A stretch of 64,000 nt of DNA, from the NCBI GenBank assembly GCA_947625735.1, contig CANQPL010000005.1, forward strand, positions 53,717 to 117,716, written 5' to 3'. The DNA comes from an uncultured Clostridia bacterium. Lineage in GTDB: Bacteria; Bacillota; Clostridia; Oscillospirales; Ruminococcaceae. Positions 1 through 64,000 of the stretch are shown here, one piece after another; position 1 is the stretch's first letter; every line of letters begins with the position of its first letter. The notes under the pieces are model-generated. The model ran no database searches and was not told where the DNA came from. It saw only the letters and a program-made list of their open reading frames with translations. Made by a program: the position numbers and the translations under genes.

Positions 1-32
1 TCACGATCAAGGCAGAATTTATCCGCCGTTTA

Positions 33-1682
<1,650 letters not shown>

Positions 1683-1747
1683 TTATATTTTTTTGTGTTT
1701 TTTACTGCCGTGACCCGACAGCCCGTCTGAGTGCATTTGCAGCGCAA

Positions 1748-2101
<354 letters not shown>

Positions 2102-2117
2102 TCAACCGCTTTGTGTG

Positions 2118-2144
2118 TTAGCACTCTTATTTCTTGAGTGCTAA
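2118..2144 (-). promoter_or_regulatory. CIRCE operator (HrcA binding site) upstream of groESL
   Basis: Perfect TTAGCACTC-N9-GAGTGCTAA inverted repeat. Confidence 0.97.
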
Positions 2145-2247
2145 ATCTATTTTACCATGTTTGCAGGAAAAATCAAGTAGTTTTTTATAATTTTTTTATT
2201 TTTGGAGCATTGCACAATTTTTTAAACGTTTTATGTTTTAAAATATG

Positions 2248-2527
2248 TTATTTTGCTGACAAGTTAAGACGTTTACGTGCATAGCGGACCGTATCCTCAT
2301 TAACATCATAAAGACATATATTAAGGAGTTTTTCACTTAAAACCCCACAGCGGCTCATTGTCTTTAAACAATAAGTACGGCACACCGAACAGGGGTTACG
2401 GTCATAAAGATAATAAAGCAGCCTTTCCGCCCTCGGCGTGCGGATATTTCTTCCTGTCACCGATAAGAAACAGCAGAGCATCTCCCCTGCCGTATTTGAG
2501 CAGCTCATACAGTCGTTTCCGTGTCAT
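2248..2527 (-). pseudogene. HEAT-repeat-like small protein gene interrupted by a frameshift
   Basis: Frame 1 from ATG at 2527 reads MTRKRLYELLKYGRGDALLFLIGDRKKYPHAEGG... and stops at 2402; the next frame continues ERLLYYLYDRNPCSVCRTYCLKTMSRCGVLSEKLLNICLYDVNEDTVRYARKRLNLSAK to 2248. Removing one G in GGCGGAAAGG joins them. Confidence 0.55.
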
Positions 2528-3047
2528 GCATAGTTTCCTCTTTTTCCTTAACCAGTGCACATGATGCAAACCCCGCACCAACGCCCAGCAGAGAGCCTGT
2601 CAGCACGTCAGAGGGGAAGTGTACATAGAGATAAAGCCTTGAAAATGCAATGAGAAAGGCAAGAATTATCACATACGGGGCGGTCTTTCTCAGCCGTTTT
2701 GCAAGCACTGTTGCCGAAGCAAAGGAGGCAAAGGAATGTCCTGAGGGGAAAGAATAGCCCGAGGGCGGCGGAATGAGCAGATTGACAGGACGCTGTATAA
2801 AGGGGCGGGGACGTGCCACAAGGGGTTTGAGCAGCAGATTTCCCGCCACAAGGCACATTAAAAGCGCCAGAGCCATTGTGCAGCCCACCCGACGGTATTT
2901 CTTCGTTATCATCAGCACAACCGAAACAGCTATAGCAAGTGCGCCCCCGTCTCCCAGATGAGTGATAAGGGGCAGCAGTGTATCAAGAAATGCGCAGCGT
3001 ATGTAATCGGCTATAAAATCAAGAATTGCAAAATCTATCTCTGTCAT
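2505..3047 (-). CDS. PAP2 superfamily phosphatase (membrane)
   Basis: KPLVARPRPF...PSGHSFASFASA...SRLYLYVHFPSDVLTG matches PAP2 motifs KxxxxxxRP / PSGH / SRxxxxxHxxxD. Confidence 0.93.
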   Translation of the reverse strand: MTEIDFAILDFIADYIRCAFLDTLLPLITHLGDGGALAIAVSVVLMITKKYRRVGCTMALALLMCLVAGNLLLKPLVARPRPFIQRPVNLLIPPPSGYSFPSGHSFASFASATVLAKRLRKTAPYVIILAFLIAFSRLYLYVHFPSDVLTGSLLGVGAGFASCALVKEKEETMHDTETTV

Positions 3048-3302
3048 GTTTATTCTCCTTTTTTGAGCTTTACGGGAATTATTATATCATATTAATGCAA
3101 TTTTGTCAAACTGTCCTGCCGCTGCAATTATGCCTGTAGCTATCTTGCATGATTCGGGTACTCAAAATTATGCAAAGTGTACATATTTTTCGTAAGCTAT
3201 TGACTTTTATGAGAAAATTTGTTATCATAATTTTGTATTACTTTGCAGGAAGCAGGGAAAAGTCCTGCAAAGAGAATTTTATATCAAGGGAGAATATGTA
3301 TC

Positions 3303-4286
3303 ATGATAAGAATAGGTATTTTCGGCTACGGAAATCTTGGCAGAGGCGTTGAATACGCAGTAAAGCAGAATCCCGACATGACTCTCACAGCAGTATTTAC
3401 ACGCCGTGATCCCGCAAATGTTAAGATAGCAGCAAAGGGTGTACCCGTTTATTCTGCAAGCGAGGTGCTTGCTCATAAGGACGAGATAGATGTTATGATC
3501 CTCTGCGGCGGCAGCATGAGCGATCTGCCCGTACAGACACCAGAGCTTGCAAAGTATTTTAACGTAGTTGACAGCTTTGACACTCATGCCCGTATCCCCG
3601 AGCATTTTTCAAATGTGGACAAGTCCGCAAAGGAAGCGGGCAAGGTAGGGATCATCTCCGTAGGCTGGGATCCGGGACTTTTCTCACTTATGAGAATGTA
3701 CGGCAATGCTGCACTTCCTGTGGGCAGCGACTATACATTCTGGGGCAAGGGAGTAAGTCAGGGACACTCAGACGCCGTAAGACGGGTAGAGGGCGTGAAG
3801 AATGCAAAGCAGTATACCATTCCCGTGGAGAGCGCCCTTGAAAGAGTAAGAAACGGCGAAAATCCCGTCCTTTCCACCCGTGAAAAGCACACAAGAGAGT
3901 GCTTTGTTGTGGCTGAGGAGGGCGCAGATAAGGCTAAGATCGAAAATGATATAAAGACAATGCCCAACTATTTTTCGGATTATGATACGACTGTACACTT
4001 TATTTCCGAAGAGGAGCTGGAAAGAGATCACAGCGGTATCCCTCACGGCGGCTTTGTTATCCGCAGCGGAAAAACAGGGGAAAACGGCAGAAATACCCAT
4101 GTAATGGAGTTCAGCTTAAAGCTGGATTCAAACCCCGAGTTTACCTCATCAATACTCACCGCATTTGCAAGAGCCGCATACAGGCTGAACAGCGAGGGCG
4201 TATCAGGCTGCAAGACCATATTTGATATACCTCCCGCATATCTCTGCGCACAGAGCGGTGAAGAGCTGAGAATGCATATGCTGTAA
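3303..4286 (+). CDS. ddh: meso-diaminopimelate D-dehydrogenase (start at MIRIGIFGYGNLGRG)
   Basis: IGIFGYGNLGRGVEYAV N-terminus, FTRRDP, CxGSxSDLPVQTP, SVGWDPGLFSLMR are characteristic of Ddh. Confidence 0.93.
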   Translation: MIRIGIFGYGNLGRGVEYAVKQNPDMTLTAVFTRRDPANVKIAAKGVPVYSASEVLAHKDEIDVMILCGGSMSDLPVQTPELAKYFNVVDSFDTHARIPEHFSNVDKSAKEAGKVGIISVGWDPGLFSLMRMYGNAALPVGSDYTFWGKGVSQGHSDAVRRVEGVKNAKQYTIPVESALERVRNGENPVLSTREKHTRECFVVAEEGADKAKIENDIKTMPNYFSDYDTTVHFISEEELERDHSGIPHGGFVIRSGKTGENGRNTHVMEFSLKLDSNPEFTSSILTAFARAAYRLNSEGVSGCKTIFDIPPAYLCAQSGEELRMHML

Positions 4287-4317
4287 GACACCGATCTTGT
4301 TATTTTAATAAACCGTA

Positions 4318-4357
4318 AAATGCGTACCTTTCTGCAATGACAGACGGGTACGCATTT
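4318..4357 (+). terminator. Stem-loop downstream of ddh
   Basis: AAATGCGTACC...GGTACGCATTT hairpin followed by a weak T-rich tail. Confidence 0.55.
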
Positions 4358-4383
4358 CTTGTCCGATAATAAATTACGTCAGC

Positions 4384-5577
4384 TTACTTTTCAAGATGAA
4401 TAAGATAGGTAAGCTCATCTCCCTCAAGTACATCGGGATAAAATGCAGCCGCAAAATCACACGCCATTATGTCGGACTGATCAATGCCGTGCCAGAAAAT
4501 ATCCGTATACTGATAAACTCTGTCATTTTCATATGCCTTGCATTCGGTTATCTGAGGAAACACATCTGCAATCCCCTCCATGCCGCTTGTATAACCCGGC
4601 ACTGCGGAATAGATGATAATGTCGGCACTGCTTATGCACTCATATGCCGCCTCGTATGTTACCGCCCCTGACGGCAGCTCCGAAAATGCATTTACTGCTC
4701 CCATATCAGACATCATGCTTCCAACCCAGCTTGAATCATCTGTGGGATATACCGTGCCGTCATAGATATTGAAAATCGCTGCTGTGGGCTTGTCAAGTCC
4801 CTCTGTTTTTGCCTTTGCTTCCTCTATATTTGCCTTTGCGTTTTCCATTGCCTCGTCCGCCTCATCATCTGCATCAAAGAATGTGAGCAGAAATCTCATC
4901 CACTCCATTCTTGCAAGATAATCAGACTCCAGATATTCATTGTCAACAGCATAATTTATCCCCAGTTCGTCAAGTTTTGACATCTGACTCTGCTGACCGT
5001 ATTCACCGCTGTAAACAAACACCACATCAGGCTCTAAGGAGCTTATAAGCTCATAATCGGGGTCGGTCATGCCGTCGCCGCCCACATTGATTATATCGCC
5101 GCTTTCGAGTCCTGCCGCCACTGCGGGAATGTCGCTCCACTCCTCTGCACCGCCTGCAACGCCGCCTATACCGCTTATTATTTCGGGACTGTCAACAGTT
5201 CTGAATGTGCATACCTGAGTTGCCGAGAGAAAAACCGCATTTTCTGCGGGAGTTCTTATCACCGTACTGTCCGCATACTCTGCGGGGATCTCGTCAAGGG
5301 CTTTCGGTACAAGTATAAGCTCTCTGTCGTCGCCGTCTATGACCCTTTTAATGCCGTTTTCCAAAAGCTCAATACTGAAATCGGGGCTGTAAAGCGTTTT
5401 AATTTCTCCCCCTTCTGTCTGCACAGAGCTGTCCTCATCATTTTCGGTCACTCCCTCTGCGGACAATGCCTGTGTATCTGCTTCGGGAGCGTCCTCATTT
5501 CCCCCGCAGGCAGTAAACAGCGCTGCAAACATTGCCGCCGCTGTCAGCAGACTTAATGTTCTTTTCAGTTTTTTCAT
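4384..5577 (-). CDS. Corrinoid-type ABC transporter substrate-binding lipoprotein (BtuF-like)
   Basis: Lipobox LFTACGG; periplasmic-binding fold ('SSLEPDVVFVYSG'); adjacent to BtuC/BtuD-like genes and cob genes. Confidence 0.82.
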   Translation of the reverse strand: MKKLKRTLSLLTAAAMFAALFTACGGNEDAPEADTQALSAEGVTENDEDSSVQTEGGEIKTLYSPDFSIELLENGIKRVIDGDDRELILVPKALDEIPAEYADSTVIRTPAENAVFLSATQVCTFRTVDSPEIISGIGGVAGGAEEWSDIPAVAAGLESGDIINVGGDGMTDPDYELISSLEPDVVFVYSGEYGQQSQMSKLDELGINYAVDNEYLESDYLARMEWMRFLLTFFDADDEADEAMENAKANIEEAKAKTEGLDKPTAAIFNIYDGTVYPTDDSSWVGSMMSDMGAVNAFSELPSGAVTYEAAYECISSADIIIYSAVPGYTSGMEGIADVFPQITECKAYENDRVYQYTDIFWHGIDQSDIMACDFAAAFYPDVLEGDELTYLIHLEK

Positions 5578-5663
5578 ACTCTTTTACCTCTCTTAATTTT
5601 TATTTTAAAAGCCTTATGACTTTTAAGACAATTCAAAAAATCGGAGATATTCTTTAAAACAAT

Positions 5664-6866
5664 TCAGAAAATTGATCTTATTTTTTGTATAAGCTCCGAA
5701 ACAGTGCCTGCATGGACTATCCTGCTGTCAAGCTCTCCGAAAAATCTGCGGCTTTCATTTACGGGACGCAGAGAAAATACCCTTTTCCCTTTCAAAATAA
5801 TATTTTTAATAAGTCCGATATTTTCCGCATTTATCCCTCCCACAGGAAAGCCGCTGTCAATTACAAATCTCTGCATAAGCGCAAGCTCCTCCGCTTTTAC
5901 GGCAGATCCTCTGCTTATCGGCTCAAATGCCTTTTCGCAGATCATTTCACTGCAAACACCTGCGGCGACTTCATGATCCTTGTCATTTTCATGCACCACT
6001 CCCGTTACAACGCCGTAGCCGTTTCTTGCAAGAGAACGGTAAATAACCGCTCCCGTGCCGTTTCCTGCCGCAACGAATGCATCGTTTGCAAGGGGCGCTT
6101 TTATCTCCACAGAGCCCATAAGCTCACTGTACCTGCCGCCCTTTATATGGTAAAGCTCTGTGAATGTACCGCTTTTTATTATTTCCTCAGGTGCGCCCAT
6201 GCCCGATATTTTGCCGTCATTTACAAGCATTATCGTCTTACAGCCTTTAAGCGCCAGATCAATATCATGAAGTGACAGAATGCAGGTCATCTGCTTTTCG
6301 GCGGAAAGTTTTTGCAAAAGACGTATTACCTCCACCTTGTACCCTATGTCAAGATGTCCCGTAGGTTCATCAAGAATAATGACCTCGGGCTCCTGCACGA
6401 TCGCCCTTGCTATCATGGCTTTCTGCTTTTCACCGTCTGAAAGCTCGCTTACATACCTGTCACGAAGTCCGCTTATGCCCGTTTCCGCAAGAGCGGCATC
6501 AATAATGCGGCGGTCGTTATCGGAAAGCTGTCCCATAAAATTCGTGTACGGCGCTCGTCCCATTGAAACAAGGTCAAAGACGGTTGTCATGGCAGGAACA
6601 GGTCCATCGGTAAGAACAAGGGAAAGCCTGCGGGACAGGGACTTTTTATCTATACCGTTTATGCCCTCCCCGTCAAGCTCAGCTGTTCCCGAAAGAGGTG
6701 CAAGCAGTCCCGAAAGGGTTTTGAGAATTGTGGATTTTCCTGCGCCGTTAGGTCCGAGCAGACACACGACTTCTCCTTTCAGAGCGTTAAGATCAATATC
6801 CGATATTACTGTTTTTTTGTTGTAGCCCACATTCAGATGTGTGGTTTTTATTACTGCTTCTTCCAT
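5664..6866 (-). CDS. Corrinoid ABC transporter ATP-binding protein with ~140-aa C-terminal extension
   Basis: Walker A GPNGAGKST, signature LSDGEKQK, Walker B VIILDEPT; extra C-terminal domain after ~250 aa. Confidence 0.9.
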   Translation of the reverse strand: MEEAVIKTTHLNVGYNKKTVISDIDLNALKGEVVCLLGPNGAGKSTILKTLSGLLAPLSGTAELDGEGINGIDKKSLSRRLSLVLTDGPVPAMTTVFDLVSMGRAPYTNFMGQLSDNDRRIIDAALAETGISGLRDRYVSELSDGEKQKAMIARAIVQEPEVIILDEPTGHLDIGYKVEVIRLLQKLSAEKQMTCILSLHDIDLALKGCKTIMLVNDGKISGMGAPEEIIKSGTFTELYHIKGGRYSELMGSVEIKAPLANDAFVAAGNGTGAVIYRSLARNGYGVVTGVVHENDKDHEVAAGVCSEMICEKAFEPISRGSAVKAEELALMQRFVIDSGFPVGGINAENIGLIKNIILKGKRVFSLRPVNESRRFFGELDSRIVHAGTVSELIQKIRSIF

Positions 6867-6885
6867 ATATCCGCTCCCCGTAGAT

Positions 6886-7911
6886 TTAACGCTCTCCGTT
6901 TTTGCTCACAAGAAGATATACCGCTGTGGGGGCGCCGATAATAGTCGTCATTGCGCCCAGCGGAAGTTCTGTAGGCGGCATAATGAGCCTTGCTCCCATA
7001 TCGCACAGTCCTGCCATTACCGCTCCGAAAATAATCGCCGCAGGTATTACAATGCGGTGATCCGATGTGCGGAAAATTATCCTTACAATATGAGGAACGG
7101 CAAGCCCGATAAATGACACCGCTCCCGCAAAAGCCGTAACAACAGCGGTAAGAACACTTGACACCACAACTATACAAAATCTGAACGCCCTGACAGATAC
7201 TCCCATTGACTGTGCATATTTTTCGCCCAGCAGCATGGAGTTTAAGTCCTTGCTCATAAGAAACGCCGCCGCAAGAAAAGCCGCCGTAACAGGACAGAGT
7301 ATTTTAAGCTGCTCCCATGTAAAGCCCGCAAAGCTGCCCATAGTCGTCCTTGCAAAGCCCATAATGCGCTCCTTATCGGCAATTACCGTAAGCACGCTTG
7401 TTACCGCACTGCATACATATCCTATCATAAGACCGATTATCAGCAGACTTGTAACGCTCCTTACCTTTTGCGAAACAAATATCACCGCAAGCATTACCGC
7501 CATTGCTCCGATAAAAGAGCCGATAAACATTCCCATACTGCTGATATTTTTCATGCCGAATGTATATCCTCCCAGAATGACTATCCCCAGAAACAAATTT
7601 GAGCCTGAGGATATGCCGAGAATATACGGCTCAACAATGGGATTTCCGAAAAAATTCTGCAAAAGCACTCCCGAAACTGCCAGCGCCGCCCCTCCCGCAA
7701 TTGCCGCAAGAGTTCTGGGCAGACGTATATCCATAATTATGGAATAATGCGCACTGCGGACATTATCGGGAGTGAAAAAGCAGCCGTATATTTCTGCGGC
7801 GGAAATTTCCACCGAACCCAGCATTACGCTTAAAATAAAGGTCATGATAAGCAGTGCGCCGCCTGCGGCAAACAGCACGGTATACCTTGTATTTGTTTTG
7901 CGGGATAACAT
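6886..7911 (-). CDS. FecCD/BtuC-family ABC transporter permease
   Basis: RLPRTLAAIAGGAALAVSGVLLQNFFGNPIVEPYILGISSG is the FecCD/BtuC signature. Confidence 0.93.
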   Translation of the reverse strand: MLSRKTNTRYTVLFAAGGALLIMTFILSVMLGSVEISAAEIYGCFFTPDNVRSAHYSIIMDIRLPRTLAAIAGGAALAVSGVLLQNFFGNPIVEPYILGISSGSNLFLGIVILGGYTFGMKNISSMGMFIGSFIGAMAVMLAVIFVSQKVRSVTSLLIIGLMIGYVCSAVTSVLTVIADKERIMGFARTTMGSFAGFTWEQLKILCPVTAAFLAAAFLMSKDLNSMLLGEKYAQSMGVSVRAFRFCIVVVSSVLTAVVTAFAGAVSFIGLAVPHIVRIIFRTSDHRIVIPAAIIFGAVMAGLCDMGARLIMPPTELPLGAMTTIIGAPTAVYLLVSKNGER

Positions 7912-8432
7912 CAGTATTCTATTCCCTTTCTTGCGGTGATACCCGAATCGTAGGGGTGCTTTACGGCTTTTATTTCGCTTACATAGTCGGCTGCATCTAT
8001 AAATTTTTGTGCAGGGTCACGTCCCGTCAAAACAAGCTCCGCACCCGAAGGCTTCCGGAAAACTATCCTGTCCGCAAGCTCACGGTCTAAAAGTCCGAGA
8101 GAATAGGCATTGTTAAATTCATCAATTATCAGCATATCAATGCTGCCGCTTTTTAAAAGCTCCTCTGCATGGATTAGCAGGGCATTATTACACTCTGTGA
8201 CACTGCGCCTGTTTTCATCGTCCTTGTCAAATATGCAGCCGTAATTCCTATCGCACCGCTCTATGGTTATATCCGGTATCAGTCTGAGAGTTTCAAGCTC
8301 CGAGGTGTACGCTCCCTTTAAAAGCTGAACGATATGCACTCTCATTTTGCTTCCTGCCGCCCTTAAAGCAAGTCCCAGCGCAGCGGTCGTTTTGCCCTTG
8401 CCGTTTCCGCAGTAAATGTGTATCAGTCCCAT
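7911..8432 (-). CDS. cobO: Cob(I)yrinic acid a,c-diamide adenosyltransferase (CobO/BtuR)
   Basis: MGLIHIYCGNGKGKTTAALGLALRAAG ... LLIIDEFN...LVLTGRDP. Confidence 0.95.
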   Translation of the reverse strand: MGLIHIYCGNGKGKTTAALGLALRAAGSKMRVHIVQLLKGAYTSELETLRLIPDITIERCDRNYGCIFDKDDENRRSVTECNNALLIHAEELLKSGSIDMLIIDEFNNAYSLGLLDRELADRIVFRKPSGAELVLTGRDPAQKFIDAADYVSEIKAVKHPYDSGITARKGIEY

Positions 8433-8447
8433 AATATTTTCCTCCGT

Positions 8448-9488
8448 TTATTTTAAATTCTTATTTTTAACAGCCCTTTCGACTGCACTTATCAGTATTT
8501 TATTTTCCTCACGTGTCCTTACCGCAATTCTGAAATATCCCTCCCCCAGACCTCTGTAGTCACTGCAATTTCGTATGGCAATTCCCTCGTTTATGAGTAT
8601 CTCATCAAGAGGAATTTTACATCTGAACAGGATAAAATTTGCCGCTGACGGATATACCTTAAATCCTGCCTTTTCCAGTCCTTTTGTAAGAAAAATTCTT
8701 TCCTGTGAAATAAGCTCAACGGTTTTTTTCACATACTCCCTTTCACCTGCTGCCGCAATTCCCGCTGTCTGGGCAGGCACTGACACGCTCCAGCTCTGAC
8801 CGCAGTTTTCAATCTCCCTTATCAGATTTTCATCTGAGCAGATGAGATACCCGAGCCGCAGTCCTGCCATTGCAAAAATTTTTGTAAAGGCTTTAAGTAT
8901 CATTACATTGCCGCAGACAGGAAGGGGGTATTTTTCACTGTCATAAACAAAATCCATAAAGCACTCGTCAACAACAAGATAAATATTTTTTTTGCAGCAC
9001 TCCTCAATAATTTTTTTTATCAGCTCCTGCCCCATAATATTTCCCGTGGGATTATTGGGAGAAGCAAGAATGAGCATATCAATGTTATTTAAACGGGAAA
9101 GAATTTTTTCATCAGCTTCAAAATTATTTTCCTCATGAAGATAATGAAAAATTATCCCGCAGTCAACACTTTTAAGAGCCTTTTCATATTCGGAAAATGA
9201 GGGCGCTGTAAGAAGTGCTTTTTTCGGCTTTAATGAATGAACTATACGGAAGATAAGGTCCGCCGCACCGTTACCGCAGACAATTTTTCCGCTGTCTGTC
9301 TTTTCATATTCCGCTATTGCTTTTCTGAGTGCAGCACAGCTTACATCAGGATAATGTTCATAATCGTCAATATGCGCTGCAAGGGCATTTTTAACGCTCT
9401 GCGGCATTCCCAGAGGGTTTATGTTTGACGAAAAATCATATCTTACATGACGGGTATAAATATCGCCGCCGTGCCTGTAAATTATCAT
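8448..9488 (-). CDS. cobD: Threonine-phosphate decarboxylase / histidinol-phosphate aminotransferase-like (CobD)
   Basis: HGGDIYTRHVRYDFSSNINPLGMP start and AT class I features (SPNNPTGN, KAFTKIFAMAGLRLGY); in cob operon. Confidence 0.9.
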   Translation of the reverse strand: MIIYRHGGDIYTRHVRYDFSSNINPLGMPQSVKNALAAHIDDYEHYPDVSCAALRKAIAEYEKTDSGKIVCGNGAADLIFRIVHSLKPKKALLTAPSFSEYEKALKSVDCGIIFHYLHEENNFEADEKILSRLNNIDMLILASPNNPTGNIMGQELIKKIIEECCKKNIYLVVDECFMDFVYDSEKYPLPVCGNVMILKAFTKIFAMAGLRLGYLICSDENLIREIENCGQSWSVSVPAQTAGIAAAGEREYVKKTVELISQERIFLTKGLEKAGFKVYPSAANFILFRCKIPLDEILINEGIAIRNCSDYRGLGEGYFRIAVRTREENKILISAVERAVKNKNLK

Positions 9489-10453
9489 AATACAGTCCTC
9501 CAGAAAGCCGCCCGCACCGCAGCCGCTGTTATAAGCATAATGACAGATGTGCAGTACATTAGCCTGTTTGCCCGACAGATATCATCATTTTCGGGACTGT
9601 GTATATTATCGCCGATAGTTTTCTTTCTTACAAGTTTTCCCGAATAATACGCATCTCCCCCAAGCATTATATCAAGCGCCCCCGCACATACCGATTCTGT
9701 CTGCGCAGAATTGGGACTTGCGTGATTTGTGCGGTCACGCCGCCATATTTTCCATGCATTTTTCCCGTCAAAACCGAGAATAAATGCAGACATTATCATA
9801 ATAAGAGCCGTTATCCGTGACGGGATAAAATTCAGCACATCATCAAGCCTTGCCGCACAATATCCGAAGTCAATGTATTTTTCGTTTTTATATCCGATCA
9901 TGGAATCCATAGTATTTGCCGCCTTGTAAAAAAATCCTGCCGCCGCACCGCCCCACATTATATAAAACAGTGGCGCAGTCACGCCGTCAGAGGTATTTTC
10001 CGCAACAGTTTCAACAGCTGCTCTTATAATACCGTTTCTGTCAAGACCTGCTGTATCTCTGCCAACTATCATTGATACATATTCTTTTGCCTTTTGCATA
10101 TCATCAGAAACAAGCGCACTGTAAACTTTCATGCTTTCCCTTTCAAGACACCTTGCCGCAAGCAGATAACAGCACATTATACTTTCCGCAGCAATTCCCG
10201 CCCATATATTTATCCTATAGCAGAAAAAAAGTATAGCTGCGGGAATGCACCCTGACAGTAACTCAACGATAAGGACAAGCAGCACGCCTGCCGCCCTTTC
10301 CTTTTTAGGGAGAAGCCCTCTCAGAATAATTTCAAGCCTTGAAATCACCTTTCCCATAAGCCGTACAGGGTGCGGTATATTATAGGGATCGCCGATAAGC
10401 ATATCAAGAATAAATCCCATTATAACAGGCAGTGTGAGCAGTACAGCCTTCAT
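9485..10453 (-). CDS. cbiB: Adenosylcobinamide-phosphate synthase CbiB
   Basis: GFILDMLIGDPYNIPHPVRLMGKVI; VGRDTAGLDRNGIIRAAVETVAENTSDGVTAPLFY; ASPNSAQTESVCAGAL. Confidence 0.96.
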   Translation of the reverse strand: MKAVLLTLPVIMGFILDMLIGDPYNIPHPVRLMGKVISRLEIILRGLLPKKERAAGVLLVLIVELLSGCIPAAILFFCYRINIWAGIAAESIMCCYLLAARCLERESMKVYSALVSDDMQKAKEYVSMIVGRDTAGLDRNGIIRAAVETVAENTSDGVTAPLFYIMWGGAAAGFFYKAANTMDSMIGYKNEKYIDFGYCAARLDDVLNFIPSRITALIMIMSAFILGFDGKNAWKIWRRDRTNHASPNSAQTESVCAGALDIMLGGDAYYSGKLVRKKTIGDNIHSPENDDICRANRLMYCTSVIMLITAAAVRAAFWRTVL

Positions 10454-11016
10454 GTTATCTCCTCTGTTATCCTTATATTTTTTCCGTCAAATTCCGTTAT
10501 AAATCCGCAGCCGTTTTCTGTCTGGTAATCGTAAAATGATTTTTTGGGAACGGCATATTTTTCAAGTATTGCCATAATAGTTCCGCCGTGTACTATGAAC
10601 GCAGCAGTGCCGCATTTTATTTCACAAACAGCCTGCATAAATGCATCTGTGCAGCGTTTTGCAAAATCCCTGCGGCTTTCACCGTGGGGAAAGGGCATCT
10701 CTCCTCTGCTGTCGAGCCAATCCCGATAATCACGGTCTTTACTAAGCTCAGTATAATTTTTTCCCTCAAAATCGCCGAAATCACACTCACGCAAGCCGCT
10801 GTAAATAACCGCTTTCCTGTCAGGATAAATAATCTCTGCGGTTTCCCTGCACCTTTTCATCGGACTGCAAATTACAATATCCGACACGGGATATGTGCGC
10901 CTTATTCCGTCTATGCCCTCAGCGCAAAGAGGCTCGTCCGTCCTGCCGATATATCGTTTTTCAAGATTACCCCGTGTTTTTCCGTGACGGATAAAAATTA
11001 TTTTCATACTCTTCAC
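10450..11016 (-). CDS. cobC: Histidine phosphatase family, alpha-ribazole phosphatase-like (CobC)
   Basis: FIRHGKTRGNLEKRYIGRTDEPLCAEG; GLRECDFGDFEGK; HGGTIMA; in cob operon. Confidence 0.88.
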   Translation of the reverse strand: MKSMKIIFIRHGKTRGNLEKRYIGRTDEPLCAEGIDGIRRTYPVSDIVICSPMKRCRETAEIIYPDRKAVIYSGLRECDFGDFEGKNYTELSKDRDYRDWLDSRGEMPFPHGESRRDFAKRCTDAFMQAVCEIKCGTAAFIVHGGTIMAILEKYAVPKKSFYDYQTENGCGFITEFDGKNIRITEEIT

Positions 11017-11435
11017 CCCTTTATTAAAACAGCCTGACCGCAGACTATCCTTTCAACGCTGTCCGCTCTCCCCGCAAGAAAACAGCCCGCTTTTCCGACC
11101 TGTTCCCGCCATATGCGCTCTGATTTTTCTATGGGGATAATGCCGTTTCCTATCTCATTCATGATGATGATAATACCGGGGGAATTATTCAGAATTTTTT
11201 CTGTAATTTCAACAGGATCACTGCCGTTTTCAAGAAGTCTTTTTACAAAAAGATGATAGCTGTCAATACATTTAAATTCCGCCGTCCTGCACATCTCGAC
11301 ATCTTCACCGTTTATAATTTCTTCGGGTCTAATATTATATTTTTTCATAACATAAGCAGTCTTTCCCTGATAAGCTCCGCCTACTATAAGTTTCACAGAA
11401 ACACCTCTCCTATCCTTTCCGAAAATACCGCACAC
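11013..11435 (-). CDS. CobU-like P-loop protein (bifunctional adenosylcobinamide kinase family; real start probably an internal GTG near VKLIVGGAYQGKT)
   Basis: KLIVGGAYQGKTAYV P-loop, NEIGNGIIP, WREQVGKAGCFLAGRADSVERIVCGQAVLIKG resembles the CobU C-terminus. Confidence 0.78.
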   Translation of the reverse strand: MCGIFGKDRRGVSVKLIVGGAYQGKTAYVMKKYNIRPEEIINGEDVEMCRTAEFKCIDSYHLFVKRLLENGSDPVEITEKILNNSPGIIIIMNEIGNGIIPIEKSERIWREQVGKAGCFLAGRADSVERIVCGQAVLIKG

Positions 11436-12169
11436 ATCATTATCGCAAGCTCACAGAGCTGTAAAAAATATCCTGCAATATCCCCCGTTATACCTCCGAA
11501 TTTTTTGTATGAAAAAACACGGTAATATATAAATGCCGCCGCTCCTCCCGCAGCAGAGCAGACCCCCGTAAAATTGTCCGTACATATCATAGCCGCACAG
11601 GTCAGAGCAAGGAAAAATATCTCCACTGCTGCCGTTATATTTTTATCTGCGGGACGGGTAAAATTCTGTAACGATCCCTTATTCTTTGCAGACCTGAATG
11701 TTACCGCCGCAAGTCCGCTCCATGCCCTTGACTGCACAAAACCCAGTGAACAGATAAGCAGTGTTTTCCTGTCTGTTATCTGCAAAAATAAACCGTACTG
11801 TATAAGTATCAGCAGCACAAGATGAATTGCCGCAAATGCCCCTATATGGGGATCGCTCATTATTTCAAGCATTTTTTCTCTTTTTCCCATGCTTGCTTTT
11901 GCATCATGTACATCGCAGAATCCGTCAAGATGTATGCCCCCCGTAATAAGCACGGGAAGTGATACCGCCACTGCGGAAAAAAGACCGCTGCCTATCTCCA
12001 GCACTCCGCACAGATGATACCACAGCATAAGCGCTCCGCCGATAACAGCCCCTATAAGCGGGAAAAAGCACAGCGCATAGCGGCGGTTTTCCTCTGTCCA
12101 ATCAACTTGCGGCACGGGTATCCCCGAATACATCAGAAACGCAGAGAAAAACGATCTTATGATATGCAC
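11393..12169 (-). CDS. cobS: Adenosylcobinamide-GDP ribazoletransferase CobS
   Basis: SAFLMYSGIPVPQVDWTEENRRYALCFFPLIGAVIG; GGIHLDGFCDVHDAKAS; DPHIGAFA. Confidence 0.95.
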   Translation of the reverse strand: MHIIRSFFSAFLMYSGIPVPQVDWTEENRRYALCFFPLIGAVIGGALMLWYHLCGVLEIGSGLFSAVAVSLPVLITGGIHLDGFCDVHDAKASMGKREKMLEIMSDPHIGAFAAIHLVLLILIQYGLFLQITDRKTLLICSLGFVQSRAWSGLAAVTFRSAKNKGSLQNFTRPADKNITAAVEIFFLALTCAAMICTDNFTGVCSAAGGAAAFIYYRVFSYKKFGGITGDIAGYFLQLCELAIMMCAVFSERIGEVFL

Positions 12170-12684
12170 TGCAGCTTCTCCCCTTTCAGAATTACGGGTA
12201 TGCCGTAAACCGCTTCTATAACGCAGTCGGCTCTTTCGGAAAGTCTGCGGTTTATAAGTCCCATATTTTTTATATATTCCGCTGTTTCGGGCGGATAATC
12301 AATGCCGTCATCTCCCACCTGATTTGTAACTGCCACAAGTGTCACGGACATTTCAAGGAGCTTATCAATTCCCGACAGAATCTTATTTACAGGATCGCTG
12401 CAATGCGCCGAAAACATTTCATTTGCACACAGATTACAGATACATTCAAGCAGGACGGCGCATTTTTGGGGAAGAATAATTTTATCAATATCCGTATATT
12501 TTTCAATGGTAAAAAATCCTTTTCCCGCCCGCATTTTACGATGACGTTCAATTGCGGCAAGAGCCTCTTCGCAATATGGCTCCATAGTGGCAATATAATA
12601 TTTCGGCACAGGGCAGGAACCCAGTATCCTTTCTGCAATATGGGATTTGCCGTTTTTACTGCCGCCCGTTATAACTATCAACAA
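12157..12684 (-). CDS. cobU: Bifunctional adenosylcobinamide kinase / guanylyltransferase CobU
   Basis: MLIVITGGSKNGKSHIAERIL; YYIATMEPYCEEALAAIERHRKMR; VTNQVGDDG. Confidence 0.9.
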   Translation of the reverse strand: MLIVITGGSKNGKSHIAERILGSCPVPKYYIATMEPYCEEALAAIERHRKMRAGKGFFTIEKYTDIDKIILPQKCAVLLECICNLCANEMFSAHCSDPVNKILSGIDKLLEMSVTLVAVTNQVGDDGIDYPPETAEYIKNMGLINRRLSERADCVIEAVYGIPVILKGEKLQCIS

Positions 12685-13730
12685 TTAAAATCAACATACC
12701 TTTCCATGTTCATATCCTCAAAACGATGAGCATTATCGTACACCGAAAGTGCGCCGTCAAGGAGGGGCAGCAGCATTATACCGCCTGTTCCCTCACCGAG
12801 ATGCATTTCGGCTGTAATTATGGGCTTTAGTCCCATAAGGTCAAGTATCATTTTCCCCGCAGGCTCTTTTGAAACGTGGGAACAAAGAATATATTCTCCT
12901 GCAAGGGGAGCAAGCTGCACCGCAAGCGCCGCAGACACTGCCGAAATAAATCCGTCGATCACAATGGGAACACGGTAAACCGCTCCTCCCAGAAAAAGTC
13001 CCGTCATTCCCGCAATATCATACCCTCCCAGCTTTGCAAGCAGTTCAAGGGGTTCTGACCTGTCGGGCTTGTTTATTTCTATTGCACGGTTTATTGCATT
13101 GCACTTACGTCTGAGTCCCTCATCATCAAGACCCGCTCCCCTGCCCGTAACACTCTGCACAGGCAGGTCAAGCAGTACAGAGGCTATCGCCGAAGCCGTG
13201 GAGGTGTTCCCTATCCCCATTTCCCCCGAAACTATTATTTTATACCCATCCCCCTTCAGGTCACGCACAATATCCATTGCCGCAGACAGCGCCCTCTCTA
13301 CCTGTGAAACGCTCATTGCCCGACCTGCCGCAATATTTCCCGTACCGTCTGCTATTCTGCGGCTTATGAGCTTTTCGCACCGCACATCACTGCACATTCC
13401 CATATCAACTGCAAAAACGTCCGCATCAAATACCCGTGCAAGACAGTTTATGCTTGATGTTCCCTCTGCTATCGCCTTTGCCGCCGCAGCTGTAACACTG
13501 CTGTCAGACTGTGTAACGCCCTCGCAGACAATGCCGTTATCCGCACACATAATTACAGCGCATCTCTTGTCAAGGACTATGCTTTCACTTCCTGTTATGC
13601 CCGCAATTTTTATTATCTGCTCCTCCATAAGTCCAAGACCGTGAAGCGGTTTTGCAATGCTGTTCCATTTTTCCCCTGCCCGTTTTTCTGCACTGCGGTC
13701 AGGTGGCGTTATCCTGTTTAACCTGTTCAA
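12678..13730 (-). CDS. cobT: Nicotinate-nucleotide--dimethylbenzimidazole phosphoribosyltransferase CobT
   Basis: MCADNGIVCEGVTQS; GEMGIGNTSTASAIASVLL; TGRGAGLDDEGL; HLGEGTGGIMLLPLLD. Confidence 0.97.
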   Translation of the reverse strand: MNRLNRITPPDRSAEKRAGEKWNSIAKPLHGLGLMEEQIIKIAGITGSESIVLDKRCAVIMCADNGIVCEGVTQSDSSVTAAAAKAIAEGTSSINCLARVFDADVFAVDMGMCSDVRCEKLISRRIADGTGNIAAGRAMSVSQVERALSAAMDIVRDLKGDGYKIIVSGEMGIGNTSTASAIASVLLDLPVQSVTGRGAGLDDEGLRRKCNAINRAIEINKPDRSEPLELLAKLGGYDIAGMTGLFLGGAVYRVPIVIDGFISAVSAALAVQLAPLAGEYILCSHVSKEPAGKMILDLMGLKPIITAEMHLGEGTGGIMLLPLLDGALSVYDNAHRFEDMNMERYVDFNC

Positions 13731-13770
13731 TTTATCGCCTGCCTTTCGGATTTTTTATCATTCGGAAAAT

Positions 13771-13805
13771 AAAAAAAGTGCGCTTTTATCAAGGTAAAAG
13801 CGCAC
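13771..13805 (-). terminator. Intrinsic terminator between the B12 riboswitch and cobT (likely expression platform)
   Basis: On the minus strand GTGCGCTTTTACCTTGATAAAAGCGCAC followed by TTTTTTT. Confidence 0.85.
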
Positions 13806-13899
13806 GACAAAAAGACGCATACAATTGCTTCTTTTAAAAGCAACATATCCGTTCAAACGTACTGCCAATTACTCGTGACATTGAAATTACCGCCAAAAA

Positions 13900-14135
13900 G
13901 CATAATTTCGTGTACCGACAGCAGGCAGGTCTCCTGACTTAAATATCATCGCACAGAAAAAAGCCTTCCCGACTTTCGTCAGTGACTCTGAACCTGCAAA
14001 ATGCAGGTCATTTTCCGCACTCCATAATTACAGTAACGAGTTTGTACAGGATTTGCACCTGTTTCCCTTTTCACCGGATCGATTTTCGGCTGACACGAAA
14101 ATATCCGACACCTGTTGCCTTTATTCGGTTTTAAA
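13900..14135 (-). ncRNA. Cobalamin (B12) riboswitch
   Basis: Minus strand contains GGTGCAAATCCTGTAC, GAGTCACTG...GTCGGGAAGGC, and AAGTCAGGAGACCTGCCTG in B12-element order, directly upstream of the cob operon. Confidence 0.93.
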
Positions 14136-14149
14136 AGTTACTATGGGCT

Positions 14150-14178
14150 ATTATATCACAAAAAAATTTGTTTGTCAA
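14150..14178 (-). promoter_or_regulatory. Sigma-A promoter for the B12 riboswitch/cob operon
   Basis: Minus strand TTGACA-N17-TATAAT. Confidence 0.85.
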
Positions 14179-14278
14179 GCGGGTAACTCCGATTTTTTCA
14201 CGGTGCATACAGGAGGTATCAGAATCCGGGTTTTGTAACGGATATCCGTTTGCAGAAAGCTTACAGATATAAAAAATA

Positions 14279-14313
14279 CCGGAGAAGTTTAAATAAACTT
14301 CTCCGGCAGTTTT
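14279..14313 (-). terminator. Bidirectional intrinsic terminator
   Basis: CCGGAGAAGTTTAAATAAACTTCTCCGG with T/A tracts on both sides. Confidence 0.8.
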
Positions 14314-14319
14314 TTTACA

Positions 14320-15282
14320 TTAATATTCTTCTTCGCCCTCGCTGCTCTCATCTGTTTCGCTGTTTTCATCAGTTTCCGAGCCGTCCTCCGAAAACTCCTC
14401 TGCGGAAGTTTCTTCGGGGGGCGTATTTTCCACAGGCGTTCCTCCCCATGCACTGAGGATAGCACCCGCATAATTTATCTCGCTGTAATGCACGTTCCTT
14501 ACGGAATTTTCCACATCGGAGAAGTCCACAAAATAATTGTATACATGGTCATACCCCTCCGCCTCATCGGTATAGTAGTACCTGTATCCGTAAATGGAAT
14601 CGTTGGAAACGCTGCGCCTTATATAGTAGGGCTTCATTCCTATGGTCTTGTTCACGCTGCGTATGTTCATGCCGTACTCCAGAGAATCCTCTGTAAGCAT
14701 GGCTGCTTCCTTGCGTCCTTTCCAGTTGAGCTTTAACTGACTGAAATCATAATACTCCACATGGGTTATGATATCGTCCTCATCGGTGGTGAGCATAATT
14801 ACCCAGCGGGGCTGCTCTGAGCCGCTTACCTTGACAGTATCCTCCGACAGGCATATATAATCAAAATCCGCCATATTGTTGATAAGACCGTTTGTGCTGA
14901 GAGTCTGAAAATCCAGCTTTGTTTCCGCTGCGGCGTACTCCACATTTCTGCCGAGAGGTATTTTAAGTGCGGCATTGTAGCCCTTATTCGCTCCGATAAT
15001 GCTTGACAACCACACAATTAAAACTATTACCGCAATGACCCCCAGACATACAGCCCCGCCCTTTAACTTCTTTTTAAGCGCAGTCTTTTCCTCCGGAGTT
15101 TTTTTCTTTTTTACGGGCTTTTCTTTTTTGGGATTTTTTTGTTTTTCGGCTTTTTTTGTATTTTTAACCCGTCCCTTTTCGTCAATATTTTCAGGCAGCA
15201 CAGGAGATTCAAGCTCCGCACCGCATACCTCGCAGAAAATATTTCCGTCGGGACATTCACTTCCGCATTTTTTACAGATCAT
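14320..15282 (-). CDS. Zinc-ribbon-containing membrane protein
   Basis: MICKKCGSECPDGNIFCEVCGAELES zinc ribbon, Lys-rich linker, single TM helix VCLGVIAVIVLIVWLSS, acidic C-terminus. Confidence 0.75.
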   Translation of the reverse strand: MICKKCGSECPDGNIFCEVCGAELESPVLPENIDEKGRVKNTKKAEKQKNPKKEKPVKKKKTPEEKTALKKKLKGGAVCLGVIAVIVLIVWLSSIIGANKGYNAALKIPLGRNVEYAAAETKLDFQTLSTNGLINNMADFDYICLSEDTVKVSGSEQPRWVIMLTTDEDDIITHVEYYDFSQLKLNWKGRKEAAMLTEDSLEYGMNIRSVNKTIGMKPYYIRRSVSNDSIYGYRYYYTDEAEGYDHVYNYFVDFSDVENSVRNVHYSEINYAGAILSAWGGTPVENTPPEETSAEEFSEDGSETDENSETDESSEGEEEY

Positions 15283-15512
15283 GACATCTACCTTTCCTTT
15301 CAGAAGGAGCAGCAATCGTTTTTTCTTTCGTATATCTAATATAATAACATAAAACGGGAATTTTGTCAATTAATTTCGCAAATGATTTTTCATAATAAAA
15401 AAATTGCATTATTCCGTTTCAAAAATGTCATAATTTTCTGTCTTAAACGATTTTGTTCACGAATTTGTAGAAAAGATTTGCAAGTTATCAATAAAATTCT
15501 TGCAAAATACCC

Positions 15513-15541
15513 TTGACAAATTCCGACTTCGGTGTTACAAT
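15513..15541 (+). promoter_or_regulatory. Promoter of the glutamate synthase operon
   Basis: TTGACA-N17-TACAAT upstream of the 15589 start. Confidence 0.75.
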
Positions 15542-15588
15542 ATATTATACAAAAGCAATCGCAGTTTATTTTTAGGAGAGTGAGTATA

Positions 15589-16704
15589 ATGCTTTTAAAA
15601 GAGGGCGATATAAGAATACCGGCAGGCTGTGCAATTTCCGGATTCATCAGCCGTGACGGAAACCGCCTTTGCGGAGGGGACATCGTAAAGTCCATTTCCT
15701 ATATGCACGACCGCTCAAACGGTCTGGGCGGAGGATTTGCAGGCTACGGTATATACCCCGAGTATAAGGATTACTATGCCTTTCACGTTTTCTACAATTC
15801 AAACGATGCAAGAGAAAAGACTGAACGCTTTTTAGACCGTCATTTTGACGTGATAAACCTCAGCCGCATTCCCACGAAAAAAATACCTGCCATTACCAAT
15901 GAACCCCTTATCTGGCGGTATTTCGTAAACCCACTGCCCACAAAGATAGCCTCCAGTCAGCTTGACGAAAAGGAATTTGTGGTAAAGTGCGTTATCAGGA
16001 TAAATAACGACATTGACGGCGCATATGTGTTCTCGAGCGGCAAGAACATGGGCGTTTTCAAGGCTGTGGGCTTCCCCGAGGACGTGGGAGAATTTTACCG
16101 CCTTGACGAATATGAGGGCTACGCATGGACAGCCCACGGCAGATATCCTACCAACACTCCCGGCTGGTGGGGCGGCGCACACCCCTTTGCGCTTCTGGAC
16201 TATACTATAGTACATAACGGTGAAATATCCTCCTATGATGCGAACCGCCGCTTTATTGAAATGTTCGGATACAAATGTACTCTCCTTACCGATACAGAGG
16301 TAATAACCTATATTTTCGACTGGCTCCACCGCAAGCAGGGGCTTTCTCTCGAGGACATATCCTCTGTCATTGCAGCGCCTTTCTGGAGCGAGATAGAGGC
16401 TATGGAAAAGACCGACCCCGAAAGGGCTGCAAAGCTCAAATATTTTAGAAATGCCCTTTCAAGTCTGCTTATCACAGGACCTTTCTCCATTATCTTAGGC
16501 TACACCGGCGGCATCATGGCGCTCAACGACAGGCTCAAGCTGCGCTCTATGGTAGTTGCGGAAAAGGGCGACATGGTCTATATTTCCAGCGAGGAATGCG
16601 CCATAAGGGCTATCTGTCCTGATGCGGAAAATGTCCGCTCTCCAAAGGGCGGCGAGCCTGTTATTGCAGAACTTAACGAGGAGGGTAAACGCAAATGCCT
16701 GTAA
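15589..16704 (+). CDS. Glutamate synthase glutamine amidotransferase domain (class II, stand-alone, archaeal-type GltB domain 1)
   Basis: CAISGFISRDGNRLCGGDI...MHDRSNGLGGGFAGYGIYPEYKDYYAFHVFY; GRYPTNTPGWWGGAHPF; VHNGEISSYDANR. Confidence 0.92.
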   Translation: MLLKEGDIRIPAGCAISGFISRDGNRLCGGDIVKSISYMHDRSNGLGGGFAGYGIYPEYKDYYAFHVFYNSNDAREKTERFLDRHFDVINLSRIPTKKIPAITNEPLIWRYFVNPLPTKIASSQLDEKEFVVKCVIRINNDIDGAYVFSSGKNMGVFKAVGFPEDVGEFYRLDEYEGYAWTAHGRYPTNTPGWWGGAHPFALLDYTIVHNGEISSYDANRRFIEMFGYKCTLLTDTEVITYIFDWLHRKQGLSLEDISSVIAAPFWSEIEAMEKTDPERAAKLKYFRNALSSLLITGPFSIILGYTGGIMALNDRLKLRSMVVAEKGDMVYISSEECAIRAICPDAENVRSPKGGEPVIAELNEEGKRKCL

Positions 16705-18200
16705 ATTTCTTTCCTGCCGAATTTGATGTTGTCCGCAATACGGACAAATGTATAAAATGCCGTGCCTGTGAGCGTCAATGCTCCAACGAGGTGCATTTCT
16801 ACGATGCAGATTTTGATAAAATGCTTACCCGTGACGCTCAGTGCGTGGATTGTCAGAGATGCGTGTGCATCTGTCCTACGGGTGCGCTCAAAATTGTTCC
16901 CAATCCCAACGATTTCAGAAAAAGCCCCAATTACACTCATCAGCTTATGATAGAAAATTATCGTCAGGCGGGTACGGGTGCAGTGCTGCTTTCCTCTATG
17001 GGTACTCCCAAAGAATACCCCATTTACTGGGATAAGATACTTATAAACGCTTCTCAGGTAACAAACCCCTCTATCGACCCTCTGAGAGAGCCTATGGAAA
17101 CAAAGGTTTTTCTGGGCAAAAAGCCTGCGGGCATCAGGAAAAATCCGGACGGCTCGGTATGTACTAAAATTGATCCCTATCTGGAGCTTAGTACTCCTAT
17201 CATGTTCTCCGCCATGTCCTACGGCTCTATTTCAAAAAACGCCCACGAATCACTGGCAAGAGCAGCAGAGGAGCTGGGTATATACTATAATACGGGTGAG
17301 GGCGGTCTGCACAGGGATTTCTACCGCTACGGCGCAAATACCATAGTACAGGTGGCTTCGGGACGTTTCGGCGTGTTCAAGGACTATCTTGATACGGGCG
17401 CTGCTATCGAGATAAAAATGGGTCAGGGTGCAAAGCCCGGTATCGGCGGACATCTACCCGGTCAGAAAATAGGTGAGGACGTTTCAAGGACACGTATGAT
17501 ACCTATGGGAACAGATGCCATTTCCCCTGCTCCTCATCATGACATTTACTCCATAGAGGATCTAAGACAGCTTATCTTCTCCTTAAAAGAGGCTACAGAG
17601 TACACAAAGCCTGTTATCGTAAAAATAGCGGCAGTGCATAATGTGGCAGCCATTGCCTCGGGTATCGCACGTTCGGGTGCGGATATCATCGCAATAGACG
17701 GATTCAGAGGCGGTACGGGCGCTGCTCCCACAAGGATAAGGGATAATGTGGGAATACCCATTGAGCTTGCCCTTGCAGCTGTTGACCAGCGTCTCAGGGA
17801 CGAGGGTATAAGAAATGAAGTATCCATAGTTGCAGCAGGCTCGGTGCGCTGCTCCTCGGACGTGGTAAAAGCCATTGCACTGGGCGCAGATGCGGTCTAT
17901 ATCGCTACGCCTGCACTTCTTGCACTTGGCTGTCACCTTTGCAGGACCTGTCACAGCGGCAAGTGCAACTGGGGAATCGCCACACAGCGTCCGGATCTTG
18001 TAAAGCGTCTTAATCCCGAAGTAGGGTACAAGCGCCTTGTAAACCTTGTCCATGCGTGGGATCACGAGATCAAGGAGATCATGGGCGGCATGGGTATCAA
18101 CTCTGTAGAGGCTCTCAGAGGCAACCGCCTTATGCTCAGGGGCATAGGTCTTACACAGAAGGAGCTTGATATCTTAGGTATCCGTCATGCAGGCGAATAA
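16695..18200 (+). CDS. Glutamate synthase central/FMN domain with N-terminal ferredoxin domain (archaeal-type GltB)
   Basis: CIKCRACERQCSNEVH + CVDCQRCVCICPTGAL; MSYGSISKNAHESLARAAEELG; NTGEGGLHRDFYRYG; IDGFRGGTGAAP; CHLCRTCHSGKCNWGIATQ. Confidence 0.96.
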   Translation: MPVNFFPAEFDVVRNTDKCIKCRACERQCSNEVHFYDADFDKMLTRDAQCVDCQRCVCICPTGALKIVPNPNDFRKSPNYTHQLMIENYRQAGTGAVLLSSMGTPKEYPIYWDKILINASQVTNPSIDPLREPMETKVFLGKKPAGIRKNPDGSVCTKIDPYLELSTPIMFSAMSYGSISKNAHESLARAAEELGIYYNTGEGGLHRDFYRYGANTIVQVASGRFGVFKDYLDTGAAIEIKMGQGAKPGIGGHLPGQKIGEDVSRTRMIPMGTDAISPAPHHDIYSIEDLRQLIFSLKEATEYTKPVIVKIAAVHNVAAIASGIARSGADIIAIDGFRGGTGAAPTRIRDNVGIPIELALAAVDQRLRDEGIRNEVSIVAAGSVRCSSDVVKAIALGADAVYIATPALLALGCHLCRTCHSGKCNWGIATQRPDLVKRLNPEVGYKRLVNLVHAWDHEIKEIMGGMGINSVEALRGNRLMLRGIGLTQKELDILGIRHAGE

Positions 18201-18229
18201 TCAAACTTTGTTAAAGAGGAGTAAGTCTC

Positions 18230-18679
18230 ATGAAAAGAGTTTATGTAAATGAGGACTGGTGTCTGGGCTGCCATCTCTGCGAATTTTACTGTGCTTTCGC
18301 AAACAGCGGCGAGACGGATATGTCAAAGGCTTTCAAGCTGGGAAGAAACGCTGCTCCCCGAATCAGGATAGAGGAGGGCGACGGAATTAATTTTGCCGTT
18401 TCCTGCCGTCATTGTCAGGATCCCGCCTGTGTCAAGGGCTGTATTGCGGGAGCGTTGTCAATAAATAACGGTGTTATCGAGATAAATAAAGACAAGTGTG
18501 TGGGCTGTTACACCTGTGTACTGTCATGCCCCTACGGCTGTATCGTGATCGACCCGCAGAATGACGGCATGACTGTTACAAAATGTGAGCTTTGCACGAG
18601 AAATAATGCGGGAGAGCCTGCCTGTGCGGCAAACTGTCCTAACCGTGCCATTGTCTATGAGGAAAGGGGTGAGGCGTGA
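18230..18679 (+). CDS. 4Fe-4S dicluster ferredoxin
   Basis: CLGCHLCEFYC; CRHCQDPACVKGC; CVGCYTCVLSCPYGCI; CELCTRNNAGEPACAANCP. Confidence 0.93.
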   Translation: MKRVYVNEDWCLGCHLCEFYCAFANSGETDMSKAFKLGRNAAPRIRIEEGDGINFAVSCRHCQDPACVKGCIAGALSINNGVIEINKDKCVGCYTCVLSCPYGCIVIDPQNDGMTVTKCELCTRNNAGEPACAANCPNRAIVYEERGEA

Positions 18680-19923
18680 TGAAATATGTTATCATCGGAA
18701 ATTCCGCAGCGGGGATCGGTGCGGTACAGGGTATCAGGGAAGCGGATAAGGACGGACAGATAGTTATTATCTCCGATGAAAAATATCATACATATTCCCG
18801 TCCCCTTATCTCCTATCTGCTAAAGGGCAGAGTTACCGAGGAGAGCATGATCTACAGACCTCTCAGCTTTTATGAGGACAACAAGGTGGATACCATGCTT
18901 GGTATCAGAGCTGTTTCGGTGGACTCAGCCTCAAAAAATGTCCTTTTGGAGGACGGCAGCAAGGTAAGCTATGACAAGCTCCTTATTGCGGCAGGCTCAA
19001 AGCCCTTTGTGCCGCCTATGGAGGGACTTGACAATGTAAAGGATAAATTCTCCTTTATGAAGCTCGATGATGTAAAGGCTATTGAAAAAACCGTAAAGCA
19101 GGGCTCAAAGGTGCTTATTGTGGGCGCAGGGCTTATCGGACTTAAAGCAGCAGAAGCACTCGAGCATTACGGCGCACAGATGACTGTTATAGACCTTGCG
19201 GACAGGATACTGCCCTCTATTCTTGATAAGGAAGCCTCGGATATTATGCAGGCGCATATCGAGTCAAAGGGCGTGCGGTTCATTTTAGGTACAAGCGTAA
19301 AGAAATTCGGGGAAAATTCCGCAGAGCTTAACAACGGCGAAACAGTTGACTTTGATTTTGTTATACTGGCTGTGGGCGTTCGTCCGAATACAGAGCTTGC
19401 AGAGAGTGCGGGCGGAAGTGTGAACAGAGGCATTGAGACCGATACACGTCAGGCTGTAAAGGGCGTGACGGATATCTATGCGGCAGGAGACTGCACAAAG
19501 TCCTTTGACATATCCGCAGGAACGGAAAGGATACTTGCAATTCTTCCCAATGCCTTTATGCAGGGAAATGTTGCGGGCAGGAATATGGCGGGAAAGGAAA
19601 GCTATTATCTTAATGCTATCCCCATGAACGCTATCGGATTTTTCGGGCTGCATATCATAACTGCGGGCAGCTATGACGGCGAGGTCTACTGCGAAAAGGA
19701 CGGCAGCAATTATAAAAAGCTGTTTACCAAAGATAATTCCCTTAAAGGCTTTATCCTTATGGGAAATAAGATAGAACGTGCGGGCATTTACACCTCCATG
19801 ATAAAGGAGCATATCGCTCTTGATGAAACGGATTTTGAAATGCTCAAGAAAAACCCCATGCTTATGGCGTTTTCAAGGGCAAGAAGAAATGAAAAGCTGG
19901 CGGGAGGTGTTGGCAATGACTAA
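18676..19923 (+). CDS. NAD(P)/FAD-dependent oxidoreductase
   Basis: YVIIGNSAAGIGAVQGIRE; LIVGAGLIGLKAAEAL; IYAAGDCTKS. Confidence 0.94.
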   Translation: MMKYVIIGNSAAGIGAVQGIREADKDGQIVIISDEKYHTYSRPLISYLLKGRVTEESMIYRPLSFYEDNKVDTMLGIRAVSVDSASKNVLLEDGSKVSYDKLLIAAGSKPFVPPMEGLDNVKDKFSFMKLDDVKAIEKTVKQGSKVLIVGAGLIGLKAAEALEHYGAQMTVIDLADRILPSILDKEASDIMQAHIESKGVRFILGTSVKKFGENSAELNNGETVDFDFVILAVGVRPNTELAESAGGSVNRGIETDTRQAVKGVTDIYAAGDCTKSFDISAGTERILAILPNAFMQGNVAGRNMAGKESYYLNAIPMNAIGFFGLHIITAGSYDGEVYCEKDGSNYKKLFTKDNSLKGFILMGNKIERAGIYTSMIKEHIALDETDFEMLKKNPMLMAFSRARRNEKLAGGVGND

Positions 19924-20638
19924 GATAAATGCCGAAAATATGCACTTTAAAGCATTAAATCAGGCAATAAGGGACAGTGCTGACAGGGAAGTAACCGTAG
20001 AGGGCTGTCTGGGGCAGCGTTTTATCGGCAGCGGCTGTCTGCACAAGAGCATTTCGGTTTACGGTATACCCGGAAATGCTCTGGGGGCGTATCTTACGCA
20101 GTCGGATATAACCGTTTACGGAAATGCACAGGACGCACTGGGAGATACGATGAATGACGGAACTATTACCATTCACGGCAGCTGCGGCGATGCGCCGGGC
20201 TACGGCATGAGGGACGGGACGATACTTATAAAGGGAAATGCGGGCTATCGTGCGGGCATTCACATGAAGCAGTATATGAATAAGATACCCGTGCTTGTTA
20301 TCGGCGGCAGGGTAGGAGATTTTCTTGCAGAGTATCAGGCAGGCGGACGGATAATCGTTCTGGGACTGGGCTTTGAGGATACCTGTCCTGTGGGTTCATA
20401 CTGCGGAACGGGTATGCACGGCGGCGCAATATACATAAGGAGCGAAAAAGCCCCCCACGTCCCCGCACAGGTAAGCGTATCAGATGCAGATGATGAGGAC
20501 AAGGCGCAGATCGCAGAGGACGTAAGGAAATATACCGGTGCTTTCGGCGGAAATGCACAGGAAATACTCTCTGCTCACTTTTTCAAGCTCGTACCAAACT
20601 CCGCAAACCCCTACAAACAGCTCTATGTAAACAACTAA
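19916..20638 (+). CDS. Glutamate synthase GXGXG domain protein (GltB domain 3; start at ATG 19916)
   Basis: GNALGAYLTQSDITVYGNAQDALGDTMNDGTITIHGSCGDAPGYGMRDGTILIKGNAGYRAGIHMK right-handed beta-helix GXGXG pattern. Confidence 0.93.
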   Translation: MTKINAENMHFKALNQAIRDSADREVTVEGCLGQRFIGSGCLHKSISVYGIPGNALGAYLTQSDITVYGNAQDALGDTMNDGTITIHGSCGDAPGYGMRDGTILIKGNAGYRAGIHMKQYMNKIPVLVIGGRVGDFLAEYQAGGRIIVLGLGFEDTCPVGSYCGTGMHGGAIYIRSEKAPHVPAQVSVSDADDEDKAQIAEDVRKYTGAFGGNAQEILSAHFFKLVPNSANPYKQLYVNN

Positions 20639-20640
20639 CG

Positions 20641-21020
20641 GCATGATGCCGTCTGCAGGTCGTTGGTTTGTTGCGAAAAAAACTTTTAATTTGTAACTCG
20701 GTAACTTTAGATTGAAAAAATTTTTATATGACTTATGGGGCGGGCAGCATGATGCCGCTTTCAGGTCGTTGGTTTGTTGCGAAAAAAACTTTTAATTTGT
20801 AACTCGGTAACTTTAGCTTGCAAAAAATTTTTATATGACTTATGGGGGCGGGCGGAACCCGCTGCCGGGTCGTTGGTTTATTATGAAAAAAGCATTTAAT
20901 TAGTAACTCGGTAACTTTAGATTGAAAAAATTTTTATATGACTTATGAGGCGGGTGGAACCCGAAGCCACCTCGTTGGCTTATTATGAGATAAACATTTA
21001 ATTTTTAACTCGATAACTTT
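20641..21020. repeat. ~106-bp tandem repeat, about 4 degenerating copies
   Basis: Copies start near 20641, 20747, 20852 and 20956; each contains (G/C)TCGTTGGYTT...TTTAAT..GTAACTCGGTAACTTTAG.TTG.AAAAA.TTTTTATATGACTTATG. Confidence 0.9.
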
Positions 21021-21174
21021 CAATTACAGCAAAACCAAATCCCCCCGAACAAATCAAAATAACCGAAACAATTACGGCGTATTTCACCCTAAAAAATCCC
21101 AACATGGCAAAAAGAAATCAAAGCAAACCCCAAATAATGTGCCACCCTTAAAATCTACAGTAAATAAAAACATT

Positions 21175-21585
21175 TAGTGTGATAGCGGTAGAGGGAGAGG
21201 GGAGGTTGGGAGAGGGAAGGGGAGTCCAGAGGGGGCAACCGTAGGGAAGGAGGGGGGAGGGAAGTGAGCGTCTAAGAAATCTCTGCCCTTCCCCCTCCTT
21301 CCCGAAGGTTCCCCCTTTGGAGGGACAGCACATACAGAACGATATGGACAAAACATCTTGAAAGCAGAAACCCTCCAATTCAGCATAATAGCGGCAAAAA
21401 GGAGTATAAAAGGGGAGCTGCAAACCTCCCCTTTGGCGGTACAGCACAAATACAATGTTACGGACAAAACATCTTGAAAGCAGATAAATTATAATTAAGT
21501 GAGAGAGAGTAAATGGGAAATTCAAATTTCCCATTTGCAGCACTGCACATACAGAACGATACGGACAAAACATTTTGAAATCAAA
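21175..21585 (-). repeat. Tandem array of three [conserved ~43-nt tail + variable hairpin] units
   Basis: Tails CAGCAC.TACA..ACGATAYGGACAAAACATCTTGAAAGCAGA near 21326-21368, 21442-21485 and 21541-21583; each abuts a hairpin of different sequence. Confidence 0.85.
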
Positions 21586-21704
21586 AAATATTTGCATTTA
21601 CAAAATAAATATGATATAATAAAAACGAATATATCATGGGGATAAGGCAGTAACCGGGATAATATCCGTTTACTGCACATTACCCCTCACAGCGGAGATC
21701 TTTT

Positions 21705-22289
21705 ATGCAAGGAAAAAAAGCGCTTATACTGTCCTCCTCCGGTGAAACGATAAATTCCCTTGTCCGTATTGCGGAACAGGCGGGATTTGACGATACAGCC
21801 GTTTCGGACGGCAGAGATATCAGGGATATCCCCCCCGACAAATACTATGTTATACTGTCCTCACTTCCCTTTGAGGACGTGTTCGGACTGGACAGAGTTA
21901 CTTATATAAATAAATTTTTTTCTGCCTGTCAGGTAGTTTTCGTTCCCTCAAAGGTGTATGAGGAGGTCTGCGGAAAGCTGGGCGGCAGAGGGATAATGCT
22001 TCTTCCACGTTCGGTGTCCGAAGCAGCAGCGGTAAACGCCGTGCGCAGTGTCTGCGCCCTCAGGGAGCAGTTAGACGAGCTGCGGGAGGAAAATGCGGCT
22101 CTCAGGCGTTCCCTTGACGAAACAAAGCTGGTAAACCGTGCAAAATGCGTTCTTATCGAATATCTGCGCATTACCGAAAAGGACGCTCACCGACAGATAC
22201 AGAAGCGTGCCATGGATCACCGCATTACTCTTTCCGAGGCGGCAGCAGAGGTACTCAAAACCTACGAATACATGAGATCCGACAATTAA
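21705..22289 (+). CDS. ANTAR domain-containing response regulator-like protein
   Basis: C-terminal LVNRAKCVLIEYLRITEKDAHRQIQKRAMDHRITLSEAAAEVL is a canonical ANTAR domain; pseudoreceiver-like N-terminus. Confidence 0.9.
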   Translation: MQGKKALILSSSGETINSLVRIAEQAGFDDTAVSDGRDIRDIPPDKYYVILSSLPFEDVFGLDRVTYINKFFSACQVVFVPSKVYEEVCGKLGGRGIMLLPRSVSEAAAVNAVRSVCALREQLDELREENAALRRSLDETKLVNRAKCVLIEYLRITEKDAHRQIQKRAMDHRITLSEAAAEVLKTYEYMRSDN

Positions 22290-22380
22290 ACGGAATATCC
22301 TGCCCGAATATCCGCAGACAGGGTTGTATATTACATCTCCTGTTTTTGTCGGCATTATTTTTCCCGAAAGGAGCAGCTTG

Positions 22381-23217
22381 ATGAAATTTACCAAAATGCA
22401 GGGCATAGGCAATGACTATGTTTATGTAAACTGTTTTTCCGAACAGGTTGACGATCCCGAAAGAGTGTCAGTCATTGTAAGCGACAGACATTTCGGCATT
22501 GGTTCTGACGGACTTGTGCTTATCATGCCGTCCGATAAGGCTGATTTTCGCATGAGAATGTTCAACGCCGACGGCAGCGAGGGTATGATGTGCGGAAACG
22601 CTACCCGCTGTATCGGAAAATATGTTTACGACAACGGTCTTACAAATAAAACAGCTCTTACTCTCGAAACACTGAGCGGAATAAAGCACCTTACTCTTTT
22701 CCCCGAAAACGGCATCGTTAAAACTGTGCTTGTGGATATGGGGAGGGCTGTCCTTGCGCCCCGTGAGATACCTATGGACGCTGACGGCGACAGCTTTATA
22801 AACAAGCCCATAACCGTAGGCGGCAGGGAATACCGTATCACGGGAGTGTCAATGGGGAATCCCCATGCAGTCACCTATGTTGAGGATACACAGAGCCTTG
22901 ACCTTGAAAAAACAGGTCCGCTCTTTGAAAATCATCCGCTTTTTCCACAGCGTGTAAATACCGAATTTGCAGAGCTGACAGGGGACCATTCCATTCGTAT
23001 GAGAGTGTGGGAACGGGGTTCGGGAGAAACATGGGCTTGCGGCACGGGAGCTTGTGCGGCTGCTGTGTCCTCGGTGCTCAACGGCTACTGTTCCCATGAC
23101 AGAGAGATAACCGTTCATCTCAGGGGCGGCGATCTTTTCATCACCTACCGTTCGGACGGCACTGTGCTTATGAGAGGTCCTGCCGAAACGGTCTTTACGG
23201 GTGAGATAGATATCTGA
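22381..23217 (+). CDS. dapF: Diaminopimelate epimerase
   Basis: MKFTKMQGIGNDYVYVNCF; MRMFNADGSEGMMCGNATRC; MGNPHAVTYV; ERGSGETWACGTGACAA. Confidence 0.98.
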   Translation: MKFTKMQGIGNDYVYVNCFSEQVDDPERVSVIVSDRHFGIGSDGLVLIMPSDKADFRMRMFNADGSEGMMCGNATRCIGKYVYDNGLTNKTALTLETLSGIKHLTLFPENGIVKTVLVDMGRAVLAPREIPMDADGDSFINKPITVGGREYRITGVSMGNPHAVTYVEDTQSLDLEKTGPLFENHPLFPQRVNTEFAELTGDHSIRMRVWERGSGETWACGTGACAAAVSSVLNGYCSHDREITVHLRGGDLFITYRSDGTVLMRGPAETVFTGEIDI

Positions 23218-23345
23218 CCGCACTGTTATTTCTGTTTTCCGTCTTATGACCCGACAGTTTCTGCCCCTATACTTCGGGCAGATAAATCGTGACAAACCGA
23301 AAAGAACTCATATCCCGCAAAAAAATTCTGTAAAGGAGTACACCA

Positions 23346-24548
23346 ATGGTAAAGATCAATGAAAATTTTCTTACAATGAAAAAGAATTATCTGTTTATCG
23401 ACATAGCCAAAAGAGTAAAGGCTTTTTCCGAGGCAAATCCCGACAAGCCCCTTATCCGCATGGGTATAGGCGATGTTACGCTGCCCCTTGCTCCTGTCGT
23501 GGTGGAGGCTATAAAAAAGGGTGCTGATGAAATGGGCGTCAGGGAAACCTTTAAAGGCTATGAGGACAGCGGCACGGGTTATGATTTCTTAAAACAGGCA
23601 GTGGCTGACTATTACGGGAGCTTCGGCGTGAGCCTTTCACTGTCGGAAATAAGGATAAATGACGGAGCAAAGGCGGACTGCGGCAATATCACCGATATTT
23701 TCGGCGATGATAATACCATTCTTGTGACAGACCCCGCATACCCTGTCTATGTGGATTCAAACGTTATGTGCGGCAGGAGGATAATATATGCCGATTCCAA
23801 CGAAGAAAACGGATTTGCCGCAATGCCCGATGAAAGCGTTCATGCGGATATTATCTATCTTTGCTCCCCCAATAATCCTACAGGCTCGGTGTATACAAAG
23901 GCGCAGCTTGAAGAATGGGTAAGCTATGCCATTAAAAATGAGGCTGTAATAATTTTTGATTCGGCTTATGAAGCATTTATCTCCGACCCTGCACTTCCTC
24001 GAAGCATCTACTGTGCGGAGGGTGCGAAAAAATGCGCCATTGAAATGTGTTCCCTTTCAAAGACAGCGGGCTTTACCGGTACACGCTGCGGCTATACGGT
24101 TATCCCCGAGGAGCTTACGGTAAAAGCATCAGACGGAAGCGAGGTAAGTCTTGCCGCTCTCTGGGGCAGACGTCAGGGCAGCAAGTTCAACGGCGTTTCC
24201 TATCCCATACAGTGCGGTGCAGCGGCGGTATTTACACCGGAGGGTCAGAAGCAGACAAGACAAGCCATTGACTATTACCGCAGAAATGCAAAGGTAATGA
24301 CCGATACCCTTACAGAGCTTGGTATAAAATTCACGGGCGGTATAAATTCCCCCTACGTGTGGCTCAAATGTCCGCAGGGAATGGACAGCTGGGAATTTTT
24401 CGATTTTCTTCTGGAGAAGATACAGGTGGTGGGTACGCCGGGAGAGGGATTCGGCAAAAACGGAGCGGGTTGGTTCCGTCTTACTGCTTTCGGCACATAT
24501 GAAAATACAGTGGAAGCCATGAACAGACTTAAAAAGCTGTTTTCATAA
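23346..24548 (+). CDS. dapL: LL-diaminopimelate aminotransferase
   Basis: MVKINENFLTMKKNYLFIDIAKRVKAF...IRMGIGDVTLPLAPVVVEA; YLCSPNNPTGSVYT; SKTAGFTGTRCGYTVIP. Confidence 0.97.
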   Translation: MVKINENFLTMKKNYLFIDIAKRVKAFSEANPDKPLIRMGIGDVTLPLAPVVVEAIKKGADEMGVRETFKGYEDSGTGYDFLKQAVADYYGSFGVSLSLSEIRINDGAKADCGNITDIFGDDNTILVTDPAYPVYVDSNVMCGRRIIYADSNEENGFAAMPDESVHADIIYLCSPNNPTGSVYTKAQLEEWVSYAIKNEAVIIFDSAYEAFISDPALPRSIYCAEGAKKCAIEMCSLSKTAGFTGTRCGYTVIPEELTVKASDGSEVSLAALWGRRQGSKFNGVSYPIQCGAAAVFTPEGQKQTRQAIDYYRRNAKVMTDTLTELGIKFTGGINSPYVWLKCPQGMDSWEFFDFLLEKIQVVGTPGEGFGKNGAGWFRLTAFGTYENTVEAMNRLKKLFS

Positions 24549-24562
24549 TGCGGAGGAGTATT

Positions 24563-25282
24563 ATGGAGGACGGAAATACCGCTAAAATTGTAAGGAGAGG
24601 ATTTGTTCCCTCCGATGAAAGGGACTTTTCCGGAAAGAGCCTTGAAAAGCTGAGATGTGCCGCAGAGGAGGTATGCTTTCTTTTAAACAGAGGCTATGCC
24701 GTCAAAAATTCTACTACATTTGTAGGCAATCATCATCAGCTTTCTGAGCGGCAGAGACTTGCCCTTGCAAGAACGCTTTCCTCCGATGAGAAGATAGCTC
24801 TGCGCAGGGCAAAGGAGTTAAAAAGTGCCGATCTTAAAGGAAAGACCGTTTATATTGACGGCTTTAACACCATAATTACCTTAGAGATAGCTTTATCCTC
24901 CTCAACGCTCTTTTACGGCATGGACGGCACAATAAGGGATCTTGCGGGGCTGCGGGGGACTTATTCCATTATCGACAAAACAGTGCCCGCAGTCCGTGCA
25001 ATTGCAAAGGAGCTTACCTCTCTTAAAATAGAAAGGGCAGTTTTCTATCTTGATGCCCCCGTTTCCAACTCACGGCGGCTTATGGGACTTATACTTGATA
25101 CAATGAGGGGCTGTCCCTTTAAAACGGAGGTATATGTGGAAAATGCCGTTGATCCGATCCTTTCGGCTCTTGAAAATGTGGTGACATCGGACGCTGTCAT
25201 ACTTGATGAGTGCATGAGCTTTTTTAATCTTAATGCGCATATTATCGGAAGAATGGGCTGCCCTGTCATAAAAATACTGTAA
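24563..25282 (+). CDS. DUF434 domain-containing protein
   Basis: RGFVPSDERDF...AAEEVCFLLNRGYAVKNSTTFVGNHHQLSERQRLALAR; YIDGFNTIITLE resembles DUF434 proteins. Confidence 0.75.
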   Translation: MEDGNTAKIVRRGFVPSDERDFSGKSLEKLRCAAEEVCFLLNRGYAVKNSTTFVGNHHQLSERQRLALARTLSSDEKIALRRAKELKSADLKGKTVYIDGFNTIITLEIALSSSTLFYGMDGTIRDLAGLRGTYSIIDKTVPAVRAIAKELTSLKIERAVFYLDAPVSNSRRLMGLILDTMRGCPFKTEVYVENAVDPILSALENVVTSDAVILDECMSFFNLNAHIIGRMGCPVIKIL

Positions 25283-25342
25283 AGATCTGCGCAACTCCGC
25301 TCAAAGTGTATTCCGGAGATTTTATATAAGAATAATTTCCTG

Positions 25343-25378
25343 CGCCGTACCGATAAAGGAGTACGGCGTGTTTTATTT
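25343..25378 (+). terminator. Intrinsic terminator of the dapF-dapL-DUF434 cluster
   Basis: CGCCGTAC-CGATAAAGGA-GTACGGCG then TGTTTTATTTT. Confidence 0.8.
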
Positions 25379-25485
25379 TCCGTCATTATGGGATTTTTTA
25401 ATCTGTTACCCGATGAAAAACTGTACAGCATACAAAATCTGTGATATACTCTTTAATTTTCTTTTGAAAAATTTGCCAAAAACTA

Positions 25486-25514
25486 TTGGCAATGTGAAAA
25501 AAATATGTTATAAT
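25486..25514 (+). promoter_or_regulatory. Promoter of iorA with inverted repeat over -35
   Basis: TTGGCA-N17-TATAAT; TTGCCAA-N6-TTGGCAA at 25473-25492 overlaps the -35. Confidence 0.7.
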
Positions 25515-25552
25515 GCTTATAACAGAAAAAATATATATACGGAGGAGCTTTC

Positions 25553-27280
25553 ATGTCAGAACTTATGCTTGGCAATCATGCAGTTGCCAGAGGTCTTTAT
25601 GAAGCGGGTGCAGATGTGGTATCCGGCTATCCCGGAACACCCAGTACGGAAATTACGGAGTTTGCCGCAAAATATGACGAGATACATTCGGAATGGGCGC
25701 CCAACGAAAAGGTGGCTACAGAGGCTGCCATAGGCGCATCTATCGGCGGTGCAAGGGCGTTTACTGCCATGAAGCACGTGGGTCTTAACGTTGCTGCCGA
25801 TCCGCTTTTTACATCTGTCTATTCGGGCGTAAACGGAGGACTTGTTATAGCTGTTGCGGACGATCCGGGAATGCACTCTTCACAGAATGAGCAGGACAGC
25901 CGTCATTATGCAGTCGCATCAAAGGCAGCCATGGTCGAGCCGTCTGACTCGGGAGAGTGCAAGGAATTTACAAAAGCGGCATTTGAGCTTTCCGAAAAAT
26001 TTGATACGCCCGTTATTCTTCGTCTTTCCACAAGGGTATCCCACTCACAGAGCGTGGTGGATATCTGCCCGAGGATACCCCATGATACGGGAAAATATGA
26101 AAAGAATATCCCGAAATATGTAATGACCCCCGCAAATGCGGTCAGACGCCATGCGGACGTGGAAAAACGTCTTGACGCTCTCAGGGAATATGCTGAGGAC
26201 TGCCCTTTTAACACCGTTGAGATGAACAGTACAGAGATAGGCATTATCACGGCGGGCATAGATTATCAGTATGCAAAGGAGGCTCTCGGGGACAGGGCAA
26301 GCTATCTGAAGCTGGGGCTTATTAATCCCCTGCCCGAAAGGCTTATCAAGGACTTTGCGTCAAAGGTGGAAAAGCTCTATGTTATCGAGGAGCTTGACGA
26401 TATTATCGAAACTCACTGCCGCAGTATAGGACTTGACCCCATAGGCAAAAAAGCCTTTACATATCTCGGCGAATACTCCGCCGCCTATCTTAAAGAAAAA
26501 ATTCTCGGAGAACGTGACGAATTTATTACCTATCCCGAACCGCTGCCCGTCCGTCCTCCCGTTATGTGTGCGGGCTGTCCCCACAGAGGAGTTTTCTACA
26601 TCTTGAAAAAGCTGGGGGTTATGGTGAGCGGGGATATAGGCTGCTACACTCTCGGGGCTGCCGCTCCTTTAAATGCCATTGACTCCACTATCTGCATGGG
26701 CGCATCTGTAAGCGGTCTGCACGGCTTCAATATTGCAAGAAAGGGAGAATATGAGGATAAGGCGGTTGCCGTTATAGGCGATTCTACATTTATACACTCG
26801 GGCATTACGGGGCTTATAAATATTGCCTACAATGCAAGCAATTCTACGGTAATTATACTTGATAATTCCATAACAGGCATGACAGGACATCAGAACAACC
26901 CCGCAAACGGCTTTAACATCAAGGGCGATCCTGCTGCGGCGGTGAATATTGAGGAGCTTTGTCATGCGGTGGGTATTGACAGGGTAAGGGTGACCGATCC
27001 TGCCGATCTTGCGGGAACAGAAAGTGTTATAAGAGAGGAGCTTGCCGCAAAAGCGCCCTCGGTAATAATTGCCCGCCGTCCCTGTGCGCTGCTCAAATCC
27101 GTAAAGCACGCCCCTCCCGTAAAGGTGAGCGAGGAAAAATGCAAAGCCTGCAAGGCTTGTATGCGGATAGGCTGTCCTGCCGTATCCATGTCAACAGGCA
27201 AGGCAAAAATCGACAACACTCTTTGTGTGGGCTGCGGTCTGTGTACACAGCTTTGCAGATTCGGGGCAATAAGCGGATAA
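25553..27280 (+). CDS. iorA: Indolepyruvate ferredoxin oxidoreductase alpha subunit
   Basis: MLGNHAVARGLYEAGADVVSGYPGTPSTEI; DDPGMHSSQNEQDSR; GDIGCYTLG; GDSTFIHSGITGLIN; C-terminal CKACKACMRIGCPA / CVGCGLCTQLC. Confidence 0.97.
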   Translation: MSELMLGNHAVARGLYEAGADVVSGYPGTPSTEITEFAAKYDEIHSEWAPNEKVATEAAIGASIGGARAFTAMKHVGLNVAADPLFTSVYSGVNGGLVIAVADDPGMHSSQNEQDSRHYAVASKAAMVEPSDSGECKEFTKAAFELSEKFDTPVILRLSTRVSHSQSVVDICPRIPHDTGKYEKNIPKYVMTPANAVRRHADVEKRLDALREYAEDCPFNTVEMNSTEIGIITAGIDYQYAKEALGDRASYLKLGLINPLPERLIKDFASKVEKLYVIEELDDIIETHCRSIGLDPIGKKAFTYLGEYSAAYLKEKILGERDEFITYPEPLPVRPPVMCAGCPHRGVFYILKKLGVMVSGDIGCYTLGAAAPLNAIDSTICMGASVSGLHGFNIARKGEYEDKAVAVIGDSTFIHSGITGLINIAYNASNSTVIILDNSITGMTGHQNNPANGFNIKGDPAAAVNIEELCHAVGIDRVRVTDPADLAGTESVIREELAAKAPSVIIARRPCALLKSVKHAPPVKVSEEKCKACKACMRIGCPAVSMSTGKAKIDNTLCVGCGLCTQLCRFGAISG

Positions 27281-27289
27281 TTCCCGTAA

Positions 27290-27802
27290 ATGGTGATGTG
27301 TATGAGGGAACACTGCGAAATAATAAAAAAGAATGTCTATCCTTATTTTATTAATCTGGAAACTGCAATAAGGACTTATGACAGGAATGCGCCTGTCTGC
27401 GGTTCACCTGCATGGCGGTATGCATATCATTCCATACATTCGGCGGACAAATGGTTTTTTAACCCTTTTGTATATGAAGAACCTGATTTTCACGAAAACG
27501 GTATGGATAATCCCGATAATCCCTGTACGGCTGAGCTTACAAATGAACAGCTTATTGAATATCTTCACAGGGTGAGGAAAAAATTCCTTGAATATATGGA
27601 TACTCTTACCGATGAAAGGCTGTACGAAAAACCGGAAAATTGTATATATACGCGATTGGAGCTTATCATAAGGCAGTGTTCGCACCTTGCCTTTCATACG
27701 GGAATGATAAACGGTCAGACGGCAGAGAGAACGGGAAAATTCCCCGTCTATGCGGCTGCGGATACTTTGGACAGGCTTTATCAGGGCTTATATGACGAAT
27801 AA
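27290..27802 (+). CDS. DinB-like (four-helix metal-binding) hypothetical protein
   Basis: AYHSIHSADKWF ... IIRQCSHLAFHTGMINGQTAE with spaced His residues as in the DinB superfamily. Confidence 0.6.
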   Translation: MVMCMREHCEIIKKNVYPYFINLETAIRTYDRNAPVCGSPAWRYAYHSIHSADKWFFNPFVYEEPDFHENGMDNPDNPCTAELTNEQLIEYLHRVRKKFLEYMDTLTDERLYEKPENCIYTRLELIIRQCSHLAFHTGMINGQTAERTGKFPVYAAADTLDRLYQGLYDE

Positions 27803-27846
27803 AAATTATTTACATAGCTTTTTATGCAGATAAAGGAGTAATTTTA

Positions 27847-28422
27847 ATGGATACAAGATCAATAATGCTGGTGGGAGTAGGCGGACAGGGAACGCTGCTT
27901 GCAAGCCGTATTCTCGGGAATGTGCTGCTTTCTCAGGGCTATGACGTAAAGGTGAGCGAGGTACACGGCATGAGCCAGAGGGGCGGCTCGGTGGTGACAT
28001 ATATCAGATTCGGCGAAAAGGTGTACTCTCCCGTTATTGAGGAGGGACAGGCGGATTTTATCATCTCATTTGAGTTGCTTGAAGCCGCAAGGTGGCTGCC
28101 ATATCTGAAAAAGGGCGGAAAGCTCATTACCAATTCACAGCAGATAGAGCCTATGCCCGTGATAACGGGTGAATGTACATATCCGCAGGATATAGAAAGC
28201 CGCATAAAAGAGGAGGGTGCAGATATCACCGTAATTGACGCCCTTTCCCTTGCAGAGCAGGCGGGTACTTCTAAGGCGGTAAATGTGGTCCTCATGGGCG
28301 TAATGTCGGACATTCTCGGATTTGATGAGGAGATATGGTCAAAGGCACTGGAGCAGTGCGTACCCCCGAAGGCTCTTGAGGTAAACAAAAAAGCCTTTGC
28401 ACTGGGGAGGAGTATCGGATAA
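27847..28422 (+). CDS. iorB: Indolepyruvate ferredoxin oxidoreductase beta subunit
   Basis: SIMLVGVGGQGTLLASRILGNVLLSQGYDVKVSEVHGMSQRGGSVVTYIRFG. Confidence 0.95.
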   Translation: MDTRSIMLVGVGGQGTLLASRILGNVLLSQGYDVKVSEVHGMSQRGGSVVTYIRFGEKVYSPVIEEGQADFIISFELLEAARWLPYLKKGGKLITNSQQIEPMPVITGECTYPQDIESRIKEEGADITVIDALSLAEQAGTSKAVNVVLMGVMSDILGFDEEIWSKALEQCVPPKALEVNKKAFALGRSIG

Positions 28423-28511
28423 CGGAATATAGGCTGTTTCCTGCGGGGGACAGCCTGATTTTTGTATACGGTAAAATTTTCTGAAAATATAAATTTTTTT
28501 CAAAAAAGCCC

Positions 28512-28540
28512 TTGACAAAACCGAAATCATGTGATATAAT
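28512..28540 (+). promoter_or_regulatory. tRNA-Ser promoter
   Basis: TTGACA-N17-TATAAT upstream of the tRNA. Confidence 0.88.
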
Positions 28541-28576
28541 ATAATAGTTGCTTGAATAGAGCTTAAATAAACCGTT

Positions 28577-28669
28577 GGAGAAGTCGCCTAGCCCGGTTTA
28601 TGGCGCACGACTGGAACTCGTGTATGCGTTGATAGCGCATCGAGGGTTCGAATCCCTCCTTCTCCGCCA
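28577..28669 (+). tRNA. tRNA-Ser (anticodon GGA), CCA encoded
   Basis: GGAGAAG acceptor stem, CGACTGGAACTCG anticodon arm, long variable arm, GGGTTCGAATCCC T-arm, CTTCTCCGCCA 3' end. Confidence 0.97.
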
Positions 28670-28673
28670 TTTA

Positions 28674-28706
28674 AAAACCCCGTAAACACTGCGTTTACGG
28701 GGTTTT
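28674..28706 (+). terminator. Intrinsic terminator after tRNA-Ser
   Basis: AAAACCCCGTAAAC...GTTTACGGGGTTTT. Confidence 0.85.
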
Positions 28707-28739
28707 ACTATGTCTGATTGCCCGCACTTCTGATGTCAC

Positions 28740-29438
28740 TTATGCGCCGCTGCGGGCAGTGCTTGTCTGTGAAGTTTCTGCAACAGTCGCATGTACAGTC
28801 GTTTCCGAAGCACCGCCCGTAACGGTAACGGTTGCAGCGGGCATGGGAGCAGTTGTCTGTACAGATGTCTCCTCGGACGCCGTGACAGTGCTTTCCGTTA
28901 TGAGCTTAAACTCCGTTATTTCTGCGGTAAGTCTCGGATAAGATGACGCCATGGAAACGGGACAGCCGTTCCCGTCAAATATAATTGTGCTGCCCTCGGT
29001 ACTCATCACCCAGCCGCCGTTCTCACCGGAAACAAGCGTCCCGCCCTGTTCTGCTGCCGAAGCCGCACTGTCAAGGACGGAAAAGATCTCCATAAAAGGC
29101 GACAGATCGGGCATTTTTTCGGCAGGCATCGAAAATGTCAGCTCCCCCAGAGAGGAATTTACCACATCTCCCGACAGTGATACCTTTAATCCTTTAAGCG
29201 TGTCCGGAGAGGTAAGCTCCATCTCCCAGAAGCCCGTGCCGAGACGCTTTATATTCCCCGAAAAACAAAACTCCGTCTCCTCACCGTCAGGAGGAGTTAT
29301 GTAGCTTGTGACCGCACATACTGCGGTATAGGGAGAGGTTATCTCAGGCTCGGGCGGCAGTCCTGCTATCTCGTTAAAGCTGCACCCTCCCAGTAAAAGA
29401 GCAAAACAGGCGGTAACAGATATTTTTCCGATCTTCAT
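28740..29438 (-). CDS. Lipoprotein of unknown function (start at MKIGKISVTAC)
   Basis: Lipobox ALLLGGCS; LolA-like strand pattern; Thr-rich C-terminus. Confidence 0.65.
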   Translation of the reverse strand: MKIGKISVTACFALLLGGCSFNEIAGLPPEPEITSPYTAVCAVTSYITPPDGEETEFCFSGNIKRLGTGFWEMELTSPDTLKGLKVSLSGDVVNSSLGELTFSMPAEKMPDLSPFMEIFSVLDSAASAAEQGGTLVSGENGGWVMSTEGSTIIFDGNGCPVSMASSYPRLTAEITEFKLITESTVTASEETSVQTTAPMPAATVTVTGGASETTVHATVAETSQTSTARSGA

Positions 29439-29619
29439 TGCACATTTTCCTTTCACATAAGGCGAAAGCATAGATCGGAAATGCTGTCAGTCCATAAGAG
29501 GCAAGAAGCAAGAAGCAAGAAACAAGAAAAAATTATCCGTAAAGTGGTAAAAGGTAAAAATTTCCAAAAGCGTTTCCTTATTTTGCCTCTCAGAAAATCA
29601 AAAATTGATTTCCGTGCTG

Positions 29620-31167
29620 TCAGTCTGCTTCCGATAAATGCTTTTCTATGATTCGGAACGCAAAAGGCAGCTCGGAAACCACATCAGACGGCAGCATTCC
29701 CGTCATGGAAAGCCTGTCCGCACACATATCGGCAGCCATTCCGAAAATATACACTCCTGCACAGACTGCTTCAAAAAGCCGTTCGCCTTTAAGTGAAGCG
29801 CATATCCCGGAGATAATGCCCGTCAGCACATCGCCGCTCCCTCCTCTTGAAAGTCCGCCGTTTCCCGTATAAGAGGCGGCTGCCTTTCCGTCGGGAGAAA
29901 TAATGTAGGTAGGTACTCCCTTTGCTGCCACTACCGCTCCCGTCCTGCGTGAAAGCTCCGCTGCCGCAGACAGCCTGTCCCCTAAAACCTCGGCAACCGT
30001 TCTTCCCGTCAGTCGGGCAAGCTCTCCCGCGTGGGGAGTAAGTACAGCCCTGCAATTTGCATTCCCGATAATATCTATGCAGTCCGCTATGCAGTTTAGA
30101 CCATCTGCGTCAAGTATAAGCGGGATATTTTTTTCTCCGCAAAGGCATATTATCTTATTTACAAGCTCCCGTGTATCTTCACAGACAGAAAGACCGCTGC
30201 CCACAGCCGCTGCCGATGCAGTACACAGCGCCTGTCCCACAGCCCGAAAAGCATCTCCCTTTATCGCTCCCTCATCATTTTCGGGAAGTTCAAGAAAGGT
30301 ACATTCGTATACTCCGCTTCCCACTCTGTCAATGACCCTTTTCGTAGACGCAAGACACACAAGCCCCGCACCGCTGCGCAGCGCACCCTTAACATTAAGC
30401 GCCGCCGCTCCGCTCATATTTCCCGAACCGCCTACAATAAGCAATTTCCCGAATTTTCCCTTATGGGACTTCTCCCCTCTGGACGGCAGGACAGCAGCCC
30501 TCTCCTCTGTCATAAGCTGCGGCACAAAGCCCTGAGCGGCAAAGCATTCCTCTCCGATACCGATGTCAAGAACCCTGATCTCTCCGCAGTATTTCTTTGC
30601 AGGAGACAAAAGCTCACCTGCCTTTATCCCTCCAAGTGCAGCCGTAAGGTCAAAGTGCATTGTACCCTCAGATACCTCTCCCCTGTCGCTGTTTATCCCC
30701 GAGGGAATGTCAACTGCCAGTTTAAACGCTTTTTTCTTATCAAGCTGTCGGAAAATGTTCCTTACATTTTCGGGGAGAGTGGTGTGAAAGCCTGTTCCGT
30801 AAACTGCGTCAACTATTACGTCATAATCCTGTAAAAAATCCGTCTCCTCCCCTTTTATGATCCGGACATCACTGCCGTCAAGCTGTCCGAGCTTCCCCGC
30901 AGCCGTACCCGTGGGAGTGCCGCATAAAAGCGAAACGGTCACTGCCGCTCCCCTGCGTGAAAGGTATCCTGCAATTACAAAGCCGTCCCCGCCGTTGCCG
31001 CCCCTGCCGCAGAGAATAAGTATATTTTTGTTTTTCACGTCCATACAGCTGCAAAGCAGCTCCCCGCAGGCAGTCCCCGCATTTTCCATAAGCCCCTCAA
31101 AGGTCGCTCCCCTTTTTACGGCTGTTTCCTCTGCTTTTTTCATCTGAGCCACAGTGCATACATACAT
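29620..31167 (-). CDS. nnr: Bifunctional NAD(P)H-hydrate epimerase / ADP-dependent NAD(P)H-hydrate dehydratase (start at MYVCTVAQMKK)
   Basis: MKKAEETAVKRGATFEGLMENAG; LCGRGGNGGDGFVIAGYL; LLIVGGSGNMSGAAALNVKGALRSGAGLV; LTPHAGELARLTG; GGSGDVLTGIISG. Confidence 0.95.
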   Translation of the reverse strand: MYVCTVAQMKKAEETAVKRGATFEGLMENAGTACGELLCSCMDVKNKNILILCGRGGNGGDGFVIAGYLSRRGAAVTVSLLCGTPTGTAAGKLGQLDGSDVRIIKGEETDFLQDYDVIVDAVYGTGFHTTLPENVRNIFRQLDKKKAFKLAVDIPSGINSDRGEVSEGTMHFDLTAALGGIKAGELLSPAKKYCGEIRVLDIGIGEECFAAQGFVPQLMTEERAAVLPSRGEKSHKGKFGKLLIVGGSGNMSGAAALNVKGALRSGAGLVCLASTKRVIDRVGSGVYECTFLELPENDEGAIKGDAFRAVGQALCTASAAAVGSGLSVCEDTRELVNKIICLCGEKNIPLILDADGLNCIADCIDIIGNANCRAVLTPHAGELARLTGRTVAEVLGDRLSAAAELSRRTGAVVAAKGVPTYIISPDGKAAASYTGNGGLSRGGSGDVLTGIISGICASLKGERLFEAVCAGVYIFGMAADMCADRLSMTGMLPSDVVSELPFAFRIIEKHLSEAD

Positions 31168-31221
31168 ATTATCTCCTCCCGAAAAAAATGCCGCAGCGTA
31201 CCTTATGCTGCGGCGCACATA

Positions 31222-31752
31222 TCAGTAATCGTAACCGATCTTTATTGCTTTCAGATTATTTTCTATGAGCTTTTCCTTTTTGGCAGGTACTATCTTGCGT
31301 ATAGCCGCCTCAATGTCGTCCATGGAGATAATACCCGTTTCCTTAATGAGCTTGCCGATAAGGATTATATTTGCTCCTCCTGCAAGATCGTTATCCCCCG
31401 CAAGCTGTGTTGCGGGAACGGCGAATGCATGGATATCTGTGCGGGTGTTCTGCGCCTCCACAAGGGTATTGTCGATAAATGCATAACCGCCGGGCTTTAC
31501 CGTGTCAATGAATTTTGCAAAGGACGGTTCATTCATGACAATTATTATATCCGGGGACTCGACTACCGGAGAACCGATAGGCTCATCTGAAAGACACACC
31601 GAGCAGTTGCAGGTGCCGCCCCTCATCTCAGGACCGTAGCATGGCAGCCACGAAACCTCCCTGTCCGCAAGCATTCCGCAGTAGGCAAGTACCTTTCCCG
31701 CAAAAAGGATACCCTGACCGCCGAAGCCTGCAAGCTGTATTTCACTCATCAT
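31222..31752 (-). CDS. korC: 2-oxoacid:ferredoxin oxidoreductase gamma subunit
   Basis: EIQLAGFGGQGILFAGKVLAYCGMLADREVSWLPCYGPEMRGGTCNCSV. Confidence 0.93.
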   Translation of the reverse strand: MMSEIQLAGFGGQGILFAGKVLAYCGMLADREVSWLPCYGPEMRGGTCNCSVCLSDEPIGSPVVESPDIIIVMNEPSFAKFIDTVKPGGYAFIDNTLVEAQNTRTDIHAFAVPATQLAGDNDLAGGANIILIGKLIKETGIISMDDIEAAIRKIVPAKKEKLIENNLKAIKIGYDY

Positions 31753-31770
31753 AATTTATTTTCAGTCCTT

Positions 31771-32514
31771 TCACTTTTCAGCAGTGATATCCTTGTATAC
31801 CCCGAGAGGGTAGTAGGGGATCATTTCCGTTCTGAGCCGTTCCATTGCCTGTACGGGGGTCATGCCCCAATTGGTAGGACAGGTGGAAAGCACTTCTATT
31901 ATGGAGAAGCCCTGCTTGTTCTGCTGCACCTCAAAGCCCTTTCTTATGGCTTTTTTTGCTGCTGCGATATGGGCGGGAGAATCTGCTGCCACACGCTCTG
32001 CATAGGCAGTTCCAGTAAGGGTGGACAGAAGCTCACATACCCTGACAGGATATCCCGCAGTCAGCGGATCACGTCCGAAAGGGGTAGTCTGAGTTACCTG
32101 TCCCGGCAGAGTGGTGGGCGCCATCTGACCGCCCGTCATGCCGTAAATGGTATTGTTTATAAATATAATGGTGATATTTTCACCTCTTGTGGCAGCGTGA
32201 ACCGTTTCCGCCGTGCCGATAGCGGCAAGGTCGCCGTCTCCCTGATAGGTGAAAACGAATTTATCAGGACGTGAACGCTTAACGCCTGTAGCCACAGCAG
32301 GCGCTCTGCCGTGTGCAGCCTCTATCATATCCACGCCGAAATAGTCATAGCTTGTGACCGAACAGCCCACAGGACAGATACCTACCGTATCGCCCTCTAT
32401 ACCCATTTCATCAATTACCTCGCATACAAGGCGGTGTACGATACCGTGAGTACAGCCGGGACAGAAATGCATACTCACATCAAGAAGTGAGTGGGGTCTT
32501 TTGTAAACAGCCAT
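31771..32514 (-). CDS. korB: 2-oxoacid:ferredoxin oxidoreductase beta subunit (TPP-binding)
   Basis: CPGCTHGIVHRLVCEVIDEMGIEGDTVGICPVGCSV; HGRAPAVATGVKRSRPDKFVFTYQGDGDLAAIG. Confidence 0.95.
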   Translation of the reverse strand: MAVYKRPHSLLDVSMHFCPGCTHGIVHRLVCEVIDEMGIEGDTVGICPVGCSVTSYDYFGVDMIEAAHGRAPAVATGVKRSRPDKFVFTYQGDGDLAAIGTAETVHAATRGENITIIFINNTIYGMTGGQMAPTTLPGQVTQTTPFGRDPLTAGYPVRVCELLSTLTGTAYAERVAADSPAHIAAAKKAIRKGFEVQQNKQGFSIIEVLSTCPTNWGMTPVQAMERLRTEMIPYYPLGVYKDITAEK

Positions 32515-33584
32515 TATTTCAACTCCTCCTTTGCGATGCGTCTTATCTGTTCAAGCACCTCTGCGGTGGTGGGTATCACGCCGCCTGTTCTGCCGAAGAA
32601 CCTTACGGGACGGCGGCAGCTTGTGGCAAGACGAATGTCGTCTACCATCTGACCCATAGAAAATTCCACATCAAGGAAAACCTTTGCGGTGTCAGCAGCC
32701 TTTGCATAAGCCTGTTCGGGGAACGGCCACAGCGTTATGGGACGGATAAGTCCTGCCTTTATTCCCTCTGCTCTTGCGCCGTTCACGGCGGAACGGGCTA
32801 TTCTTGCGGCTGCACCGTAGCCCGTAACAATAATGTCCGCATCTTCCGTGAGATACTCCTCCGCAAGATGAAGCTCCTTTTTAACAATGTCATATTTTTT
32901 GAAGCGCTCAATGTTGGAGGCTTCAAGCTCCTCGGGCTTCAGATAAAGGGAATTTATCACATTGTGGGGACGCTTGTTCTTGTGTCCCACACACGCCCAC
33001 TCCTTATTGTCGGGGGGATTTTCATGATCCTTGAAGCTGACAGGCTCCATCATCTGACCCAGAAGTCCGTCTGAAAGTATCATTGCAGGCATACGGTATT
33101 TATCCGCATCATCAAATGCCCTTGACGCAAGGTCAGCCATTTCCTGCACCGATGAGGGCGCATAGACCAGCATAAAGAAGTCGCCGTGTCCTGCCGCCTT
33201 AGTTGCAAGATAATAGTCAGACTGTGAGGGCTGTATGCCTCCCAGTCCCGGACCTCCTCTCTGAACGTTTACGATAACACAGGGCAGGTCGCAGCCCGCT
33301 ATGTAGGAAATGCCCTCAGATTTGAGAGAGATCCCCGGGGAGGAGGAGCTGGTCATAGCCCTTACTCCCGATGCCGCAGCTCCGTAGACCATATTTACTG
33401 CGGCGATCTCGCTTTCCGCCTGTAAAAACACGCCGCCGCAGCGGGGCATACGCTTTGCCATATATGCCGAGATCTCCGTCTGCGGGGTAATGGGGTATCC
33501 GAAGTAGCATTTGCAGCCCGCTCTTACCGCTGCCTCTGCCAGTGCTTCGTTGCCCTTCATAAGTGATCTTTCCTGATTTGCCAA
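32514..33584 (-). CDS. korA: 2-oxoacid:ferredoxin oxidoreductase alpha subunit
   Basis: LMKGNEALAEAAVRAGCKCYFGYPITPQTEI; SSSSPGISLKSEGISYIAG; VNVQRGGPGLGGIQPSQSDY. Confidence 0.95.
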   Translation of the reverse strand: MANQERSLMKGNEALAEAAVRAGCKCYFGYPITPQTEISAYMAKRMPRCGGVFLQAESEIAAVNMVYGAAASGVRAMTSSSSPGISLKSEGISYIAGCDLPCVIVNVQRGGPGLGGIQPSQSDYYLATKAAGHGDFFMLVYAPSSVQEMADLASRAFDDADKYRMPAMILSDGLLGQMMEPVSFKDHENPPDNKEWACVGHKNKRPHNVINSLYLKPEELEASNIERFKKYDIVKKELHLAEEYLTEDADIIVTGYGAAARIARSAVNGARAEGIKAGLIRPITLWPFPEQAYAKAADTAKVFLDVEFSMGQMVDDIRLATSCRRPVRFFGRTGGVIPTTAEVLEQIRRIAKEELK

Positions 33585-33605
33585 TTTCTATCCTTCCTTT
33601 CGGGT

Positions 33606-33821
33606 TTATCTTTCCACGGTAATGGCGCAGTCCGGGCAGATGGAAAAGCACATTGCACAGCCGATGCACTGCTCCTCATCAAGGCAGCGGGCGGGACAAT
33701 AGCCCTTTTTGTTGTGTATCTCCTTTGCGATGCCGATGATCTTTTTCGGACAGGCTGTGATGCACAGACCGCACCCCTTGCAGCGTTCGCTGTCTACAGT
33801 CATTTTAGCCAAGCTAATCAT
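33606..33821 (-). CDS. korD: 2-oxoacid:ferredoxin oxidoreductase ferredoxin-like delta subunit
   Basis: CKGCGLCITACP; CIGCAMCFSICPDCAI; upstream of korABC. Confidence 0.92.
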   Translation of the reverse strand: MISLAKMTVDSERCKGCGLCITACPKKIIGIAKEIHNKKGYCPARCLDEEQCIGCAMCFSICPDCAITVER

Positions 33822-33924
33822 CTCCTTTTATATATCCTGTTTGTAATATATTTTTAAATTATACTATTTGTCATATTTATTATACAAATCGTAAAATCAG
33901 AGTATAATTATACAATATGATAAT

Positions 33925-34590
33925 TTATTTTGAAAAGGGATCGGCAATAAGACGTTCCACGTGAAACATTTTATCCACCTTCACATCACGGCAGCACAGA
34001 GTGGGAACGGTATTGCAGAAAACAGGAACGCCCGAAATGCGGGAAAGCTCCTCTGCAAGCGCAGCTCCCTCACTGATGATATCTCTGTCAGTTTCCGCTC
34101 CCAGATTGGTGTTATTGACAATGCCCGTAATACCCAGACCGCAGGCTTTTTCAATATCCCTCATAATCTCTGCCGAATCGGCAGGATCTCTTGTAAGATA
34201 GCGGCGGAAATTCACAACATACAGCACATCTGTTTCCTGCCCATGAGATTTGAGAAAATCCCCGAATTTTCCCAGAGGATAAGCGCCCGTATCATCTCCG
34301 CCCATATCAATGACCATGCTCAGTCCCTCCTCATAAAGAGAGGGGATATCATAATCGAGGATCGGCGTATCCAGATTTGTACCCGCATACATGGGGGCAA
34401 TGAGCCTTACGCCGTTTTCTGAGAAAATATCCCTCAGATCGGCTGTGCGGAAATAGGGGTTCACGGTATCCATATCGCACACCGCAACGTCTTTTCTTCC
34501 CTCAGCTGCGGCAGCAATGGCGTAATTTGCGGCGAATGTGCTTTTGCCGCTGCCGTAATGCCCTGTGATAACGGTTATTCTTTTTATCAT
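33925..34590 (-). CDS. P-loop nucleotide-binding protein (ParA/MinD-like)
   Basis: ITVITGHYGSGKSTFAANYAIAAAAEGRKDVAVCDMDTVNPYFRTADLRD; VIDMGGDDTGAYPLG. Confidence 0.85.
   Translation of the reverse strand: MIKRITVITGHYGSGKSTFAANYAIAAAAEGRKDVAVCDMDTVNPYFRTADLRDIFSENGVRLIAPMYAGTNLDTPILDYDIPSLYEEGLSMVIDMGGDDTGAYPLGKFGDFLKSHGQETDVLYVVNFRRYLTRDPADSAEIMRDIEKACGLGITGIVNNTNLGAETDRDIISEGAALAEELSRISGVPVFCNTVPTLCCRDVKVDKMFHVERLIADPFSK
33953..33968 (+). promoter_or_regulatory. parS-like site (ParB/Spo0J binding) inside the P-loop ATPase gene
   Basis: CGTTCCACGTGAAACA matches B. subtilis-type parS TGTTCCACGTGAAACA at 15 of 16 positions; gives MFHVER in the overlapping gene. Confidence 0.75.
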
Positions 34591-36251
34591 AATGACGGCT
34601 CCACGGAGATAATGTAGTAATATACAGGCTGCTCGCCCCGCACGAAGCTCACCTCAACGCCCGAGAGCTTTGACCTCATAATGCGTTCAAGTTCTCCCGC
34701 CTTTTCCTCGGCGATATCCCTGCCGCAGAGTACGGTGACAAACTCCGCACTTCCTTTAAGGTTCTTGATGAGCTTTCTTGACAGCTTATATGCCGCACGT
34801 GTCACGTCCCTGTCGATAAATGACAGTCTGCCGTTTTCAAGAGCGAGTATGTCCCCCGCCTTGATATCGTGACCGGAAAAGCTGCTGTCACGGGCGGCAA
34901 AGGTCACAAGACCGGACTGCACTCTTTCGGCAGCGGCGGTCATTTTCCTGCGGTTCTCATCGGGATCGGCATCGGGGTCAAAGTACATCATGGCTGACAT
35001 TCCTTGTGGTACAGAGGCTGTTCTCAGCACACACATGGTCTTTTCGGAGAGCTTCATCGCCTGCTCCGCCGCCATGATGATATTTTTATTGTTGGGCAGC
35101 ACGAACACTATCTCGGCAGGAACGGAATACACCGCCCGCAGGATATCGTCCGCTGAGGGGTTCATAGTCTGACCGCCCTCTACCACCTTGTCTGCGCCCA
35201 GATCGGTGAACATATTCACAATACCGCTGCCTGCCGCCACAGCCACAAAGCCGTATTTTTTCTCGGCAGGGGCAGGAACGGGCTTTTCATTCGCCTTTTT
35301 CCTTGCGGCAGCCTTTTTCTCACGCTGCAAACGCATATTATCTATCTTCATGTTGCACAGCGACCCGTAGGTAAGCCCCTTTTCTATGGCAAGTCCCGGG
35401 TTATCGGTGTGAACGTGTACCTTTATAATGTCCTCATCATCGACCACCACAACGCAGTCGCCAATAGTGCCGAGATACTCACGCAGTGCCTCGGGCTTTT
35501 TTTCCGTGTCCGAAACGTTTATAATAAACTCGGTGCAGTAGCCGAATGTTATCTCCACCGTTTCATCGTCCTCCACCGTAAAAGCGTAGCGATCGGCGGG
35601 ATCGGCATTCTTTGCGGGTGCGGCGGTGCGGGGTTCTCCTCTGAATGCTTTTAGCATCTCCTCGAAAATAATGACAAGTCCCTTTCCTCCCGCATCGACC
35701 ACTCCCGCCTTTTTGAGAATGGGAAGCTGTTCGGGAGTTCTTTCAAGCGCCTGCTCTGCTGCGCTGCACATATCCGACCACTGGCTCACAGGATCGTTTG
35801 TCATGAATGAAGCCTCTCTTGACTTCTGAGCGCTTACCTTTGCCACTGTAAGAATAGTTCCCTCAGCAGGCTTCATCACCGCCTTGTAGGCAGCCTCAAC
35901 GCCTATCTCGAGAGCAGAGGCAATATCATCGCAGCCCGCCTCTCTTTTATCTGCAAGACCCTTTGCAAATCCTCTGAAAAGCAGCGATGTGATAACGCCC
36001 GAATTTCCTCTTGCGCCTCTAAGCATTGCCTGAGCCGCCCTTGACGCCACCTCCGAAATATCCGCCGAATTGCTTACCAGATTCAGCTCATTCATGGCGT
36101 TTGCAAGGGTAAGAGACATATTTGTACCCGTGTCGCCGTCGGGAACGGGGTAGACATTAAGCTCGTCTACCGATCTTTTCTGCTCTGAAAGGGTAAGCGA
36201 CGCCGAAATAATAGCGTCTTTCAGCATTTTGCCGCTTATGGTGCCTGCCAT
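34587..36251 (-). CDS. DAK2/DegV domain-containing kinase-like protein (FakA-like; start at MAGTISGKMLKDAI)
   Basis: VDELNVYPVPDGDTGTNMSLTLANA; MLRGARGNSGVITSLLFRGFAKGL; VVDAGGKGLVIIFEEML. Confidence 0.93.
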   Translation of the reverse strand: MAGTISGKMLKDAIISASLTLSEQKRSVDELNVYPVPDGDTGTNMSLTLANAMNELNLVSNSADISEVASRAAQAMLRGARGNSGVITSLLFRGFAKGLADKREAGCDDIASALEIGVEAAYKAVMKPAEGTILTVAKVSAQKSREASFMTNDPVSQWSDMCSAAEQALERTPEQLPILKKAGVVDAGGKGLVIIFEEMLKAFRGEPRTAAPAKNADPADRYAFTVEDDETVEITFGYCTEFIINVSDTEKKPEALREYLGTIGDCVVVVDDEDIIKVHVHTDNPGLAIEKGLTYGSLCNMKIDNMRLQREKKAAARKKANEKPVPAPAEKKYGFVAVAAGSGIVNMFTDLGADKVVEGGQTMNPSADDILRAVYSVPAEIVFVLPNNKNIIMAAEQAMKLSEKTMCVLRTASVPQGMSAMMYFDPDADPDENRRKMTAAAERVQSGLVTFAARDSSFSGHDIKAGDILALENGRLSFIDRDVTRAAYKLSRKLIKNLKGSAEFVTVLCGRDIAEEKAGELERIMRSKLSGVEVSFVRGEQPVYYYIISVEPSL

Positions 36252-36495
36252 TTTAACCATTCCTTTTCTGTTACTGTTCTTGGACACAAAAAAATCAATC
36301 AAATTTTATTATAACATATATATATTAGAATTTCCACGTCAAATAATGAATAATCATCGACAAATTTGGGATAATATTCCAATCCCATATAAAAAAATAT
36401 ATGACCACTTAAATTATTTATATTACCAAAAAAATCAAGGATATGATATAATTAATATGGTTTATGCTGTCAATGCGTATTTTTCGGAAAAGTGA

Positions 36496-37173
36496 GTGAT
36501 CTTTTTGAAAAGGTTTGCAGATATTTTTTTACGGGCGATACTTACAGGCTTTGCTATAGGAATAGGAGGGGTTGTCTACCTTTCCTGTGACAATAAATAC
36601 ATAGGTGCGTTTCTTTTCGGAACGGGACTGTTTGTTATCCTTTCTTTCGGCTTCAACCTTTTTACGGGAAAGGTGGGGTATGCGGTGGAAAACAAGGTCT
36701 CCTACCTGCTTGATCTTATTATAATATGGCTCGGGAATCTTGCGGGCACTGTGATAATGGGAGGAATGATCCTCTGCACAAGGATAGCAAATATCAGCGA
36801 AAAAGCCCGCACTATCTGTGAGCCCAAGCTGTCAGACTGCTTTATGAGCATATTTTTCCTTTCCTTTTTCTGCGGAATGCTTATGTTTATAGCCGCAGAC
36901 GGATTTAAGAAGATCGACAACATCTTAGGCAAGCTCATGGCGGTTTTCCTGCCTGTTATGGTATTCATTCTTTCGGGCTATGAGCATTGCGTTGCAAATA
37001 TGTTTTACTTTACGGTTGCAGGGGTATGGTCGGCAAAGACACTGGGGTATCTGATGATAATGACCCTCGGAAATTCGGCAGGCGGTGTCTTTATCCCCCT
37101 TGTAAGAAAGGGCTTTGCTCCCCCTGCACCTGCTGCCGCAGAGGAAAAGGAAAAGACCTCCGCAGGAGTCTGA
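36496..37173 (+). CDS. Formate/nitrite transporter (FNT) family channel
   Basis: AILTGFAIGIGGVVYLSCDN; GTGLFVILSFGFNLFTGKVGYA; GNLAGTVIMG; SGYEHCVANMFYF. Confidence 0.9.
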   Translation: MIFLKRFADIFLRAILTGFAIGIGGVVYLSCDNKYIGAFLFGTGLFVILSFGFNLFTGKVGYAVENKVSYLLDLIIIWLGNLAGTVIMGGMILCTRIANISEKARTICEPKLSDCFMSIFFLSFFCGMLMFIAADGFKKIDNILGKLMAVFLPVMVFILSGYEHCVANMFYFTVAGVWSAKTLGYLMIMTLGNSAGGVFIPLVRKGFAPPAPAAAEEKEKTSAGV

Positions 37174-37183
37174 GGGAGCTGCG

Positions 37184-39406
37184 ATGACCGATCAGATAAA
37201 GCTGGAAGGCACTGTGGAAAACGTGCTTTTCTGCAATGAGGAAAACGGCTATATCGTTCTTGAGCTGGACGCAGGCGGTGAGCTTATCACCGTTGTGGGA
37301 GAGCTGGGGCAGATAGAGGAGGGCGAACAGCTTGTCCTTACAGGCTCCTATGTGACCCACCAGAAATTCGGCGAACAGTTCAGAGCGCAGATATGCGAAA
37401 GAAAAATGCCCTCAGGGGAAACGGCTATCATCAAATATCTGTCCTCGGGTGCGGTAAAGGGAGTAGGTCCTACGCTTGCAAAACGCCTTACAGAGCGTTT
37501 CGGCGGCGAAACACTTAAGGTCATCGAGAACAGTCCCGAATTGCTTACCGAGGTAAAGGGCATCACGGCAAAAAAAGCCGAGGAGATATCACGGGAATTT
37601 AAGCGCATTTTCGGTATACGCACCCTTATGATCTTCCTGTCGGGCTTCGGCGTTGCGCCCTCCTTTGCGGTCGCCGCATGGAAACGGTGGGGACAGTTTG
37701 CTGTGGAAATGATAAGGTCCGATCCTTATGTAATGTGCGGCTGCGGGATAGAGCTGGGCTTTTCAAAGGCGGAGGAAATGGCAAGAGGTCTTGATATCCC
37801 CCCCGAAAGTCCCGGACGCATAAGAGCGGGGATAACCTATATCCTTTCCGAAAATGCCATGAACGGTCACACCTGTCTGCCGCTTGACAGGCTGACACAG
37901 ACAGCTTTAACGCTTCTCGGAGTGGAAAAGACTCTTATAGATGAGAATATCTCCCTTGCCTGTGAGGACGATACATTTGTTATCTATGAAAAAAAGGGAC
38001 GGAAATTTCTTTTCCTGTCCGATTATTTTACCGCTGAGCAGTACATAAGCACACGTCTTGCCATGATGAGGGACTGCTTTAAGGACACAGGCGCAGACAG
38101 TACAAAGCTCATTGATATTGAAGAAAAAACAAGGACTATCACCTATGCCGAAAAACAGCGTGAGGCGATCTCCCTTGCCCTGTCAAAAGGCTTTTTAATA
38201 CTTACGGGAGGTCCCGGAACGGGCAAGACCACCACGCTAAAAGCCATTATCTCCCTTTATGAGCAAAGGGGCATGAAAGTTTTCATCACCGCCCCCACGG
38301 GCAGAGCGGCAAAGCGTGTTTCCGATCTGACGGGCTATCCTGCAAAAACTATACACCGACTTCTTGAGGTGATGTACGATACCTCGGGAAAGCTCCGTTT
38401 CAAGCACAATGAAAAAGATCCTCTTTCCTGTGACGTTATCATAATTGATGAGATGTCAATGGTGGATACCCTCCTTTTTGAGGCGCTTCTTCGTGCCATG
38501 AAGCTGTCCTGCCGCCTTATCATGGTAGGAGACAGCGATCAGCTCCCCTCTGTGGGGGCAGGAAATATTCTGGGGGATATGATAAGCAGCGGAAAGCTGA
38601 CAGTCGTTGCCCTTACGGAAATATTCCGACAGGCAAGGCAAAGCCTTATCGTAACCAACGCCCACCGCATAGTAAAGGGCGAAATGCCCGAGCTTACACG
38701 CACCGACAGCGATTTTTTCTGCATGAAGCGTTTAAAGACAGATGAAGCCGCCGAAACGGTGGCGGATCTGTGTGCGGCAAGACTTCCCGCCGCCTACGGC
38801 TACTCCTCTATCGAGGATATACAAGTCCTTTGCCCGTCAAGAAAGGGCATACTCGGTACAGCAGAGCTTAATTCCCGTTTGCAGCAAAGAATTAATCCCC
38901 CCGAAAAGAGCAAGCATGAGCTGAAGGGTCCTGTCTGCATTTTCCGTGAGGGAGACAAGGTCATGCAGACAAGGAACAATTATGACATCGTATGGGAAAA
39001 AAGCGGCGAATCGGGGACGGGTATCTTTAACGGAGATATCGGTATAATCATAAGCGTAAAGCCTGCCGCACGCACACTTGTTATCGACTTTGAGGGCAGG
39101 ACTGCGGAGTATACATCGGAAATGACCGATCAGATAGAGCTTGCCTATGCCATAACCGTGCATAAAAGTCAGGGAAGTGAGTTTCCCGCAGTGGTGATAC
39201 CTCTTCTCGGAGGCTTTGACAAGCTCTGCTACAGGAATCTCTTGTATACTGCGGTAACAAGAGCAAAAAAGCTGCTCATCATTGTGGGTTCAAAGGATAT
39301 AGTGACGAAAATGGTGGAAAATAACAGAAGAACTAACAGGTATACCTGTCTTAAAGAAATGATAATAAATGAAGCGGAGGGCGTCCCCTCAGACGGGATA
39401 AGCTAA
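37184..39406 (+). CDS. recD2: ATP-dependent RecD2-like helicase
   Basis: LEGTVENVLFCNEENGYIVLEL; LTGGPGTGKTTTLKAII; APTGRAAKRVSDLTGYPAKTIHRLLE; IIDEMSMVDTLLF; AYAITVHKSQGSEFPAV. Confidence 0.96.
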   Translation: MTDQIKLEGTVENVLFCNEENGYIVLELDAGGELITVVGELGQIEEGEQLVLTGSYVTHQKFGEQFRAQICERKMPSGETAIIKYLSSGAVKGVGPTLAKRLTERFGGETLKVIENSPELLTEVKGITAKKAEEISREFKRIFGIRTLMIFLSGFGVAPSFAVAAWKRWGQFAVEMIRSDPYVMCGCGIELGFSKAEEMARGLDIPPESPGRIRAGITYILSENAMNGHTCLPLDRLTQTALTLLGVEKTLIDENISLACEDDTFVIYEKKGRKFLFLSDYFTAEQYISTRLAMMRDCFKDTGADSTKLIDIEEKTRTITYAEKQREAISLALSKGFLILTGGPGTGKTTTLKAIISLYEQRGMKVFITAPTGRAAKRVSDLTGYPAKTIHRLLEVMYDTSGKLRFKHNEKDPLSCDVIIIDEMSMVDTLLFEALLRAMKLSCRLIMVGDSDQLPSVGAGNILGDMISSGKLTVVALTEIFRQARQSLIVTNAHRIVKGEMPELTRTDSDFFCMKRLKTDEAAETVADLCAARLPAAYGYSSIEDIQVLCPSRKGILGTAELNSRLQQRINPPEKSKHELKGPVCIFREGDKVMQTRNNYDIVWEKSGESGTGIFNGDIGIIISVKPAARTLVIDFEGRTAEYTSEMTDQIELAYAITVHKSQGSEFPAVVIPLLGGFDKLCYRNLLYTAVTRAKKLLIIVGSKDIVTKMVENNRRTNRYTCLKEMIINEAEGVPSDGIS

Positions 39407-39410
39407 AGCT

Positions 39411-40268
39411 ATGAACAGTAATATAAAGGTAGCGGCAATACACGATCTTTCGGGCATGGGAAGATGCTCCCTGACGGTCATTCTTCCTGCCATGTCCGCA
39501 ATGGGGATACAGGTCTGCCCCGTACCCACAGCCATACTTTCAGCCCATACAGGCGGCTTCGGAGAGGTGGAGATGCGGGATCTTTCGGATTATCTGAGCC
39601 CCGCACTGTCACACTACAAAAGACTGGGGACGGAATTTGACTGTGTTTACAGCGGGTTCCTTGCCTCCACGGGACAGATAGACAGCTGTCTTGAATTTTT
39701 CTCCTCATATCCCCGCTCATTCAAGGTCACAGACCCTGTAATGGCGGATCACGGCAAGCCCTACAAGACCTGCACTCCTGAGCTGCGGGCAAGAATGGGA
39801 GAGCTTGTCTGCGCTGCGGATATGATAACTCCCAATATGACAGAAGCCCTTATGCTGCTGGGGGAAGAACCGGAGCTTATGCCCCGCTCCTCCTCTCAGA
39901 TAAAAAGTCTGCTTGTAAGGCTTTCGGAAAAGGGTCCTCACACTGTGGTGATAACGGGAGTTTTTTCGGGCAGCGGATACTACAACGCAGGCTACGACAG
40001 AGGTACAAACCGCTTCTGGAAAGTACCCTATGAGCAGGTAAATGTGAACTACCCCGGAACGGGAGATGCCTTTGCCTCGGTGCTGACAGGCTCACTTCTG
40101 CGGGGAGACAGTCTTCCCATTGCCATGAACCGTGCCACAGCCTTTCTGGAGCTTGCAATAAAGACGACCTACAGCTATGCCGCTCCCCCGAGAGAGGGCA
40201 TAATGCTGGAGCGGTGCCTTGATTTCCTTATGGGTCACACCACCATGTGTGATTATGAGGTTTTGTAG
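39411..40268 (+). CDS. Pyridoxamine/pyridoxal kinase (PfkB/ribokinase-like)
   Basis: VAAIHDLSGMGRCSLTVILPAMSAMGIQVCPVPTAILSAHTGGFG; DPVMADHGKPYKT; ITPNMTEALMLLGE; YPGTGDAFASVLTG. Confidence 0.92.
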   Translation: MNSNIKVAAIHDLSGMGRCSLTVILPAMSAMGIQVCPVPTAILSAHTGGFGEVEMRDLSDYLSPALSHYKRLGTEFDCVYSGFLASTGQIDSCLEFFSSYPRSFKVTDPVMADHGKPYKTCTPELRARMGELVCAADMITPNMTEALMLLGEEPELMPRSSSQIKSLLVRLSEKGPHTVVITGVFSGSGYYNAGYDRGTNRFWKVPYEQVNVNYPGTGDAFASVLTGSLLRGDSLPIAMNRATAFLELAIKTTYSYAAPPREGIMLERCLDFLMGHTTMCDYEVL

Positions 40269-40302
40269 GAGCATGACAGTTTCTCATCAGAGGAGGTTGA
40301 AC

Positions 40303-40524
40303 GTGCCAACACTCAGAATATGCGCCGAATGCGGAAGTAACTTTCTTCCCTCTGCGTCAAAAATGCGTGAGCTGTGTCCCGAATGCTCACATATATTGTA
40401 CGGATATGAAAACTGCGACCACGAATTTTCAGAGGGAAAATGTATAAAATGCTTATGGGACGGCAGCAGGAGCAGCTACACATCAGCACTATGCGGACAG
40501 GAGCAATTTGCCAACAGGAAGTGA
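40303..40524 (+). CDS. Small Cys-rich zinc-ribbon protein (GTG start proposed)
   Basis: VPTLRICAECGSNFLPSASKMRELCPECSHILYGYENCDHEFSEGKCIKCLWDGSRSS; AGGAGG RBS upstream; three CxxC motifs. Confidence 0.6.
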   Translation: MPTLRICAECGSNFLPSASKMRELCPECSHILYGYENCDHEFSEGKCIKCLWDGSRSSYTSALCGQEQFANRK

Positions 40525-40528
40525 GAAT

Positions 40529-41026
40529 ATGGCAGATATAAATATAGTTCTCGCAGAACCCCGCATCCCCGGGAATACGGGAAATATTGCCCGTACCTGT
40601 GCGGTAACGGGGGCGGCTCTGCATCTTATAAGACCGCTGGGATTTGAGATAAACGACAAGACTCTTAAAAGAGCGGGGCTTGATTACTGGGACAAGCTGA
40701 ACGTATACTATTACGACAGCATTGACGATTTTTTCCGCACAAATCCCGATGCAGTCTGCTATTTCTTTACCACCAAGGCTAAAAAAATATACTCGGAAAT
40801 AAATTATCCGAAAGGCTGCTATATCTTTTTCGGCAGAGAGGACGCAGGACTTCCCGAGGATCTGCTGGCGGCAAATTATGAACGGTGCGTCCGCATACCC
40901 ATGAGGGATACGCTCAGAAGTCTGAATCTTTCCAACAGTGCTGCAATAGCCGTTTACGAAATACTCAGACAATGGAAATTTGAGGGTCTTGAAACTGAGG
41001 GCAGGCTTACAAAATACGATCTTTAA
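40529..41026 (+). CDS. trmL: tRNA (cytidine(34)-2'-O)-methyltransferase (SPOUT, TrmL-like)
   Basis: NIVLAEPRIPGNTGNIARTCAVTGAALHLIRPLGFEINDKTLKRAGLDYW; FFGREDAGLPEDLL; SLNLSNSAAIAVYEILRQ. Confidence 0.95.
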   Translation: MADINIVLAEPRIPGNTGNIARTCAVTGAALHLIRPLGFEINDKTLKRAGLDYWDKLNVYYYDSIDDFFRTNPDAVCYFFTTKAKKIYSEINYPKGCYIFFGREDAGLPEDLLAANYERCVRIPMRDTLRSLNLSNSAAIAVYEILRQWKFEGLETEGRLTKYDL

Positions 41027-41055
41027 CATATTTTAATTCATCGGAGGATAAATTT

Positions 41056-41919
41056 ATGTCAAAAATCAGGATAATAACCGATTCCGCATCGGATATTCCA
41101 AAGGAATTTGAGGAAAAATACGGGATAGATATTATGTGCTTCCCCATTACTGTAGGCGAAAAGAGTTTTCGTGACAGGGATATACCGTCACAGGAATATT
41201 ATGACCTTATAGATTCCTGCCCCACACTTCCCGTTCATTCACAGCTTACCTCCTTTGAATTTGAGGAGCGTTTTCTGAAATATGCGGCGGAAGGGTACAC
41301 GGATATTTTTGTGGTAACCATAAATTCCGCAGGCTCTGCCACCTATCAGAACGCCTGCATAGCAAGGGATAATTTTTTCGCAGAACACAAGGATTTTCCC
41401 GTAAAAATAAGGCTCTTTGATTCGGGAAGCTATTCTGCCACCTACGGATATCCCGTTATCAGGGCAGCGCAAATGGCAGAGGAGAACACTCCTCCCGATG
41501 AAATAGACAAATTTCTTACAGAATGGTTTTCCTGCTGCGAGGTGTATCTTGCGGCTTATACATTAAGATATGTCAAGAAATCGGGACGTATCAGCGCGGC
41601 GGCAGCCTTCGCAGGAGAGCTTCTGGGATTAAAGCCTGTTATCCTTCTCAAAAAGGAAATAACAAAGGTGACCGCAAAAACAAGAGGAGAAGCGGGAGTC
41701 GTTCCGAAGCTCGCAGACGTTACCTGTGACAGAATAAAGCCCGGCTCTCCCTACGTGGTGATAACAGGGCGGGACGCCTCAAAAGGAAAGGAAGCCGCAA
41801 AGCTGCTTACAAAGCGTCTGGGTTATCCTCCTGCGGACATTCACTTTGAAGTAGGCGGGGCAATTGCCGCAAACAGCGGTCCTGACATTGTAGCTGCCGC
41901 ATTTATGGCGAAGGACTAA
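41056..41919 (+). CDS. DegV family fatty-acid binding protein
   Basis: IRIITDSASDIPKEFEEKYGIDIMCFPITVGEKSFRD; HSQLTSFEFEERF; LRYVKKSGRISAAAAFAGELLGLKPVI. Confidence 0.93.
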   Translation: MSKIRIITDSASDIPKEFEEKYGIDIMCFPITVGEKSFRDRDIPSQEYYDLIDSCPTLPVHSQLTSFEFEERFLKYAAEGYTDIFVVTINSAGSATYQNACIARDNFFAEHKDFPVKIRLFDSGSYSATYGYPVIRAAQMAEENTPPDEIDKFLTEWFSCCEVYLAAYTLRYVKKSGRISAAAAFAGELLGLKPVILLKKEITKVTAKTRGEAGVVPKLADVTCDRIKPGSPYVVITGRDASKGKEAAKLLTKRLGYPPADIHFEVGGAIAANSGPDIVAAAFMAKD

Positions 41920-41961
41920 AAAAATCTCACGAAGGATATAAAAAGAAAGGGGTATACAATC

Positions 41962-43455
41962 GTGGATAATGAAGAAAGCTTAGACCTGAAAGTGTTATGG
42001 GACGTGCTGAGAAAGCACCTGATAGCAATTATCATAACAGCCGTGCTTACGGGAACGGCAGCGTTTTTAATATCGGAATTTCTCATACCGAGAAAATACG
42101 AGTCCTCAGCTCTCCTTTATGTAGAGGGAAACACCTCTGCATCGGACACTCTCAATCTTAACGACATCAATGCCGCACAGAAAACAGCAGCCACCTGTCA
42201 GATAATATTCCAGAGCAACAGTATGCTCGATTCGGTGATCTTAGAGCTGAATCTGCCCTATACAAGAAGTGAGCTGCGTTCTATGGTAAGCGTTACCTCT
42301 CTCAACAGCACAGAGGTCATGGAAATTTCGGTAACAACAGGCGATCCGCAGACTTCCTCTGAAATAGCAAATGAATTTGCGAAGCTTTCAATGGAGGAGT
42401 TCCGCAGAGTGGTAAAGTCGGGCTCTATAGAGATCGTGGAATATGCAAAAGTGCCGAAAACACATTCCTTTCCGAATGTAATGCTCTTTACGGCAGCGGG
42501 TCTTTTGGGCGGAGCAGCAATTGTCTACATTATTTTCCTGTTAAAGGAGATGCTCAGTGTCACAGTACGCAGCGGCGATGATCTTTCAAAAATGTTTGAT
42601 GTACCCGTTTTTGCGGAGATAATGGACTTTGAAAAGCCCTCGGATTCCAAATATAATTATTCGGGATATGGCGGGTATGACAACACTTCAGGTAAAAAAA
42701 GCTCCTCGGGCAGCCGTAAACGTCATCACTCCTCAAAGGGGAAAAGATATGTACTTGACGCAGAAACTCCCTTTGTGATAGCAGAGGGCTACAAGGCAGC
42801 AAGAACGAACATTATATTTTCCCTTGCCGCCTGTGAGAATAAGATAATCAGCTTTACCAGTGCAAATCCCGGTGAGGGCAAGTCCACCACCTGTGATAAT
42901 ATGGCAATATCCTTTGCGGACATGGGGAAGCGTGTACTGCTGATAGACTGCGACATGAGAAAGCCCACAGTACACACCACTTTCGGACTGAACACACAGA
43001 AAGGACTTTCCACGATACTGGGAGGATTTTCCACAGTAGAGGAGTCCATCTACAGAGGGGTACGTCCCTCTCTTGACGTGATAACCGCAGGACCTATCCC
43101 GCCAAATCCCACAGAGCTTTTAAGTACACGCAGCATGACAATACTTCTGGAAAATGCAATAAAGGAATATGATATTGTCATGCTGGACACACCGCCTGTA
43201 AATCTTGTAACGGATTCGCAGCTTCTCAACAATGTGATAGGCGGTCATGTAATGGTAGTAAAGGAAAATTCGACCACCTATCCTGCCATAAGTGAAGCAT
43301 TTGAGAAGATAAATCTTGCATCGGGGAAAAAGCTGGGTATAATCAAGGTATGCTGTACGGGAGAGGAGAAGTCCGGCAAAAAGTACGGCAAATACGGGCA
43401 TTACGGCAGCTACAGCTATGAATACAGGCGTTCGGAGGAAAACAAGGAAGTCTGA
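41962..43455 (+). CDS. Wzz/BY-kinase fusion: chain-length determinant domain + tyrosine autokinase
   Basis: Wzz-like N-terminus with two TM segments; [58 protein letters not shown]; Tyr-rich tail [18 protein letters not shown]. Confidence 0.92.
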   Translation: [497 protein letters not shown]

Positions 43456-43885
43456 GCAGAACCTAAGCAAAACAAACATAAGGCAAAACTAAAGGCAGAG
43501 GCACAAAAAAGCAAGTCAGAGCAAAATAAACACAAGGTAAAGTTTTCGACGGCCTTTTTTCAAAAGGCTGCGGGGTCGAGGGGCGGAGCCCTCGCGGGTC
43601 AAGGGCAGCGCCCTTGCGGGGTTCGGGGCAGCGCCCCGCAAAGGAGCAGCACAACAAACAAATCTCAATAATCAAGCATGGGAGCAGATAAACAGGGGGA
43701 GGGATAACCGCCGCACATAAAAACACGGGGAGAGCCTTTCCGTGAAATGAACACTATATAATCGGGGGAGTTTAAGGCTGCGGCGGTTATCTTGCTGACA
43801 TAAACAAGTCTGCACGGCACATTAGTGCCATAAAAAGCAGGGGGCAGCAAAATACAATATCCAAACAGCCGAGTCCGCACTTTTT
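43456..43885 (-). repeat. Intergenic repeat element, copy A (inverted relative to copies B and C)
   Basis: Its reverse complement aligns along nearly its whole length with 44106-44533 and 51456-51853. Confidence 0.9.
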
Positions 43886-43964
43886 AACTTACCCATTCCC
43901 CGAAAACCTCTTGACCGCATTTCCTATATGAACAGATTATGTTGTCTGTAAAAATAATACGAAT

Positions 43965-44008
43965 ACACCGCACAAAGCCGTCAAGCGTTCTTTGTGCGGT
44001 GTTTCCTT
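43965..44008. terminator. Intrinsic terminator-like hairpin
   Basis: ACACCGCACAAAG...CTTTGTGCGGTGT then TTCC. Confidence 0.65.
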
Positions 44009-44019
44009 AACAATATTAA

Positions 44020-44050
44020 AACCTGCGGGGCTACTATTGACCCGCAGGTT
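44020..44050. terminator. Second terminator-like hairpin
   Basis: AACCTGCGGG...CCCGCAGGTT then ATTTTC. Confidence 0.6.
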
Positions 44051-44105
44051 ATTTTCATGCTTCGGACAGAACCGCAAGCCGCTTTTATCAGACAGGGGAT
44101 TTTTT

Positions 44106-44533
44106 AAAAGTGCAGATTTGGTTTATCGGGATAGTTTATTTTGCTGCTCCCCGTTTTCTATGGCGCTGATGCGCCGTGCAGACTTCTTTATGTCAGCAAG
44201 ATAACCGCCGCAGATTATAACTCCCTCGTTTGTACAATGTAAATTTGTAGGTCAGGCGTTCCCCGTGTTTTTCTTTGCGGCGGTTATCCCTCCCCCTGTT
44301 TATCTGCTCTCATGCTTGATTGTTGAAATTTGTTTGTTGTGCTGCTCCTTTGCGGGGCTCTGCCCCGCGCCCCGCAAGGGCTCTGCCCTTGACCCGCGAG
44401 GGCTCCGCCCCTCGACCCCGCAGCCTTTTGAAAAAAGGCTGGCGAAAACTTTACCTTGTGTTTGTTTTGCTCTGACTTGCTTTTTTGTGCCTCTGCCTTT
44501 GGTTTTGGTTTATCCTTACGCTTGTTTTGCTTA
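44106..44533 (+). repeat. Intergenic repeat element, copy B
   Basis: Same element as copies A and C; contains the GATAACCGCCGCA/TGCGGCGGTTATC stem and three GC-rich hairpins. Confidence 0.9.
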
Positions 44534-44549
44534 GATTTTTGAGTGTGCA

Positions 44550-45101
44550 TCAATAATTTTCAGCCGCTACCTCAAAAAAGCTCTGCGGATGTGCGCATAC
44601 GGGACATACCTCGGGCGCTTTCGTTCCTACAACTATATGCCCGCAGTTGCGGCATTCCCAGACCTTTACCTCACTCTTCTCAAATACCTTTGCCGTCTCT
44701 ATATTTCTGAGCAATGCACGGTAACGCTCCTCATGATGCTTCTCGATCTCCCCTACCATGCGGAATTTCTTCGCAAGCTCGGTAAATCCCTCCGCTTCGG
44801 CTGTCTTTGCAAAGCCCTCGTACATATCTGTCCACTCGTAATTCTCTCCGTCTGCGGCAGCCTCTAAATTTTCGGAGGTAGTCCCTATTCCGCAAAGCTC
44901 CTTGAACCACATTTTTGCGTGTTCCTTTTCGTTGTCCGCGGTTTTGAGGAAAAGAGCCGACATCTGCTCATAACCCTCCTTTTTTGCCACAGAAGCAAAA
45001 TAGGTGTACTTGTTCCTTGCCTGAGACTCGCCCGCAAAAGCGGCTTCAAGATTTTTTTCTGTCTGTGTTCCTGCATACTTGTTTACTTTTTTTTCACTCA
45101 T
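44550..45101 (-). CDS. Rubrerythrin
   Basis: [53 protein letters not shown]; rubredoxin domain [26 protein letters not shown]. Confidence 0.96.
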
Positions 45102-45243
45102 GATAATTCTCCTTTTTTAAATTTTATCTGAAAGCTCAAAAAAGAGCTTTTCTGATTTGCTATTCACATAATATAATTACTTATCAGCAAAAAATAACGA
45201 GAAATTATGAACGGCTTATCCTGTTTCCCGCCGTCCTTTTTCG

Positions 45244-47769
45244 TTAGTGGCATTCATACCAGCTTTTCCCCGTCTGCACATCGGCAATAAGGGGGATATC
45301 AAGAGTTACCGCACTGCGCATCTCCTCCCCCAGCACCTCTGCGGTACGGGCTATATCCTTTTCACTTGCTTCTATTATAAGCTCATCATGAATTTGCAGG
45401 ATAAGATGTGCGTCAAGCCCCTCTGCTTTAAGACGTTTGTATACTCTTACCATAGCCATTTTGATAATATCCGCAGCCGCTCCCTGTACGGGGGCATTCA
45501 TCGCCGCACGTTTGCCGAAGCTCTGCACATTCTTGTTTTTCGCCGCAAGCTCGGGAATATAACGCCGCCTGCCGAACATGGTCTCGGAATATCCCTTTTC
45601 GGTGGCATCGGCAACGGTCTTATCCATAAACTCGCTTACTTTGGCAAAATTTTTCAGATAGCTTTTTATATACCTGTCCGCCTGTGCCACCGTTACGCCG
45701 ATATCCTTAGAAAGAGAAAATGCGCTTATCCCGTATACAATGCCGAAATTTACCGCCTTTGCCGCACGGCGCATCTCCGGTGATACCATCTCCTCGGGCA
45801 TACCGAAAACCTGCGCCGCCGTGGACGTGTGGATATCCTTTCCGCTTGTAAAGGCTGCCTGCATATTTTTATCGCCGCTCAGATGTGCAAGTATGCGAAG
45901 CTCTATCTGACTGTAGTCCGCATCTGCAAGGGTCATTCCCTCGCCGCTTATGAAAAATTTCCGCATATTGCGCCCAAGCTCCGTTCGCACGGGAATATTC
46001 TGCAGATTCGGTTCTGTGGAGGATATCCTGCCCGTTCTTGTTTCCGTCTGTTTAAAAGACGAATGTATACGCCCGTCCTCTCCCACAGCTTTAAGCAGTC
46101 CTTCTACATATGTGGAACGAAGTTTAGTATACTGTCTGTATAATAATACAAGCTCTATAATAGGGTGACGGTCACGCAGCTCCTCTAAAACCTCCGCATT
46201 TGTGGAATGACCCGTTTTTGTCTTTTTCCCCGAGGGAAGTCCCAGTTCATCGAAAAGGACCTCGCCCAGCTGCTTCGGCGAAAGGATATTGAATTCCCTG
46301 CCCGCCTGAAAATATATCTGCTGTTCAAGTCCCGTTATCTGCTCTGAAAGTCCGTCCCCAAAGGCTTTTATTCCCTCCGTGTCAGCCTTTACGCCGTAAT
46401 ACTCCATAGAAGCAAGCACCTCTGTGAGAGGCAGCTCCGTTTCACGGTACAGCTTACCCATACCGCACCTGTCTATCTCATCATCAAGCCTTGCGGTAAG
46501 GTCGGCAAGAGCGGCAGCATCACCCCACTCCCCAAGCTCTTCATAGCAGGGACACGCATATCGGGCGCAAAGACCCCTCACCGTATATTCCGAAGCGGAG
46601 GTGTTGAGCATATATCCCGCAATATCCGCATCAGAAACGATATTTTTAAGCTCCCTGCCGTTTTCAAAGCAAAAACGGTAGGCAGGTTTTGCCCCGAATG
46701 TCACCTTTTCCTCACTGCTTGTCAGATATTCAAGAATTTTTTCCTTATCGGAAATGGTAAAAAGCATATCATTATAAGCGCAGATGAGCTTATCTCCCGT
46801 AAAGATAAATGCCGATCTGCCCCTGATATCATCGCAGCCGTCGGTAATTTTATAGTTTCTGACAGAAACTGCTTCGCCCCCTTTTTCTGTGTGTACTGCA
46901 ACAGAGGGCTTTACGCCGAGTTTTTCCATGAGCTTAGTCATTTCAAGCTCCGTCAGCAGGCGTGAGATCTGCTCCTCGTTCCTGTCCTTATAAATATAAT
47001 CGTCAGGATCACGGCTTATAGGTGCATTTGTTACGATAGTAGCAAGCCACTTGCTTTCCCTTGCGCTTTCCGCTCCCGCCTCTAATTTTGCGGCAACAGA
47101 CTTTGACGCACTGAGCGTACCCGCCGCAAGGTTTTCATAGAGCTTTTCAACCGATCCGTTCTGCTGCAAAAGCGTAACAGCGGTCTTTTCGCCGATACCC
47201 TTAACGCCGCTTATATTGTCCGAGCTGTCCCCCATAAGACCTTTAAGGTCTGTCATCTGAGCGGGTACAAGTCCTCCGTACATCTCGCTGAATTTTTCGG
47301 GAGTGACACGGATAAGCTCCTTTGTTGTATGGAGCAGGACGGTAACATCAGCCGTAACAAGCTGTAAGCTGTCCCTGTCGCCTGTAAGGATATATCCCTC
47401 ATCTCCATCGCCGCAGAGTGAAGCAAGAGTACCCAGAATATCATCAGCCTCGTAGCCTGCACATTCGAGAACATTCACACCCAGAGCGGTGAGCAGCTCC
47501 TTTATAAGCGGCATCTGCACGGCAAGCTCATCGGGCATACCGTGACGGTTTGCTTTGTAAGCCGCATTTGCCTTATGCCTGAATGTAGGTTCTCTCATAT
47601 CAAAGGCAACAGCGCAGTGATCGGGAGAGATCTCCCCTGTGACTTTAAGGTAGATATTCATAAACCCCGTAATGGCATTGGTAAAAACGCCCTTTTGATT
47701 TGAAAGCATTTTAATACCGTAAAATGCACGGTTCATAATGCTGTTGCCGTCTATTGCAAGCAGTTTCAT
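45244..47769 (-). CDS. polA: DNA polymerase I
   Basis: 5' nuclease N-terminus (LLAIDGNSIMNRAFYG, GYEADDILGTLA); polymerase motifs DADYSQIELRILAHLS, RRAAKAVNFGIVYGIS, QIHDELIIE. Confidence 0.97.
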   Translation of the reverse strand: MKLLAIDGNSIMNRAFYGIKMLSNQKGVFTNAITGFMNIYLKVTGEISPDHCAVAFDMREPTFRHKANAAYKANRHGMPDELAVQMPLIKELLTALGVNVLECAGYEADDILGTLASLCGDGDEGYILTGDRDSLQLVTADVTVLLHTTKELIRVTPEKFSEMYGGLVPAQMTDLKGLMGDSSDNISGVKGIGEKTAVTLLQQNGSVEKLYENLAAGTLSASKSVAAKLEAGAESARESKWLATIVTNAPISRDPDDYIYKDRNEEQISRLLTELEMTKLMEKLGVKPSVAVHTEKGGEAVSVRNYKITDGCDDIRGRSAFIFTGDKLICAYNDMLFTISDKEKILEYLTSSEEKVTFGAKPAYRFCFENGRELKNIVSDADIAGYMLNTSASEYTVRGLCARYACPCYEELGEWGDAAALADLTARLDDEIDRCGMGKLYRETELPLTEVLASMEYYGVKADTEGIKAFGDGLSEQITGLEQQIYFQAGREFNILSPKQLGEVLFDELGLPSGKKTKTGHSTNAEVLEELRDRHPIIELVLLYRQYTKLRSTYVEGLLKAVGEDGRIHSSFKQTETRTGRISSTEPNLQNIPVRTELGRNMRKFFISGEGMTLADADYSQIELRILAHLSGDKNMQAAFTSGKDIHTSTAAQVFGMPEEMVSPEMRRAAKAVNFGIVYGISAFSLSKDIGVTVAQADRYIKSYLKNFAKVSEFMDKTVADATEKGYSETMFGRRRYIPELAAKNKNVQSFGKRAAMNAPVQGAAADIIKMAMVRVYKRLKAEGLDAHLILQIHDELIIEASEKDIARTAEVLGEEMRSAVTLDIPLIADVQTGKSWYECH

Positions 47770-47863
47770 ATTCCGCCTCCCGGATCAGAAGTTATTTTTA
47801 TGTTTTCCGTAAAATCGCTGTAAAGGAGTTTTCCCGAGTTTCCTTTTGTGGGCAGCACGCCGC

Positions 47864-48583
47864 TTACGGCTCATAATAAGGCGACTTGAACACAAGTATC
47901 AGAAGATCCACAAGCCAGCCTATTCCTCCCAGACCTGCCGTCAGCGTCCAGATAATTCCCGTGGCGATCTTGCCCTCGTAGTACCTGTGCGCTCCGCACC
48001 ACCCGAAAAGAGCGCAGAGTATCAGTGCAACCGCTTTGCTTTTGAGCGGTCTGCCGTTAGGACCATATCTGCTGTTCACATTTAACTGAGTATTATTCTG
48101 AGTATTACTCTGAGTATAATAATTATTGATAATAGTCTGTCCCTGCTGAACGTGCTGCCCCTGAGCATAGTTCATCTGTCTGTTATCCTGACTGTAGGAC
48201 TGCTGCATATCCCGTTCCCGCATATGCTGCTCCATACGGCTTACTATTTTTCCCTTTACCGTTTCTGTCACCTCTCGTGCGGCTCGTCCTGCCGCTCTCC
48301 CCGCCTGTCTGAATGCCTCCCTGTCGGAATCGCTGAATATTTCCCCGTGCTGTGAACTCTGCTGTCTCGGTGAAACGTTCCCCTGTGCCGCACCGCATTT
48401 ACTGCAAAAAACATCTCCCGCCTCAAGGGGCGCTCCGCACCTTGTACAGAACCCGCCGCTGTTATCCACTACTATATTTATGTCATTTACCTCGGGTTCG
48501 TCATATTTTACCTCTCCGTAAGGCTCTTGCGCCCTTTCCTCCTCAGGCTCGGGAGTAAAATTAGGATTATAAAATTCATTCAT
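47864..48583 (-). CDS. TM2 domain protein with zinc ribbon
   Basis: GFCTRCGAPLEAGDVFCSKCGAAQG; C-terminal KSKAVALILCALFGWCGAHRYYEGKIATGIIWTLTAGLGGIGWLVDLLIL. Confidence 0.9.
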   Translation of the reverse strand: MNEFYNPNFTPEPEEERAQEPYGEVKYDEPEVNDINIVVDNSGGFCTRCGAPLEAGDVFCSKCGAAQGNVSPRQQSSQHGEIFSDSDREAFRQAGRAAGRAAREVTETVKGKIVSRMEQHMRERDMQQSYSQDNRQMNYAQGQHVQQGQTIINNYYTQSNTQNNTQLNVNSRYGPNGRPLKSKAVALILCALFGWCGAHRYYEGKIATGIIWTLTAGLGGIGWLVDLLILVFKSPYYEP

Positions 48584-48598
48584 GGCAATTCTCCTGTA

Positions 48599-50902
48599 TC
48601 ATGCAAAGCTAAGAATTATCCTGCCGCCCTTTAACGTATCGGCAGAATAAACACCGTTTTCACAAGTAAAGGGCAGCTCCTGTCCGTTCTGTAAAGCTGT
48701 TACCTTTACATCACTTCTTATACGCAGAGTGTTTCCCGCAAGTGAGATAATTTCTCCGCTTCTGACATGACCCTCCTCCCAGTCAAAGGAAACCTTAAAA
48801 CCACCCCTTGCCTTCATTCCCGCAACTCTGCCCTTTCTCCATGAGGGGGGAAGTGCGGGGAGGAAAGCGATCACGCCGTCCACACTCCGGAGCAGCGCTT
48901 CTCCTATACCTGCGCCGCCGCCGAAATTTCCGTCTATCTGAAAAGGCGGGTGCATATCGAACATATTTATGCTTGTAGAATGTGCAAGAAGTGCGGCTAT
49001 ATTCTCCTCAACCTTTTCGCCGTCGCCGAGACGCGCCCACATATTGATTATCCATGCTCTTGACCAGCCCGTATGACCGCCGCCGTGGGCAAGTCTGCGC
49101 TCTATAGTTGCTCTTGCCGCAGCTGCAAGCTCGGGGGTTTTATGGGGGGTTATGGCGTAGTAGGGGTGGAGATAGTAAAGCTGGGAAATGTGACGGTGTC
49201 CGGGTTCTGCCTCGTCATAATCCTCCGCCCACTCCATTATCTGACCGTACTTGCCAATTTCGGGACGGGGAAGCCTTTTGGCGGCTTCGCCTATTTGTGC
49301 AGCCGTTGATCTTTCTTCGGGAGATAATTCATCTCCCAGAATATCTGCCGCTCCGGTCACTGCACCGAACAGGTGACGCAGAATACCGCTGTCCATAGAG
49401 GGACCCTTGCAGAGAGTACCCGTTCTGCCGTTTTTGGCGTAATAGGTATTTTCGGGGGATACGGAAGGGTTTGTCACAAGCCTGCCCTTTTCGTCCTCGG
49501 TAAGAAAATCAAGGAAAAACTCCGCAGCCTCCAGCATAGTATCAAACTTTTCGGAAAGGAAATCCCTGTCCTGTGTAAAAAGATAATGCTCCCAGATATG
49601 AGTACACAGCCATGCAAGACCCATGCACCAGAGAGTACCGGGCAGCCATTTATCCTGCGGGGCGGTATCCCCCCATATATCGGTATTATGATGACATACC
49701 GCACCCCGACAGTGGTACATTTTGCGGGCGGTGATACGTCCGTTTTCACGCATACGCTCTATATGGTCAAAAAGAGGCGTATGGCACTCGGGAAGATCCT
49801 GCATCTCCGCTCCCCAGTAATTCATCTCCGTATTTATATTGACGGTATACTTTCCGCCCCATGCGGGCCACATATCCTTGTTCCAGATGCCCTGTAGATT
49901 AAGGGGCAGAGTACCCTCTCTCGATCCCGCTATCATAAGATAACGTGAAAAATTAAAGTACATCACCGCAAGCTCGTTATCGGCTGCCCCGTCCTTAACA
50001 GCAGCAAGGCGCTTATCTGTCGTCATGGAGGAAACGTCCGAAACAGGCTCAATTTCAAGTGAACATCTGTCATACAACGCCTTATAATCTTTAATATGAC
50101 GTTCAAACAGTTTTTCCGCAGATTTTCTTGCGGCGGTCTTTGCCTGATAAATTGCTTTTTTCACATAATCGCCGCTGCGCCATGAGGAATAGGCGGCAAT
50201 GATAAGCATAGCCTCGTCCGCATTTTCGCAGACAAGACGGTTAGCGTATACGCCGCAGTTTCCGCCGCTGCATTTTACGGTTATCGCACAGGCATAGGGA
50301 ATTCCGTCAGACACGGTAAAGAGAATGGTTTTATCGTCATAAGCCTCATTTTTATCGTAATTATCGTCCCTGCCGTCAATGAATGCGGAAAAGGAAATGC
50401 ACCCTTTTTTGTCTGCGGTAAAATGGACTGCAATTATCTCATCGGGACAAGAGGCGATAACACGGCGGGAAAATACAGTCTCTCCGCATTTAAAAGAGGT
50501 TTCGCAAACGGCATTTTCAAGGTCAAGGCTTCTGAGGTAGTCGGTAACGGCGTCCTTTCCTCCTGTCTTTTGCAGGATATGCAGATCGCCCAGCGGCTGA
50601 TAATGCCGTTGATTTTCGTTAGTGCCGTAAAAGGCTTCTGCGCAAAGCTCTTCGGCTTCGGTAGTTTTCTCCTCGTTGATGAGAGTACGAATCTTCTCTA
50701 AATTCTCGTACGCCTTGGGATTATTGCGGTCACGGAACCCCCCCGACCAGAGGGAATCCTCATTGAGCTGTATAAGCTCCTCACAGGGGCTGCCGAAAAT
50801 CATACCGCCCATTCTTCCGTTGCCCACGGGCAGAGCCTCGTTCCAGTCGGCGGCGGGGCGGGTATAGTAAAGCAGCGATGTATTAATATTTTTGTTTGAC
50901 AT
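48599..50902 (-). CDS. Glycoside hydrolase family 95-like protein (alpha-L-fucosidase type), no signal peptide
   Basis: LLYYTRPAADWNEALPVGNGRMGGMIFGSPCEELIQLNEDSLWSGG; LQGIWNKDMWPAWGGKYTVNINTEMNYW; CHHNTDIWGDTAPQD; FQIDGNFGGGAGIGEALL. Confidence 0.93.
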   Translation of the reverse strand: MSNKNINTSLLYYTRPAADWNEALPVGNGRMGGMIFGSPCEELIQLNEDSLWSGGFRDRNNPKAYENLEKIRTLINEEKTTEAEELCAEAFYGTNENQRHYQPLGDLHILQKTGGKDAVTDYLRSLDLENAVCETSFKCGETVFSRRVIASCPDEIIAVHFTADKKGCISFSAFIDGRDDNYDKNEAYDDKTILFTVSDGIPYACAITVKCSGGNCGVYANRLVCENADEAMLIIAAYSSWRSGDYVKKAIYQAKTAARKSAEKLFERHIKDYKALYDRCSLEIEPVSDVSSMTTDKRLAAVKDGAADNELAVMYFNFSRYLMIAGSREGTLPLNLQGIWNKDMWPAWGGKYTVNINTEMNYWGAEMQDLPECHTPLFDHIERMRENGRITARKMYHCRGAVCHHNTDIWGDTAPQDKWLPGTLWCMGLAWLCTHIWEHYLFTQDRDFLSEKFDTMLEAAEFFLDFLTEDEKGRLVTNPSVSPENTYYAKNGRTGTLCKGPSMDSGILRHLFGAVTGAADILGDELSPEERSTAAQIGEAAKRLPRPEIGKYGQIMEWAEDYDEAEPGHRHISQLYYLHPYYAITPHKTPELAAAARATIERRLAHGGGHTGWSRAWIINMWARLGDGEKVEENIAALLAHSTSINMFDMHPPFQIDGNFGGGAGIGEALLRSVDGVIAFLPALPPSWRKGRVAGMKARGGFKVSFDWEEGHVRSGEIISLAGNTLRIRSDVKVTALQNGQELPFTCENGVYSADTLKGGRIILSFA

Positions 50903-51236
50903 TTTTGCGCTCCTCAGCTTTATTTTTTATTATTATACAATATTTTAAGGCAAAAGTCAACGGTTTAATTATATTCTCATTGTATTTTAATTTTAGTAAA
51001 GTGCTTTTTTCAAGCTGCAAAAAATGCATATGCTTTTTATGAAAAGTGGGACGGTTTAAGTACTTATCTGCAAATACCGCTTAAAAGCTCTGCCCCGCAT
51101 CTGCACAATATTTTTTGGGCGGATTATGTTGTATAAAAATTATTTTTTTCGGGATTTACCGTGCAGATTTTTTCACTTAATAATTTCAGCATTTTTTAAT
51201 TAAATTTTGTAGGCGGAGATCCTTTTATATTTTCTT

Positions 51237-51425
51237 GCGGGCGGGCAGGTGGAACCCGCTGCCGTGTCGGCGTGGTGACCCCGCAGGCAGGTTGTTTAAA
51301 ATTTTTGCATGAACATCTCAATAGCAGCTCGGTAACTTTTTTTGCTGTGATTTTTAATGATAATTTTTTAGCGTTGGAGAGTTTAGCATAAATATTTCAG
51401 ATAGCAGCCCGGTACCTTTTGTTTT
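51237..51425. repeat. Divergent copies of the GTAACTCGG-containing repeat family of 20.6-21.0 kb
   Basis: GGCGGGCAGGTGGAACCCGCTGCCG...CAGCTCGGTAACTTTTTTT and a second AGCAGCCCGGTACCTTTT unit resemble 20840-20960. Confidence 0.5.
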
Positions 51426-51455
51426 GCGTTTAACCGCAGTCACTCCGCCCGCCCG

Positions 51456-51853
51456 CAAATGCAGATTCGTTTATCTGAAAATTTTATTTTGCTTCTCCCT
51501 GTTTTCTATGGCGCTGATGTGCCGTGCAGACCTCTTTACGTCAGCAGATAACCGCCGCATTTTTTTAACTCCCCCGTTTATACTATATAAATTTGTAGGT
51601 TCAGCTCTCCCCGTATTTTTCCTTGCGGCGGTTATCCCTACCCCGTTTATCTGCTCCCATGCTTGTTTGTGGTGATTTGTTGGCTTTGCTTCTCCTTTGC
51701 TGGGGTTCCACCCCAGACCCCGCAAGGGCGCTGCCCTTGACCCGCAGCCTTTTGAAAAAAGGCCGGCGAAAACCTTACCTTGTGTTTGTTTTGCTTTGAT
51801 TTCTTTTTTTGTGCCTCTGCCTTTGGCTTTGTCTTGTGTTTATTTTGCTTAGA
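51456..51853 (+). repeat. Intergenic repeat element, copy C (two GC hairpins instead of three)
   Basis: Aligns with copies A/B through GGCGCTGATGTGCCGTGCAGAC, GATAACCGCCGCA...TGCGGCGGTTATCC and CAGCCTTTTGAAAAAAGGCCGGCG. Confidence 0.9.
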
Positions 51854-51951
51854 CTTGCTCCAAAAAAAGTGACGAAGCGGAATTTCTTCCGTTTCGCCAC
51901 CCGTAACGCTTTAATGATCTGTCCTGCTTTACTGTCCTCCCGCTCTCGTCA

Positions 51952-53040
51952 TTACATACCCGTAAGACCCGAACGTGCTATACCCTCTGTAAAGTTCTTC
52001 TGTAAGAAGATGTACATTACAAGGATAGGCGTTATGGAGATAAGACAGCCTGCCTCCATCCATACGATAAGCTCTCTTGCGTTTACCTTAACGTTACCGT
52101 TGTTGAATATTACTCTCGTAAGCGATGCATCAAGGTTCTTGAGCTGCAATGCTATTGTGCTGTTATCCGTAAAGAATGAGGTACTTACATAGTAGTCGTT
52201 CCAGTACCATACTACGGAGAGCAGGAAAACTGTCAGGAATGTTGAACCCGCATTGGGGATCATTACCTGAATGAATGTCTTGAAGGGTGAGCAGCCGTCA
52301 AGATAAGCTGCGTCCTCAAGCTCTTTGGGAAGTCCTCTGAATGCCTGCCGGAACAGGAAGATAAACAGTCCTGCACGGATACCGTTTGCCGTAAGCGCAG
52401 GCATATACATGGTAAGAGGATTGTTTATAAGGTTGATGTAGTTCCCCGTTATCATGTGGTATACTCCGAGGGGATTGAAGTAACGGAAGAACATATACTG
52501 AGGGATAAGGATTATCTGCGAGGGCATGAGGATCATCATAATGACTACTCCGAAAAGTATTGACTTGCCCTTGAAGTTAAAACGTCCGAAGCCGTATCCC
52601 GTCAGCGCACAGGTGATGACCTGTACCAGCGAGCAGCCGATGTTGATAAACAGCGTGTTGCCCAGAGTGTTCCAGAAATCCATTGTCCTTGCGGCGTCCT
52701 TGATGTTCTGGAGAGTGTAGTTTTTCGATATCCAGATGATAGTCGGGTCGTTCATGTCCGCTCTCGGTCTGAATGCCGCTGTTATCATGTAGATAAGCGG
52801 ATAGATGATGACGAAGCATAATCCGAATACCAGCAGACCTCTGCATATAGGCCACACCATTTCAAATGCGCGTTTTCTTTTCAGATACTTCTGCTCTGCG
52901 GGGGTCAGGGTTGCAAGACGCTTCTTGAATCGTTCCCTTTCCTCCTTGCGGTTTCTTTTTTCGGGCTTGGGGGGCTTTTCCGACTGCGCCTTTTTAAGGA
53001 GGTCGGAAAACGGATTTGATTTTACTGCACTTTCTGCCAT
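51952..53040 (-). CDS. Carbohydrate ABC transporter permease (MalG-like; start at MAESAVKSNPFSD)
   Basis: MalG-type; EAA loop ELEDAAYLDGCSPFKTFIQVMIPNAG. Confidence 0.9.
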   Translation of the reverse strand: MAESAVKSNPFSDLLKKAQSEKPPKPEKRNRKEERERFKKRLATLTPAEQKYLKRKRAFEMVWPICRGLLVFGLCFVIIYPLIYMITAAFRPRADMNDPTIIWISKNYTLQNIKDAARTMDFWNTLGNTLFINIGCSLVQVITCALTGYGFGRFNFKGKSILFGVVIMMILMPSQIILIPQYMFFRYFNPLGVYHMITGNYINLINNPLTMYMPALTANGIRAGLFIFLFRQAFRGLPKELEDAAYLDGCSPFKTFIQVMIPNAGSTFLTVFLLSVVWYWNDYYVSTSFFTDNSTIALQLKNLDASLTRVIFNNGNVKVNARELIVWMEAGCLISITPILVMYIFLQKNFTEGIARSGLTGM

Positions 53041-53053
53041 TTTTTCCAACTCC

Positions 53054-53953
53054 TTAATCATCATAGTAGACAATTCGGTTCATTATCGCAAAGATAATAC
53101 CGACTGCCAGAAGCACAATTGCGAAATAACTCCATGCCATTGCTGCGGAGAAGCCGTATTTCCAGTCGTCCTGCACCGTCAGCACCTGCTCCATTACCAC
53201 GTTTGTGGGGTCAACGAAGGTATCAATAATGGTGTAGACAAGGTTTACAAGGATCATCGGGGAAACGTAGGGGAGGGTTATTTTCCAGAAAAATTCCCAT
53301 GATGTTGCGCCCTCTATCCCTGCTGCCTCCTTTGCGGAGGTGGGGATACCCTGAAGTGCAGAGAGGAAAATGATTATCTGTATACCGCATTTCCACACAA
53401 GATTCAGGATATCTGATGTCATGGTGGAAAGCATATCGGTGAGCTTATCGTTGAAGCCGTAGATACCTACAAATTCAAGAAGCTGGTCTACCATGTCCGC
53501 AGAGAACATGGAGGAGAACTGATCCGCATCTGCCGTTCCCGAGGTGTCAAGGTTACCGGTGATGATAGCATATACAGGACCTGTTGCAATGATAACGGGG
53601 AGGAAGAACACCGCTCTTGCAAATGTTCTGCCGAAAAATTCCTGATTGATGATGATCGCTACAAAGAGCGAGAATATGATGATGACCGGAGTCTGCCAGA
53701 GGGTCTGACCCAGCACCTCGGTAAGATTTACTCTGAAATCCGGGTCTACCATAAAGGCTCTCCTGAAATTGTCGATGCCGACCCAGCTCATCTGCAGCTT
53801 TCCTGTATCCGGCTTTACATCGTAGAACGAGTAAATAAACGACTCGATCACGGGAATGATAAAGAACATCAGCGCACCCACGAACCACAGGGCGACAAAG
53901 CCGTAGCCGTACAGTCCCTTACGCTTTTCGTAGGAAAGGTTCAGTCCTTTCAT
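53054..53953 (-). CDS. Sugar ABC transporter permease (MalF-like)
   Basis: EAA loop TSAKEAAGIEGATSWEFFWKITLPYVSPMILVNLVYTIID; six TM helices. Confidence 0.9.
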   Translation of the reverse strand: MKGLNLSYEKRKGLYGYGFVALWFVGALMFFIIPVIESFIYSFYDVKPDTGKLQMSWVGIDNFRRAFMVDPDFRVNLTEVLGQTLWQTPVIIIFSLFVAIIINQEFFGRTFARAVFFLPVIIATGPVYAIITGNLDTSGTADADQFSSMFSADMVDQLLEFVGIYGFNDKLTDMLSTMTSDILNLVWKCGIQIIIFLSALQGIPTSAKEAAGIEGATSWEFFWKITLPYVSPMILVNLVYTIIDTFVDPTNVVMEQVLTVQDDWKYGFSAAMAWSYFAIVLLAVGIIFAIMNRIVYYDD

Positions 53954-56247
53954 GATCCGATCACCTCCTCTCCTACATAGTCAGCAAGGTTATAGGTCTT
54001 GCCGTTTGCTTCGATAGTGTTCTTTTCAAGGTCTACCTTTGTAGTATAGCCGTTGTCGTAAGTTGTTTCTATGACATTTCCGTCCTCAGAGATGACATAG
54101 GAGGTCATCAGCGCATCAGAAGCAGGAGAAAGAACCTCGTCTGCCATACCGTAAAGGCTTGCGGCTTCCTCTATCCAGTTGGAGTAGTATGCATAGTAGT
54201 AAACGTCCAGCTTTGTATCCTTTAGCTCACTTGCCTCCATTCCCACGAAGTCAAAGCTCAGGTTGCTGCCTGCCGCAATTGATTTAAGCACCAGATTACC
54301 GATGTCCGCATCACCGTTTACGGAGGTTGCCGCATAGGGTGTGATACCGTGCATTACCATCTGATAGAAAGGAATGTCCTCATCAAATACGTCAAACTTG
54401 CTGGAATTAAGGGGAACATTTGTGATGTAATCAGCATAGGGAAGAACATATGCCGCTGCATTTTCTGCAAGCACGCTTCCGCTGTTCTTTGCAGAACCGT
54501 AAATGTTCTGAATATAGCCCTTTGCCATTTCACGGGAAACAGCCTTTTTGCCGTAATCGCCGTAAATTGTATTTGCAAGTGAACCGAAAGCGAAATTTGT
54601 TTCTCCCTTTTTGATATAACTGCTTATCAGCTTGCCGAATGCCTTTTCATAAGATGCGGGAGTGAAAAGGGACAGGGAAGAATAATACTTATTCTCAATG
54701 CCGTGAGCGAGATCGAATACGGGGATCTGAGCGTAGGCATTTGATACCCTGATAGATGTATTCGTCATGTTCCAGTAGCCGTTTCCTGTCTTGAACTGCT
54801 GATTGTCAATGGACGGGAACAGCTTTACATTGTTGGAATCCGCATATTCTCTGAGCTTCTTCCACTTGCTCTTGCCGCCCAGCTTTGAGGAGGGATTGAA
54901 GGAATCTGTTATCTTTTCGCCCAGATCCTCATTGGAGTACTCGTTATATGTCACTACCATGTCGTCTACTCCCCTCTCGCCCAGCACTTCAAGCATATAC
55001 TGAGCAGTGGCAAATGTTGTCACCGACTGCTTTACCGTAACGGGGATACCGAGGATCGACTCCTTTTTCAGCGTGCCGCCGTACAGGTCGATATACAGAG
55101 ATGATGTATCCGTAAGATCCTTATCCGCAACGTCCTGTTCGGTAAGCAGATAATTTCTGTAGGCGTCCGCTATGTCGATATAATCCACAGTGCCGTCGTC
55201 GGAGGATACGGGGTAGTACCTTATTTCGATCTCGGGGACTAATATTCCTCTCTTTTCAAATACGGTAAGGGGGTTGGATTCGCCGCCCATAAGGTACTGG
55301 TCAGAGGTCCTCAGCTCAAAATCAAAGTAGGTGGAGTTGTAGTCGGTATTGTTCTGATTTGAAACATAGGAGTTGATAGTAGCGCACGTATCACCCTTGT
55401 CCGCAACCACCATCATGCCGCCGCCGTCCTTGACAATGCCGTACATGGGGAAGCTCACATTCTGAATGACTGCCTGTTTCTGTGTCTTTACTGCTGTAAT
55501 GTCCCTGCCGTAGACCTTGCCCTTATAGGTGGCAAGACCTGTTTTTCCGTTGTTAAAATCAATAAGCGCACCGCTGCCGTCAGGAACTACGAAGTAACCC
55601 TCGTCCTCAAGACCCGCAGCTCCGAATGTAGTCATGAACGCCATATCGGCAACAAGCTGTCCGCTCACATTTGAGGGGTGTTCCTCGACAATGGCTGCCG
55701 TATCCACATGGAGTTTCATATGATCCTCTTCAAGTGTAATATCAACGGGGATCGTAATGCCGGGATCGGGGTAATAGTATTCAATATGGATACCATTATT
55801 TATCTTGCTCATTTTAAAGCTGCCCTTTGCACGGCTGGTCTGTGTCGTAGTGGAGCGGTTAGCGGGTTCTGCGTATATCAGCGTCATGCCCGAACCAAGT
55901 TCGTCCTTCTGGCTTTTCTTGGCATTAGAGGTTTCCAGATCAACGGGATTTGACCACCACAGCCTGCCTGTTTTCTTGTCCTCCAGCACAAGAGTGCCTT
56001 CGTCCGCATTAAATCTCAGGCTCATATTCGCATTGGACGCTGCCTCCTCAGTAAGTGCCAGTGCCTCTTCCTCGGTGCGGGGCGTCTCCTCTTCCTCTTC
56101 TTCGGAAGAGCTTTCCTCAGCAGCCGTCTCCTCTGCGGCGGGCTCTTCGTCCGAAAAGACCGCAGTCGCACCCGCAGGTATCAGCATGGCAAGGCAGAGC
56201 ATGAACGCAATGGATTTTTTTAGCTTTGAATGCATTGTTTTCACCAC
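53950..56247 (-). CDS. DUF5696-type secreted protein
   Basis: Signal peptide; NANMSLRFNADEGTLVLEDKKTGRLWWSNP; GYFVVPDGSGALIDFNNGK; family assignment by recall of gene context. Confidence 0.7.
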   Translation of the reverse strand: MVKTMHSKLKKSIAFMLCLAMLIPAGATAVFSDEEPAAEETAAEESSSEEEEEETPRTEEEALALTEEAASNANMSLRFNADEGTLVLEDKKTGRLWWSNPVDLETSNAKKSQKDELGSGMTLIYAEPANRSTTTQTSRAKGSFKMSKINNGIHIEYYYPDPGITIPVDITLEEDHMKLHVDTAAIVEEHPSNVSGQLVADMAFMTTFGAAGLEDEGYFVVPDGSGALIDFNNGKTGLATYKGKVYGRDITAVKTQKQAVIQNVSFPMYGIVKDGGGMMVVADKGDTCATINSYVSNQNNTDYNSTYFDFELRTSDQYLMGGESNPLTVFEKRGILVPEIEIRYYPVSSDDGTVDYIDIADAYRNYLLTEQDVADKDLTDTSSLYIDLYGGTLKKESILGIPVTVKQSVTTFATAQYMLEVLGERGVDDMVVTYNEYSNEDLGEKITDSFNPSSKLGGKSKWKKLREYADSNNVKLFPSIDNQQFKTGNGYWNMTNTSIRVSNAYAQIPVFDLAHGIENKYYSSLSLFTPASYEKAFGKLISSYIKKGETNFAFGSLANTIYGDYGKKAVSREMAKGYIQNIYGSAKNSGSVLAENAAAYVLPYADYITNVPLNSSKFDVFDEDIPFYQMVMHGITPYAATSVNGDADIGNLVLKSIAAGSNLSFDFVGMEASELKDTKLDVYYYAYYSNWIEEAASLYGMADEVLSPASDALMTSYVISEDGNVIETTYDNGYTTKVDLEKNTIEANGKTYNLADYVGEEVIGS

Positions 56248-56257
56248 TTTTCCTTAA

Positions 56258-56887
56258 TTAAACTCTTAATCTGTAGGATAACTCGGTATAGATCGTAAAT
56301 ATGAATATGATTACCTGCTGGAACAGTGTGAGCAGCAGAACGAGAAGGAACATCACCGCTACTATCGCAACCAGCGTAAGGGCGATAAGGCACAGCGTTC
56401 TTGGGAACGAGAACTGATGGACAGCTTTCATTGCCGATATAAACAGCACCACCGACCATGCCGTTCCGATTATCTCGAACAGCTGAATGAAGATGTACTC
56501 CTCTTGGATAAGAAAGTGCGAAAGCACTGTTCCCACAAGGTACCCCACAATATACGGTATCAGGGAATATGCCGTGACGATGTAGATATTTTTCATTGAA
56601 CCCTCACCGTCAAACAGAGTACACATTGCCCAGTTGCACACCACATAAAGCAGGAACAGACCGAAGCTCCTGAATATATAAGGAACGATGTTGAAAATTT
56701 TGTCATAGTCCGAGTAATACTGGAAGCCGTACATTCTGCTGTACGCAAGCTGCTGGATAAAGAGAAGCACCACAATACCCGTAGCGATCTTCATTGAGCC
56801 TGCCTTTTTCCAGCGCAGATCCTCAAAGCCCTCAAAGGGGTGCGTAACAACGTGCTTTACAAACTGACCCTGGGTAAGATCCAACAT
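56258..56887 (-). CDS. YIP1-family membrane protein
   Basis: HPFEGFEDLRWKKAGSMKIATGIVVLLF; IYIVTAYSLIPYIVGYLVGTVLSHFL; multi-TM. Confidence 0.75.
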   Translation of the reverse strand: MLDLTQGQFVKHVVTHPFEGFEDLRWKKAGSMKIATGIVVLLFIQQLAYSRMYGFQYYSDYDKIFNIVPYIFRSFGLFLLYVVCNWAMCTLFDGEGSMKNIYIVTAYSLIPYIVGYLVGTVLSHFLIQEEYIFIQLFEIIGTAWSVVLFISAMKAVHQFSFPRTLCLIALTLVAIVAVMFLLVLLLTLFQQVIIFIFTIYTELSYRLRV

Positions 56888-56890
56888 AGC

Positions 56891-58444
56891 TTACACACCG
56901 CCCTTTCTCTGCCACGGGAATGTAATTGTCCCGTTTTTGTTAAGTTTTTTCAGTACCGATATAACAATTGCAAGCACTATTATAATTATCAGCACGGGAG
57001 TGAAATATTTCTGCATAAGCTCATCTCTGTAGCCCTCGTATGCCTTGTTGTAGCGGCTGCGGCTGATAGAGATACGGAAGTATTTCATTGCCTCCTTATA
57101 CTGCTCGGAGTTAAGAAGCGCATTTCCGATACCGATATACGCTCTGCGGTAGTTGCCGTCATACTTTATAACGTTGAGCCACGGCTCATAGGATTCGGCA
57201 TAATATCCTTCATTGTAGAGATTTGTAGCCTCGGTAACTATCTCGCCGAATGCCGTCCTCTCAAATATGGTAATGCAGTTTTTACGGGAGTCAAGGACAT
57301 ATATTTTATTGTCATGACTCTCCAGTGCGGATACGCTTCGGAATGTGCCCAGCTGATCGCCTGTGCCGCCCAGAACGAACATAAGATTTGCCATTTTGTC
57401 ATACTGGAAAATACGTCCGTGAGCAAAGTCAAGAATGTTCATTTCGCCGTTAGGACCGATGTCAATATCCGTAAGCTGAGATTCCTTTGTGTATATAGAA
57501 TAGTATGCAGGTGAGATGTCGCCGAATGAGACCTCATCTCCCACCGTGGAGGCAAGGATATTGGCACCTCTCGGATTCAGCTTTTTCACCGTATCCGTCT
57601 TTACTTCGCTTGACTCTGTGACAGTGTAGATAAAGCCGTCGTCGTCAAGGTCAAAGTTTGTAAAGCCGATAGGTATGCTTCTCACCGAATGGGATCTCTG
57701 CTCATCGGTGGCGATCGTGTTCCAGAATGCGTTCATGATGATCTCAGCAGTCTGTTCAACACGGTTTGCGCCGTAGAAGCCCATGAATTCGCCGTTCATG
57801 TCATACATTACCGCACCCTTTGTTACCGAACGTACAACCACATAAACATTGCCCGCCTTATCCACAAGGACTTTCCTCGGGTTGAATGTAAGCTCCTGGG
57901 AATAAAGCTCGGTAGTGGGTTTTTCAAAGATCCTGTCAACATTTCCCTCGGTGTCGCATTTAATGACCCGGGCATTTTCCGTGTCGCAGATGTAAATATA
58001 GCCTGTATACTGATCCACAAACACGCCCTCGGGATTTTTAAGCGTCAGCTCCTCGCCGTTGTAATTAAATTTGTCAAGATAATTTACAAGATTAAAATCA
58101 AGATCCGTAACCAGTATCCTTGCATTGCCCTTATCCACAAGATAGATCAGATCGTCAGCCGATATATATATATCAGACGGCTCCTTGAAGTTAAGGAGGT
58201 TTTTCCAGCTCTCCTCATCATAATCAAAGCCCTCCATTGACTCTACCTTTTCGTAAAGCCCGTTTATGAGCTGACCGTCAATGGATTTTTCCGCCGTGTA
58301 ACCGACCTGTGAGGCAACAGCGTCGCCCCATCTGTCGTAGCTGTAAGGGTCGTAGCTTTCAGATGCCGAAACGCTTGCTGCACAGACACTTGTCATTATA
58401 AGACCTGCTCCCGCCGCAGCTATCAGCTTTTTAAAGCCTGACAT
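56891..58444 (-). CDS. Secreted/membrane-anchored NHL-repeat + TPR protein (start at MSGFKKLIAAAG)
   Basis: Signal peptide; NHL-like repeats LKNPEGVFVDQYTGYIYICDTENARVIKCDTEG; TPR AYIGIGNALLNSEQYKEAMKYFRIS; C-terminal TM. Confidence 0.8.
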   Translation of the reverse strand: MSGFKKLIAAAGAGLIMTSVCAASVSASESYDPYSYDRWGDAVASQVGYTAEKSIDGQLINGLYEKVESMEGFDYDEESWKNLLNFKEPSDIYISADDLIYLVDKGNARILVTDLDFNLVNYLDKFNYNGEELTLKNPEGVFVDQYTGYIYICDTENARVIKCDTEGNVDRIFEKPTTELYSQELTFNPRKVLVDKAGNVYVVVRSVTKGAVMYDMNGEFMGFYGANRVEQTAEIIMNAFWNTIATDEQRSHSVRSIPIGFTNFDLDDDGFIYTVTESSEVKTDTVKKLNPRGANILASTVGDEVSFGDISPAYYSIYTKESQLTDIDIGPNGEMNILDFAHGRIFQYDKMANLMFVLGGTGDQLGTFRSVSALESHDNKIYVLDSRKNCITIFERTAFGEIVTEATNLYNEGYYAESYEPWLNVIKYDGNYRRAYIGIGNALLNSEQYKEAMKYFRISISRSRYNKAYEGYRDELMQKYFTPVLIIIIVLAIVISVLKKLNKNGTITFPWQRKGGV

Positions 58445-58481
58445 ATCATCACCCTTTTCTTTATTATTTTCACGCATAGAA

Positions 58482-59459
58482 TTAGTCCTTCATACCTGCG
58501 TGAGCCATAGTTTCCATAACGTTTCTCTGAGCCAGTACAAATACCAGCAGAGGAGGGATCATAAGCACAACAGCCGATGCCGCAATTGCACCCTGACGGG
58601 CAATACCCGCAGCTGCGATCTGCTGTACCACAACGGGAATGGTCTTGAGTGCTTCATCGTATACAAGACCGCCGCCCGCCTGATTCCATGAGGTCTGGAA
58701 CTCAAAGATGATAATTGTCATAAGAGCAGGCTTACAGTTTGGCATTACTATGCCCCAGCAGATCCTCATAAGACCTGCACCGTCAACCTTAGCCGCCTCT
58801 ATCATCGCATCAGGGATAGTGCTCATGCTCTGACGCATAAGGTAAAGACCCATTGATGTAGCGATGATCGGCAGGATAAGTGCGGAATATGTGTTTATCA
58901 TGCCCATAGTAGCCATTACCATGTACTGCATGATGTAAAGTACCGTGGAGTTAAACAGCAGGGCGATGACTACCACTTCGTTAAGCAGCGCATTTCCGGG
59001 GAATTTGCACTTGCCCAGCACGAACGCCGCAGTGGACGCAAAAAGTACATGGAAAACGGTAGCCACAACAGTTACCATAAGGCTGTTAAACACATTTCTT
59101 GAAAACGGTACCCATGAATTGTTGGCGATCTTGAACAGATCCTGAAAATTGTTCAGAGTGGGGTCCATTGCGTACAGCTTAGGCGGCATGAGGAATACCT
59201 CCTGCACAGGCTTAATGGAGTTGACCACTGCCAGATAAATGGGGAATACCATAAACAGACCCATAAACAGCAGCAGCAGGAATATCCAGATATCGCTTTT
59301 CCATGATTTTCCCACTCGCTTATTGGAGCCTTTGGATTTGAGCATTTTCTTATGCTCTTTTTCTCTGCGCTTTCTGAGGGCTTCAAGAGCGGCGGCGTTT
59401 TCCTCCGCCTGTAAAGCGGCAAGCTCAGAGGGTTTCATATCCTTTTTTCTCTTCTTCAC
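58482..59459 (-). CDS. Carbohydrate ABC transporter permease (MalG-like)
   Basis: EAA loop DAMIEAAKVDGAGLMRICWGIVMPNCKPALMTI; six TM helices. Confidence 0.9.
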   Translation of the reverse strand: MKKRKKDMKPSELAALQAEENAAALEALRKRREKEHKKMLKSKGSNKRVGKSWKSDIWIFLLLLFMGLFMVFPIYLAVVNSIKPVQEVFLMPPKLYAMDPTLNNFQDLFKIANNSWVPFSRNVFNSLMVTVVATVFHVLFASTAAFVLGKCKFPGNALLNEVVVIALLFNSTVLYIMQYMVMATMGMINTYSALILPIIATSMGLYLMRQSMSTIPDAMIEAAKVDGAGLMRICWGIVMPNCKPALMTIIIFEFQTSWNQAGGGLVYDEALKTIPVVVQQIAAAGIARQGAIAASAVVLMIPPLLVFVLAQRNVMETMAHAGMKD

Positions 59460-59471
59460 AAGCTCACCCCT

Positions 59472-60428
59472 TTAGTCCATATATTTGCCCAGCAGATTGC
59501 TTACCAGCTTGTTGCACACAAGCATTACCACAAACAGCACAAAGCAAACTGCGGAGGAATAGCCCATCTCGTATCTTACCCAGCCGTAGTCATAGGCGTG
59601 GGTCATGATGGTGTGTACCTTATAGTCGGTGGAGGGGAAGCCTGCAAGCATTCTTCCCACAAGGTCTACGGTAAATGCGGATACTATCTGCATTACTGCC
59701 GCAAACATCAGAGAGGGTCCCATTGCGGGGATAGTTATGTAGATAAGCTCCTGAAAACGATTCTTGATGCCCTCTATCGCTCCTGCCTCGTACATGGACT
59801 TGTCAATACCCTGAAAGCCCGCTCTCATGGCAAGGAAACCTGCGCCCATGGATACCCACAGCTGTACAACGATAACACAGGCAAGAACGTAGTTTCCGTC
59901 GGTGAGCCACTGTATAGCGCTGGAGGTTATGCCCAGCTCCATGAGGAATGCATTAAGATAACCATACTGGTCGCCTGAGAAGATAAGCTGCCATACAAAG
60001 TAGATATTTCCTGCCATGGACGGCGCATAGAATATCAGCGTAAACAGCGTTTTAAGTGTGGGGTGCAGCTCATTTATGAGCCACGCCAGCAGAAAGCTCA
60101 TCGCATAGCTTAAAGGACCTGTAAATAATGCAAAAATAAGTGTTGTTCTGATAGAGCCGATAAATACATCGTCCTCCAGAAACATGGTGTAGAAGTTCTG
60201 GAAGCCGACCCACTTCGGAAAGCTTGCCATATCAAAGTCGGTAAATCCCATAGGGAGACTCATTACTACAGGTATTACCGTAAAGATAATGAAGAGGATC
60301 ATAAAGGGTGCAAGCATTATGTAGCACATATAGTTTCTCTTCATCTCATGGAGCGTGTAATCCCGTCTTTCCTTGCGGGACATTTTTCTCTCCGAAGGGA
60401 GAAGGATCTCTTTTTTAATTTCAGCCAA
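59472..60428 (-). CDS. Sugar ABC transporter permease (MalF-like)
   Basis: EAA loop DKSMYEAGAIEGIKNRFQELIYITIPAMGPSLMFA; six TM helices. Confidence 0.9.
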   Translation of the reverse strand: MAEIKKEILLPSERKMSRKERRDYTLHEMKRNYMCYIMLAPFMILFIIFTVIPVVMSLPMGFTDFDMASFPKWVGFQNFYTMFLEDDVFIGSIRTTLIFALFTGPLSYAMSFLLAWLINELHPTLKTLFTLIFYAPSMAGNIYFVWQLIFSGDQYGYLNAFLMELGITSSAIQWLTDGNYVLACVIVVQLWVSMGAGFLAMRAGFQGIDKSMYEAGAIEGIKNRFQELIYITIPAMGPSLMFAAVMQIVSAFTVDLVGRMLAGFPSTDYKVHTIMTHAYDYGWVRYEMGYSSAVCFVLFVVMLVCNKLVSNLLGKYMD

Positions 60429-60446
60429 AGCAAAAGCCCTCCTTCC

Positions 60447-63377
60447 TTAATCGTCAAGACCGAGATTCTTACGTTTACGTGTTATCTCGGAGTTGATGTC
60501 CTTATTGTACCACCTGAGTGTCTCACGGGCATTGTCCTGATCGTTTACGACTGCCCTGAATGCGTTCATGATACTTCTGGTAACAACATAGGACGATGGG
60601 ATAATGGGTATTTCTTCAAGCTCGTTGAGCTGAGCGTTGATCTTCTCAAGATCGGATTTTGACCAGTTGAGTCTCTGGAGAGCCTCTACATTGGCGGAAT
60701 CAAATCTTCCGAGAGGTCCCATTACGCCCTCTACGTTCTGTCCGTAGGCAATCATGGTATCTGTATCGGTAAACCACTTGATGTACTCCCATGCGCCCTG
60801 AACATTCTTGCAGTCCTTGAGAATGATAAATCCTGAGCCTGAGGAGTTTGCTGCATGAGAAACTGTGCCGTCCTCACGTCTGGTGCCCGGTACGGGAGCA
60901 AAATCCCATGCGCCCTTTATTTCGGGAGCCGCAACGTTGAGCTGATTATAGAATGTGTTATAGTTCTGGATTACGATAGGCGCTTCACCTGTTCTGAAAC
61001 GAGTGAAGGCATCGTAGGTCTGGTCAAAGTTGTAGGTCGTGTAGAATTTTGTCCACATATCGAAAGCGTTTACCGCTTCAACGGTGTCAAAATTGGTTGC
61101 TGTCTGATCCTCATTATAATAGCCCTGACCGCTCTGGAGCATAAGCATTGCAAAGGTATGACCTACCTCTGTGGAGGGCGCTACCGCCGTACCGTTTACG
61201 TTTCCGGGAAGTATAAGACCCGGCTGCATATAACGTCTCTGGATAGCGGGGAGCATATCAATGAGATCGTCCCATGTCTCGGGAGGCTCTGTAATTCCAA
61301 GCTCAGTGAGCGTATCAGTTCTGTAGAACATCATGGGGAATGTACGGGAAATGGGTATGCCGTACGCCTTGCCGTCATAGGTGTAGTGTACCATTGCGGT
61401 ATCTTGGAAACGGCTTACGACTTCATCAAAACCGTCCATATCATCAAGGGGAACGAGAAGATTACGGATAGCAAGGTTTACGGGGAACTCTCCGCCCACA
61501 AACATTGCCACGTCAGGACCCTTGCCTGCAAGCACTGCCTCCATGATAGTACCCTGTACAAGGTTAATGGAAACATCAACGCCCGTTTCGGGGATAAATT
61601 CTGATTCGGTAAGATCCTTTACAACTGTTGTCTGGTCACGTCCGAGTCCGCACCATACGATAATAGAATCTGCGGAAGCATCGGAAAGGACGGTATAGTC
61701 CTCAAAGAATGATCCGAAAAATCCCTTGAAAGCAAATGACAAAGCCTTGAAGAAATTTTCCTTGACGCTTGTAAACTTGCCGTCTGCGGGAACAAGCTCA
61801 ATGAAGTCAATTTCAAGGGGCTGATCCCTGTACTCTCTCATCCACGAAGAAACGGCAGATATGTTGTCCTTGATAGAGCTGTTGGAAATGTAGGTGGGGA
61901 TCTTGTTAGGCTTTTCTGTGCAGCGGTCAAAAACGTCCGCAAGCCTTGCAAGAGCCTGCGCTTCTGAGCCTGTCTGCTGAGAAAGTCCCTCTATTACCTC
62001 CTGCTCAGTTTTAAGCTGTGCAGAAAGATCGGTGCAGACGCCGAGAAGCTCGGGTATTTCCTGATGAACATAATAATCCGTGTATTTGTCGGGATTAGGA
62101 CCTGTTATCATCAGTATCTGAGTGTAGTAATCATTTGCAGTGGTAACGATCTTATCAAGACGTCTCATGGACTCGCCTATCTCACCCGGAATAGCTTCAA
62201 GAGTGAGGGTATGCTTGCCGGCGGTAAGATAGAGATATGCATCATCGCCTGCATCGTCCTTTGGAGTTACCATTATCCAGTTGGTGTCATAATTGAATTT
62301 GATCTGTTCAAATGGAGCTGAGGGGACTTCGCCGTCAATGAGGAGCTTTCTGTTTGAGTAAAGACCTCTCATAACGTCCTGTCTGCCCTTGATGCCCACC
62401 TTGTACCAGCCGTCGGTGGGAACGTCCATTTCCCATGTTACCTGCTGACCCGAGGTATCCCATGTGCCGTCGCCCACGGTATTGTAGCGCTCTTTAACGG
62501 GGTGGGACTCATTTCCGGTATGATCCTCGGTAAGATATGTACCTCTGTCGTAGGTGGGGTAAATTGTCTGTGAGTTTGTGGTTATGTAGTTTTCGCCCTG
62601 AATCCTGATAGGTGCAGTGCCTGAGTTAAGGCTCAGCTCTGCGCTTGAGGGCTTGGTATAGGCGGGGGCGGGCTCATACTGGCAGAGCTTGATGTAAGCA
62701 ATGGCAACAGACGCTTTCTCGGAGGAAAGGCTGATAGTATGCTCACCTTCATCTAAGTAGAAGTAGAGAGGCTCATTAAAAAGTCCGTCTGAATCCTTAA
62801 TAAATGTAGTTACCCATTCGGGTGCTTCGATCTGGGGAGGACGTGTCTCATTATCCCTCTCGTTGGGAGTAATGGGGTGTGACGACTTCCAGACTCTCGG
62901 GAAGTTTACATGGGTAGCTGTGTCGTAGGGGCTTTCGCCGTCAAGCAGGACGGACATTTCGGTGGTCGTGTTTCCTCCGGTAATGGGATAGTAGCAGACC
63001 TCGATATTATATGCGCCCGCTTTTTCTATAGCGGCGGAAAAGTCGATCTGTCCCTCCTCATTTGACCAGACGATAACATCGTCCTTGCCCTCAAAGCTCT
63101 TGACCTCCACCTCAGCGGTATCGGAGGAGGACTTATACCCGAGATAGATTTCATCTCTGGGTCGTGCCGCATTTTCGATCGAGTCGTAGTAATCGCTGTA
63201 GGTAGTTTGCTTTACGTAACTGATCGTGGGCTTCGTTTCGGAAGCGGCGGCAGTCTGCTGAGTGTCGCTGTCGGCAGGCTCAGCATCGGCAAAGGCAGTA
63301 AACGACACACTTGTTACGCATATCATCAGAGCCATTATGCCGGACAGCAGTCTTTTCAGACTTGTTTTCCTTGACAA
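60447..63377 (-). CDS. Large extracellular solute-binding protein with N-terminal carbohydrate-binding-like domains (TTG start proposed at 63377)
   Basis: AGGTGG RBS then TTG giving MSRKTSLKRLLSGIMALMICVTSVSFTAFA signal peptide; C-terminal SBP family 1 fold (VLAGKGPDVAMFVGGEFPVNLAIRNLLVPLDD; IPISRTFPMMFYRTDTLTELGI). Confidence 0.85.
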   Translation of the reverse strand: MSRKTSLKRLLSGIMALMICVTSVSFTAFADAEPADSDTQQTAAASETKPTISYVKQTTYSDYYDSIENAARPRDEIYLGYKSSSDTAEVEVKSFEGKDDVIVWSNEEGQIDFSAAIEKAGAYNIEVCYYPITGGNTTTEMSVLLDGESPYDTATHVNFPRVWKSSHPITPNERDNETRPPQIEAPEWVTTFIKDSDGLFNEPLYFYLDEGEHTISLSSEKASVAIAYIKLCQYEPAPAYTKPSSAELSLNSGTAPIRIQGENYITTNSQTIYPTYDRGTYLTEDHTGNESHPVKERYNTVGDGTWDTSGQQVTWEMDVPTDGWYKVGIKGRQDVMRGLYSNRKLLIDGEVPSAPFEQIKFNYDTNWIMVTPKDDAGDDAYLYLTAGKHTLTLEAIPGEIGESMRRLDKIVTTANDYYTQILMITGPNPDKYTDYYVHQEIPELLGVCTDLSAQLKTEQEVIEGLSQQTGSEAQALARLADVFDRCTEKPNKIPTYISNSSIKDNISAVSSWMREYRDQPLEIDFIELVPADGKFTSVKENFFKALSFAFKGFFGSFFEDYTVLSDASADSIIVWCGLGRDQTTVVKDLTESEFIPETGVDVSINLVQGTIMEAVLAGKGPDVAMFVGGEFPVNLAIRNLLVPLDDMDGFDEVVSRFQDTAMVHYTYDGKAYGIPISRTFPMMFYRTDTLTELGITEPPETWDDLIDMLPAIQRRYMQPGLILPGNVNGTAVAPSTEVGHTFAMLMLQSGQGYYNEDQTATNFDTVEAVNAFDMWTKFYTTYNFDQTYDAFTRFRTGEAPIVIQNYNTFYNQLNVAAPEIKGAWDFAPVPGTRREDGTVSHAANSSGSGFIILKDCKNVQGAWEYIKWFTDTDTMIAYGQNVEGVMGPLGRFDSANVEALQRLNWSKSDLEKINAQLNELEEIPIIPSSYVVTRSIMNAFRAVVNDQDNARETLRWYNKDINSEITRKRKNLGLDD

Positions 63378-63560
63378 AAGATAGACCACCTTTCGTATAA
63401 GAATAGGGTATTCCACATTATCACCGAGAGCAGAAGCATTTGCTGTGTGCATAAATTCACTTGCAGCTTTTCCCGCTTTTTGACAGCTGCGTGATAGTTT
63501 TATAGCAAATTCACAAAAATTAACAGTGAGAACGATGAAAAACTATAAACCCGTATAATA

Positions 63561-63589
63561 ATTATATCAAAATGTACAACGATTGTCAA
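63561..63589 (-). promoter_or_regulatory. Consensus promoter of the ABC transporter operon
   Basis: Minus strand TTGACA-N17-TATAAT. Confidence 0.88.
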
Positions 63590-63689
63590 GCAATACTGTT
63601 TGATTTTGTGTATATTTTCAAGGCTATTTTTTGTGCATATATAACAAAATTTTGTAATTACTTTGTAAACTATTACAACTTGTATAATT

Positions 63690-63855
63690 TGTGAATTTAA
63701 ATAAAAATATCCTCCCGGGGAAAGTTTTCCGTGAGAGGATAATGAAATGATCAAGGGAAAGGCGACCCGCCTTTTTAAATAAAAGGTAGTACCCCCGTGG
63801 AAGTTACCGGCTCCACGGGGGTACTTTAGTCAAGTGTGACTTATGCTCCTGGTAA
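63690..63855 (-). ncRNA. Candidate small structured RNA with its own promoter and terminator
   Basis: Minus strand TTGACA-N17-TATAAT (63888-63860), then a 13-bp perfect stem GTACCCCCGTGGA/TCCACGGGGGTAC, AAGGCG-GGT-CGCCTT hairpin, and ATCCTC...GAGGAT-ATTTTTATTT terminator; no ORF. Confidence 0.6.
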
Positions 63856-63859
63856 TTTT

Positions 63860-63888
63860 ATTATACATCAAATAACCCGATTTGTCAA
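63860..63888 (-). promoter_or_regulatory. Consensus promoter driving the candidate sRNA
   Basis: Minus strand TTGACA-AATCGGGTTATTTGATG-TATAAT, 17-nt spacer. Confidence 0.85.
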
Positions 63889-64000
63889 GGCTTTAAGCAA
63901 AATTTTTTCTATCTAAATGTCAGACGTAAATTCCCAAAGTAAATTCCACAGTAGGAAAGAGTGCGGAATTTAGTGTGAGAATGGGCGGAATTTAGTGTGG

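Follow-up and report, generated by a model that had tools for sequence, protein, structure and literature searches.

An eight-gene operon conserved across Bacillota as the possible core of a composite sugar import hub

An eight-gene operon encoding two pairs of sugar permeases, one large substrate-binding protein (SBP) and three accessory proteins has been preserved with little change in distantly related Gram-positive bacteria. In the window analysed, which is a stretch of 64,000 nucleotides from an uncultured Clostridia bacterium of the Ruminococcaceae, the operon occupies positions 51952-63377 of the minus strand. Its genes are closely packed, with inter-gene gaps of -20 to +18 nt, and follow the order SBP, MalF1, MalG1, NHL-TPR, YIP1, DUF5696, MalF2, MalG2; none of the eight encodes an ATPase. 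The operon may supply the core parts, in the membrane and at the cell surface, of a composite sugar importer of the CUT1 ABC class that acts as a hub, in which one ATPase would serve both permease pairs, the NHL-TPR, YIP1 and glycosidase-fold proteins would form a scaffold, and sugars would be delivered by the built-in SBP as well as by SBPs acting in trans. The chances of this reading are considered to be about even. Gene order, strand and families had been proposed in the initial annotation and are borne out, the families by Pfam and NCBIfam profile matches, but the operon had been called nine-gene, and the count is eight, as the gene list of that annotation itself gives.

The first gene (60447..63377, minus strand, as for all features given below) encodes a large extracellular SBP of 1000 aa. 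Its likely start is a TTG at 63377 behind a AAAGGTGG ribosome site, in agreement with the end coordinate originally given, whereas the longest open reading frame extends to 63452. A perfect sigma-70-like promoter (63561..63589; TTGACA-17-TATAAT, 12/12 match, with TG before the -10 element) sits about 200 nt ahead of this start and is probably the promoter of the operon. The sequence upstream is visible up to position 64000, where the contig stops, and an Rfam search of the operon and its leader gave no match above chance. Proteins of this type, of about 975-1000 aa, consist of a signal peptide, two beta-sandwich domains, a helical linker and a C-terminal CUT1 SBP domain. The last belongs to Pfam SBP_bac_8/SBP_bac_1 (SBP_bac_8, E=2.4e-26), and the AF2 model (pLDDT 79, pTM 0.75) matches the CUT1 SBP structures 5ysb and 5ci5 by Foldseek and HMM comparison. 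A lipobox was looked for in this protein and none was found.

The permeases form two MalF/MalG-type pairs, MalF1 (59472..60428) with MalG1 (58482..59459) and MalF2 (53054..53953) with MalG2 (51952..53073). Pfam BPD_transp_1 is matched by MalG1, MalF2 and MalG2; MalF1 has no Pfam match and is recognized by the NCBIfam UgpA model (E=1e-16), which matches MalF2 as well, and MalG1 is also matched by the UgpE model (E=1e-30). All four keep the EAA coupling motif, which is present, in an EAA-like form, in 79/79 MalF1 homologues and in 80/81 homologues of MalG1, 80/90 of MalF2 (with a crude pattern) and 83/87 of MalG2. Two characters of CUT1 importers, motif-bearing MalF/MalG-type pairs and a family-1 SBP, are present in the operon. 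The module is not the only source of CUT1 permeases in its genomes, as other CUT1-like pairs are found in G000 (four), G118 (one) and G114 (two).

All components are present in 75 of the 92 Bacillota loci that were fetched, with sub-blocks A (large SBP, MalF1, MalG1) and B in the order A-B or B-A; the remaining loci are mostly cut by contig ends, together with a group in which the two sub-blocks are unlinked and both present in the genome (for example G206 and G299). Among 149 Ruminococcaceae genomes, DUF5696 and the large SBP occur together in 44/46, and in the two exceptions the genes lie at contig edges. NHL, DUF5696, MalF2 and MalG2 always belong to one sub-block. The same gene order recurs in all untruncated loci of named Ruminococcus, down to 25% DUF5696 identity, so the arrangement is not due to chance. 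The initial question whether the three accessory genes are constant companions of the permeases is thus answered positively, since they are not frequently seen apart from them, and the likeness to Paenibacillus-type genomes is supported by a copy on a Paenibacillus plasmid.

In the proposed hub, both permease pairs would be powered by one UgpC/MsmK-class ATPase encoded elsewhere, and the shared MsiK-like ATPase postulated initially finds support in the relatives. A UgpC/MsmK-type gene is present in 42/45 genomes with the module versus 67/104 others (raw counts, uncorrected for phylogeny), and in P. cellulosilyticus ugpC lies directly upstream of the module on plasmid NZ_CP054609. It has been reported that MsmK is the common ATPase of CUT1 importers in C. 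bescii (PMC8579813). The three module genomes in which it was not found are incomplete, and the idea that the source genome lacks MsmK because its module works without it was rejected on these grounds. In the source genome MsmK was not found, probably because this genome is only 93.6% complete; the best match, CysA (L034), adjoins the sulfate permeases CysT/CysW and was rejected as the MsiK ATPase.

Between the permease pairs lie the three accessory genes. NHL-TPR (56891..58477) encodes an NHL beta-propeller (Pfam, E=6.8e-13) and a TPR-like segment, TPR matches being seen in its homologues, with a signal peptide and a C-terminal transmembrane-like helix (residues 486-515). YIP1 (56258..56887) encodes a polytopic membrane protein of the Yip1 family (Pfam, E=1.1e-17) with at least four transmembrane-like segments. 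In 20 complete modules from many lineages (L103, L109 and L143 are examples) the two are fused into one protein with YIP1 as the C-terminal domain, and in the unfused form they may likewise constitute a single membrane-anchored subunit. A literature search for YIP1 with NHL gave no paper on such a system.

DUF5696 (53950..56247) is a secreted protein assigned to PF18952 with 483 bits against a cut-off of 25.6 bits (E=1.3e-144). Its AF2 model (pLDDT 79.6, pTM 0.83) shows a predicted beta-sandwich, a (beta/alpha)8 barrel and a C-terminal sandwich, as in the GH129/GH101 alpha-N-acetylgalactosaminidases. Foldseek aligns the predicted whole chain with the ZgGH129-like enzyme 5opq (E=5e-27) and with 5wzr (TM 0.59/0.70), so that a GH129/GH101-type fold is strongly predicted; pentatricopeptide matches in the PDB were discarded as repeat artefacts. 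In contrast with these glycosidases, to which it is only about 11-14% identical, DUF5696 is always tied to an ABC permease pair and lacks conserved acids at the catalytic positions. Across 113 DUF5696 sequences, the nucleophile Asp and acid/base Glu expected on barrel strands 4 and 5 are not conserved, and columns 555/556 and 595 vary, these positions being mapped by strand order and sequence spacing rather than by residue-level structural alignment. Strongly conserved residues are Asp223, Asp564, Arg572, Asn598, His633 and Asn644. For comparison, a scan for the GH129 family gave zero matches in 200 genomes, and DUF5696 is not mentioned in the open-access literature searched, which holds no paper on the system.

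The initial annotation had suggested an extracellular scaffold or processing unit around the importer. The scaffold is plausible in view of the signal peptide, transmembrane helix and YIP1 fusion of NHL-TPR and of the predicted fold of DUF5696, and together with YIP1 the two proteins may form an extracellular platform where oligosaccharides are held or presented next to the permeases. The processing role is doubtful because the glycosidase catalytic positions are not conserved. In such a cell-surface processing importer, DUF5696 would found a new family of catalytically active glycosidases and trim oligosaccharides before import by both pairs. The three-domain fold, the six conserved residues and the glycosidase genes found near module copies (GH95, GH26, GH10, GH3 and GH43) speak for such activity, and catalytic residues can shift within the GH129-type fold in ZgGH129-like enzymes (PMC5698469); nevertheless, with no conserved catalytic acid, this explanation is improbable. 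At the source locus the glycosidase neighbour is a cytoplasmic GH95 protein of the fucosidase/galactosidase family (48599..50902), which adjoins the module in 11 Ruminococcaceae loci. It was rejected as a ninth or core gene because it lies 1,049 nt from the operon, has its own promoter-like site (50960-50932) and accompanies the module in near relatives only.

One SBP for two permease pairs, as first described, holds at the source locus but not for the system generally. Outside the Ruminococcaceae, the second pair is flanked in many lineages by ordinary lipoprotein SBPs. Clustering places ordinary SBPs next to the module in 30 loci, with as many as five consecutive genes; in most Ruminococcus loci MalF2/MalG2 have no adjacent SBP. 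The module-adjacent SBP family is instead scattered through Ruminococcaceae as orphan genes, with five in G000, two in G118 and four in G114. Each of these lies either on a contig without a PF00528 permease or at a distance of over 100 kb from the nearest one. Among 50 orphan loci inspected, a CUT1 permease pair occurs within the fetched sequence of just one. In a tree with long branches, the orphans, retrieved with a profile of module-adjacent SBPs, form one clade within the module-adjacent clade (97/98), and permease-linked SBPs fall outside. The orphan-type family is found in 39/45 module genomes versus 8/104 others (raw counts, uncorrected for phylogeny). Six module genomes lack it, and of the eight carriers without a detected module five are at least 95% complete (G005, G027, G097, G127 and G140). 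Several permease-less SBPs related to the cognate SBPs of an importer are thus observed. Unit A may take its sugars from the built-in SBP, and unit B, consisting of MalF2/MalG2, the NHL-TPR-YIP1 protein(s) and DUF5696, may be supplied by ordinary SBPs that are operon-adjacent in many lineages and orphan-encoded in Ruminococcaceae. Alternatively, the orphans could work with other CUT1 permeases or have a sensory role.

The same data can be read as two ordinary CUT1 importers sharing an operon and a substrate class, with NHL-TPR/YIP1 and DUF5696 belonging to importer B and the orphan SBPs unrelated. The unlinked blocks of some genomes, the invariable grouping of NHL and DUF5696 with MalF2 and MalG2, and the SBP beside MalG2 in many lineages, which would make B complete by itself, are consistent with this view; yet A and B are nearly always found together and in one operon, and B in Ruminococcus would mostly be left without an SBP unless the orphans or the large SBP served it. 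We regard it as rather unlikely. A module that signals extracellular sugars to a regulator through the permeases and NHL/YIP1, with transport secondary, is very improbable: a two-component system adjoins the Butyrivibrio copy and LacI genes some others, but most copies have no adjacent regulator, the EAA motifs are kept in all four permeases and MsmK tracks the module.

With CUT1 importers of the shared-ATPase kind (MsmK/MsmX/MsiK type), the module has in common the EAA-bearing permeases, the family-1 SBP domain and the lack of a dedicated ATPase gene, with a UgpC/MsmK-class ATPase in nearly all its genomes. It differs in its two obligatory permease pairs, in the two extra N-terminal sandwiches of its 1000-aa SBP and in having three accessory proteins from which the permeases are never separated. 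An ABC importer is usually depicted with a single SBP, a pair of permeases and two ATPase subunits, and several SBPs are known to feed one importer in the oligopeptide Ami/Opp system and in HisJ/LAO with HisQMP. The proposed hub resembles the latter in having several SBPs for one permease, but its putative partners are dispersed orphans tied to it by phylogeny and co-occurrence, and its permease has NHL-TPR-YIP1 and glycosidase-fold companions. SusCD-type hubs of Bacteroidota, which combine a surface platform with a TonB-dependent channel, offer an analogy only, that of catching glycans before import; the module is non-homologous, belongs to a single Gram-positive membrane and uses ABC permeases. 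Tentatively, and with a chance well below even, it could be a functional SusCD counterpart for glycan capture, one envelope machine in which NHL-TPR-YIP1 and a catalytically retired DUF5696 join the two permease pairs and up to about ten dispersed lipoprotein SBPs dock.

An architecture of four permeases and three accessory proteins is held together across much of Bacillota, from rumen and gut Ruminococcus to Butyrivibrio and Paenibacillus. If the hub exists, it would explain what three so far unstudied families of proteins do, account for the orphan sugar-binding proteins of Ruminococcus and alter the prediction of glycan uptake in fibre-degrading gut bacteria.

The minus-strand operon at 51952-63377 comes from the end of contig C5 of a Ruminococcus-like genome (G000; 3.0 Mb, 93.6% complete). 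It consists of eight genes with intergenic gaps of -20 to +18 nt, one fewer than the nine of the initial annotation's title: a 1000-aa SBP, MalF1, MalG1, an NHL-repeat protein with a TPR-like segment, a YIP1-family protein, DUF5696, MalF2, and MalG2. A perfect promoter-like site is located about 200 nt ahead of the SBP gene, and the next gene, encoding a GH95 enzyme, follows 1,049 nt downstream of the operon with a promoter-like site of its own. Ahead of the operon promoter, the stretch 63788-63888 (minus strand) contains another perfect promoter-like site, TTGACA-17-TATAAT, and, 35 nt after it, a 38-nt terminator-like hairpin of 15 pairs with a T-rich tail; together they may mark a small RNA or the point where an upstream unit ends. 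Rfam gave no match for the region, and several relatives carry strong but different hairpins at the corresponding place. In close relatives, the module is preceded by a secreted protein of 560-600 aa whose C-terminal TGNAP...KKRG tail resembles a wall or membrane anchor (L044:81-1769, L045:629-2401, L051:539-2317, and L052:399-2195); Pfam gave no match for the L044 copy, and the window contig stops short of this position.

The eight genes form a conserved module. When named genomes were scanned for DUF5696, 30 Ruminococcus loci were found, with identities down to 25%, and in all those uncut by a contig end the eight genes and their order are unchanged. With the addition of 60 Bacillota stretches and two annotated plasmids, searched using profiles built on the eight proteins, SBP, MalF1, MalG1, NHL, DUF5696, MalF2, and MalG2 are all present in 75 of 92 loci, the other 17 being mostly cut by contig ends. 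Among 149 genomes of the family, DUF5696 (strong score) and the large SBP are each found in 45 and both in 44; the genes of the two exceptions lie at contig ends. The extra genes thus always travel with the permeases, the check that the initial annotation had asked for. The arrangement of the two blocks, A (large SBP, MalF1/MalG1) and B (NHL-YIP1, DUF5696, MalF2/MalG2), is less fixed: in other lineages the order is reversed to B-A, and in a few genomes (e.g., G206 and G299) B stands apart from A, yet both are present. The module is also complete on the 243-kb Butyrivibrio fibrisolvens plasmid pNP243 (L142), with a GH43 gene and a histidine kinase/response regulator upstream.

The idea that one SBP serves both permease pairs does not hold generally. 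In 30 loci the module adjoins a 430-600 aa protein, a representative of which is an ordinary SBP; one locus has five ordinary SBPs in tandem, on the Butyrivibrio plasmid MalG2 is directly followed by two, and on the Paenibacillus plasmid two lie a few genes beyond the module. Ruminococcaceae modules mostly lack this adjacent SBP. A profile of module-adjacent SBPs finds five matches in G000, two in G118, which is complete, and four in G114, which is nearly so. These orphans lie on contigs without any PF00528 match in G000 and more than 100 kb from the nearest PF00528 permease in the other two; they score 141-164 bits, versus 0-67 for SBPs of these genomes that are accompanied by CUT1 permeases of their own. 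A maximum-likelihood tree places the orphans in a single clade (100/99), nested in a larger one that also includes the module-adjacent SBPs (97/98); permease-linked SBPs fall outside. A CUT1 permease pair occurs in the fetched stretch of only 1 of 50 orphan loci (L179). The orphan family is present in 39 of 45 module genomes versus 8 of 104 others (p=1e-21, kinship ignored). Since each CUT1 pair outside the module in G114 and G118 adjoins a gene for an SBP or SBP-like lipoprotein, the most parsimonious partner of the orphans is the module. Exceptions to the hub reading proposed below are G005, G027, G097, G127, and G140 (each at least 95% complete), which keep an orphan-type SBP with no module detected.

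In genome G010 (L176:5601-18983, contig C5), about eight orphan SBP genes of the CUT1 type stand in tandem, two of them apparently frame-broken, with no permease gene in the 20-kb stretch. An odd mixture of importer permeases and efflux-type adaptors is seen in G000 (L159:2156-7010) and G091 (L173:678-6181), where a CUT1-like MalF/MalG pair that lacks an SBP lies beside an HlyD-type adaptor, in L159 also next to a MacB-core protein.

None of the eight genes encodes an ATPase, as initially noted, and a shared MsiK-like ATPase had been suggested. MsmK-class ATPases that pass the curated cut-off occur in 42 of 45 module genomes versus 67 of 104 others (Fisher p=2e-4, kinship ignored); the three module genomes without one are 93.6, 70, and 75% complete. 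On the Paenibacillus cellulosilyticus plasmid, ugpC immediately precedes the large SBP gene, and the EAA-type coupling motif persists in nearly all homologues of the four permeases. In Caldicellulosiruptor bescii, one ATPase is common to several CUT1 importers (PMC8579813). At the level of the system, a shared MsmK-class ATPase is thus well supported; in G000, where the best UgpC/MsmK-class match is CysA, adjoining sulfate permeases, it is a prediction.

The NHL-TPR protein combines a signal peptide with a single transmembrane segment at its C-terminus; YIP1 has several transmembrane segments. YIP1 is a separate gene in 55 of the 75 complete loci; in the other 20 it is fused to the NHL protein as its C-terminal part (confirmed by Pfam in three cases). 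This fusion indicates that the two constitute a single subunit, whose propeller and TPR-like part would be extracellular and rest on a membrane base. The large SBP ends in a normal CUT1 SBP domain; ahead of this, two beta-sandwiches plus a helical linker are predicted.

For a DUF5696 model built from 21 sequences (pLDDT 79.6, pTM 0.83), the best whole-chain matches among solved structures are the GH129-like 3,6-anhydro-D-galactosidase 5opq (E=5e-27), GH129 NagBb (TM 0.59/0.70), and GH101 enzymes (E about 1e-15). At barrel strands 4 and 5, where strand order and spacing place the nucleophile and acid/base expected from GH129/GH101, no acid is conserved in 113 aligned sequences; the near-invariant residues are D223, D564, R572, N598, H633, Q629, and N644. 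Non-catalytic carbohydrate binding is a more likely role than hydrolysis. A new catalytic arrangement is less likely, but has a parallel in ZGAL_3152, which has just one of the two catalytic residues of NagBb (PMC5698469).

The transport core is a member of the CUT1 family. No description of the form with four permeases, three accessory proteins, and linked orphan SBPs was found in the open-access literature, subscription papers lying outside the search; it is a variant of the CUT1 importer. We propose a hub importer, energised by one MsmK-class ATPase, in which unit A and the MalF2/MalG2 pair of unit B would be joined or set alongside each other through NHL-TPR-YIP1 and the GH-fold DUF5696, both sited on the outer face as a putative platform. 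Unit A would be supplied by its built-in SBP, and unit B by docking of ordinary lipoprotein SBPs, which are encoded next to the operon or, in Ruminococcaceae, would act in trans.

On the P. cellulosilyticus plasmid (L143:18111-27331), several LLM flavin-dependent oxidoreductases come after the module, interspersed with SBPs of a different family, hinting at non-sugar substrates in that lineage. The enzymes near the module vary by lineage, with GH95 at the window locus and GH26, GH3, GH10, and GH43 elsewhere, so that the hub is probably not tied to a single glycan; GH5 or GH9 lies beside some orphan SBPs.
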